A stretch of DNA of 38,426 bases from Micrococcaceae bacterium (GTDB taxonomy: Bacteria; Actinomycetota; Actinomycetes; Actinomycetales; Micrococcaceae): contig JAODMR010000031.1 of the NCBI GenBank assembly GCA_025465475.1, positions 1 through 38,426 on the forward strand, given 5' to 3'. Shown one piece after another: positions 1-38,426 of the stretch (positions are counted from its first letter, which is position 1; every line of letters starts with the position of its first letter). Both the position numbers and the translations under genes were made by a program. The notes below the pieces were generated by a model that was given only the letters and a program-made list of their open reading frames with translations, made no database searches and was not told the origin of the DNA.

Positions 1-1348
1 TGGGGGCGGCGACGGCGATGCTGGGCGCCATGTCCGCGGCCGGGGGCGCCCAGCTGGCCGGGTCCGCCGCGACCTGGTCACCGCTGCGGATGTCCTTGAC
101 CTGGTGACTGCCGTCGTCGGCAGTGAACCAGACGAAGGGAATGCCACGCCGGTCGGCGTACTTGATCTGCTTGCCGAATTTATCTGCCTTTGCCGCAACC
201 TCCGTCGGGATGCCCCGGGCACGAAGCACGGCTGCCACATCCTGGGCCTCCTGCCAGCTGTCCTCCGAGGAAAGCGCCACGAGCACGGCGGTGGGGACGC
301 TGCGCGAGGCGACGGCGAGGTCCTGCCCGACGATCCGGGACACCAGCCGGGTGACGCCGATGGACAGGCCGACGCCGGGGAAGGTGCGGTTGCCCTTGGT
401 GGCGAGGCTGTCGTAGCGGCCACCCGAGCAGATGGACCCCAGGCTCTCGTGCCCCACCAGCACTGTCTCGTAGACGGTTCCCGTGTAGTAGTCCAGGCCC
501 CGGGCGATGCTGAGATCGGCGACGACGGAGCCGGGCGCCCGAACGCTGGCGGCGGCGATGACCTGCTCCAGCTCGTCCAGCCCCTGGTCCAGGAGCTCAT
601 GAGAGACCCCCAGCGCCCGCACCTGTGCCACGAATGAGGTGTCTTCCGTGCGGATCGACGCCAGGGCCAGGGCCGCGGCGGCCTGCTCGTCGGTGGCTCC
701 CAGCTCGGTTTTGAGCAGCTCGGCGACTGCGGCGGGACCAATCTTTTCCAACTTGTCGATGCTGCGGAGCACTCCGGCCGCGTCCGTCAGCCCAATTCCA
801 CGGTAAAACCCTTCGGCCAGTTTGCGGTTGTTGACGCGCAGCTTGAACGCCGGAATGGGCAACGCAGAAAGCGCCTCGACGATCACCAGGGCCAGTTCGA
901 CGTCGTACCGGAACGGCAGTTCCCCGTCAGCGACCACGTCAATGTCGGCCTGGGTGAATTCACGGGCGCGACCGTCCTGTGGGCGCTCTCCACGCCAGAC
1001 CTTCTGGATCTGGTAGCGACGGAACGGGAACGCCAGATAGCCGGCGTTTTCCACCACGTAGCGGGCGAACGGTACCGTCAGGTCGAAATGCAGCGCCAGT
1101 TGCTGCGGGTCGGCCTTCCCGCTGGCGGCAGCGCCGTCGTCGTCCTGGAGGCGGCTCAGCGCGTAAACCTCTTTGTCGATCTCACCCTTTCTCAGCAGCT
1201 GCCCGACGGTCTCCACCGCACGCGTTTCGATGGAGGAAAAGCCGTGCAGTTCAAACGTGCGACGGAGCGTGTCCAGGACATGCAGTTCCACCAACCGTTC
1301 TGACGGCAGCCATTCGGGAAAGCCGGACAGGGAGGCGGTGCGTGCCAT
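1..1348 (-). CDS. hisS: Histidyl-tRNA synthetase, C-terminal end outside the window
   Basis: Class II aminoacyl-tRNA synthetase that charges tRNA-His with histidine in the cytosol. The gene runs off the left edge; about 449 residues are visible, so only a short C-terminal piece can be missing. Visible family motifs are the motif 2 region with GRAREFTQADIDVV, the HisRS signature LDYYTGTVYE, and motif 3 with GVGLSIGVTRL; the C-terminal anticodon-binding domain follows (SVPTAVLVALSSED onward). The ATG start at 1348 is preceded by a good Shine-Dalgarno AGGAGA about 9 bases upstream. It is divergent from the cyclophilin gene, across 211 bp. Several long plus-strand open frames opposite it are shadows. 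The hisS–cyclophilin–rel neighbourhood matches the actinobacterial backbone. Confidence 0.96.
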   Translation of the reverse strand, partial: MARTASLSGFPEWLPSERLVELHVLDTLRRTFELHGFSSIETRAVETVGQLLRKGEIDKEVYALSRLQDDDGAAASGKADPQQLALHFDLTVPFARYVVENAGYLAFPFRRYQIQKVWRGERPQDGRAREFTQADIDVVADGELPFRYDVELALVIVEALSALPIPAFKLRVNNRKLAEGFYRGIGLTDAAGVLRSIDKLEKIGPAAVAELLKTELGATDEQAAAALALASIRTEDTSFVAQVRALGVSHELLDQGLDELEQVIAAASVRAPGSVVADLSIARGLDYYTGTVYETVLVGHESLGSICSGGRYDSLATKGNRTFPGVGLSIGVTRLVSRIVGQDLAVASRSVPTAVLVALSSEDSWQEAQDVAAVLRARGIPTEVAAKADKFGKQIKYADRRGIPFVWFTADDGSHQVKDIRSGDQVAADPASWAPPAADMAPSIAVAAP

Positions 1349-1559
1349 GGAAAGAGGTCTCCTAACGGGGGCGGCAACCGGGCGCGCCTCAGCCAGCGCG
1401 GCGTCCGGGATGCTTCAAGGTTCTCACAGGGGCAGCGTGGGTACACTTGCTGCGGCAGCCATTTTATGCGGGCGAACTGCCGAGCGCCCAACCGGCCGGT
1501 AGTGCGCATTACAGCCCCCGCAGGGCTCCAGCGACAGTGAAGGGTAGGGGAACAACGCC
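1349..1559. other. Divergent intergenic region between hisS and the cyclophilin gene
   Basis: A 211-bp gene-free stretch that must hold the promoters of both divergent genes. On the plus strand TACACT at 1442–1447 could be a -10 element for the cyclophilin gene, but no convincing -35 lies 16–19 bp upstream of it. No RNA gene, operator or terminator is recognisable. Confidence 0.4.
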
Positions 1560-2384
1560 TTGGCGACGACGAGCAAAAAGGAAACCCGCGAAGCCAGGCG
1601 GCGTGTTGCACAGATGCAGGCGAAGCGGCAGTTGCGCGCCGAGCAGGGCGCGCGACGTCGGCGGGATAACCTGCTGGCCGCCGGAGCCATCCTCGTGGCG
1701 GTGTTGCTTGCCGTCGTCCTGCAGCTCACGGTTTTCAGTTCCAACCCGACAGCAGAGGAGGTCGCAGCTGCCGCCGCCGGTTTGAACTCGACGTCGGCCG
1801 CTACGGACCCCGCCAGCGGAGAAGCCACCGACGCGGCAACGGCGGCCCAGACGAACAGCCCCAATGTGCCGGCCGCCAACACGGCTGCGGGCAAGACGTT
1901 CACCGGGCAGCTCAGCCTGAACGGGCAGCCGTTGGGGATCCAGGTGGACGGAACCAAGGCGCCGCAGGCAGCAGCGGTCTTCAAATCGCTGGCCGACGCC
2001 AACTTCTTCAACGGCCTGACCTGCCACCGCCTGACCAACGCCGACAACTTTGGCGTCCTGCAGTGTGGCTCCAAGGGCGGCGACGGCGCCGGGGACCCCG
2101 ACTACCAGTGGGGCCCGGTGGAAAACTCTCCGGCCGACGGCAAATACCCTGCAGGCAGCATCGCTGTCGCGCGCGGCAGCAGCACCTACAGCAACGGCAC
2201 TCAGTTCTTCATCGTCTACAAGGACACGGTCCTCCCGCAGACCGACGGCGGCTACACCCTGATGGGAAATGTGACCTCAGGGTTGGACGTCGTCCAGCGG
2301 ATCGCCGACGCCGGGATCGCTGGCGGAGCAAGCGACGGTGCCCCTGTGACACCGGTAACGATAGACTCGTTTACGCTTGGGTGA
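1560..2384 (+). CDS. Membrane-anchored cyclophilin-type peptidyl-prolyl isomerase
   Basis: Catalyses cis–trans isomerisation of prolyl bonds; probably a foldase on the outer face of the membrane. The 274-residue protein starts with a charged cytoplasmic stretch (about residues 1–40, rich in Arg/Lys), then one hydrophobic segment (about 42–62), an Ala/Thr-rich linker, and a cyclophilin domain from about residue 115 to the end. Cyclophilin hallmarks visible are FFNGLTCHR, the GSIAVARG and GTQFFIVYKDT strands and YTLMGNVTSGLDVVQ. The start is a TTG at 1560 with AGGGTAGGGG 9–18 bases upstream; it gives the N-terminus normal for this actinobacterial family. It sits between hisS and the DUF349 gene, as in related genomes. 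Named by family only; substrate unknown. Confidence 0.93.
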   Translation: MATTSKKETREARRRVAQMQAKRQLRAEQGARRRRDNLLAAGAILVAVLLAVVLQLTVFSSNPTAEEVAAAAAGLNSTSAATDPASGEATDAATAAQTNSPNVPAANTAAGKTFTGQLSLNGQPLGIQVDGTKAPQAAAVFKSLADANFFNGLTCHRLTNADNFGVLQCGSKGGDGAGDPDYQWGPVENSPADGKYPAGSIAVARGSSTYSNGTQFFIVYKDTVLPQTDGGYTLMGNVTSGLDVVQRIADAGIAGGASDGAPVTPVTIDSFTLG

Positions 2385-2410
2385 TCCGGCCGGGCCGCGG
2401 GCATCCCGCG

Positions 2411-2432
2411 TCGCCCGCCGGTAGCCGGGCGA
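2411..2432 (+). terminator. Weak hairpin after the cyclophilin gene
   Basis: A 7-bp perfect inverted repeat (TCGCCCG / CGGGCGA, 8-base loop) lies 27 bases after the stop codon. No T-run follows, so it may be a weak terminator or only an mRNA 3' structure. Confidence 0.3.
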
Positions 2433-2464
2433 GACAGCGATTTCCTAGCGAAAGACTTTTAGCG

Positions 2465-4180
2465 GTGACAGACAGTCAGCAATCCGACGACCTGGCAGCA
2501 GCCTCCACAGCCCCCGCGGCGGAATCCGAAGCAGGTGTAGCCGCAGCGGTGGCCCCTGTCCCGGAAGAACCCGCAGCAGCCGAAGCCGCGCCCGACGCCC
2601 CCGAATCCGCGTCGGCCGAGGAAACCGCGTCGGCTGAGGAAACCGCGTCGGCCGAGGAATCCGCGCCGACCGCGCCCGACGCTCCCGAATCCGCGTCAGC
2701 GGAAACCGCTCCGGCCGACCCTGCCGCGCCTGAGGCCGAGGAATCCGCCCAGCCAGCGCCGTCAGAGCCGGCAGCAACGGAACCGGCAGCCCCGGAGCGG
2801 GCCGATCCGGCACCCGCGGCCCCCAAGGCGCCGTCACCGGCAGCCTTCGCCGCCCGGCCCAAGGCTGCGCCCAGCGCACCGAGTGCAACGGCACCGGCCC
2901 CGGTCATTCCGCTGCCCGGTGGGATGAGCCCCGCCGAGGCCGCCAATTGGGGCCGCGCTGAGGAAGACGGACATGTCTTCCTGCTGATCGACGGTGAGGA
3001 GGTGGCCGTTGGTCAATACCCCGGCGCCACACCCGCTGAAGCGCTGGCATACTTTGCCCGGAAGTTTGATGACATCGCCGCCCAGGTCACCCTGCTGGAG
3101 CAGCGGGTCGCGGCCAAGGCACCTGCCACTGACATGCACAAAACCATTGGCCACCTGCGCGCGCAGCTGGATGAGCGCTCCTCCATCGGTGACGTCCGTG
3201 GCGTCGAGGCCCGCCTCACAGCACTCGATGAACGTGTCAGGGCCCTTGAGGCTGAGGAACGTGCGGGGCACGAAGCCGCACGGGCCAAGGAGCTGGAGTC
3301 CCGCGAAGCCATTGTGGCCGAAGCCGAGGCCATCTCCGGGCAGGATCCTGCAGCGATCCAGTGGAAAACCAGCAGTGCCCGCATGAACGACCTGTTTGAG
3401 GCCTGGAAGTCCGCCCAGAAGGGTGGGATCCGGCTGGGCCGCAGCACGGAGGACGCCCTGTGGAAGCGGTTCCGATCGGCGCGGACCGTGTTCGACAGGC
3501 ACCGCCGGGCGTACTTCTCCCAGCTCGACAGCACCAACTCCACGGCCAAGGCCGCCAAAGAGAAGTTGATCGCTGAGGCTGAAGAACTTTCGACGTCGAC
3601 CGACTGGGGTTTCGCCGCCGGGGAGTACCGCCGTCTGATGGACCGGTGGAAGGCCGCTCCGCGGGCCAGCCGCAAGGATGACGACGCCCTGTGGACGCGT
3701 TTCCGCGCGGCACAGGACAAGTTCTTCGCCGCCCGGCAAAGCGTTAACGAGGCTCTCGACCAGGAATTTTCCGCCAACCTGGTGGTCAAGGAAGCCCTGG
3801 TGGCTGAAGCGCAGGCGCTCCTGCCCATCCGCGACCTGACGGCAGCCAAGAAATCCCTGCAGTCCATCCGCGACCGCTGGGAGGAAGCCGGCAAGGTGCC
3901 CCGGGCCGACATGCACCGCATCGAGGCAGGCCTGCGCCAGGTTGAAGATGCCGTGCGCAAGGCCGAGGACGAGAACTGGCGGCGCACGGATCCCGAAACC
4001 AAGGCCCGGACCAACAGCGCGCTCAGCCAACTGGAAGCGACCATCGCGTCGCTGCAGGAGGACCTCGCCGCAGCGGAGCAGGCCGGAGACCAGCGGCGTA
4101 TCCGAGCTGCGCGCGAAGCGCTGGAGGCCCGTACCGCGTGGCTCGAGCAGATCCGCAAGGCCGCGGAGGAACTCTCCTAG
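2465..4180 (+). CDS. DUF349 repeat coiled-coil protein
   Basis: A 571-residue protein of the DUF349 family, function not established. Residues 1 to about 150 are a low-complexity Ala/Glu/Pro/Ser tail containing near-identical EETASA micro-repeats. A short conserved domain follows (DGHVFLLIDGEEVAVG, about 165–215). The C-terminal half holds at least three DUF349-type helical units, each with a Trp-centred core: DLFEAWKSAQKGG, LMDRWKAAPRASRKDDDALW and SIRDRWEEAGKVPRADMHR. The open frame extends upstream to 2063, but that part is Arg-rich shadow of the cyclophilin gene; the GTG at 2465 begins VTDSQQSDD and is the first sensible start, though its Shine-Dalgarno is poor. A strong terminator follows. 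Coiled-coil structure suggests a scaffold or nucleic-acid role, but nothing here proves it. Confidence 0.88.
   Translation: MTDSQQSDDLAAASTAPAAESEAGVAAAVAPVPEEPAAAEAAPDAPESASAEETASAEETASAEESAPTAPDAPESASAETAPADPAAPEAEESAQPAPSEPAATEPAAPERADPAPAAPKAPSPAAFAARPKAAPSAPSATAPAPVIPLPGGMSPAEAANWGRAEEDGHVFLLIDGEEVAVGQYPGATPAEALAYFARKFDDIAAQVTLLEQRVAAKAPATDMHKTIGHLRAQLDERSSIGDVRGVEARLTALDERVRALEAEERAGHEAARAKELESREAIVAEAEAISGQDPAAIQWKTSSARMNDLFEAWKSAQKGGIRLGRSTEDALWKRFRSARTVFDRHRRAYFSQLDSTNSTAKAAKEKLIAEAEELSTSTDWGFAAGEYRRLMDRWKAAPRASRKDDDALWTRFRAAQDKFFAARQSVNEALDQEFSANLVVKEALVAEAQALLPIRDLTAAKKSLQSIRDRWEEAGKVPRADMHRIEAGLRQVEDAVRKAEDENWRRTDPETKARTNSALSQLEATIASLQEDLAAAEQAGDQRRIRAAREALEARTAWLEQIRKAAEELS
2605..2665 (+). 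repeat. In-frame 15–18-bp micro-repeats in the DUF349 gene
   Basis: Three tandem near-copies of GCGTCGGCCGAGGAAACC encode the EETASA repeats of the acidic N-terminal tail. Copy number may vary between strains by slippage without breaking the frame. Confidence 0.6.
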
Positions 4181-4250
4181 CAACACCCGCAGGAACTCGG
4201 CAGCACACAATGCGCCGCGGCCCGCCGCAACAGCCGCAGCACAGCCCCGA

Positions 4251-4293
4251 AGCCCCGACCCTGAAGTTATCCACTTCCGGGTCGGGGCTCTTT
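4251..4293 (+). terminator. Rho-independent terminator of the DUF349 gene
   Basis: Perfect 11-bp inverted repeat (AGCCCCGACCC / GGGTCGGGGCT), extended inward by GAAG/CTTC, followed by CTTT. It lies 70 bp after the stop codon and ends 33 bp before the next gene, so the AbiEi-like gene needs its own promoter or read-through. Confidence 0.75.
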
Positions 4294-4325
4294 GGTGCCC
4301 TGGCCCGCGGCTGCATGCTTGGTGC

Positions 4326-4919
4326 ATGAGTTCCGGCAACGACCCGGCGGCGCCGGTGGTACTGGTGCCGGGCTACCACTTTAGTGCCGCTGAACTACAG
4401 GCGATGGCCCTGGACGGCGTGCTGGTTCGGATCCACGGGCAAGCATATGGGCCCGCGGCGCAGGAGCAAGGTCCAGCCGCCCGTGCCCTGGCTGCGGCGC
4501 TGAGCCTTCCCGCCCCTTTCGTGGAGCGGGTGGTGCTTGGCCGGCTTACTGCTGCATGGGTGCATGGCTGCGCGCCGGACCCCGGTCGGCTGGCCCTGCT
4601 GGTGGACTGCCGCCGGCGCACCACGGCGTTGCCGCCCTGGAGCGGTTGCGTCCTGCATGAGGTGGCGTTGGGGCCCCGCGATGTCGTGCACGTGGCGGGC
4701 GTGCCGGTCACTCCAGCGCTGCGGACTGCGTACGACGTTGCCCTTCAGGTGCCCCAGGCGCAGGCACTGCCGGTGCTCGCGGCGCTTTTCCGGGACCCCG
4801 TGCTGGAGTGTCCGCTGCCGCTGGTTCGGCAGGCAATCGCCGCCGCTTCCAGGCTTCCCCATAAGGCCAGCGCTCTGGCTGCCCTGGACGCAGTGCCGTT
4901 ATCAGGACCGGCGCTGTGA
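4326..4919 (+). CDS. AbiEi-like antitoxin-family protein without toxin partner
   Basis: A 197-residue protein resembling the middle part of actinobacterial AbiEi / DUF559-type proteins. Visible features are [13 protein letters not shown] followed by [13 protein letters not shown], a [21 protein letters not shown] stretch typical of the antitoxin-like core (the GxPVTxxxRTxxDvA signature), and a helical C-terminus. There is no nuclease-like C-terminal domain and no nucleotidyltransferase (AbiEii) gene on either side, so this looks like an orphan relative rather than a working toxin–antitoxin pair. The ATG at 4326 follows closely after the DUF349 terminator and has no clear Shine-Dalgarno. The last 18 bases overlap the 3' end of rel on the opposite strand. 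Family assignment is from motif recall; function unknown. Confidence 0.7.
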
Positions 4920-7283
4920 ACCCGTCGTCCGGTATACATCGAAGACGCCGTCGATCCGTCGCACCGCGTTGAGCACGTGGTGCAGGTACTTGGTGTCGCC
5001 CATTTCGAAGGCGAACCGGGACATGGCAACCCGGTCGCTGGAGGTGTGCACGCTCGCCGCAAGGATGTTCACGTGGTTCTCGCTCAGCACCCGGGTAACG
5101 TCCGACAGCAGGCTCTTGCGGTCCAGTGCCTCGACCTGGATCTCGACCAGGAACACGCTCGACTGCGTGGGAGCCCACTCCACCTCCACCAGGCGCTCCG
5201 GCTCGGAGAGGAGGTTCTGCAGGTTCCGGCAATCGGCGCGATGCACCGAGACACCGGAACCCTTGGTGACAAAGCCGCGGATCGAGTCCGGTGGGACGGG
5301 GGTGCAGCAGCGGGCGAGTTTGACCAGGACGTCCCCCACGCCGCGGACTACGACGCCGGAATCGGAGAACCGGGGGCGGGACGGCGCGCTGGGCAAAACG
5401 ACTTCCGCCGCCTCATCCTCTGCCGCATCGTGGCCGCCGAGCAGGTCGACGAGCTTTTCGACGACGGCCTGGGCAGAGGCATGCCCGTCGCCCACGGCCG
5501 CGTAAAGCCCGGAGATGTCGACGTAGTGCATTTCCTCGGCCACCGACATCAGCGCGTCATGGGTCATCATGCGCTGCAGGGGGAGGTTCTGCTTCCGCAT
5601 GGCACGCGTCAGCAGTTCCTTGCCCTTTTCGATGGCCTCTTCGCGACGTTCCTTGCTGAACCACTGCCGGATCTTGTTCCGCGCGCGGGGACTCTTGACG
5701 AAGGTTTGCCAGTCCTGGCTGGGGCCGGCGCCCTCGGCCTTGGAGGTGAAAATTTCCACCCAGTCGCCGTGGTTGAGCTCACTGTTGAGCGGCACCAGCT
5801 TGCCGTTAACACGGGCCCCGATGGTCCGGTGGCCCACCTCGGTGTGGACGGCGTAGGCGAAGTCGACGGGGGTGGATCCGGCGGGCAGCGCCATCACTTC
5901 GCCCTTTGGAGTGAAGACGAAAACTTCGCGTGCGTTGATTTCGAACCGCAGGGAGTCAAGGAACTCTCCGGGATCGCGGGTTTCCTGCTGCCAGTCAACC
6001 AGCGTCCGCAGCCAGTTCATGTCCTCCTGCTGCGGCCCCTGGCTCACGGTCTGGCCGTTCTTGAGCTGGTTCTTGTACTTCCAGTGGGCCGCCACACCGT
6101 ATTCGGCCCGCTGATGCATCTCCTGGGTCCGGATCTGGATTTCGACCGGTTTGCCGCCCGGTCCGATGACGGTCGTGTGCAGGGACTGGTACATGTTGAA
6201 CTTCGGCATCGCGATGTAGTCCTTGAACCTGCCGGGCAGCGGGTTCCAGCGCGCGTGCATGGCGCCCAGGGCGGCGTAGCAGTCCCGGACCGTGTCGACC
6301 AGGATGCGCACCCCCATCAGGTCGTTGATGTCGTCGAAGTCCTTGTCGCGAACGATCATCTTCTGGTAAATCGAGTAATAGTGCTTGGGCCTGCCGGTGA
6401 TGGTGGCCTTCAGCTTCGCTGCGCGGAGGTCCTCGGCGATCTGGTTGCGGATGACGCTCAGGTTCTTCTCCCGCTCCGGGGTGCGGTCCCCCACCATGCG
6501 CACGATCTCCTCGTACACCTTGGGATAAAGGGCAGCGAAGGACAGGTCCTCAAGTTCCCATTTGATGGTGTTCATGCCCAGGCGGTGCGCCAGCGGGGCA
6601 TAGATTTCGAGGGTTTCGCGGGCTTTGCGGCCGGAGGACTCGGCCGACACAAAGCGCCAGGTACGGGCATTGTGCAGCCGGTCAGCCAGCTTGATCACCA
6701 GCACCCGGATGTCCTTGGCCATGGCCACGACCATCTTGCGGACCGTTTCCGACTGGGCGGCTTCCCCAAACTGCACCTTGTCCAGCTTGGTCACGCCGTC
6801 CACCAGCATCGCCACTTCGGCGCCGAAATCGGCCCGCAGCTGCTCCAGGGTGTAGTCGGTGTCCTCCACCGTGTCATGCAGCAGCGCCGCGGCAAGGGTG
6901 GTTCCGGTCATGCCGAGTTCGGCCAGGATGGTCGCTACTGCCACGGGGTGGGTGATGTAGGGATCACCGCTCTTGCGTTTCTGGCCCTGGTGGCTGCGTT
7001 CCGCGACGACGAACGCGCGCTGGATCAGGTCGAAGTCTTCCTTCGGGTTGTTGGCCCGCACGGTGCGCAACAGCGGCTCAAGGATGGGCGAATAACCGGT
7101 CCCTGCCCTGCCCGTCAACCGGGCGAGCCGGGCCCTGGTGCGTTCCCTACGGCCCGGAAAGGTGGGGCGCAGTTCAGCAGCACCCGCGGCGGCTCCATTG
7201 GCGGCAGGCTGCCCGGGTGCCGGCACCGGTCGCGCAACATCGGGCGCGGCAACCCGCGCCGTTGCAGCTGTCTGCTCGTCCAC
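4902..7283 (-). CDS. relA: Bifunctional (p)ppGpp synthetase/hydrolase
   Basis: Makes and degrades the stringent-response alarmone (p)ppGpp. The 793 residues carry the full long RSH architecture. The HD hydrolase domain has HDTVEDT at about 136–142. The synthetase domain follows (about 290–420; [10 protein letters not shown] and YQSLHTTV), where RFKD is the form seen in bifunctional enzymes. A TGS domain lies at about 460–520 ([22 protein letters not shown]), then the helical and Cys-containing region ([24 protein letters not shown]), and a C-terminal ACT domain ([20 protein letters not shown]). Both catalytic centres look intact. The start is GTG with TTAGGGA 7–13 bases upstream. In mycobacteria apt lies between rel and secF; here that gap holds only repeats. 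It is convergent with, and overlaps by 18 bases, the AbiEi-like gene. Confidence 0.97.
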
Positions 7284-7304
7284 CTGTTGTCCCTAACTGT
7301 CCGC

Positions 7305-7323
7305 ATTCATTGAAACAATGAAT
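7305..7323 (-). promoter_or_regulatory. Palindrome in the rel leader
   Basis: ATTCATTG-AAA-CAATGAAT is a perfect 8-bp inverted repeat 22 bp before the rel start codon, in an A+T-rich island. It could be an operator or a small mRNA hairpin next to the ribosome binding site. No regulator can be named. Confidence 0.4.
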
Positions 7324-7371
7324 CCCTCTAGTGTATGCCCGGAATTAAGGACTATAGTGCGCCTTAACTGT

Positions 7372-7401
7372 GAGCGGCCGGCACCTAAGTGCCGGCCGCT
7401 C
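7372..7401. terminator. Strong 13-bp stem-loop between secF and rel
   Basis: GAGCGGCCGGCAC / GTGCCGGCCGCTC with a 4-base loop is a perfect 13-bp inverted repeat. It sits 94 bp downstream of the secF stop in the direction of transcription. No T-run follows on either strand, so it may be a terminator of the kind common in actinobacteria (stem without U-tract) that insulates rel from the sec genes. Confidence 0.5.
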
Positions 7402-7422
7402 CGCCGTGGTTCTTCCGGTATC

Positions 7423-7481
7423 TTAGCCCCGGACGACGCCGGGACCACCGCCCGCCCGTTAGCCCCGGACGATGCCGGGAC
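7423..7481 (-). repeat. Duplicated 23-bp element after secF
   Basis: TTAGCCCCGGACGAYGCCGGGAC occurs at 7423–7445 and 7459–7481 with one difference. The start of each copy resembles the end of secF itself (…GGGCTAA on the minus strand), so the copies look like partial duplications of the gene end. Each can form a small CCCGG/CCGGG hairpin. Confidence 0.6.
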
Positions 7482-7494
7482 GGTTCCGGTCCGC

Positions 7495-8598
7495 TTAGCC
7501 CTGCACGGCGCTGCTGCCGGTCCCGCTCCGGCTGCTCTTTCCGTTGCCGGTGCCGCCGCCGGTGCCGCCGCCTGACACCGCAATCGCGGCAACTGCGTCG
7601 TCGTCGGTGTCCGCCGCCTTCAGCGCGGCACGCCGCTGCTGCACGCGACGGGCCTGCTGCACCAGCTCAGATTCACGGGACCGAAGCCAGGCGTACAGTG
7701 GCGCCGCGATGAAGATCGTGGAGAAGGTGCTGACGATGATACCGATGAACAGGGACAGCGACAGGTCGCGCAGGGTGCCGGCACCCAGCAGGTAGGCACC
7801 AATGAACAGGATGGCTGCGACCGGCAGGATGGCCACCATCATGGTGTTGATGGAGCGCACCAGGGTCTGGTTCACGGCAAGGTTGACTTCCTCCGCGAAG
7901 GTGCGTCGGGTGGAGGCAGCGATGCCGGAGGTGTTTTCCCGGATCTTGTCGAACACCACCACCGTGTCGTAGAGCGAGTATCCCAGGATCGTCAGGAAGC
8001 CGATGATGGCCGACGGCGTCACTTCGAAGTCGCTGGCGGCGTACAGCCCGGCCGTCACAATAACGACGACGAGCAGGCCGGCGACGGCGGCAGCTGACAT
8101 CCGCCAGGTGCGGAAGTAGAGAGCCATCAGCACGGCCGCGAGCAGGACGAAGACCACCAGGCCCAACAACGCCTGCTTGGTCACGTCAGCACCCCAGGTG
8201 GGACCGATGAAAGTTGAGGTGACCTGGTCTTCATTCACGCCATAGGCCTTCAGCAAGGCAGCCTTGACCGCGAGGGTCTGGTCATCGGTCAGCTTGTCCG
8301 TCTGGATGCGCATGGTGTTGCCGGCCACGTTGGCCACGCGCGGAATGGTTCCGGAGACTACATCGGTCACGGCGTGTTCGCCGCGCACCGTGTCCGTGTC
8401 CTGGACGTTGGAAACCGTGAACTCGGAACCGCCACGGAACTCGATGCCCAGGTTGAATCCACCCTTGAGCAGCGGAACCAGGATGGAGAGCAGCACGAGC
8501 ACGGCCGCGATGGAGAACCAGATTTTGCGTTTGCCGACAAAGTCGTAGGACCGCTTGCCGGAGTAGAGGTCGTTGCCGAAGGTGGCGAAACTGGCCAT
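7495..8598 (-). CDS. secF: Protein translocase subunit SecF
   Basis: With SecD forms the proton-driven accessory complex that pulls preproteins out of SecYEG. The 367-residue protein has the SecF layout: first membrane helix (about 26–45), a periplasmic-type domain with the IEFRGGSEFTV signature, then five further membrane helices with VFDKIRENT in the conserved loop and the NQTLVRSINT motif. The C-terminal tail is Gly/Ser-rich and low in complexity. The ATG at 8598 overlaps the secD stop (TAATG), pointing to translational coupling. Normal length for the family. Confidence 0.97.
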   Translation of the reverse strand: MASFATFGNDLYSGKRSYDFVGKRKIWFSIAAVLVLLSILVPLLKGGFNLGIEFRGGSEFTVSNVQDTDTVRGEHAVTDVVSGTIPRVANVAGNTMRIQTDKLTDDQTLAVKAALLKAYGVNEDQVTSTFIGPTWGADVTKQALLGLVVFVLLAAVLMALYFRTWRMSAAAVAGLLVVVIVTAGLYAASDFEVTPSAIIGFLTILGYSLYDTVVVFDKIRENTSGIAASTRRTFAEEVNLAVNQTLVRSINTMMVAILPVAAILFIGAYLLGAGTLRDLSLSLFIGIIVSTFSTIFIAAPLYAWLRSRESELVQQARRVQQRRAALKAADTDDDAVAAIAVSGGGTGGGTGNGKSSRSGTGSSAVQG

Positions 8599-10367
8599 TA
8601 GTTGTTGTCCTTAGCGTCCTGCGGGTCGACCGCGGTTGAGCCCGACCGGCCGGCTGAGCGGCTTCCGGCGAGCTGTTCCTGTTTGGCGGCCAGCCGCCGC
8701 TCGGCGATGGTCTGACGGCGTTCCGCTTCTGCGGCAGCGCCGGTGTTCTTGACGCGCACCGGGGCGGGCCGCTCCCCTGGCGTGCGGATCCGGCCGGCAC
8801 CGCGGTACAGCGGCACGGCCCCCAGCCGCTCCGGGTCCAGCCCGGAGAACTTGTGCCCCTCGCCGAAGAAGCGGGTTCGCGCCAGCAGCTGCAGTGTCGG
8901 GTGGGTGAACATGAAGACCACCAGGAGGTCGGCCACGGCGGTCAGGCCCAGCGTGAAGGCGAACCCACGCACGTTTCCGACGGCGACGAAGTACAGGACG
9001 ACGGCGGCAAGCAGGTTCACTGCCTTGGAGGCCAGTACGGTCCGCTTGGCCCGGCGCCAGCCGTTCTCGACGGCGGCAATCAGGCCCCGGCCTTCACGCA
9101 GTTCGTCACGGATACGTTCGAAGTACACGATGAACGAGTCGGCTGTCTGGCCGATGGCCACGATGAGGCCCGCCACGCCGGCCAGCGAGAGCCGGTAATT
9201 CGCGGTCCAGCCCAGAATGGCGATGGCCAGGTAGGTCAGCAGGCCTGCCACGACGAGCGACAGGATGGTGACGAAGCCCAGCGCGCGGTATTGGAACAGC
9301 GAGTAAACCACCACCAGGAGCAGGCCGATGATGCCGGCCAGCAGGCCCATCTGCAGCTGCTGCCCGCCGAGCGTTGCGGAAATCTGTTCCTCGGACTGGA
9401 TGTCGAAGCTGATGGGCAGCGCGCCAAACTTCAACTTGTCAGCCAGCGACTTGGCACTGGTCTCGGTGAAGTTGCCGGTGATCTGTGAGTTGCCGTCCGT
9501 GATGATCGCCTGGGAGACGGGGGCCGAAATGACGCTGCCGTCAAGCACGATCGCGAACTGTGCCTTGGGATCGTTCGGGTTGGCTGCAAGGTACCCGTTC
9601 AGGCGGGTCGTGACCTCGCGGAACTTCGTGGCGCCGTCGGAAGTGAACTTCAGGTTCACGGCCCACTGGTTGGTGGTCACGCCCTGCGAACCCTGCTGCA
9701 GGCCGTAGCTGGCGTCGCTGATGTCGCTGCCGGGAACCTCGACCGGTCCCAGGATGTACTTGGCTCCCGTGGAGGGATCACAGGTCACCAGCGGTTTGGT
9801 GGGGTCAGCGTTCGGCTTGGCCTCGGTCAGGGGGTCTACGCAGCTGGTGGTCTCGAACGTCTTATACAGCGCGGCGTCGATCCAGTTGTCGTCGCTGCCG
9901 TTTGCCGGTGCGGCCGTCGGAACGGGCAGTTTGTCATCGGGCAGCAGTTGGTCGGTCGGTGTGGCGGCACCGGCACCCGACTGGATCACCGGCCGGAAGG
10001 ACATGTCGGCGGAGGCCTTGATCAGGTCACGCGTTTCGGAACTGGGCGTGCCGGGCAGGCTGACGACCACGTTGCGGCCGGACTGGGTGCTGATTTCGGC
10101 TTCGGAGACGCCGGAACCGTCCACGCGCTGGCGGATGATGGCGACGGCCTGGTTCAGCTGGTCGTCATTGATCGCTGTGCCGCCACCTTCGACCTTGGGC
10201 GCCAGAATCATCTGGGTCCCGCCCTCAAGGTCAAGGGCAAGCTTGGGGGCCCAGCTCGCGCCGCCCCAGGTGGAGCCTGCGCCGAGCAAGAGGGCGCAGG
10301 CAATGAAGATCGCTCCGAGCCACAGCAGTGTCCTGCGGGCTATGGAGGTGGGGCGGGTTCGTGCCAT
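8598..10367 (-). CDS. secD: Protein translocase subunit SecD
   Basis: Partner of SecF in the export motor. 589 residues with a first membrane helix at about 11–33, the conserved DLEGGTQMIL motif just after it, a large extracytoplasmic domain (P1-type), and five membrane helices in the C-terminal half containing AGLIVAIGQTADSFIVYFERIRDE. The frame is open up to 10406 through a TTG, but that start lacks a Shine-Dalgarno; the ATG at 10367 has AAGAAAGA upstream and gives the normal N-terminus MARTRPTS. It lies between yajC (upstream by 117 bp) and secF (1-base overlap). Confidence 0.96.
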   Translation of the reverse strand: MARTRPTSIARRTLLWLGAIFIACALLLGAGSTWGGASWAPKLALDLEGGTQMILAPKVEGGGTAINDDQLNQAVAIIRQRVDGSGVSEAEISTQSGRNVVVSLPGTPSSETRDLIKASADMSFRPVIQSGAGAATPTDQLLPDDKLPVPTAAPANGSDDNWIDAALYKTFETTSCVDPLTEAKPNADPTKPLVTCDPSTGAKYILGPVEVPGSDISDASYGLQQGSQGVTTNQWAVNLKFTSDGATKFREVTTRLNGYLAANPNDPKAQFAIVLDGSVISAPVSQAIITDGNSQITGNFTETSAKSLADKLKFGALPISFDIQSEEQISATLGGQQLQMGLLAGIIGLLLVVVYSLFQYRALGFVTILSLVVAGLLTYLAIAILGWTANYRLSLAGVAGLIVAIGQTADSFIVYFERIRDELREGRGLIAAVENGWRRAKRTVLASKAVNLLAAVVLYFVAVGNVRGFAFTLGLTAVADLLVVFMFTHPTLQLLARTRFFGEGHKFSGLDPERLGAVPLYRGAGRIRTPGERPAPVRVKNTGAAAEAERRQTIAERRLAAKQEQLAGSRSAGRSGSTAVDPQDAKDNN

Positions 10368-10484
10368 CGGGGGATCTTTCTTCTCGTCACAAGTACCTGC
10401 ACACAACAGCGCCGCCCCGGACCGAATCGGCGGGAGCGGCTGTTGGCGCAGGACCCAGCAGCTGGATTCGGCGCGGAACCGGGA

Positions 10485-10988
10485 CTAGTTGTCCTTGCCG
10501 TTCCTGTTCTGGTTGTTCAGCCGGTCAAGCGTTTCCTCCGGAGTCTCCCCGGCGAAAGAGTTCGTGCCGGTGAAGGAGTCAGTACCGGTGAAGGAGTCAG
10601 TACCGGCAGCCGTGGCACCGGTGCCTTCGGTAGCGGTCAGCGACGATGCGTCATTCGGAATGACCGGTTCGGCAACCGAGGGCTCCATAATCTTGGTGAT
10701 GGTCTGGCGGTGCACCGTTGCGGTGGTTCCGGGAGACAGTTCGACGACGACCTTGTTCTCCGCGTCGTCGATGGAGAGAACGGTGCCGAACAGGCCGAAG
10801 TTGGTCATGATCTCGACTCCGGGGGCCAGCTTGGCCTGCTGCTCCTGCTGCGTCTTCTTCGCCGCCTTGTTGCGTCGGAACATCATGAAGATGAACACAG
10901 CGAAGACAGCCAGGAGGATCAGCGTCATCGGATCGAACCCACCGCCGCTGGCGGCCGGAGTGGTGGCGGCTGAAATGCTTGTAAACAC
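10485..10988 (-). CDS. yajC: Preprotein translocase subunit YajC
   Basis: Small single-pass membrane protein of the SecDF–YajC complex. With the GTG start at 10988 it has 167 residues: a short extracytoplasmic N-terminus, one membrane helix (MTLILLAVFAVFIFMMF), a basic RRNKAAKK stop-transfer stretch and the YajC core (PGVEIMTNFGLFGTV … VHRQTITKI). The C-terminal tail is Ser/Thr/Gly-rich with a perfect duplication of TGTDSF encoded by an 18-bp tandem repeat near 10568–10603. The frame could open at 11054, but that would add an uncharacteristic basic extension. The exact start is therefore a judgement. Confidence 0.9.
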   Translation of the reverse strand: MFTSISAATTPAASGGGFDPMTLILLAVFAVFIFMMFRRNKAAKKTQQEQQAKLAPGVEIMTNFGLFGTVLSIDDAENKVVVELSPGTTATVHRQTITKIMEPSVAEPVIPNDASSLTATEGTGATAAGTDSFTGTDSFTGTNSFAGETPEETLDRLNNQNRNGKDN

Positions 10989-11132
10989 AGCTGGAATCCG
11001 TTTCTTGGTGCGTAGTGTAAGGGCCCTGTGGCACGCGGACGTGCGGGACGTCATACCAGTCTAAGCCGTATTCCTGAAGGGCGCGTGTTAAGGAATTCGC
11101 CGCAGCCCTGCCCTGCCCGACGGAGGCGGGAG

Positions 11133-12290
11133 CTAGAGGGGTGGGATTCCGGTTCCATCCCCGACGCTGCCGTCCCCCACCGCGACATCGAACAGCGGCG
11201 CCGTTCCATCCGCCGACAGGTGCGCCGGAAGTTCCAGTCCCAGGTGCTCCCATGCCGGGGGCATCGCGATGCGACCCCGTGGTGTACGTCCCAGCAGGCC
11301 CTCCCTGACCAGGAACGGTTCCGCCACGGTTTCCACCGTTTCCGGCTCCTCACCGACGGCGATGGCAAGGGTGGATAGTCCCACGGGGCCGCCGTTGAAC
11401 TTGGTGATCAGCGCGTGCAGCACCGACCGGTCCAGCCGGTCCAGTCCTCGCGCGTCCACTTCGTACATGTCCAGTGCGGCGGAGGCGGTGCGGGCGTCGA
11501 TAGTTGCCACGGCGTGCACCAGGGCCCAGTCGCGGACCCTGCGCAGCAGCCTGTTGGCGATGCGGGGCGTGCCCCGGGAGCGGCCGGCGATCTCGGCGAA
11601 GCCGGCGCTGGTCATCTGCAGATCCAGCAGCCCGGCCGATCGGCGCAGTACCAGCTCCAATTCAGCGACAGAATAAAACTCAAGGTGCCCGGTGAAACCG
11701 AACCGGTCCCGCAGCGGTCCCGGCAGCAGCCCAGCACGGGTGGTGGCTCCGACCAGGGTAAACGGTGGCAATTCCAACGGAATGGCTGTAGCCCCGGCAC
11801 CCTTGCCCACGACAATGTCCACCCGGAAGTCCTCCATGGCCATGTACAGCATTTCCTCGGCGGGGCGGGACATCCGGTGGATCTCGTCCAGGAACAGGAC
11901 TTCCCCCTCGGACAGGGAGGAGAGAATGGCGGCCAGGTCCCCGGCGTGCTGGATGGCGGGACCGGAGCTGATCCGCAGCGGGGCGCTCATCTCCGCGGCG
12001 ATGATCATGGCCAGGGTGGTCTTGCCCAGCCCGGGCGGGCCGGACAGCAGCACGTGGTCGGCGCTGCGCCCGCGGAGCCTGGAGGCTTCCAGGACCAGGG
12101 AGAGCTGGCGGCGAACCCGCTGTTGTCCCACGAAGTCGTCCAGGTTGCGGGGCCGCAGCGCTGCCTCCAGCTCGCGTTCCTCCGGCTCACCGCCCTGGGC
12201 GGGCAGCACCTGGGGAACGACGACGGAGGCAGCAGCGTCGGCCGTGGCGGCTGCCTTCCGCCGCGCTTGAACGCCAGGTGCCTCAGGCAC
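11133..12290 (-). CDS. ruvB: Holliday junction branch-migration helicase RuvB
   Basis: AAA+ hexameric motor that, with RuvA, drives branch migration of Holliday junctions. 385 residues from the GTG at 12290, which overlaps the ruvA stop by 8 bases. Motifs: Walker [10 protein letters not shown] at 86–94, Walker B LFLDEIHR, sensor GATTRAG, arginine-finger region GPLRDRFG, and the winged-helix C-terminus ([17 protein letters not shown]). The first ~45 residues are an Ala/Pro-rich extension with no family motif, and the tail after about 360 is Gly/Asp-rich. The open frame reaches 12449 but that part is shadow of ruvA. Confidence 0.95.
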
Positions 12291-12921
12291 GGGAACCCGC
12301 CCGAGCGGCCGAGCTCCGGGCGCCGTCCTGGCCGAGCCATCGCAGCGTTGCCCGCAGGATGGCGGCCACGTTACCGGTGGCCAGCAGTTCGTCCTCGTCG
12401 GCTGTTGCCTTATCGATGCTCGCCGAGGCGTCCCTCTCGGACCAGCCAAGTGACGTCATGGCTGCCACGACCTGGGGCTTCCAGTCGGGCTGTACCGGCA
12501 CCGGCTCTGCAGCCGTGCCGCGCGGCACGAGTTTTCCTGCCAGTTCCAGCACAATCCGGCCGGCAACCTTGGGACCGATGCCGGGAACCTTGGTGAAGGT
12601 CTTGCCATCGCCGCTGGCCACGGCCACGCGGATGGCCTCCGGTGGCAGGACTGCCAGTACGGCCAATGCCAGGCGCGGGCCGATGCCGCTCACCGAAAGA
12701 AGGACGTCGAAGACTTCCCGCTCATCGGGGGAAGCAAAACCGAACAGGGTCATGGAGTCTTCACGCACGATCATGGAGGTGGTGAGCGTGGCTTCCCGGC
12801 CCACGTGCAGGGTCCCGAGCGTTGCGGGGGTGGCGTGCACCATCATGCCAACGCCGTGAACATCCAGCACCGCCTGGGAAAGGCCCACCGAGGCCACGGG
12901 TCCGCGGACAAAGCTGATCAT
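12283..12921 (-). CDS. ruvA: Holliday junction-binding protein RuvA
   Basis: Tetramer that grips Holliday junctions and loads RuvB. 212 residues: N-terminal OB-fold starting [12 protein letters not shown], two helix-hairpin-helix motifs ([16 protein letters not shown] and [19 protein letters not shown]), a flexible linker and domain III ([16 protein letters not shown]) that contacts RuvB. The ATG at 12921 gives the standard family N-terminus. It is separated from ruvC by 121 bp with a LexA-like site, unlike the tightly packed ruvCAB of many relatives. Confidence 0.96.
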
Positions 12922-12984
12922 GGGGCAACTCCAAGCACTGCAGGAAACGGAGCCGGCACGGCAGGTGCGCCGGCCCGAATGGGA

Positions 12985-13000
12985 TCGAACATATCTACGA
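12985..13000 (-). promoter_or_regulatory. Possible LexA (SOS) box before ruvA
   Basis: On the minus strand TCGTAG-ATAT-GTTCGA matches the actinobacterial SOS box TCGAAC-N4-GTTCGA at 10 of 12 fixed positions. It lies about 64 bp upstream of the ruvA start and overlaps TAGATAT, a possible -10. SOS control of ruv genes is known in other bacteria; here it is inference from one imperfect site. Confidence 0.4.
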
Positions 13001-13042
13001 ACAGCTTAGCGACCCGCGGGGTTGGATGTCCGGCCGCCACGC

Positions 13043-13678
13043 CTAGCGCCAACTATGGCCGGTTTTTTCCTTGTTCTTTTTCGCCTTGGCCTCGGCCTCA
13101 CGCCACAGCTTTTGTGCGGCGGTGATGCCTGCGCCACCGGACCGGCCGGGGGTTTTGGCCGCTGCCCGTGCCACGCCGGCAGGGGCGGCTGGCGCCTGCA
13201 GTGCCGGTCCCCGCCGCCACGCGTGGGTGATGGCCAGGGCCAGCGCATCGGCAGCGTCAGCCGGTGAGGGTGCCACCTCCAGGCGCAGGATCTTCATCAC
13301 CATGGTGGTGACCGCCAGCTTGTCGGCCCGGCCGCTGCCGGTTACTGCCGCCTTCACCTCCGAGGGGGTGTGCAGCGCCACCGGGATGCCGCGCCGGGCT
13401 GCGGCGGCGATGACAATGCCCGAAGCCTGGGCCACGCCCATCACGGTGCTCACGTTCAGCTGGGAGAACACCCGTTCCACGGCCAGCACGTCCGGTTCGT
13501 AGCGGGTCAGCCACTCATCCACGGACTCAGCGATCACCAGCAACCGGGCGTCCAGCGTCAGGTCCGGGGTGCTGCCCACCACGCCCACGGCCACCAGGGT
13601 GGCCGTGCGGTTGGGGGCGACGTCGACGACGCCCCACCCGCAGCGGGTGAGGCCGGGGTCAACACCCAGGACGCGCAG
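13043..13678 (-). CDS. ruvC: Crossover junction endonuclease RuvC, apparent CTG start
   Basis: Resolves Holliday junctions by paired nicking. The family N-terminus [19 protein letters not shown], with the catalytic Asp7, is encoded only upstream of every ATG/GTG/TTG in the frame (the first is GTG at 13594, which would delete the active-site strand). The reading frame above it shows no canonical start for at least 60 bases into yebC. The best start is the CTG at 13678, with Shine-Dalgarno GAGGA six bases upstream; a second CTG at 13684 overlaps the yebC stop as CTGA. That gives 211 residues. Other catalytic acids are in VLAVERVF and the DAADALALA stretch. The C-terminal ~40 residues are Ala/Lys-rich. 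A genuine CTG start or a sequencing error are the options. Confidence 0.9.
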
Positions 13679-13680
13679 GG

Positions 13681-14436
13681 TCAGTCCTCGTCCAGCTGCG
13701 CCAGGATCTCCGGGCGGACATCGGCGTTGGAGTAGATGTTCTGCACGTCGTCCAGGTCCTCCAACGCGTCGTACAGCCGCATGAACTTGCGCGCGTTCTC
13801 CACGTCCAGTTCCACCTGCATGGAGGGCACAAAGCCTGCCTCATCGGTGTCGTACTCGATGCCGGCGTCGGCCAGCGCGGCACGCACGGCCGGAAGGTCC
13901 TGGGGCTCGGAGATGACCTCGAAGCTCTCCCCGTCATCCTTGACTTCGTCGGCTCCGGCGTCGAGCACCGCCATCAGGACGTCATCCTCGCTGAGGCCGT
14001 TCTTGGGCAGCGACACGATGCCCTTGCGGGTGAACATGTACGCCACCGAGCCGGGGTCGCCCATGTTCCCGCCGTTGCGGCTGACGGCCAGGCGCACCTC
14101 TGAGGCGGCCCGGTTCTTGTTATCTGTCAGGCACTCAATCAGGATCGCGGTGCCCTGGGGCCCATAGCCTTCGTACATGATCGTCTGGTAGTCAACGGCT
14201 TCGCCGAGCTGGCCGGAACCGCGCTTGATGGCGCGGTCGATGTTGTCGTTGGGTACCGAGGTCTTCTTGGCCTTGGAGACGGCCAGTTCCAGCGCCGGGT
14301 TGCCACTCAGGTCCGCTCCGCCGATACGGGCGGCAACTTCAATGTTTTTGATCAGCTTGGCGAAGGATTTGGCCCGCCGGCCGTCGATGATGGCCTTCTT
14401 GTGCTTGGTGGTTGCCCATTTGGAGTGGCCTGACAT
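13681..14436 (-). CDS. yebC: YebC/PmpR-family protein (TACO1-like)
   Basis: 251-residue member of the universal YebC family, known elsewhere as a transcription regulator or as a factor that helps ribosomes through proline-rich stretches. The family signatures are intact: N-terminal [14 protein letters not shown], then [13 protein letters not shown], the [13 protein letters not shown] segment and the [19 protein letters not shown] core. The ATG at 14436 has a strong Shine-Dalgarno (GAGGAGAA) inside the end of pdxT. It lies 2 bases downstream of pdxT and its stop codon is next to the ruvC start, so the three are probably cotranscribed. Confidence 0.95.
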
Positions 14437-14438
14437 GC

Positions 14439-15179
14439 TTACGCTTCTCCTCTAATCATGCGGATGAACAGTTCGTGGACGCGCCGCTCCCCCGTGACTT
14501 CGGGGTGGAACGACGTCGCCAGCAGGTTCCCGGAACGGACTGCCACGGCGCGGGTGGTTTCTTCGATTCTAGCCGCCGGTGCTAGGCGGGCGGCGGGAGC
14601 TCCTCCGGCAACCAGGGCCGGTTCGCGCTCCGCGGCCGGAGCGATGACCCGGACGGAGGCCAGCACGTCCACGGCGGACCCGGTCCGCTCCACCCAGGGG
14701 GCCCGGATGAAGACGGCATGCACCGGCTCCCGCGGTTCCGCGGTGTCCGGATTCGCGTCCAGGCCGGCGAAATCCAGGTCCGTTTCAAAGGACTCGCGCT
14801 GCCTGCCGAAGGCGTTGCGGCGGACCGTGATGTCCAGTCCGCCAAAGGTCTGCTGCGGAGCACCGTTACGGTCAAGGGCCGGGTCAGCAATGTCATTGGC
14901 CAGCAGGATCATCCCGGCGCAGCTGCCGTAGACGGGCATCCCCACGGCGATGCGCTCCTTGATCGGCTCGGCCAGGCCGAACATGCGGGTCAGCTTGTCG
15001 ATGGTGGTCGATTCGCCGCCGGGGAGAATGAGGCCGTCGACGGCGGCCAGCTCGGCGGGCCGGCGCACCGGAACGGCCGTGGCGCCGCAGGACTCGATCA
15101 TCCTGGCGTGTTCCCGGACATCGCCCTGCACGGCAAGGATCCCGACGACCGGGCTGGCGCTTAGCTTTCTGCTGCTCAC
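14439..15179 (-). CDS. pdxT: Pyridoxal 5'-phosphate synthase glutaminase subunit PdxT
   Basis: Hydrolyses glutamine and channels ammonia to PdxS for PLP synthesis. 246 residues with the class I glutaminase triad: the nucleophile Cys87 in YGSCAGM and the His/Glu of SFHPEV; the GGES motif is at 54–57. It is longer than the usual ~200 residues because of an Ala/Arg-rich insertion (about 184–210, [20 protein letters not shown]) before the final strand. The start is GTG at 15179 without a good Shine-Dalgarno, consistent with a leaderless message. Its partner pdxS is 5 kb away, separated by asnB and the peptidase gene on the other strand. Confidence 0.95.
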
Positions 15180-15185
15180 CGGAAC

Positions 15186-15215
15186 ATTCTAGTGGCCCGC
15201 GCTGGAGTGCCTGAA
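15186..15215 (-). promoter_or_regulatory. Putative pdxT promoter, probably leaderless
   Basis: TTCAGG–18 bp–TAGAAT on the minus strand. The -10 element ends 6 bases before the GTG start, so transcription would begin at or next to the start codon. The -35 is only a half match; the -10 matches at five of six positions. Confidence 0.45.
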
Positions 15216-15281
15216 AGTCTGCCCGAACCCGAGCAAGTAGCATGGTCCGTGGACTGTTGAACTAAAGATGAGGTTTGCTGT

Positions 15282-17957
15282 ATGTGCGGAATCGCCGGTT
15301 ACTACGGTTACGGGGAAGACGAAGCGCTCCTGCGGGAGATGAACAGGTGCATTGAGCACCGGGGCCCCGACGGCGAGGGTATCTACACCAAGGACGGCGT
15401 TGGCCTTGCCCACCGCAGGCTCTCCATCATCGACGTCGCTCACGGCCAGGAGCCCATGTTCAGCGCCGACGGCCAGACGGTGCTGATCTACAACGGTGAG
15501 GTCTACAACTACCTGGACCTGCGGGCCGAGCTGGAGGCCCTCGGCCGGACCTTCACCACCGTGTCCGACACCGAGGTGGTCCTGCAGTCCTACGAGGAGT
15601 GGGGCGACGCCGCGTTCGACCGGTTCAACGGCATGTTCGGCATCGCCATCCACGACCGGAAGAACAACCGGTTCGTGCTGGCACGTGACCACTTCGGCAT
15701 CAAGCCGCTGTACTTCGCCGACACCAGCAGCGACGGCGAAACCCGGCTCCTGTTCGGGTCAGAGATCGCCCCGATCCTGGCGGCGAACAAGATTGAGCGC
15801 AAGCCCAACGAGCGCATTCTGTACCGCTACCTGCAGTTCCGCATCCATGACGAGGAGCCTGACACCTTCTTCGAAGGCATCACTAAGCTGATGCCCGGCG
15901 AGAAGCTCGTCGTGGACCTCAACCCCGCCGGCGCCGGCGGCTTCACCGTCAGCCCGTACACCCGTCTGAAGGAAGAACTGGCGGAGCTGGCCTCCATCGG
16001 CACTCCCTACAGCCCCGAGGTTGTCGAAGAGTACCGGCAGCGGTTCACCGAGGGCGTGCGGCTGCGGCTGCAGTCCGAGGTCCCGGTGGGTACCGCCCTG
16101 TCCGGTGGGCTGGACTCCTCCGCCGTCGTCGCCACCATCAACAAACTGATGCAGGAAAATGCCGCTGCAACCGACTCGCTGGGCGCGACGCAGCAGACGT
16201 TCACCGCGATCTTCCCCAACTCCATCAACGATGAGGAAAAGTACGCCGACGCGGTCCTGGCCACCTGCAAGGGGAACGTAACCAGCCACAAGATTCTGCC
16301 CAAGGCAGCGGAATTCGCCGAGGACCTGGAGGACTTTGTCCGCACCCAGGAGGAGCCCATTATCTCCTCCGGCCCCTACGCCCAGTACCGGGTGATGCAG
16401 GAAGCCTCCAAGCACGTCACCGTGCTGCTGGACGGCCAGGGCGCCGACGAAATGATGGCCGGCTACATTCCGTACTACATCGCCTACCTGCGACAGCTGA
16501 AAAAGGAGGGCCAGAACACCAAGCTGGCCAAGGAGCTGGCTTCCTCCTCCGACATCCTGTTCCGGCTGGGCCGGTTCCGGCTCAAGGGCATGCTGACGGC
16601 GCGCAAGGAACTGTCCATCTCCTCGCTGCTGAACAAGGACTTCACCGCCCGGTTCAAGGGCGAAAAGTTCTCCAACATTCCGGACAACCTCAAGCTGCGC
16701 CTCATCGATGACCTGTTCCACAAGTCGCTGCCGGCCGTGCTGCGCTACGAGGACAAGAACACCATGCGCTTCTCCCTGGAGGGCCGGGTTCCCTTCCTGG
16801 ACAAGGAAGTGGTGAAGTTCCTCTTCAGCCTGGATGACGAGTCGATCATCAAGGGCGGCTGGAACAAGCGGATCCTGCGGGACGCAACCCGGGGCCTGCT
16901 GCCGGAGATGATCAGCAACCGCCGCAACAAGATCGGCTTCACCACTCCCGAGGCGGAGTGGTTTGTCCTGATGAAGGAAAAGATCTACCAGATTTTCCTC
17001 TCATCCTCGTTCGAAAACAGGCCCTACTGGAACCAGGACGCGGTGCTCTACGCCTTCGAGGAATACCTCACGGGCAAGAACAGCGCCTCCACCATGGTCT
17101 TCTGGCGGCTGCTCAATACTGAGCTGTGGCTGCGCGAATTCTTCGACGAACCGGAGGTCAAGGCGGGCATCGAAGGCAAGAGCGACTACGTGCCGAACGC
17201 CGACAAGCAGCTGGACATCACGGTACCGGCCGACGGCGGAACCTACCGCCGCTACCCGCTGCGGACCGAGGTGTTCTACAAGGACACCGAGTTCGATCCG
17301 GCTGTCCGCAGCTATGTGGAGCGGTTCTTCGCCGGACTGCCGGACGCCGGCGACGAACACCGCGCCGCAACCTCGGACACTCCCTGGTACCTCTTTGTCA
17401 GCGAGAAGATCGTCGCCATGACGCAGGGCCGTTCGATTCCGGTCTGGGATATCAAGGTCACCGGGGCGGCGCGGCTGCTGAGCAGGTTCGTCACCCGGAA
17501 CCCGGGCGGCATCGGCCTGGCCAGCCCCTGGTCCATGCAGCTGGCCATCGACGAGGTGGGGCTGCCGCGCATCGCCTATGCGGCGGCGCGCAGCGTGGTG
17601 GGCAAGCTGCAGGGCAAGAGCGGCGTGTTCTATGAGGTTGTGGGCCACAACATCAACGCCATCGACGGCGCTGCCGGATACCAGGTGGGCACCTCCACCC
17701 ACTCGGTGAAGTACGCCCCCAAGGACCCGGAAGGTGTGGCACGCCGCCTCAGCGCCATGGTGCGCGACGCCGTTCCCGCCGAGTACGCGAAGACCTTCGC
17801 CGGCACCGCCATCATGGACGCCAATGACCTGGGCGTCGTGGTGCTGGGTCATGACACGCCCTTGTCCAAGGACGTTGTCGAGGGCATCTTCAGGGACAAC
17901 CCGCAGGGCCAGACGACGGAGACCACGCCCATGTCGATGGTGTTCCAGCGCTCCTAG
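15282..17957 (+). CDS. asnB: Asparagine synthetase (glutamine-hydrolysing) fused to a CofE-like domain
   Basis: Residues 1 to about 640 are a complete class II asparagine synthetase: mature N-terminal Cys after the start Met (MCGIAGYYG), RRLSIID and IYNGEVYN glutaminase motifs, the ATP-pyrophosphatase loop SGGLDSSAV at 274–282, and LLDGQGADEMMAGY. From about residue 656 a second domain begins (RRYPLRTEVFYKDTEF) and runs to residue 889. It resembles F420-0:gamma-glutamyl ligase (CofE)-type proteins: SEKIVAMTQGRSIPV from 707, GIGLASPWSMQLAIDEVG, an AIDGAAG segment, NDLG at 848 and DNPQGQ at 872 before TTETTPMSMV. Class II synthetases are usually 550–650 residues, so 891 is a true fusion in one uninterrupted frame. 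The start has AGATGAGG eight bases upstream. Two amide-forming domains in one chain suggest a dedicated amidation/glutamylation enzyme; the substrate is unknown. Confidence 0.9.
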   Translation: MCGIAGYYGYGEDEALLREMNRCIEHRGPDGEGIYTKDGVGLAHRRLSIIDVAHGQEPMFSADGQTVLIYNGEVYNYLDLRAELEALGRTFTTVSDTEVVLQSYEEWGDAAFDRFNGMFGIAIHDRKNNRFVLARDHFGIKPLYFADTSSDGETRLLFGSEIAPILAANKIERKPNERILYRYLQFRIHDEEPDTFFEGITKLMPGEKLVVDLNPAGAGGFTVSPYTRLKEELAELASIGTPYSPEVVEEYRQRFTEGVRLRLQSEVPVGTALSGGLDSSAVVATINKLMQENAAATDSLGATQQTFTAIFPNSINDEEKYADAVLATCKGNVTSHKILPKAAEFAEDLEDFVRTQEEPIISSGPYAQYRVMQEASKHVTVLLDGQGADEMMAGYIPYYIAYLRQLKKEGQNTKLAKELASSSDILFRLGRFRLKGMLTARKELSISSLLNKDFTARFKGEKFSNIPDNLKLRLIDDLFHKSLPAVLRYEDKNTMRFSLEGRVPFLDKEVVKFLFSLDDESIIKGGWNKRILRDATRGLLPEMISNRRNKIGFTTPEAEWFVLMKEKIYQIFLSSSFENRPYWNQDAVLYAFEEYLTGKNSASTMVFWRLLNTELWLREFFDEPEVKAGIEGKSDYVPNADKQLDITVPADGGTYRRYPLRTEVFYKDTEFDPAVRSYVERFFAGLPDAGDEHRAATSDTPWYLFVSEKIVAMTQGRSIPVWDIKVTGAARLLSRFVTRNPGGIGLASPWSMQLAIDEVGLPRIAYAAARSVVGKLQGKSGVFYEVVGHNINAIDGAAGYQVGTSTHSVKYAPKDPEGVARRLSAMVRDAVPAEYAKTFAGTAIMDANDLGVVVLGHDTPLSKDVVEGIFRDNPQGQTTETTPMSMVFQRS

Positions 17958-17996
17958 GTTCCGCACACCAGGGGCAGGGTGTGAAAGAGTCGTTTC

Positions 17997-20021
17997 ATGA
18001 CGAACGACTTCGCAAGCAACCCCTTCGCGGTTGAAAGCACCCTGTCCTACGGCCTGCCCGATTTCCGTCGGATCCGGGAAGAGCACTTCCTGCCGGCCTT
18101 CGAGGCCGGAGTGGCAGCCCACCTGGCCGAAATCGACGCCATCACGGCAAACCCCGCCGCGGCTGATTTCGGGAACACCATCGATGCGCTGGAGCGTGCG
18201 GGCCAGTTGCTGTACCGCACCTCCGTGGTGTTCTTCAACGGCACCGGCTCGCACGCCACCGAGGGTATCCAGGCCCTGGAAAAGGAGATCGCTCCGCGGT
18301 TGGCGGCCCACGAGGACAACATCTACCTCAACGGGGAACTGTACGGACGCGTTCAGACCGTGGATCGGGCCGGGCTGGACGCCGAATCGGAACGGTTGCT
18401 GGAGGAATACCTCAAGGCGTTCCGGCGCGCCGGCGCCCAGCTGGACGGGACGGCGCAGCAGCGCCTGCGGGACATCAACGCGGAGCTGTCCGAACTCAGC
18501 ACCCGGTTTTCCCAGGACGTGCTGCGGGACACCAACGACTCCGCCCTGCTGCTGGAGAGCCGCGAGGAGCTGGCGGGACTGTCGGGCGACGACATTGCCT
18601 CCGCCGCCTCCGCCGCCACGGACGCCGGACATTCAGGCAAGTACCTCCTGACCCTGATCCTGCCAACCGCCCAGCCCGCACTCGCGTCCCTGACCAACCG
18701 CGACACCCGCCGGCGGCTTTTTGAGGCGTCCATCTCCCGGGGCTCCCGCGACAACGATGCCAACGTGCTGGGCACCGCCACCCGGATGGCCCAGCTGCGG
18801 GCCGAGAAAGCGGTGCTCCTGGGCTACGACACCCACGCCGACTACGCCACCGACGACCAGACGGCTCCGTCGCTGGAGGCCATCACCGCCATGCTGGCGC
18901 GGCTGGCACCCGCGGCGGTGCGGAACGCGCGGGCGGAGGCCGACGCGCTGGCAGAGGTTGCCGGTTTTGAGCTGGAACCCTGGGACTGGTCCTTCTACTC
19001 CGAGAAGGTCCGCCGCGACAAGTACAGCGTGGACAGTGCAGCCCTCCGGCCCTACTTTGAACTGGAGCGGGTGCTGCAGGACGGTGTATTTTATGCCGCC
19101 AACCGGCTTTACGGGCTGACCTTCACCGAGCGGACGGACCTGGTGGGCTACCACCCGGAGGTCCGCGTGTGGGAGGTGTTCAACGCCGACGGCAGTGGCC
19201 TGGGCCTGTTCCTGGGCGATTACTACACCCGCAGCACCAAGAACGGTGGTGCCTGGATGAACCCGCTGGTGGAACAGTCCGGACTGCTCGGGAGGCAGTC
19301 GGTGGTGGTGAACAACCTGAACATCTCCAAGCCGCCGGCCGGTGAGCCGACGCTCCTTAGCTACGACGAGGTGGTCACCTGCTTCCACGAGTTCGGCCAC
19401 GCCCTGCACGGCCTGTTCTCGAACGTCCGCTATCCCCGCCTGTCGGGCACCAACGTGCCGCGGGACTTTGTGGAATACCCGTCCCAGGTGAACGAGATGT
19501 GGATCCTCTGGCCGGAGGTCGTTGCGAACTACGCGAAGCACTACGCCACCGGGGAAGCGCTGGACCAGGACGTGATCGCAAAGCTGGAGGCAGCGCAGCT
19601 GTGGGGCGAAGGATTTGCCACCACCGAATACCTGGGCGCGGCGCTGCTTGACCTGGCCTGGCACAGCCTGCCGGCCGGAACCGAGGTCTCCGACCCGCTC
19701 GCCTTCGAGGCGGATGCCCTGGCCCGGGCCGGTGTCGACCTGCCACTGGTGCCGCCGCGCTACCGTACCGGCTACTTCAAGCACATCTTCGCCGGAGGCT
19801 ATTCAGCCGGCTACTACTCCTACATCTGGAGCGAAGTGCTGGACGCTGACACCGTTGAGTGGTTCAAAACCTCCGGCGGCCTGAGCAGGGACAACGGGAA
19901 CCATTTCCGGGAGTCCCTGCTCTCCCGCGGCAACAGCCAGGATCCGCTGCAGTCCTTCCGCGACTTCCGGGGCCGGGATGCGGAACTGCAGCCCCTGCTG
20001 AAGCGCCGCGGCCTGGACTAG
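17997..20021 (+). CDS. dcp: M3-family oligopeptidase / peptidyl-dipeptidase
   Basis: Cytosolic zinc metallopeptidase that degrades short peptides, of the Dcp/oligopeptidase A group. 674 residues, the normal length. The zinc site is HEFGHALH (about residue 463) with the third ligand in the EYPSQVNE helix downstream; the substrate-binding C-terminal motif YFKHIFAGGYSAGYYSYIWSEV is intact. The ATG at 17997 has GAAAGAG 8–14 bases upstream. It starts 39 bp after asnB on the same strand and may be cotranscribed with it. Its 3' end runs into a tandem repeat whose first unit contains the TAG stop. Dcp versus PrlC type cannot be decided securely. Confidence 0.93.
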   Translation: MTNDFASNPFAVESTLSYGLPDFRRIREEHFLPAFEAGVAAHLAEIDAITANPAAADFGNTIDALERAGQLLYRTSVVFFNGTGSHATEGIQALEKEIAPRLAAHEDNIYLNGELYGRVQTVDRAGLDAESERLLEEYLKAFRRAGAQLDGTAQQRLRDINAELSELSTRFSQDVLRDTNDSALLLESREELAGLSGDDIASAASAATDAGHSGKYLLTLILPTAQPALASLTNRDTRRRLFEASISRGSRDNDANVLGTATRMAQLRAEKAVLLGYDTHADYATDDQTAPSLEAITAMLARLAPAAVRNARAEADALAEVAGFELEPWDWSFYSEKVRRDKYSVDSAALRPYFELERVLQDGVFYAANRLYGLTFTERTDLVGYHPEVRVWEVFNADGSGLGLFLGDYYTRSTKNGGAWMNPLVEQSGLLGRQSVVVNNLNISKPPAGEPTLLSYDEVVTCFHEFGHALHGLFSNVRYPRLSGTNVPRDFVEYPSQVNEMWILWPEVVANYAKHYATGEALDQDVIAKLEAAQLWGEGFATTEYLGAALLDLAWHSLPAGTEVSDPLAFEADALARAGVDLPLVPPRYRTGYFKHIFAGGYSAGYYSYIWSEVLDADTVEWFKTSGGLSRDNGNHFRESLLSRGNSQDPLQSFRDFRGRDAELQPLLKRRGLD

Positions 20022-20090
20022 GCAGCCGACGGACCAGGCAGCCGCCGGTCCACGCAGCCGCCGGTCCAGGCAGCCGCCGGTCCAGGCACA
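20019..20090. repeat. Four and a half tandem 16-bp repeats at the dcp 3' end
   Basis: Unit CAGGCAGCCGCCGGTC at 20035–20050, 20051–20066 (one change) and 20067–20082; a diverged first unit at 20019–20034 contains the dcp stop codon (TAG in place of CAG), and a partial unit ends at 20090. Non-coding. Confidence 0.8.
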
Positions 20091-20097
20091 TACGACG

Positions 20098-20140
20098 ACG
20101 GCGGCCGGCCCCCAACCAGGGAAACCGGCCGCCGTTGTTT
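20098..20140 (+). terminator. Rho-independent terminator of dcp
   Basis: Perfect 11-bp inverted repeat ACGGCGGCCGG / CCGGCCGCCGT with a 16-base loop, followed by TGTTT. It is in the right place to end asnB–dcp transcription before the convergent pdxS. Confidence 0.7.
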
Positions 20141-20157
20141 GTCGCCTGTGAGGCGAC
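20141..20157 (-). terminator. Small hairpin just after pdxS
   Basis: GTCGCC-TGTGA-GGCGAC, a perfect 6-bp stem 8–24 bases beyond the pdxS stop codon. No T-run; possibly part of pdxS 3'-end formation together with the adjacent larger stem. Confidence 0.35.
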
Positions 20158-20164
20158 GAACCTG

Positions 20165-21088
20165 CTACCAGCCGCGCTCGGCGAGGCGGTGGGGCTGCGG
20201 GATCTCGTCGACGTTGATGCCGACCATGGCTTCGCCGAGGCCGCGGGAGACCTTGGCGATGACGTCGGCGTCGTCGAAGAAGGTGGTGGCCTGCACGACG
20301 GCGGCAGCGCGCTGCGCCGGGTTGCCCGACTTGAAGATGCCCGATCCGACGAACACGCCGTCGGCGCCGAGCTGCATCATCATGGCGGCGTCGGCGGGGG
20401 TGGCGATACCGCCGGCGGTGAAGAGCACCACGGGAAGCTTTCCGGTCGCGGCGATTTCCTTGACCAGTTCGTACGGGGCCTGGAGTTCCTTCGCGGCAAC
20501 GTACAGCTCATCCTCGGGCAGCGAGCTCAGGCGCTTGATCTCGCCGCGGATCTGGCGCATGTGGGTCGTGGCGTTGGACACGTCACCTGTTCCGGCCTCA
20601 CCCTTGGAACGGATCATGGCCGCGCCCTCGTTGATACGGCGCAGCGCCTCACCGAGGTTGGTGGCACCACAGACGAAGGGGACCGTGAAGTTCCACTTGT
20701 CGATGTGGTTGGTGTAGTCGGCCGGGGTCAGCACCTCGGACTCGTCAATGTAGTCCACGCCGAGGGACTGCAGGACCTGAGCCTCGACGAAGTGGCCGAT
20801 CCGGGCCTTGGCCATCACGGGGATGGACACCGCTTCGATGATCTTGTCGATCATGTCCGGGTCACTCATCCGGGACACGCCACCCTGGGCGCGGATATCG
20901 GCCGGGACACGCTCGAGCGCCATGACGGCGACGGCACCGGCGTCTTCGGCGATGCGGGCCTGCTCAACGTTGACGACGTCCATAATGACGCCACCCTTGA
21001 GCATCTCCGCCATGCCGCGCTTGACCCGGCTGCTGCCGGTGACGTTGACGGACGCACCGGGTACGGGCGTTACATCAGGTGTAGACAC
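20165..21088 (-). CDS. pdxS: Pyridoxal 5'-phosphate synthase subunit PdxS
   Basis: Condenses ribose 5-phosphate, glyceraldehyde 3-phosphate and ammonia to PLP; forms a dodecamer decorated by PdxT. 307 residues, a (beta/alpha)8 barrel with the strongly conserved segments [30 protein letters not shown] (Schiff-base lysine) and [14 protein letters not shown] (second lysine and phosphate loop), and FVGSGIFKS. The start is GTG with AAGGGG five bases upstream. It has its own promoter in the 133-bp gap after pgsA. Confidence 0.97.
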
Positions 21089-21149
21089 AAAAACCCCTTG
21101 AGGAAAAATTCGAAAATGGACGCCTTCAACAGGCCTCTGGTACAGCTCA

Positions 21150-21179
21150 ATTCTAGACCCCGGGCGGCACGGCGGTTAA
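21150..21179 (-). promoter_or_regulatory. Putative pdxS promoter
   Basis: TTAACC–18 bp–TAGAAT on the minus strand, a good housekeeping-type match, about 62 bp upstream of the pdxS start codon. Confidence 0.6.
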
Positions 21180-21215
21180 TTCCCTTACGGAAGGCCGCAC
21201 CCGCAGCGATCGGGC

Positions 21216-21225
21216 AACCGGTTAT
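21216..21225. repeat. Single exact AACCGGTTAT element at the pgsA stop codon
   Basis: The same 10-mer that is arrayed at 35.8–36.0 kb; here it overlaps the TAA stop of pgsA. Confidence 0.55.
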
Positions 21226-21890
21226 CGGCTGGTGTGCGGGTTGCGGGCCCGCCGGACCGGTTCGGGCCGCGGCGGCAGCCCGTCAAGTTCGATGCACTGC
21301 CGCCGGACGGTCAAAATGCGCTGGAACACGGTGACGATGCTGGCCAAAGCCAGCAGCACCAGTACCACGAGCAGGAGTTCCTGCGGCACGCCCAGGCCCA
21401 CTAAGCCGGTGGCGACCAGGACGGTGACCAACCGGTCCGAGCGCTCGGCGATGCCGACATTGGCTGTCATGCCGAGCCCTTCCGCGCGGGCCTTGGCATA
21501 GGACACGACGCTGCCCAGCACCAGGCAGGCCAGCGCGAGGACCGCGATCGCCGGGTTGGAGCCGCCGGTGAAGAACCAGACGACGATGCCGGCGAAGACC
21601 GCCCCGTCACCGATCCGGTCAAGGGTGGAATCGAGGAACGCACCCCACCGGCCGGACCGGCCCAGGCTGCGGGCCATCAGTCCGTCGATGATGTCGGAGA
21701 ACACGAACACGGTGATGACCACGGTGCCCCAGAACAGCTGGCCCAGGGGGTACCAGATCAGGGCTCCGGCCGCGACGCCGAGCGTGCCAACAATGGTCAC
21801 GGCGTCCGGGGAGACCCGCAGCCGTACCAGCAGATTGGCCAGCGGGGTGAAGATCGCGGCAAACAGCGCGCGCGCGTATTTATTCAGCAT
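21222..21890 (-). CDS. pgsA: CDP-alcohol phosphatidyltransferase, phosphatidylinositol(-phosphate) synthase type
   Basis: Integral membrane enzyme that transfers a phosphatidyl group from CDP-diacylglycerol to an alcohol. 222 residues with about six hydrophobic helices and the family active-site motif D-G-x2-A-R-x8-G-x3-D-x3-D in DIIDGLMARSLGRSGRWGAF then LDSTLDR. In mycobacteria the gene at this place (after thrS and the HIT gene) is the phosphatidylinositol-phosphate synthase pgsA1, so that role is the best guess. The ATG at 21890 lies 11 bases inside the HIT gene. In mycobacteria an acyltransferase and pimA come next; here pdxS follows directly. Confidence 0.9.
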   Translation of the reverse strand: MLNKYARALFAAIFTPLANLLVRLRVSPDAVTIVGTLGVAAGALIWYPLGQLFWGTVVITVFVFSDIIDGLMARSLGRSGRWGAFLDSTLDRIGDGAVFAGIVVWFFTGGSNPAIAVLALACLVLGSVVSYAKARAEGLGMTANVGIAERSDRLVTVLVATGLVGLGVPQELLLVVLVLLALASIVTVFQRILTVRRQCIELDGLPPRPEPVRRARNPHTSR

Positions 21891-22446
21891 GAGCCCAGCC
21901 TTCCGCTACCTGCTGCCGGACATCGCCAAGGGTCTGGGTGATCGCCTTGGTTTGCGCAATGATCGGCAGGAAATTTCCGTCGCCGCCCCAGCGGGGCACC
22001 ACATGTTGATGCAGGTGGGCTGCAACTCCCGCCCCGCCGGTCACGCCCTGGTTCATCCCCAGGTTGAAGCCGGAGGGGTTGGAGACGGAACGGAGCACCC
22101 GCATCGCTTTCTGGGTCAGTGCGGAGAACTCGGCGGTCTCCTCCTCCGTCAGGTCCGTGTAGTCAGGAATGTGGCGGTAGGGGCAGATCAGCAGGTGGCC
22201 GGGATTGTAGGGAAACAGATTAAGCACCACGTAACTGGCAACACCGCGGTGCACAATCAGGGACTCCTCGTCGGTCCGCTGCGGGGCCAGGCAGAACGGG
22301 CACTCCTCGGTGCCCTGGAACTGGCTCTGGCCGCCCTTGATGTAGGCAAGCCGATGCGGGGTCCACAGCCGCTGGAAGGCGTCGGGAACCCCTGGCAGTT
22401 CAAAGTCGTCGCTCGTACCGGAACCTCCGGTGCTCTGCTCCCCCAC
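21880..22446 (-). CDS. HIT-domain hydrolase/phosphorylase (Ap4A phosphorylase-like)
   Basis: 188-residue histidine-triad protein with the nucleotide-binding motif HLHQHVVPRW, preceded by NLFPYNPGHLLICPYRH, and a CPFC pair in the N-terminal part. The mycobacterial protein at the same place (between thrS and pgsA1) is an Ap4A phosphorylase, so a role in dinucleoside polyphosphate breakdown is likely; this is inference by synteny. The start is GTG 2 bases after the thrS stop, and the end overlaps pgsA by 11 bases, so thrS–HIT–pgsA form one operon. Confidence 0.92.
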   Translation of the reverse strand: MGEQSTGGSGTSDDFELPGVPDAFQRLWTPHRLAYIKGGQSQFQGTEECPFCLAPQRTDEESLIVHRGVASYVVLNLFPYNPGHLLICPYRHIPDYTDLTEEETAEFSALTQKAMRVLRSVSNPSGFNLGMNQGVTGGAGVAAHLHQHVVPRWGGDGNFLPIIAQTKAITQTLGDVRQQVAEGWAHAE

Positions 22447-22448
22447 CG

Positions 22449-24467
22449 CTACGCTGTCCGGCTCCGGACGGCCTCCACGATCCGGGCGACCGCCTCATCC
22501 ACCGGCACACCGTTGTCCTGGCTGCCGTCCCGGAACCGGAAGGATACGGCCCCGGCGTCGGCGTCATCGCCGCCGGCGATCAGGACGAAGGGAACCTTGT
22601 CCTTGCTGGCGGTGCGGATCTTCTTGGGGAACCGATCGGAGGAGGAGTCCACCTCAACCCGGATGCCTGCCGCTTTCAGCTTGGCAGCGACGTCGTACAT
22701 GTAGTCGTTGAATGTCTCGGCCACGGGTATGCCGACCACCTGGACCGGTGCCAGCCAGGCCGGGAAGGCGCCGGCGTAGGGCTCCGTCAGCAGTCCCATG
22801 AACCGCTCCACGGACCCGAACAGGGCCCGGTGGATCATCACGGGGCGCTGCCGCGTGCCGTCGGCGGCCTGGTATTCCAGTTCAAAGCGCTCGGGCAGGT
22901 TGACGTCCAGCTGGATGGTGGACATCTGCCAGGTGCGGCCGATGGCATCCATGGCCTGCACGGAAATCGTGGGCCCGTAGAACGCAGCTCCACCGGGGTC
23001 AGGGACCAAGTCCAGGCCGGAGGCTTCGGCGACTTCCGCCAGGGTCTTGGTGGCTTCCTCCCACACCTCGTTGGACCCGACGAACTTCTCCTCATTCTTG
23101 GTGGACAGTTCCAGGTAAAAGTCGTCCAGCCCATAGTCCTTGAGCAGGCCCAGCACAAAGTTCAGGGTGCCGGTCAGCTCATCCTTCATCTGCTCGCGGG
23201 TGCAGTAGATGTGGGCGTCGTCCTGGGTCATGCCGCGCACCCGGGTCAGTCCGTGGATGACGCCGGACTTTTCGTACCGGTACACGGAACCGAATTCGAA
23301 CAGGCGCAGCGGCAGTTCGCGGTAGGACCGTCCCCGGGCGCGGTAAATCAGGTTGTGCATGGGGCAGTTCATCGGCTTGAGGTAGTAGTCCTGGCCGGGC
23401 TTGCGGACCGTGCCGTCCTCGTTGAGTTCCTCATCCACGTGCATGGCCGGGAACATGCCGTCCCGGTACCAGTCCAGGTGGCCGGAGACCTCGTACAGGT
23501 GCCCCTTGGTGATGTGCGGGGTGTAGACGAACTCGTAGCCGGCCTCGATGTGCCGCTGCCGAGAGTAATCCTCCATGGCCTTGCGGATGATGCCGCCCTT
23601 GGGGTGGAACACCGGCAGGCCGGAGCCGAGCTCGTCCGGGAAGGAGAACAGGTCCAGTTCGGTGCCCAGCTTGCGGTGGTCGCGGCGCTCGGCTTCGGCG
23701 ATCCGCTCCTGGTAGGCCTTGAGTGCGTCCTTGGTGGGCCAGGCAGTGCCGTAGATGCGCTGGAGCTGGGCGTTGTTTTGGTTGCCCCGCCAGTAGGCCG
23801 CGGAGCTGCGGGTCAGCGCGAAGGCGTTGGAGATGAGTTTCGTGTTGGGCAGGTGCGGGCCGCGGCACAGGTCGCACCACACCGTGGCGCCGTCCTTGCG
23901 TTCCACGTTGTCATAGATGGTCAGTTCCGCACCGCCCACCTCGACGTTGGAACCGTCCTCCGCGGAGGGTGCGTCGGAGCCGGAGCCCTTCAGGCCGATC
24001 AGTTCCAGCTTGTAGGGCTCGTTCTGCATGGCCTCGCGGGCCTCACCCTCGGACACCACGCGCCGTACGAACCGCTGGTTCTGGTTGACGATTTTGAGCA
24101 TCATTTTTTCGAGGGTCTTGAGGTCCTCGGGGGTGAATGGCTCGGCGACGTCAAAGTCGAAGTAGAAGCCGTCAGTGATGTAGGGACCGATGCCCAGTTT
24201 GGCGTCGGGACGGAGCTGCTGGACGGCCTGGGCCATCACGTGGGCGGTGGAGTGGCGCAGCACGTTAAGCCCATCGGGGGAATCGATGGTCACGGATTCC
24301 ACTGTCGCCCCGGGGGCAAGCGGCTGGTCAAGGTCCTTCAGCTCACCATCGACACGCACGACGACGACGTCGCGGCGGTCACGGAAGAGGTCCGCTCCGG
24401 TGGTGCCAGGAGTTGCCGTGGTCGCTTCGCCGTCGACGTTAAGGGTGATGTGCGTATCCACTGACAC
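22449..24467 (-). CDS. thrS: Threonyl-tRNA synthetase
   Basis: Charges tRNA-Thr and edits mischarged serine. 672 residues: N-terminal TGS domain (about 1–65), editing domain with [11 protein letters not shown] and its second metal/His motif, class II catalytic core with [10 protein letters not shown] (zinc Cys) and [12 protein letters not shown], motif 3 [15 protein letters not shown], and the C-terminal anticodon-binding domain. The frame opens at 24512, but the GTG at 24467 has AAGGAG seven bases upstream and gives the usual N-terminus [14 protein letters not shown]. First gene of the thrS–HIT–pgsA operon. Confidence 0.97.
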
Positions 24468-24537
24468 TGAAAAACTCCTTGATTGGATTAACGAGCTCCG
24501 TCGAAGCAACATACGGGGTTACTGTGAGCTCTCCTCG

Positions 24538-24567
24538 ATGCTATCCGCTCCCCGCAGGGCCAACCAA
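24538..24567 (-). promoter_or_regulatory. Putative thrS promoter
   Basis: TTGGTT–18 bp–TAGCAT on the minus strand, in the 140-bp gap between dnaE2 and thrS. It predicts a leader of about 65 bases. Two GAGCTC copies in that leader could pair, but no T-box or other known riboswitch features are visible. Confidence 0.5.
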
Positions 24568-24607
24568 CACAGCACGCCGACCGGTAGGGGCGTTTGGTCG
24601 AAGCTGG

Positions 24608-27600
24608 TCAGCCGTTGAATCCGGTCACGGCGAGGGTCCTGCTGGTTCCGTCGAACGCCCCGGGAGTGAGCAGTTCGGGTGCCAGGGGCCGGCCCGTGGC
24701 GTTGCCAGGCAGGGGCAACGTGGCTGTTTCACTGAGGTCCCAGGCTTCCAGGGCCTGAAGGCTGATACCCCGGGGTCCGGTGCGTCGGGTGAGTCCGCGG
24801 ATCAGCAGCATCCGGGTGCCGAACAGCAGTGGGCCTGATTTTTCCTGCGCCTCGGTGAAGAAGGTGGCATCGATGCAGCCCGTTCCGTCGTCAATGCTGA
24901 TGAAGACCACCCGTTTCCCGCCACGCATCGGTGGTGTTTGGGTGGCGACCCGCACTCCTGCCACCATCACCTCGGTGTTGCTGCGCAATCCCAGCAGCTT
25001 GTCGGAAGTGGTCACCCCCAGCGCCTCCAGTAACGGCTGGTAGCTGGTCATCAGGTGGCCACTGACATCCAGGGCAAGCAGGTCGAGTTCGGTACGGACC
25101 TTTTCGGTCATGGTCGGTTCCGGCAGGCGGTTTTGGAGGTTGGACAATTCCAGGTCTTCCAGGGGCAGGTGCAACTGTCCAGCCATGGGATCCCAGCGCC
25201 GGTTGCCGGCCCCCGATGGCAGGCTCTCCAGGTGGGCAATCATGTCAGCCCTGCTGGCCGAGGAACCGGTCCGCCCTTTCACAGCCGCGTGCAGGGAATC
25301 AAAGGCGCCCAGCTGCGCCAGCCGCTTCATGGCAGGACGGGAGACTTTGGCCCGGGTACGGAAGTCAGCCAGGGAGTCATAGGGCTGGGCAGCCACAATC
25401 CGTTTCAGCTCGGCACCTGAGAGCCCATACAGTCCTGCCAGGCTCATCCGGATACCCAGCCGCTTGCTGCCGTCCTTTTGCAGCACCCACTCCACCCGAT
25501 ACTCGCCACTACTGGCATTGATGTCCACCGGCAGGATGGGAATACCCATCCTGCGTGCTTCGGCCACCAGCAGGCGCCGTGGGTACATGCCCGGATCGTG
25601 CTCCCACAACCCGGCCAGGAACGCTTCGGGGTGATGGGCCTTAAGCCAGGCGGACTGGTAGGTGGGAACAGCAAAAGCGGCGCCATGGGCCTTGCAGAAA
25701 CCGAAGCTGCCAAAGGACTTCAGGGTGTCCCACACCTGGTCAATGACGTCCAGCGCATAGCCCTTGGTTCTGGCTGTCCTTCGGAAGTACTCCTCCACTG
25801 CCGGTTCCTTGGCTTCGTTGCCCAGGGCGCGCCGGAGTTCATCGGCCCTGGCCAACCCGCAGCCGGTCATGATGTCGAAGGTCTTCAAGACCTGTTCGTG
25901 GAACACCGTGACGCCATGGGTTTCGGCGAGCGCTGGTTTGAGCGCCGGATGCGGATAGACCTCCGGGGCAAAACCGTGCCGGTTTTCCAGGAAGGGCTTG
26001 ACCATGTTCGACTTCATCGGACCGGGCCTGAACAGCGAGATGTCAATGATGAGGTCATTGAACTCGCGGGGTGCAAGCTTGCCGATCAGTTCCCGCTGCC
26101 CTGGTGACTCAATCTGGAAGCAGCCAAGAGTGTAGGTGCTGCGGATCAGTTCATAGGTCGGTTCATCATCCAGGGGCACGGCGTTTAGTTCAATCCGTCC
26201 GTCGTCGCTGATGAAGGACGGCCCCTTCCCCTGCTCGTCCACCGGGTGGTTCCCGGCTTCCACCACCTCAGCCTTGGAGGGGTGGATGCGGATCACCTCG
26301 CGGAGGGCATAGGCCATGGCGCTCTGCATCCGGACGCCCAGGACATCAAGTTTGAGCATGCCCATCGGGTCCATGTCGTGTTTGTCGAACTGGCTCATCG
26401 GCAGGCCAAGACCGCTCGGCTGTACCGGGGTCCGATCCAGCAGGGTGCTGTCCCCCAAAATCACTCCACACGGATGCATGGAGATGTGCCGTGGCAGCCT
26501 ATCCAGCCGTTCGGTCAGGTCCACCAGCAGGTCGAGTTGCTGGTGCCGGGTCCTGGCGCCGCGGCTTCGTTCCACCTGGTCGGAGAATTCCCTCAGTTCG
26601 GGCTTTTCTGCCATGGCTTCCCGGAACTTCCGGGCAGAGAACCGCCACAGCTGCTTGGCGATGGTTCCCACATCGTCTTCATCCATGCCCAAGGCAAGAC
26701 CGGCGTCGCGCACCGCTCCCCTGGCACGGTAGCCATTCTGCATGCTCATCAGGGTCACCCGTTCGGCACCGAACCGCTCGAAAATCCGGGAGTAGACGTT
26801 ATGCCGCTCAGCGCTTTCCACGTCGATGTCGATATCAGGCAGGGTTGAGCGGTCCCGGGACAGGAACCGCTCAAAGATCAGGTCATGCCGGAGGGGGTCC
26901 ACCTGGCTGATGCCGATGAGGTAATTGACCAGGCTGGACGCTCCGGAGCCACGTGCAGCTGCCCGGACCCCCATGTCCAGGATCATCTGCGACACTTCGG
27001 CCACGGTGAGGAAGTAGGAGGCGAAGCCCAGCCGATCGATGATCTGCAGTTCATGCTGCAGCCGTGCCCGCATCACCCTTTCAGGGGTGCCGGAGATTCC
27101 GGGAAACCGTCGGCCGATGCCGGCTTCGCAGCGCAGCGTTAACTCGGTCAGCGGGTCGTGCTGGATGCCGATCACCGACACCTCAGGAACCACCGGCTGT
27201 TTCCAGCCCATGTCGGTCACCGGATCCATCCGGCAACGGTCGGCAACCTGTTCGGTGCTGGCCAGGAGCCGGGTCAGTTCTGCGGTGCCCAGTCCGGCCG
27301 CTGAGATGATTTCCCTGGCGACATCAGTCATTTGGCGGCTCGTTTTCAGCCAGCCCTGCCCGTTGGGCTGCAACTGGGGTTCGGGGCCGGCGAGCGCTGT
27401 GAGGGGCGTTAAGGAACGGGCGGAATCCAGCACGTCAGCGGTGGCAGCGCCGTCGCTGTCACAGTAACGGACGGCATTGGTCAAGACCGCGGGAACCCCC
27501 AGTTCGGTGGCAAGTTTGAGCATCCGCACCGCGGAGGACGTGCTGAGGTGGTCCCCCGGGGCGCTGAGGTGGCTGACGATCTCGGCCGCGAGCGTTCCCG

Positions 27601-28210
27601 CTGGCATCAGGCGGTGCCAGCGGGCAAACCGGCGTCGGGGCAGCAGGTATTTCCTGCCGCCCATGGCCAGGCCGACGTCGGAGGAGGGACCGACGAGCAC
27701 CGTCAGCACGGGAGCCAGGGTCTGTGGGTCAATCGCCCTGGCAGCAAGCTGTTCCACCGTCACTCCCACCGGGGAACGGGGGTGCCGTTGTTCGTGGGCG
27801 TCAGAGATCAACCGGACCAGGGCACGGTAGCCGGCGGCCCGGTTGCCACCATGAGCCAGCACCACCACCCGTCCGGCTTCCCGCAACTGCTCCCTGCCGG
27901 TGTCCCGTCCCTGCAATAGGCCAGAGTCCCGTACTTGCTCCCGACCAGTACTTCCTGGAGCTGTTGCAGGGCTCGAGTTCAGGAGAGCTTCTGCTGGTTC
28001 CAGCACGGCCAGGTCCACACCGACGATGGGATCCAGTCCCGCGTCCATGCAGGCCCGTAGATGCTTGATGGTGCCGTACAGACCATCCCGATCCGTGCAG
28101 GCCAGTGCGTCGGCGCCATCGGCTGCTGCAGCCTGCGCCAGCTGCTCTGGCCAGGACACTCCGTAGTGGGCGCTGAAGGCGGTGGAAACGTGAAGATGGG
28201 TAAAAGCCAT
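24608..28210 (-). CDS. dnaE2: Error-prone DNA polymerase DnaE2
   Basis: C-family polymerase for damage-induced translesion synthesis. 1200 residues: N-terminal PHP domain (HLHVSTAFSAHYG), palm with the catalytic PDIDIDVE motif, MGMLKLDVLG, GCFQIESPGQRELI, the fingers region SLFRPGPMKSNMVKPF, a helix-hairpin-helix region (LYGLSGAELKRIVAA) and a C-terminal OB fold (VMVAGVRVATQTPPMRGGKRV). The frame is open to 28249, but the ATG at 28210 gives the family start MAFTHLHVST. It lies 10 bases downstream of the DUF6504 gene, with which it shares an SOS-type promoter. imuA/imuB, the usual partners, are not adjacent. Confidence 0.95.
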   Translation of the reverse strand: MAFTHLHVSTAFSAHYGVSWPEQLAQAAAADGADALACTDRDGLYGTIKHLRACMDAGLDPIVGVDLAVLEPAEALLNSSPATAPGSTGREQVRDSGLLQGRDTGREQLREAGRVVVLAHGGNRAAGYRALVRLISDAHEQRHPRSPVGVTVEQLAARAIDPQTLAPVLTVLVGPSSDVGLAMGGRKYLLPRRRFARWHRLMPAGTLAAEIVSHLSAPGDHLSTSSAVRMLKLATELGVPAVLTNAVRYCDSDGAATADVLDSARSLTPLTALAGPEPQLQPNGQGWLKTSRQMTDVAREIISAAGLGTAELTRLLASTEQVADRCRMDPVTDMGWKQPVVPEVSVIGIQHDPLTELTLRCEAGIGRRFPGISGTPERVMRARLQHELQIIDRLGFASYFLTVAEVSQMILDMGVRAAARGSGASSLVNYLIGISQVDPLRHDLIFERFLSRDRSTLPDIDIDVESAERHNVYSRIFERFGAERVTLMSMQNGYRARGAVRDAGLALGMDEDDVGTIAKQLWRFSARKFREAMAEKPELREFSDQVERSRGARTRHQQLDLLVDLTERLDRLPRHISMHPCGVILGDSTLLDRTPVQPSGLGLPMSQFDKHDMDPMGMLKLDVLGVRMQSAMAYALREVIRIHPSKAEVVEAGNHPVDEQGKGPSFISDDGRIELNAVPLDDEPTYELIRSTYTLGCFQIESPGQRELIGKLAPREFNDLIIDISLFRPGPMKSNMVKPFLENRHGFAPEVYPHPALKPALAETHGVTVFHEQVLKTFDIMTGCGLARADELRRALGNEAKEPAVEEYFRRTARTKGYALDVIDQVWDTLKSFGSFGFCKAHGAAFAVPTYQSAWLKAHHPEAFLAGLWEHDPGMYPRRLLVAEARRMGIPILPVDINASSGEYRVEWVLQKDGSKRLGIRMSLAGLYGLSGAELKRIVAAQPYDSLADFRTRAKVSRPAMKRLAQLGAFDSLHAAVKGRTGSSASRADMIAHLESLPSGAGNRRWDPMAGQLHLPLEDLELSNLQNRLPEPTMTEKVRTELDLLALDVSGHLMTSYQPLLEALGVTTSDKLLGLRSNTEVMVAGVRVATQTPPMRGGKRVVFISIDDGTGCIDATFFTEAQEKSGPLLFGTRMLLIRGLTRRTGPRGISLQALEAWDLSETATLPLPGNATGRPLAPELLTPGAFDGTSRTLAVTGFNG

Positions 28211-28220
28211 GCCGCGCCGA

Positions 28221-28535
28221 TCAGGCTGTCCGCTGCTGCTGCGCATCATGGAGCCGAATCAGGCGCCACCGTCCGCTGCCCACATGCCTGCTGAGATCAA
28301 AGGTCAGCAAGGGTCCCTGACCGTCCAACCGTGCCTGCACCCGCCAGATCTCCGAATCCACCAAGCCGGCACCGGCTCCTGCCGCAGCCCTGGATTCCTC
28401 TTCCCACCAGTTTCGGCGTTCGTACCAGCGCACTGGTTCGGCACCCAGCCGGTAGGTCCTCCCCTGCCACTCCAGCCGGAGTGGCAGCCCGTTCTGGGCG
28501 CAGGAAACCTCAACGGATTGGGTAAACATTCCCAT
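28221..28535 (-). CDS. DUF6504-type small protein upstream of dnaE2
   Basis: A 104-residue protein of unknown function, of a kind commonly encoded next to dnaE2 and the Y-family polymerase in actinobacteria. Visible features: MGMFTQSVEV start, a Trp/Arg-rich core (RLEWQGRTYRLGAEPVRWYERRNWW) and EIWRVQARL near the end; no membrane segment. The ATG at 28535 has an excellent Shine-Dalgarno (GGAGGAAA). The frame extends to 28721, but the upstream part crosses the promoter and SOS box and is not coding. Cotranscription with dnaE2 is likely from the 10-bp spacing. Confidence 0.82.
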   Translation of the reverse strand: MGMFTQSVEVSCAQNGLPLRLEWQGRTYRLGAEPVRWYERRNWWEEESRAAAGAGAGLVDSEIWRVQARLDGQGPLLTFDLSRHVGSGRWRLIRLHDAQQQRTA

Positions 28536-28612
28536 GACGGTTTCCTCCGCTCCTGACCTGATTCGTACCGGCGAAGGACCGAAGAAAGCCCTCGGCCCGA
28601 CCCCACCGTTAT

Positions 28613-28628
28613 TCGAACACATATTCGA
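28613..28628 (-). promoter_or_regulatory. LexA (SOS) box of the DUF6504–dnaE2 operon
   Basis: TCGAAC-ACAT-ATTCGA matches the actinobacterial SOS box TCGAAC-N4-GTTCGA at 11 of 12 positions. The overlapping ATATTCGAATAT (28621–28632) is a perfect 12-bp palindrome. A possible -10 (TACACT, minus strand, 28637–28642) is immediately upstream, so LexA bound here would cover the transcription start. Confidence 0.75.
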
Positions 28629-28795
28629 ATATCTCCAGTGTACGACGGTGGAGGGACTGCCGGTACCGGGCGGGAGGTGTTCCGGGATGTCTGTACATGC
28701 AGCCATGGCTGGAAGCGGCAATGGCGTCTAGCATGTTTTCATGGCCATCAAGAATGCTGCGCCACCGCTATCCAGTGCAATAAAAGGAGCGTTCC

Positions 28796-29299
28796 GTGAG
28801 CACCATGGTCACCCTCACCGCAAGAACCGCCCCCTTGGACCGCGACCTGCGCATGGATACCAGGCCGGCGGTGGAAGCTGACATTCCCCGGTTGGGGGAA
28901 ATGTTCTTCTCTGCCTACGAACCGGGCGAGGGCAGCGCTAGCCCGCAAGCCGCCGTCGAAGACATCCGGCGGTTGTTCTCGGGCGGATATGGCCCGTTCT
29001 CTTCCGGGGCCTCCCTGGTGGCCCTCAATGGTGGCGGGGAAATCTCAGCCGCAATCCTGGTGGTTTCCCGGGCAACCTGGGATGACACTCCGGACTCGCC
29101 GTTCATCACCCACCTTTTCACTGCCCGGGAACACCGCCGCCAGGGCCTGGCGGAGCAACTGGTGCTGGCCGCGCTGGACAGTCTCTACAACGCCGGTTTG
29201 AAGCAGGCAGGGGTTCGGGTCGACGCCGATAACGCGGCCGCCCTGGCGCTTTACCTCTCCCTCGACTTCCGCCGGTGGTCAGCGGAGGACGACGAATAG
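28796..29299 (+). CDS. GNAT-family N-acetyltransferase
   Basis: 167 residues with the acetyl-CoA-binding motif A of GNAT enzymes: FITHLFTAREHRRQGLAEQLVLAALDSLYNAG, where RRQGLA is the pyrophosphate loop, and the typical final part (GVRVDADNAAALALYLSLDFRRW). The N-terminal part matches the alpha1–alpha2 region (TRPAVEADIPRLGEMFFSAY). The GTG at 28796 has AAAAGGAG 7 bases upstream. It is divergent from the dnaE2 operon and nearly abuts the convergent chorismate mutase-like gene. Substrate unknown; could acetylate an amine, antibiotic or protein N-terminus. Confidence 0.85.
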   Translation: MSTMVTLTARTAPLDRDLRMDTRPAVEADIPRLGEMFFSAYEPGEGSASPQAAVEDIRRLFSGGYGPFSSGASLVALNGGGEISAAILVVSRATWDDTPDSPFITHLFTAREHRRQGLAEQLVLAALDSLYNAGLKQAGVRVDADNAAALALYLSLDFRRWSAEDDE

Positions 29300-29310
29300 G
29301 GACGAGTTTG

Positions 29311-29616
29311 CTAGGCCGTGTGTGCCTGCACCTTGAGCTCCAGCTCAATGAAGGCCTCAATCATGGCGCGGTAAGTGGCTTCCACCACCACGGGATCCAC
29401 GTTTTTTGCTTCCGCCACTGAACGCACGTGGGCGATGACCTGTTCCACCCGTGCCGGTGCCCGAACGGCTGCCGGATCAGCCTTCAAGGTTCCGGCGATG
29501 CGGATCAGCCGTTCGCGCCGGGCAATCAGCGTCACCATCTGCTCATCCACCTCGTTGATCGCCACCCGTACAGCAGCCAGCTGCTCCCGTTGCGCCCTCT
29601 GGTCTTTAGTGTCCAT
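29311..29616 (-). CDS. Chorismate mutase-like protein (AroQ/PchB type)
   Basis: 101 residues forming the three-helix AroQ pattern: VRVAINEVDEQMVTLIARRERL, then K59-type lysine in AGTLKADP, RVEQVIAHVRSVAEAKNVDP and the last helix VVEATYRAMIEAFIELEL. This is the layout of type II chorismate mutase and isochorismate–pyruvate lyase; conserved Arg and Lys positions are present, but the two activities cannot be told apart. The ATG at 29616 (MDTKDQRAQ) is chosen over an upstream start at 29658 that would overlap the divergent VOC gene. No aromatic or siderophore genes are adjacent. Confidence 0.78.
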   Translation of the reverse strand: MDTKDQRAQREQLAAVRVAINEVDEQMVTLIARRERLIRIAGTLKADPAAVRAPARVEQVIAHVRSVAEAKNVDPVVVEATYRAMIEAFIELELKVQAHTA

Positions 29617-29635
29617 GCCATGAGAGTATCCAGCC

Positions 29636-30145
29636 ATGCAAGCGCGAGTCGACTTCATTTCCCTTGGCGTGCGCAGCGTGGCAGCTTCACGCCGCTTCTA
29701 CGTGGACGGTCTTGGTTGGCCCGTGCACATGGAGGTGCTGGGCGAGGTGCTGTTCATCCAGGTCAATCACGGCCTGATGCTGTCGCTGTGGGACCGGGCC
29801 TCGATGCGCAACGAAGCAGGCATGGATGACGACGGTAGTGACGACGCGGGAAACCTCGACGCGGGAAACCTCGACGGCGTGTCGATACCGGGCGATGAAG
29901 GCTCCGAAGGCGCCCCGAGGATGCCGGTGCCGCCGTTGACCCTAAGCCATAACGTGGGCAGTCCGGACGCAGTCGACCAGGTGGTGGCGGAAGCCGAGGC
30001 GGCAGGAGCCACGGTCATCTCCGCGGGGCGGCAGCAGAGCTGGGGCGGTTACACGGCCTATCTTGCTGATCCGGATGGTTTCCGCTGGGAAATTGCCTAC
30101 AACCCCACCTGGACTGTCGACGAAGGCGGCGCCGTCACGGTCTGA
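29636..30145 (+). CDS. VOC-superfamily (glyoxalase/dioxygenase fold) protein
   Basis: 169 residues with a VOC module: VDFISLGVRSVAASRRFYVDGLGWPV at the start and AYLADPDGFRWEIAYNPTW at the end, where the Glu is a usual metal ligand. An acidic insertion of about 35 residues (about 61–95) sits between the two halves and contains a perfect 15-bp duplication (29843–29857, 29858–29872) encoding DAGNL twice. The ATG is 20 bp from the divergent chorismate mutase start. The last 49 bases overlap the 3' end of the lacI-type gene on the other strand. Enzymatic role unknown. Confidence 0.82.
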   Translation: MQARVDFISLGVRSVAASRRFYVDGLGWPVHMEVLGEVLFIQVNHGLMLSLWDRASMRNEAGMDDDGSDDAGNLDAGNLDGVSIPGDEGSEGAPRMPVPPLTLSHNVGSPDAVDQVVAEAEAAGATVISAGRQQSWGGYTAYLADPDGFRWEIAYNPTWTVDEGGAVTV

Positions 30146-31158
30146 TCACGGCGTGGAGCGGCCGTGCTGGTGCGCAGCAGGAAGCGCGCCGGCAGGATCT
30201 CATCGGCCGGACCGACGTCGGCCGGAGTGGGTCCAAGCTGTCCCAGCAACCGATGCACGGCCCGGACTCCCTGCTGCCGCGCGGACTGGTCGAGGGTGGT
30301 CAGGCCCAGGATGTCGCCGGTCTCATGCCCGTCGATGCCGATCACCGACAGATCGTCGGGCACGCGCAGGCCCAGGTCGCGGGCGGCCATCATGGCGCCC
30401 ATGGCCATCTCGTCGGAGGCACAGAAAAAGGCTGTCGGGCGCTGGACCGGATCGGCCAGCAGTTGTTTGGCCTGCCGGTAGGCGTCGCTGGTGGTGTAAT
30501 CCGAAATGATGGACCAGGCGGGGAGCACAGGCAGGCTGGCAGCCTGCATGGCCGAGGTGTAGCCTGCCCGCCGCCCCAAGGAAATGGGAAAGCTGTGACC
30601 CTCCTCGTTCTCTCCGCCGATGTGTGAGATGCGCGTGTGCCCCAAACCGATGAGGTGGTCTGTGGCCTGCCGGGAGACGGCCCTATCGTCGATCCGGATG
30701 GTGGGGATGCCCTGCAGCGGGCCGCCGACGCCAACGGTCGGCAACCCGGAGGCTCGCAATTGCCCAATTTCCTGGTCGTCCAACTGCAGGGCGACGGCGA
30801 TCAGGCCGTCCGTGCGGTTGCGCTGCAGGAAGTCGGTGAGGACTTTCTCCCGGAACTTGTCCTTCTGGAAGTTGTACAGCGTCAGGTCATAACCGGCCTC
30901 GGTCAGGGCCGACGCTATGCCCTCCAGCACGGTGGAAAAATACCACCGACTGATAAAGGGCAGCACGACGCCGATATTGCGGCTCCGGCCGGAGGCCAGC
31001 GCCGAGGCAGGATAGGACAGCACGAAGCCGAGGTCCCGGGCAGCGCGGGTGACCCGTTCCCGGGCCGAGGTTGAGACGCTGCCGTTGCCGCTGAGCGCAC
31101 GGGATACCGTTGCCGCCGACACACCCGCCACCCGTGCAACGTCCTTGATTCCTGCCAC
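30097..31158 (-). CDS. LacI-family transcriptional regulator
   Basis: 353 residues: N-terminal helix-turn-helix (IKDVARVAGVSAATVSRALSG) with the hinge, then a periplasmic-binding-protein-like sugar domain (NIGVVLPFISRWYFSTVLEGI … PDDLSVIGIDGHETGDILGLTTLDQ). It is 38 bp downstream of the alpha-glucosidase gene in the same direction, so it most likely controls that gene and itself through the two cre-like operators upstream of aglA. The start is GTG at 31158 with AGGAG about 10 bases upstream. The inducer is probably a maltose-, trehalose- or sucrose-like glucoside, by context only. Confidence 0.92.
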   Translation of the reverse strand: MAGIKDVARVAGVSAATVSRALSGNGSVSTSARERVTRAARDLGFVLSYPASALASGRSRNIGVVLPFISRWYFSTVLEGIASALTEAGYDLTLYNFQKDKFREKVLTDFLQRNRTDGLIAVALQLDDQEIGQLRASGLPTVGVGGPLQGIPTIRIDDRAVSRQATDHLIGLGHTRISHIGGENEEGHSFPISLGRRAGYTSAMQAASLPVLPAWSIISDYTTSDAYRQAKQLLADPVQRPTAFFCASDEMAMGAMMAARDLGLRVPDDLSVIGIDGHETGDILGLTTLDQSARQQGVRAVHRLLGQLGPTPADVGPADEILPARFLLRTSTAAPRRDQTVTAPPSSTVQVGL

Positions 31159-31196
31159 GGGTTATGGGCTCCTGTCCTCGAAAGTGGCCGGTCAGG

Positions 31197-32939
31197 CTAT
31201 GCCATGTCGTCCCCGGCAACGGTGCCAAGGTCCAGCCAGGCGCACTGCGCCGGAGCCAGTTTACGCAGAAACGGCGCGTCCGGGTCACTGCTCAGCAGGA
31301 CCGCGAAGGGCGGAAGGTCGATGTCGGCCTCTCCCATGTTCAGCAGGACCAGGACACCGTTGTTGATGAAGGCCACGCAGGCGCTGTCCTGGAAGGGCAG
31401 GTACCAGTCCATCGAGCCGGCGCCGAGGTGGTGGGCACGGCGGAGGTCCAGGGCCCTGCGATAGAGCGAAAGCATGGAGTTGTCATCGGCCCGCTGAAGG
31501 TCGCGTGACAGGCCGGCGAACTCCTCGGGCTGCGGAAGCCAGGCGGCGCCCGAGTCGTTGAAGCCGAGGGCCGCACCGTCAGCGCGCCAGGGCAGCGGGG
31601 CCCGGCAGCCGTCGCGGCCCAGGCGGGCACCGCCGGTGCGCGCGAACGAGGGATCCTGTCGGTACTCAGAAGGCATCCGGGTATGGTCGGGCAGTCCCAG
31701 CTCCTCGCCCTGGTACAGGTACACGCCGCCGGGCAGGGCGAGCATCAGCATGGAGGCGGCACCGGCACGGCGCCTTCCCAGTTCCAGGTCCGGCTGGGCG
31801 TCCTCGGGGCCGATGCCGTCGCCCGGACGGGAAGTTTCAGCGGTCAGGCCAAAGCGCGTGGCGTGGCGCAGCACGTCGTGGTTGGACAGCACCCAGGTGG
31901 TGGGGGCTCCCACGGTGTCAAACGTCCGCAGCGAGGAGTCAATGACCCCGCGCAGCGCCCACGCGTTCCACGCCGTGGACAGGTAGGCAAAGTTGAACGT
32001 CTGGTGCATCTGGTCGGGGCGTACCCAGTTGGTCAGCCGCTCCAGGGGATCGATGCTGGCCTCGGCGCACAGGATTGGCTCGCCGTCGTACTGCGCCAGG
32101 ATGCCGCGCCAGCTCCGGTAGATGTCATGGATCTCGGGCTGGCCAAACATGGGGGCCTCCCAGCCGGGAAAGCCCTCGCTGCTGCAGCCGTCGGCGCGGC
32201 CACCCCAGTCGGGGAGGCCGGGCGCCTTGACCAGGGCATGGGCCACGTCAACGCGGAAACCGCCGACGCCGCGCTGCAGCCAGAAGTGCAGGACGCGCTC
32301 GAATTCCGCGCGGACGGCAGGGTTGTCCCAGTTGAAGTCGGGCTGGGAGGAGTCAAAGAGGTGCAGATACCACTGTCCGGCGCTGCCGTCGGGCTCGGTA
32401 ATGCGGGTCCAGGCCGATCCGCCGAAGTGCGACTGCCAGTTATTGGGCGGGAACTCCCCGTTGGGTCCTGATCCATCCCGGAAGATGAACATGTTCCGTT
32501 CCGCACTGCCTGCCGGGGCCTCCAGCGCAGCCTTGAAAAGGGCGTGCTCGCTGGAGCAATGGTTGGGCACCAGGTCGATGATGATACGGATACCCAGGCC
32601 GCGGGCCTTGGTGACCAGGGCGTCGAAATCGTCCAGGCTGCCAAAAAGCGGGTCGACGGCGCAGTAGTCGCTGACATCGTAGCCGCCGTCGCGCTGAGGC
32701 GAGGGATAGAACGGGGACAGCCAGATCGCGTCAATGTCCAGTTCGGCGAGCTGGCCGAGCTCGGCGGTAATGCCAGGCAGGTCACCGTTTCCGTCCCCGT
32801 TCGAGTCGCGGAAAGAGCGGGGGTACACCTGGTAGATGACCGAGGAGCGCCACCACTCGTTACTGGAATTGGCATCCCGTACGTGTATCAACTGGTCCGG
32901 GGAGAGCGGGATGACCGGCATTGCGGTGGTCTGCGTCAT
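31197..32939 (-). CDS. aglA: GH13 alpha-glucosidase
   Basis: 580-residue cytosolic glycoside hydrolase of family 13. The four conserved regions are visible: DLVPNHCSSEH (I), GGFRVDVAHAL with the nucleophile Asp (II), ILCAEASID with the acid/base Glu (III) and VLSNHDVLRH (IV). The N-terminal barrel begins WWRSSVIYQVYPRSF, typical of alpha-1,4/1,6-glucosidases; the C-terminal beta domain is Asp/Leu-rich. No signal peptide. The frame extends to 33059, but the ATG at 32939 (MTQTTAMPVIP) lies just after the promoter; there is no Shine-Dalgarno, so the message is probably leaderless. Exact substrate (maltose, isomaltose, trehalose-derived sugar) cannot be read from sequence. Confidence 0.92.
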   Translation of the reverse strand: MTQTTAMPVIPLSPDQLIHVRDANSSNEWWRSSVIYQVYPRSFRDSNGDGNGDLPGITAELGQLAELDIDAIWLSPFYPSPQRDGGYDVSDYCAVDPLFGSLDDFDALVTKARGLGIRIIIDLVPNHCSSEHALFKAALEAPAGSAERNMFIFRDGSGPNGEFPPNNWQSHFGGSAWTRITEPDGSAGQWYLHLFDSSQPDFNWDNPAVRAEFERVLHFWLQRGVGGFRVDVAHALVKAPGLPDWGGRADGCSSEGFPGWEAPMFGQPEIHDIYRSWRGILAQYDGEPILCAEASIDPLERLTNWVRPDQMHQTFNFAYLSTAWNAWALRGVIDSSLRTFDTVGAPTTWVLSNHDVLRHATRFGLTAETSRPGDGIGPEDAQPDLELGRRRAGAASMLMLALPGGVYLYQGEELGLPDHTRMPSEYRQDPSFARTGGARLGRDGCRAPLPWRADGAALGFNDSGAAWLPQPEEFAGLSRDLQRADDNSMLSLYRRALDLRRAHHLGAGSMDWYLPFQDSACVAFINNGVLVLLNMGEADIDLPPFAVLLSSDPDAPFLRKLAPAQCAWLDLGTVAGDDMA

Positions 32940-32948
32940 ACAACAAGA

Positions 32949-32962
32949 GTAAGCATACTTAC
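32949..32962. promoter_or_regulatory. Small palindrome over the aglA -10 region
   Basis: GTAAG-CATA-CTTAC, a perfect 5-bp inverted repeat. It contains TATGCT on the minus strand (32952–32957), a possible -10 placed 13–18 bases before the aglA ATG, predicting a leader of only a few bases. Confidence 0.4.
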
Positions 32963-32970
32963 GGACCGAT

Positions 32971-32984
32971 TGGAAACGCTTGCA
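32971..32984. promoter_or_regulatory. cre-like LacI-family operator 1
   Basis: TGGAAACGCTTGCA matches the LacI/GalR-family consensus TGNAANCGNTNNCA at every fixed position. It lies over the expected aglA -35 region, so binding would block aglA transcription. Confidence 0.7.
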
Positions 32985-33036
32985 CATTCGATTGCAGCGA
33001 CTTCGTACCCAGATCCGACAAATGGACCACTCGGAG

Positions 33037-33050
33037 TGGAATCGCTTACA
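33037..33050. promoter_or_regulatory. cre-like LacI-family operator 2
   Basis: TGGAATCGCTTACA also matches TGNAANCGNTNNCA fully. It is 66 bp from operator 1, about six helical turns, allowing looping. It overlaps TACACT (33047–33052), a likely -10 of the divergent GAF-like gene (TGGACC–18 bp–TACACT). Confidence 0.7.
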
Positions 33051-33083
33051 CTTGCTCAAGCCCCGCTTCTAGGAGATCGCCTT

Positions 33084-33536
33084 TTGCCAGCACCCACCAG
33101 CGGCCCACGGACCCCGCTAGCCCTTCTGGATGCGGCTTTTGCCGCCGGGCCTGCCTCGTACGGCGTTCCGCTGGGAATCTGCCTGGTACGGGCCTCCCAT
33201 CCCGACGTCGGGCAAAACCTTTGGGTCACCGATCCTGACCATGGATCGGCCGGATTGGAAGCCACGTACCTCACGGGACCGGGTCGGGATGCCCTGCAGA
33301 ATGACATGGCCGTGTACATCCCGGATGTCAGCCGCTCCCGGCGGACGTGGCCCGTCGCCATGGCGGCGGCCGCCCGCAGGGACGTTGCGTCCATGCTGGT
33401 CCTTCCCCTACCCGCGGCGGGAGAGGCCCACCTGCTCATCCTCTGTTCCCCCGCCGTTGACGCCTTTGCCGGCGAGCTGCTGGCTGAGGCTTACGGTTTC
33501 GCCGACTCCGCAGCCAGGCATGTGGGCCAGCGATAG
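33084..33536 (+). CDS. Small GAF-domain-like protein
   Basis: 150 residues that look like a single GAF domain: an N-terminal helix (LALLDAAFAAG), alternating strands (YGVPLGICLVRAS, QNLWVTDPDHG, DMAVYIPDVSRSRRTW), and a MLVLPLPAAGEAHLLILCS pair of strands followed by a C-terminal helix. No output domain such as ANTAR, HTH or GGDEF follows. The start is TTG at 33084 with AGGAG eight bases upstream. It is divergent from aglA and shares the operator region, so it may be co-regulated by sugar. GAF assignment is by fold pattern only; ligand unknown. Confidence 0.65.
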   Translation: MPAPTSGPRTPLALLDAAFAAGPASYGVPLGICLVRASHPDVGQNLWVTDPDHGSAGLEATYLTGPGRDALQNDMAVYIPDVSRSRRTWPVAMAAAARRDVASMLVLPLPAAGEAHLLILCSPAVDAFAGELLAEAYGFADSAARHVGQR

Positions 33537-33548
33537 TCCTCGTCGCCA

Positions 33549-33576
33549 GGAATAAGCCAACAGCCGCCGGGGTTAT
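33549..33576 (+). promoter_or_regulatory. SigR/SigH-type promoter of the mycoredoxin gene
   Basis: GGAAT–18 bp–GTT (33549–33553 and 33572–33574) is an exact match to the thiol-oxidative-stress sigma factor consensus of Streptomyces SigR and mycobacterial SigH. Mycoredoxin genes are known members of that regulon, which supports the call. Confidence 0.6.
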
Positions 33577-33588
33577 GGGTAGTGCAAA

Positions 33589-33600
33589 GTTTTCGAAAAC
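33589..33600. promoter_or_regulatory. 12-bp palindrome in the mycoredoxin leader
   Basis: GTTTTCGAAAAC, a perfect palindrome between the predicted transcription start and the Shine-Dalgarno. Operator or mRNA structure; no regulator can be named. Confidence 0.4.
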
Positions 33601-33614
33601 CCTAAGGAGCAGTA

Positions 33615-33878
33615 GTGGATTTCACTCCCGAGACAGGCACCATCACCATGTTTTCAACGTCGTGGTGCGGCTACTGCCGCCGGTTGAAGACGCAGCTGGA
33701 CGCCCAGGGCATCGGCTACACCGAGATCAACATTGAAGAAGTTCCTGGCACGGCCGAGCTGGTCGAGAAACTGAATGGCGGCAACCAGACGGTGCCGACC
33801 GTGTTGTTCCCGGACGGATCCGCTGCCACCAACCCCTCGGTGAACGACGTCAAGGCCCGCCTCTCGGTTTCCGCCTGA
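33615..33878 (+). CDS. mrx1: Mycoredoxin (glutaredoxin-like, mycothiol-dependent)
   Basis: 87-residue thioredoxin-fold protein that removes mycothiol from mixed disulfides on oxidised proteins. The CxxC active site is in [12 protein letters not shown] (about residues 18–21), followed by the cis-Pro motif [12 protein letters not shown]. Length and motif match mycoredoxin-1 of actinobacteria. The GTG at 33615 has AAGGAG five bases upstream. A SigR/SigH-type promoter is in front and a mycothiol-dependent dehydrogenase gene follows, both consistent with the role. Confidence 0.9.
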
Positions 33879-33890
33879 CAAAACCTCTCA

Positions 33891-33922
33891 CGGGGCCGTT
33901 CCGCATTGCCGGAGCGGCCCCG
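33891..33922 (+). terminator. Terminator of the mycoredoxin gene
   Basis: 13-bp stem (CGGGGCCGTTCCG / CGGAGCGGCCCCG, one G–T pair) with a 6-base loop, 12 bases after the stop codon. There is no T-run, as in many actinobacterial terminators. Confidence 0.6.
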
Positions 33923-33969
33923 CTGCGTTCCCGGGGTCGGCGCCTCCGGCGGAACGGCGTTATTTGCGT

Positions 33970-33985
33970 CGAAGGTTGGCCTTCG
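33970..33985. promoter_or_regulatory. Palindrome upstream of the mycothiol dehydrogenase gene
   Basis: CGAAGG-TTGG-CCTTCG, a perfect 6-bp inverted repeat 48 bp before the start codon. A weaker SigR/SigH-like pair (GGAAC at 33951, GTT at 33975, 19-bp spacer) overlaps it. Confidence 0.35.
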
Positions 33986-34032
33986 TGGTAGACACAAGAT
34001 GTAGGGAATGTCGCCGTCGAAAGGAAGTTGCT

Positions 34033-35118
34033 GTGGTGCACAAGGTTCAGGGCGTGGTGGCGCGGTCCAAGGGAGCTCCTGTCACTCTGGAGACAATTCT
34101 GGTACCCGATCCCGGCCCCGGTGAGGCGCTGGTCGACATCCTCACCAGTGGGGTCTGCCATACCGACCTGCATTACCAGCAGGGCGGAATCAGCGATGAT
34201 TTCCCGTTCCTGCTGGGACATGAGGCCACCGGCGTCGTATCGGCGGTTGGTCCGGATGTCACAGAGGTTGCACCCGGCGACCGCGTCATCCTGAATTGGC
34301 GCGCCGTCTGCGGTGAATGCCGCGCTTGCCGACGCGGAAAACCCGAATACTGTTTCAACACCCACAACGCAACCCAAAAGATGACGCTCGAGGACGGCAC
34401 CGAGCTGTCTCCGGCCTTGGGAATCGGTGCCTTCATCGAAAAGACTCTGGTGGCCGCCGGGCAGTGCACCAAGGTGGATCCCGAGGCGGATGCCGCCGCC
34501 GTCGGGCTGCTGGGCTGCGGCGTCATGGCCGGCCTCGGTGCGGCCATCAACACCGGCAAGGTCAGCCGCGGGGATTCCGTCGCAGTGATCGGTTGTGGTG
34601 GAGTCGGCACCGCGGCCATTGCCGGCGCCGCCCTGGCCGGAGCGACCACCATCATCGCCGTCGACATCGACGCGAAGAAACTGGAGCGGGCACGGACGCT
34701 TGGAGCCACCCATGTGGTCGATTCCTCAACTGCCGACCCGGTGGAGGCCATCCAGGCGCTGACGGGCGGCTTCGGCGCAGATGTGGTGATCGACGCCGTC
34801 GGCCGGCCCGAGACCTACCGGCAGGCTTTTTACGCCCGGGACCTGGCCGGCACCGTGGTGCTGGTGGGCGTGCCGACGCCGGAGATGACCCTGGAGCTGC
34901 CGCTGCTTGATGTCTTTGGCCGCGGCGGTTCCCTGAAGTCCTCCTGGTACGGCGACTGCCTGCCGTCCCGTGACTTCCCCATGCTGGTCAGCCTTTATCG
35001 GCAGGGCAGGCTGGATCTGGACGCTTTCGTCTCGGAACGGATTGGCATCCACCAGATCGAGGAGGCGTTCGCCAAGATGCAGCAGGGCGCCGTGTTGCGC
35101 TCGGTGGTGGAACTCTGA
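34033..35118 (+). CDS. mscR: S-(hydroxymethyl)mycothiol dehydrogenase / nitrosomycothiol reductase
   Basis: Zinc-dependent medium-chain dehydrogenase that oxidises the formaldehyde–mycothiol adduct and can reduce S-nitrosomycothiol. 361 residues, the same length as the mycobacterial enzyme. Visible sites: catalytic-zinc residues in [13 protein letters not shown] and GHEATG, the structural-zinc cluster [15 protein letters not shown], the NAD-binding loop [13 protein letters not shown], and highly characteristic stretches [12 protein letters not shown] and [17 protein letters not shown]. The GTG at 34033 has AAAGGAAG five bases upstream; the frame opens earlier (33964) through the palindrome region, which is not coding. 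The stop overlaps the next gene's start (TGATG). Confidence 0.95.
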
Positions 35119-35747
35119 TGGCTCCCAGGATCGATCATTTGGTGACCTCTGGAACGTTCCAGCTCGACGGCGGCAGCTGGGACGTCGAGAACAATGTCTG
35201 GGTGGTGGGCAACGACGACGAGTGCGTGGTCATTGACGCACCGCACGACGCCCGCGCGATTGTGGATGCAGTGCACGGGCGGAAGGTGACCGCCGTGCTG
35301 CTGACCCACGCCCATAACGACCACATCAACGCCGCGCAGCAGGTGGCTGAAGCCCTCAAGGCTCCTGTCTATCTCCACCCGGACGACCTGATGCTGTGGC
35401 GGGAGGTGCACGACGACGGCGACCCGGCGCATGTGCTGCAGGACGGCGATCGTTTTGACGTTGCCGGAGCCACGCTGACGGCACTGCACACCCCTGGACA
35501 TTCCCCCGGGTCCACCTGTTTCTACCTGCGGGACGCCGGCGTCGTCTTTACGGGTGACACCCTGTTTGCCGGTGGTCCCGGCGCGACCGGCCGCTCGTAC
35601 AGCGACTTCCCCACCATCATTTCGTCCATCCGTTCCCGGCTGCTGACACTGCCCTCGGATACGGTGGTCCACACGGGACACGGCCCGTCGACCACAATCG
35701 GTGCCGAAGCCCCGCATTTGCAGGAATGGATCGACCGCGGGCACTAG
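35118..35747 (+). CDS. MBL-fold metallo-hydrolase partnered with mscR
   Basis: 209-residue metallo-beta-lactamase-fold protein. The metal motif is THAHNDH at about 63–69, with further ligands in LHTPGHSPGS, FTGDTLF and VVHTGHG. It overlaps mscR by one base and the same pair occurs in mycobacteria, so the two act together. By analogy to glyoxalase II, the likely job is hydrolysis of S-formylmycothiol (or another mycothiol thioester) to formate and mycothiol; this is inference. A 9-bp hairpin overlaps its stop codon. Confidence 0.9.
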   Translation: MAPRIDHLVTSGTFQLDGGSWDVENNVWVVGNDDECVVIDAPHDARAIVDAVHGRKVTAVLLTHAHNDHINAAQQVAEALKAPVYLHPDDLMLWREVHDDGDPAHVLQDGDRFDVAGATLTALHTPGHSPGSTCFYLRDAGVVFTGDTLFAGGPGATGRSYSDFPTIISSIRSRLLTLPSDTVVHTGHGPSTTIGAEAPHLQEWIDRGH

Positions 35748-35763
35748 TCGCGGCTGCCCGCGG
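35735..35763 (+). terminator. Hairpin over the stop codon of the MBL-fold gene
   Basis: CCGCGGGCA / TGCCCGCGG, a perfect 9-bp inverted repeat with an 11-base loop containing the TAG stop. No T-run; possible terminator. Confidence 0.4.
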
Positions 35764-35777
35764 GATGTCTGCCTGCG

Positions 35778-35817
35778 GCGGCATGGCGGCGTGGCGGCAT
35801 GGCGGCATGGCGGCATG
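35778..35817. repeat. Five tandem 8-bp repeats
   Basis: GCGGCATG five times in a row (second copy GCGGCGTG), in non-coding DNA between the convergent MBL-fold and lipoate-ligase-like genes. Likely to vary in copy number. Confidence 0.8.
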
Positions 35818-35826
35818 GCCCCCGAA

Positions 35827-35969
35827 AACCGGTTACGAGCCGGCGGCAAAACCGGTTATGGCCCTCGATAACCGGTTATGCCCACGTCAAACCAGGGGCG
35901 ACGCCGGGAAAACCGGTTATCAATCAGGCTCAAGACCGGTTATCACGGACGCCGTCATAACGCGTTATG
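35827..35969. repeat. Array of spaced AACCGGTTAT palindromes
   Basis: Elements at 35827 (AACCGGTTAC), 35850, 35870 and 35911 (all AACCGGTTAT), 35934 (GACCGGTTAT) and 35957 (ATAACGCGTTAT), plus a decayed copy at 35890 (AACCAGGGGC). Spacing between starts is 20–25 bp, near two helical turns. The 12-mers at 35868–35879 and 35957–35968 are perfect palindromes. The region lies between two convergent genes and is non-coding. Purpose unknown: a protein-binding array is the simplest reading. Confidence 0.8.
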
Positions 35970-35990
35970 CCAATGCCAGCCCAGACCCAG

Positions 35991-36749
35991 TCAGGCAGTG
36001 GTGGCCAGCAGGTCCCCGGCCTCGACAAGCCGCGTGCGGGAGGCGTATTCGGCCAGCAGGGCCACTTCCACGTCCGCCACATCCAGTCCAAGCACCAGGT
36101 CCGCGGCTCCGCCGGCCGTCCGAGGGTCCCAGGGCATCTCAAGCGCGGCGTAGCAGGCGGTGAGCACGTCACGTAGCGGAGCCGAGTTTTCCACCACGAC
36201 GACGGAACTGAACAGCCAGGCCCCTGCCACCACGCGCTGGGCGGTGCCGACCAGTTTCAGTCGGGTACCGTCGTCGGCCGTGCCGTGCACTGTGAACTCG
36301 CCGGGGCAATATTCGCCGGGAATTTCGCCCACGCCTGCGCGCACGCCCACCCGGGCCAGGGCAGACTCGAACAGGTCCCCAAAGTACCGGAAACGGCCCT
36401 TGGCAGTAATCATGGCGTCCTGCTGCGGCTCGATGTGGTCCACCACCAGGCAGCCCTGATGATAAGCGGCCGCACGCCCTCCCGCCTTCCGGACCAGGGG
36501 CGCGAACCCCGCCGCCGAGGCAGCCAGCGCCGCCTCGGGGTAGCCGGAAAGGCGCGCGTCCCGTTGTCCAAAAGCCACGGTCGGCTCCGGCCGGTAAAGG
36601 CGCAAGGTAGGCCCCAAAAGCCCTTGTCGGGCGCGGGTCAGCAGGGCGATGCCATTCCCGAGGTCCTCGTCGGCGCCGGCTGACTGCTGCTGCCGGAAGA
36701 CGGCCAGACTGCTGGCAATCATGCCCTCGGCACGCGGCTGCTGCGTCAT
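35991..36749 (-). CDS. Lipoate–protein ligase A family protein
   Basis: 252-residue biotin/lipoate ligase-fold protein. The family substrate loop appears as RKAGGRAAAYHQGCLVVDHI (normally RRxSGGGxVYHDxGN), and the catalytic lysine is in RLKLVGTAQRVVAGAWLFS, the usual K-x-x-G-x-A-Q-R motif. There is no C-terminal accessory domain, so it is closer to single-domain octanoyl/lipoyl transferases than to full LplA. The ATG at 36749 overlaps the DUF427 stop as ATGA; a longer frame to 36830 is not needed. The glycine-rich loop is degenerate (AGGRAAA), so substrate and activity are uncertain. Confidence 0.8.
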   Translation of the reverse strand: MTQQPRAEGMIASSLAVFRQQQSAGADEDLGNGIALLTRARQGLLGPTLRLYRPEPTVAFGQRDARLSGYPEAALAASAAGFAPLVRKAGGRAAAYHQGCLVVDHIEPQQDAMITAKGRFRYFGDLFESALARVGVRAGVGEIPGEYCPGEFTVHGTADDGTRLKLVGTAQRVVAGAWLFSSVVVVENSAPLRDVLTACYAALEMPWDPRTAGGAADLVLGLDVADVEVALLAEYASRTRLVEAGDLLATTA

Positions 36750-37030
36750 TCGGAGATGGTCACCCCACGCCAAAAGGCAACGTGATCCTTGATCTGCGCG
36801 GCAGCACGTTTCGGTTCCGCGTAAAACCACACGGCGTCACGGTTCTGCTGGCCATTCACATCGAGGCTGTAGTAGCTGGCCTTGCCCTTCCAGGCGCAGG
36901 TGGTGGAGTAGTCACTGGGCCGCAGGAACTCCTCGCGGACCGAATGCAGCGGGAAGTAGTGGTTACCCTCCACCATTACGGTTTCGTTGCTCTCGGCGAT
37001 GACTTCATCGTTCCACATTGCTTTGACCAT
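36746..37030 (-). CDS. DUF427-domain protein
   Basis: 94-residue single DUF427 (PF04248-type) beta-rich domain: MVKAMWNDEVIAES, VEGNHYFPLHSV, STTCAWKGKASYYSLDVNG and a closing DAVWFYAEPKRAAAQI–DHVAFWRGV stretch, all family hallmarks. Function is not established for the family. The ATG at 37030 has AGGAG six bases upstream. Translational coupling (4-base overlap) to the lipoate-ligase-like gene suggests a shared process. Confidence 0.9.
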   Translation of the reverse strand: MVKAMWNDEVIAESNETVMVEGNHYFPLHSVREEFLRPSDYSTTCAWKGKASYYSLDVNGQQNRDAVWFYAEPKRAAAQIKDHVAFWRGVTISE

Positions 37031-37097
37031 CGTGTGCTCCTGAATTCAATCGTGTGCGCCTGAGTGGCTGGGAAGTTGCGGTATCCGGCACCGCTTA

Positions 37098-37934
37098 TCA
37101 GGGCAGTTGGCTAACCGTGAGGATTTGCGCGGACCGTCCGAACGGGCCCTTCTCGTCATTCAACACCGCAGAGGTCATGCCAATTCCATCGACGCCGAAC
37201 GTCACCGTAGTGTCCAGGCCCAGCCACTCTCCGACCGGGTCCCGATGCAGGTGAATGGACAGATCGACGTTGGGGAACATCCAGCTGCCCGGGCCGGGCG
37301 GAACGCGGGTCGCTACGCCGTTGGCCGTATCCACCAGGCCGATCAGCCGGACCAGGTCGGAGGTGGGTTCGCCGTCGAGCGTGCCGTAGGGGCTGTGCAC
37401 CCACACCTGCCCGCGGCCTGGCCTCAGCCCCGGTATGGCCCGGAATTCCACGGATTCGATGAAGGCTCCGGGCCAGGCGGTCATGGATTTTGTTGGTGCA
37501 GCCTCCGCCAGGGCCGGCATTGGTTGCTCTTCGACGGCGGCCACGGAGGCGGTGTTCCCGCGCTGCAGCCTCCAGGCAGTGGCCCGAACGGCGACACGGC
37601 CCTGGGCTGTCAGTTCCGATTGCAGCAGTTCGATGGTCTTTCCCGGCCGCAGCACCCGCGTCTCCACGGAAAAAGGGCCTGCTGGAATCAAGCCGAGGAT
37701 GTCGTAGTTGATCCGGGCCATCCGCAGGTCGGGCCGGGGCTGGTGGCGTTCCAGCTCGCCGGCGAGCAGGCCGGAGACGGGGGCCATATGCTGCTCATGC
37801 GGGTTCCATGCACCTTGGGCGTGAATGGTCGACTCAAAGCCGTTGCCGGTACGTCGGTAGTAGGTGGGTTCGTCGCTGATGTCCGGCACTGCCAGGTCCT
37901 CAGCCAAGGGTTCGGCGGTGATCTCACTCTGCAT
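37098..37934 (-). CDS. TesB-like acyl-CoA thioesterase (double hotdog)
   Basis: 278 residues in the pattern of the 4HBT_3 / TesB-like thioesterase family: an N-terminal hotdog half (QGAWNPHEQHMAPVSGLLAGEL … RVLRPGKTIELLQSELTAQGRVAVRATAW) and a C-terminal half (PFGRSAQILTVSQLP preceded by WMFPNVDLSIHLHRDPVGEWLGLDT). Members hydrolyse acyl-CoA esters; substrate length unknown. The ATG at 37934 has GAGGA almost touching it, which is too close to work well, and GAAGG repeats further up. It lies 67 bp upstream of DUF427 on the same strand and may be cotranscribed. Confidence 0.85.
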   Translation of the reverse strand: MQSEITAEPLAEDLAVPDISDEPTYYRRTGNGFESTIHAQGAWNPHEQHMAPVSGLLAGELERHQPRPDLRMARINYDILGLIPAGPFSVETRVLRPGKTIELLQSELTAQGRVAVRATAWRLQRGNTASVAAVEEQPMPALAEAAPTKSMTAWPGAFIESVEFRAIPGLRPGRGQVWVHSPYGTLDGEPTSDLVRLIGLVDTANGVATRVPPGPGSWMFPNVDLSIHLHRDPVGEWLGLDTTVTFGVDGIGMTSAVLNDEKGPFGRSAQILTVSQLP

Positions 37935-37946
37935 TCCTCGACTTTA

Positions 37947-38048
37947 CCTTCGCCTGACCGTCTTCACCTTGGACCCGTCGTCACCTTCGCCCCGCATACT
38001 CACCCTTCGCACAGCTCACTCACCCTTCGCCCAGCACACTAACCTTCG
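37947..38048. repeat. Periodic CACCTTCG repeats between the thioesterase and FNT genes
   Basis: The core CCTTCG (one copy CCTTGG) starts at 37947, 37967, 37984, 38004, 38024 and 38043, spacing 17–20 bp. The three units from 37981 to 38040 are a clear 20-bp tandem repeat (YCACCTTCGC type). Located in the divergent promoter region, so they may be binding sites for a regulator. Confidence 0.65.
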
Positions 38049-38139
38049 GCTGGTGCCGCCCGTCCCATCGCGCCGAGTCCACAGTTAGGCTGGAAATTCA
38101 GCACGATGCAGGGCACTTCCGGACAGGCGGGGAACATCG

Positions 38140-38426
38140 ATGGAAAATACGGAACGCCGCAAGCAGTTGGGCAGCAGCGACGCACCGGTCGAGGACGCCC
38201 TTGAGGAGTCCTTCGACCGCATCGTTGATGAGGGCGCACAGCGTCTGCACCGCACCTGGTTGTCCATGTTCGTCACCGGAACCTTCGGTGGACTCGAGGT
38301 GGGCGTGGGCGTCATGGCCTACCTGGCGGTGCTGCACGAGTCGGACAACCACCTGCTGGCTGGGCTGGCCTTCGGCATTGGCTTCATTGCCCTCCTGTTG
38401 GCCAAGAGTGAACTGTTCACGGAAGG
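38140..38426 (+). CDS. Formate/nitrite transporter family protein, N-terminal part
   Basis: The right edge cuts this gene after 95 codons. The visible part has an acidic N-terminal tail with EDALEESFDRIVDEGAQRLHRTW, then two hydrophobic helices: LSMFVTGTFGGLEVGVGVMA and the LLAGLAFGIGFIALLLAKSELFTE segment, whose SELFTE ending is typical of FNT/YfdC-type channels. These pentameric channels move formate, nitrite or similar small anions. The ATG at 38140 has GGCGGGGA upstream. Substrate cannot be assigned from this fragment. Confidence 0.85.
   Translation, partial: MENTERRKQLGSSDAPVEDALEESFDRIVDEGAQRLHRTWLSMFVTGTFGGLEVGVGVMAYLAVLHESDNHLLAGLAFGIGFIALLLAKSELFTE

Follow-up and report, generated by a model that had tools for sequence, protein, structure and literature searches.

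An asparagine synthetase fused to a CofE-like domain in Micrococcaceae, a candidate enzyme of peptidoglycan precursor modification

Results

A single frame carries an AsnB half and a CofE-like half

The window analysed here, a stretch of 38,426 nucleotides from a Micrococcaceae bacterium (assembly GCA_025465475.1, contig JAODMR010000031.1), contains a gene in which a class II asparagine synthetase (AsnB) is followed in the same frame by a CofE-like domain. The features are as follows.

15282..17957, + strand: AsnB-CofE-like fusion gene, 891 aa; single open frame, same fusion in relatives
15282..15911, + strand: class II glutamine amidotransferase domain, about residues 1-210, with Cys2 as nucleophile; GATase_7 at residues 44-166, GATase_6 at 29-161; Cys2, RGPDG, YNGEVYN and SDTE motifs
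16032..17135, + strand: Asn synthase ATP-pyrophosphatase domain, residues 251-618; PF00733 match of 218.8 bits, SGGLDSS at 16101-16121
17205..17954, + strand: CofE-like ligase domain, residues 642-891; matched to CofE 2phn by Foldseek and VIA and to PDB CofE by a profile
17400..17435, + strand: SEKIVAMTQGRS motif, residues 707-718; SEKIVA[IM]TQGRS in 40/40 rows of alignment A3
17817..17834, + strand: DANDLG motif, residues 846-851; D[AS]ND[LI]G in 40/40 rows of alignment A3
17895..17912, + strand: DNPQGQ motif, residues 872-877; DNP[LQM]GQ in 40/40 rows of alignment A3

Of the 80 scan loci, 39 are aligned with the window in A3. The ORF reading gave 891 codons plus a stop codon without any internal stop, and the same fusion recurs in Micrococcaceae, Intrasporangiaceae, Flexivirga, Brachybacterium and Microlunatus as well as in some Coriobacteriia and CPR bins. 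Within the family, 35 of 37 carriers of the CofE-like domain encode both halves in one frame of at least 889 aa; at one locus (L146) asnB and the CofE-like domain are separate, directly adjacent genes. Since the fusion recurs across lineages, a frameshift or assembly artefact, the former raised in the preliminary description as a possible objection, is ruled out, and the fusion is confirmed as real.

The AsnB half matched PF00733 and GATase_7 (144.8 bits), and the fusion protein scored 412.3 bits against TIGR01536 (cut-off 267.1), which places it with glutamine-dependent AsnB; this profile groups by sequence only, and aspartate is a putative substrate. Both Cys2 and the SGGLDSS loop (residues 274-280) are present, in agreement with the full AsnB described earlier. 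In its own genome, the fusion is the only match to PF00733.

The C-terminal half has the CofE fold in a structural model

Assignment of the C-terminal half to PF01996, proposed beforehand, held for most of the related proteins scanned but not for the window domain, which stayed below the cut-off of 25 (13.8 bits within the whole protein, 16.7 bits for the domain alone). Seven of ten related proteins scanned passed this cut-off with 27.9-44.3 bits (L122, L123, L128, L131, L132, L133 and L135) and three failed it (L103, L110 and L134). No NCBIfam match, including the TIGR01916 equivalog, was obtained for the window domain, and a single-sequence PDB search with the C-terminal half returned no CofE and one unrelated match (E 1.1). 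A profile built from 23 relatives retrieved CofE from the PDB with E 2.1e-6; at E 0.01, 11 of these relatives matched TIGR01916 (CofE) and four matched TIGR04132 (putative folate gamma-glutamate ligase).

The expected CofE relationship was borne out by structure prediction. For the AlphaFold model of the domain (pLDDT 84.3), A. fulgidus CofE ranked far above all other matches: Foldseek gave E 1.2e-5 for CofE 2phn, and in the structure comparison three CofE entries reached Z 12.6-13.4, the next, non-CofE entry only 4.2. The computation thus shows a CofE fold for the predicted structure, and together with the single frame and the AsnB profiles it upholds the initial view of a class II asparagine synthetase joined to a CofE-like domain.

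The AsnB half accompanies the ligase and decays repeatedly

Full-length AsnB, defined as a one-piece PF00733 match above 200 bits, was found in 35 of the 37 family carriers and in five of the 112 other family genomes; eight more of these non-carriers have a shorter, two-piece match, and 99 show no PF00733 match above 140 bits.

According to a motif rule, AsnB motifs were lost in 21 of 65 tree rows, corresponding to seven changes by parsimony, four of which are forced by starred branches. The rule counts as decayed one locus (L114) that keeps Cys2 and SGGLDSS but has an incomplete glutaminase; a separate fusion group, assigned manually, comprises L142, L144 and L145, and the tree omits 27 of the 80 scan loci (near-duplicates and L107, L109 and L116) and the window itself. 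The SGGLDSS loop is retained in 31 of the 40 aligned rows, and several lineages that retain the ligase have lost the glutaminase. In 19 pairs, all picked by hand, dN(AsnB)/dN(CofE) was 1.94-4.21 for the seven with a decayed member and 0.83-1.48 for the twelve intact ones. The computation shows repeated decay of the AsnB half next to a conserved ligase half.

The CofE-like domain and MurT exclude each other in the family and order sets

MurT-GatD amidates the D-Glu of lipid II. No MurT_C (PF08353) was found in the genome that carries the window. In the family set of 149 genomes, 37 carry the CofE-like domain and 59 carry MurT, with none having both (14.7 expected, Fisher 2e-10) and 53 having neither. 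The order set of 297 genomes likewise gave 37 strong carriers, 99 MurT genomes and no overlap (12.3 expected, 1e-7), a count that omits seven weak CofE-like matches (E 6e-5 to 7e-4), three of them in MurT genomes (G638, G672 and G689). In the phylum set, both occur together in three of 24 carriers (G187, G257 and G375; 11.4 expected). All these counts ignore phylogeny, and a genus-level test in the family is weak (10 and 11 of 32 genera, one shared, p 0.11). The two nevertheless alternate within five genera (g27, g276, g324, g36 and g37) and four families, without co-occurrence among strong matches. MurT_C matches in family f4 are weak (23.7-38.3 bits).

Around unfused CofE-like domains at the phylum level, MurJ adjoins the domain in six of 19 genomes, from families f31, f39, f42 and f47; in the other 13 there is no MurJ in the stretches read, which differ in length. 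In G257, a MurT_C gene precedes the CofE-like domain. Family f4 has a stand-alone domain, with an alanine-racemase-like gene in five of nine loci, the query locus counted.

An oligopeptidase gene next to the fusion, mentioned in the preliminary description as a possible member of the system, appeared in 21 loci by rough neighbour clustering, none of them outside Micrococcaceae-type loci (none from L083 onwards). This clustering by longest frames is disturbed by antisense frames in GC-rich DNA; the other neighbourhood results come from gene picking and targeted searches. Because the oligopeptidase is confined to Micrococcaceae-type loci, it does not look like a part of the system and was set aside as a partner.

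Carriers include organisms with wall glycine

Glycine on D-Glu has been reported explicitly for one species in which the gene is present, I. calvum: I. calvum PheN6 (L089) carries the fusion, and a putative type-strain genome (G731) has it intact. A second case, by putative identity, is G123, probably Micrococcus luteus as judged from a catalase match to 1gwe, in which the ligase is present and the AsnB active sites are absent. The CofE-like gene of M. luteus NCTC 2665 would encode 509 aa. Glycine is also a constituent of the walls of Terrabacter and Microlunatus, and Arthrobacter-type walls contain Lys, not mDAP. Glycine amide was reportedly found in Arthrobacter atrocyaneus (now Sinomonas) by Schleifer and Kandler in 1972, and glycine incorporation in M. 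lysodeikticus is said to have been described by Katz et al. in 1967. The B. avium wall contains glycine, and a putative B. avium genome (G804) has the CofE-like domain; for B. faecium murein no glycine is listed. In the wall of I. calvum 7 KIP, the alpha-carboxyl of D-Glu 2 carries glycine (PMC3035309), and the wall glycines of M. luteus, in a less explicit report, are C-terminal (PMC6533200). In I. calvum the AsnB half is intact, yet glycine rather than glycine amide was reported; the amide may have been lost in hydrolysis.

Discussion

We propose, with a probability of about one half, that the CofE-like domain couples an amino acid (probably glycine) to the D-Glu of a peptidoglycan precursor and that an intact AsnB amidates the product. 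The fusion protein would be a two-headed enzyme of precursor modification: the CofE-like ligase would join the residue to the alpha-carboxyl of D-Glu and thereby replace MurT-GatD, which amidates the same carboxyl, while the AsnB half would use ammonia from glutamine to amidate the carboxyl that the added residue leaves free (glycine to glycine amide). In lineages without AsnB sites, the C-terminal glycine would be left free; free glycine is thus predicted for Terrabacter, where AsnB is decayed, and glycine amide for I. calvum and Sinomonas, where it is intact. The computed basis comprises the fusion, the CofE fold, AsnB decay, MurT exclusion at the level of family and order, MurJ or MurT as neighbours in some unfused relatives, and carriers among organisms with reported wall glycine; the substrate, the added residue, the order of steps and the action of AsnB on the product are what we infer. 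A cell-envelope amidation or ligation enzyme, one of the ideas at the outset, is the line with the best support. For glutamylation, suggested alongside it, we found no evidence here of glutamate as the added residue.

Known systems resemble the fusion in part. CofE and the N-terminal domain of FbiB (F420-0:gamma-glutamyl ligase, PF01996, PDB 2phn and 7uld), amide-forming ligases, share the fold over 182 residues (Z 13.4, rmsd 3.5), whereas the window domain has 16% identity in the structural alignment, lies below the Pfam cut-off, is fused to AsnB and comes from a genome without CofD over its cut-off. MurT-GatD likewise pairs a glutamine amidotransferase with a ligase, has the same proposed target, the alpha-carboxyl of D-Glu 2, and is distributed in mutual exclusion with the CofE-like domain within the family and order sets; however, the ligases are unrelated (a Mur ligase in MurT, CofE in the fusion), with no Mur ligase middle domain or MurT_C among the Pfam matches of the fusion protein, the amidotransferase is class I there and class II here, and the proposed product is an aminoacyl substituent. 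AsnB1 and LtsA, class II amidotransferases that amidate mDAP, would be similar as AsnB-family enzymes acting on a wall precursor, but the fusion has another proposed carboxyl and a fused ligase, and the LtsA parallel drawn earlier explains neither MurT exclusion nor AsnB decay.

Other readings of the same data have to be weighed. The fusion could be a direct MurT-GatD analogue in which the AsnB glutaminase delivers ammonia and the CofE-like domain makes D-isoglutamine on lipid II with no amino acid added, as MurT exclusion and the union of amidotransferase and carboxylate ligase in one chain would allow; we regard this as unlikely, given that SGGLDSS is so widely kept although the ATP-pyrophosphatase domain would be superfluous, that the glutaminase is gone in several lineages with the ligase, and that D-Glu of I. 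calvum is reported with glycine and not just an amide. MurT exclusion might also be a by-product of lineage history, the enzyme modifying another envelope or cytoplasmic compound, and the weak genus-level test and the three co-occurrences in the phylum set point that way; it is made rather improbable by the way the domain and MurT alternate within five genera and four families, by MurJ next to the domain in four families and by a carrier species with glycine on D-Glu.

More doubtful again is that AsnB makes free asparagine as the supply of the cell, with the CofE-like domain joining asparagine or another residue to a non-peptidoglycan metabolite. The fusion is the sole Asn_synthase match in its genome, and on a Roizmanbacteria contig (L116) genes for a class II (D, K, N) tRNA synthetase and an amidase come after the fused gene, suggesting that its role in that case concerns asparagine. 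Most family genomes without the domain lack AsnB and therefore show no general need for it, so asparagine supply was set aside as the main role; AsnB decay beside a conserved ligase and the MurJ and MurT links also oppose it. A gamma-glutamyl ligase role towards F420 or folate, which the family name would imply, appears very improbable for the domain. The family resemblance, including the TIGR01916 and TIGR04132 matches of relatives, favours it, as does Chlamydia CT611, a COG1478 protein that takes the place of FolC (PMC1971073), a CofE relative recruited away from F420; CT611 is stand-alone with a folate substrate, whereas the genome of the fusion already has FolC (339.6 bits). In that genome the best CofD match reached 19.2 bits (cut-off 257.45), in line with the early impression of no F420 synthesis, only two of the 37 carriers have CofD over the cut-off, and the window domain has no NCBIfam match. 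A PF01996 search of the genome at E 0.001 gave no match and missed even the fusion, and therefore argues against nothing more than a canonical CofE or FbiB. Because CofD over the cut-off is missing and FolC is present, an F420 role is unlikely, and an F420 or folate role was set aside.

Beyond the activity itself, we suggest tentatively, at slightly less than even odds, that this ligase with a CofE fold is the enzyme long missing for the attachment of glycine, or of a different amino acid, to the D-Glu alpha-carboxyl in the peptidoglycan of M. luteus and many other Actinobacteria, forming with AsnB a one-chain D-Glu-glycine-amide factory as a non-homologous replacement of MurT-GatD, with AsnB repeatedly lost where the glycine is free. 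The part of the literature searched (the fusion, CofE outside F420 and glycine on D-Glu) named no enzyme for this step, and one may be in print elsewhere. If true, the proposal would supply the enzyme for a wall modification on record since the 1960s, reveal a second, unrelated way to mask the D-Glu carboxyl amidated by MurT-GatD, explain CofE-like genes in bacteria without an F420 pathway and make the wall type partly predictable from genomes.

Architecture of the fusion and fold of its C-terminal domain

The fusion gene and the genes flanking it and the neighbouring oligopeptidase gene are:
15282-17957, + strand: AsnB part (residues 1-620) fused to a CofE-like domain (residues 642-891)
14439-15179: gene resembling pdxT (named by reading)
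20165-21088: gene resembling pdxS (named by reading)
The arrangement looks as if the fusion and oligopeptidase genes had been inserted between the pdxT-like and pdxS-like genes.

As the preliminary description had claimed, AsnB and the CofE-like domain share one uninterrupted frame of 891 codons. Within the family the domain occurs in 37 of 149 genomes (10 of 32 genera), and 35 of these 37 carriers have the same combined frame. Residues 1-620 represent a complete AsnB-type protein (PF00733, 218.8 bits; TIGR01536, 412.3 bits, cut-off 267.1), the only PF00733 match in its own genome, and the whole chain was modelled at pLDDT 88.3.

The C-terminal domain scored 16.7 bits against PF01996 (cut-off 25), had no match in NCBIfam and, as a single sequence, found no CofE in the PDB, so that family membership was tested by other means. 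Seven out of ten related proteins scanned passed the PF01996 cut-off, 39 of 42 domain sequences matched it at E 0.01 or better, and a 23-row profile retrieved CofE from the PDB at E 2.1e-6 (next match 0.34). Furthermore, when modelled with AlphaFold (pLDDT 84.3, pTM 0.80), the domain matched A. fulgidus CofE by Foldseek (E 1.2e-5 to 3.7e-4; next 1.4) and by VIA (Z 13.4 across 182 residues, against 4.2 for the best entry other than CofE). Because profile and model match while PF01996 stays below cut-off, the domain is, as modelled, a CofE fold yet no canonical CofE; the resemblance to CofE-type ligases noted earlier thus holds for the fold. In the CofE mechanism a nucleotide triphosphate serves to activate a carboxylate, to which an amino acid is then joined (PMC10861534).

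An F420 role was dropped, since CofD exceeded the cut-off in only 2 of the 37 carriers (7 of the 149 family genomes) and not in the own genome; the preliminary description had likewise seen no F420 biosynthesis genes in the window. A folate role was dropped as well: the genome encodes FolC (339.6 bits), leaving no folate gap to fill, unlike in Chlamydia, where a CofE relative takes over from FolC (PMC1971073).

Recurrent pairing with an expendable AsnB

In a contig scan that kept 80 of 132 relatives, some with frames cut by a contig end, AsnB sequence lay in the domain's frame in all 80, from Micrococcaceae, Intrasporangiaceae, Flexivirga, Brachybacterium, Microlunatus and metagenome bins labelled Coriobacteriia, Saccharibacteria, Nomurabacteria, Patescibacteria and Roizmanbacteria. 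The phylum set of 396 genomes includes 24 with the domain: besides the own genome, these are four in which it is part of a different AsnB fusion and 19 counted as unfused, TPR fusions among them; in one locus (L146) asnB and the domain are separate, directly adjacent genes. Given fusions across taxa and these adjacent genes, the pairing of AsnB with a CofE-like ligase is recurrent.

Where the fusion stands on contigs assigned to Saccharibacteria, Nomurabacteria, other Patescibacteria and Roizmanbacteria (L101, L105, L107, L109, L114, L116), the explanation is either a transfer of genes between CPR and actinobacteria or incorrect binning. An Arthrobacter-like fusion (L052:4048-6753; 82% identity over the ligase domain) comes from a record that bears a Bacillota name, Sporosarcina beigongshangi, and is probably misnamed or contaminated. 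The ligases of two genomes of genus g15 (L031, L032), which includes the probable Micrococcus luteus genome G123, branch within the Brachybacterium clade (support 100/97), which suggests transfer between the two genera. In a Coriobacteriales bin (L096:2221-6744), a separate asnB directly precedes the fusion, and genes resembling dapF and an LL-DAP-type aminotransferase (named by reading) follow it.

A single-piece PF00733 match above 200 bits was found in 35 of 37 carriers versus 5 of the 112 other family genomes, 8 further of which had a shorter two-piece match. Terrabacter, Humibacillus, Intrasporangium flavum, Microlunatus, several Brachybacterium and the two g15 genomes, whose frames of 564 and 588 aa retain only an AsnB remnant, have altered or lost Cys2, glutaminase motifs or the SGGLDSS loop. 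In G804 (L206:2735-4222), a genome that is probably Brachybacterium avium, the ligase domain is intact and the sequence upstream of it gives no AsnB when read in the ligase's frame. CofE motifs were retained in 40/40 aligned rows. The decayed state required seven changes on a 65-row tree (27 loci excluded), four of them forced by well-supported branches, and among chosen pairs the AsnB/CofE ratio of non-synonymous divergence was 0.83-1.48 in 12 intact pairs versus 1.94-4.21 in 7 pairs with a decayed member. Judging by these sequences, AsnB appears to belong with the ligase but to be expendable.

Mutual exclusion with MurT and gene neighbourhoods

The substrate of MurT-GatD is lipid II, in which it amidates D-Glu 2 at the alpha-carboxyl (PMC3266927). 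Of the 149 family genomes, 59 have MurT_C and 37 carry the domain, with no genome in both groups (14.7 expected; Fisher 2e-10, kinship ignored); in the order set of 297 genomes, the 37 strong carriers likewise share no genome with the 99 that have MurT (12.3 expected; 1e-7, kinship ignored), a carrier count that omits seven weak domain matches, three of them in MurT genomes. Without the own family the numbers are 32 and 83, still with no overlap. Five genera (g27, g276, g324, g36, g37) contain both types in separate genomes, the genus-level test within the family gave p 0.11, and 53 of the 149 family genomes have neither. In the phylum set, MurT co-occurred in 3 of 24 carriers (11.4 expected; p 5e-4); family f4 matches MurT_C weakly, at 23.7-38.3 bits.

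The lipid II flippase MurJ is encoded at most two genes away from the domain in 6 of the 19 unfused phylum-level genomes, which represent four families (L155, L158, L159, L160, L161, L139; PF03023 scores of up to 301.7 bits among the four loci scanned), and was not found in the other 13 within stretches of differing length. At L151, the gene before the domain encodes a protein that combines Mur ligase and MurT_C domains. The Roizmanbacteria fusion, followed by genes for a class II (D, K, N) tRNA synthetase and an amidase, argues against a pure wall reading. In family f4 the stand-alone domain directly follows a sigma-factor-like gene (L147:7721-8413, L148, L207-L213), and an alanine-racemase-like gene is near it in 5 of 9 loci (both by reading).

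Wall chemistry and proposed function

Two carriers are Sinomonas atrocyanea (L072, L078), for which Schleifer and Kandler reportedly described, in 1972, a glycine amide at the D-Glu substituent position. The catalase of carrier G123 is identical over 502 residues to PDB 1gwe, which we take to be that of M. lysodeikticus, and we infer that this genome is Micrococcus luteus. Its ligase protein lacks the AsnB active sites, a loss that fits the free C-terminal glycine of the M. luteus wall, whose glycines are C-terminal (PMC6533200). The wall of I. calvum 7 KIP has glycine on the alpha-carboxyl of D-Glu 2 (PMC3035309); an intact fusion is present in G731, taken as I. calvum, and the fusion also in strain PheN6 (L089). 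Glycine is present in the wall of B. avium (PMC6090031), the probable species of carrier G804, and is not listed for B. faecium murein (PMC3035206).

The exclusion with MurT suggests that the target is the alpha-carboxyl of D-Glu, the MurJ and MurT neighbours suggest a lipid-linked peptidoglycan precursor as the substrate, and the glycine reported for carriers suggests that glycine is the residue joined. The CofE-like ligase would activate the D-Glu carboxyl and join glycine, whose own carboxyl would then be amidated by AsnB. The leading alternative is that the fusion produces plain D-isoglutamine. The CofE fold is known; in a literature search of partial coverage we met neither the AsnB-CofE-like architecture and its proposed role nor a paper on the fusion or on an enzyme placing glycine on D-Glu. 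Overall, we give about even odds (0.5) to the whole reading, that the ligase joins glycine to D-Glu of the wall precursor and AsnB amidates the product; action on the D-Glu carboxyl would be its likelier part, ahead of the identity of glycine or the AsnB step.
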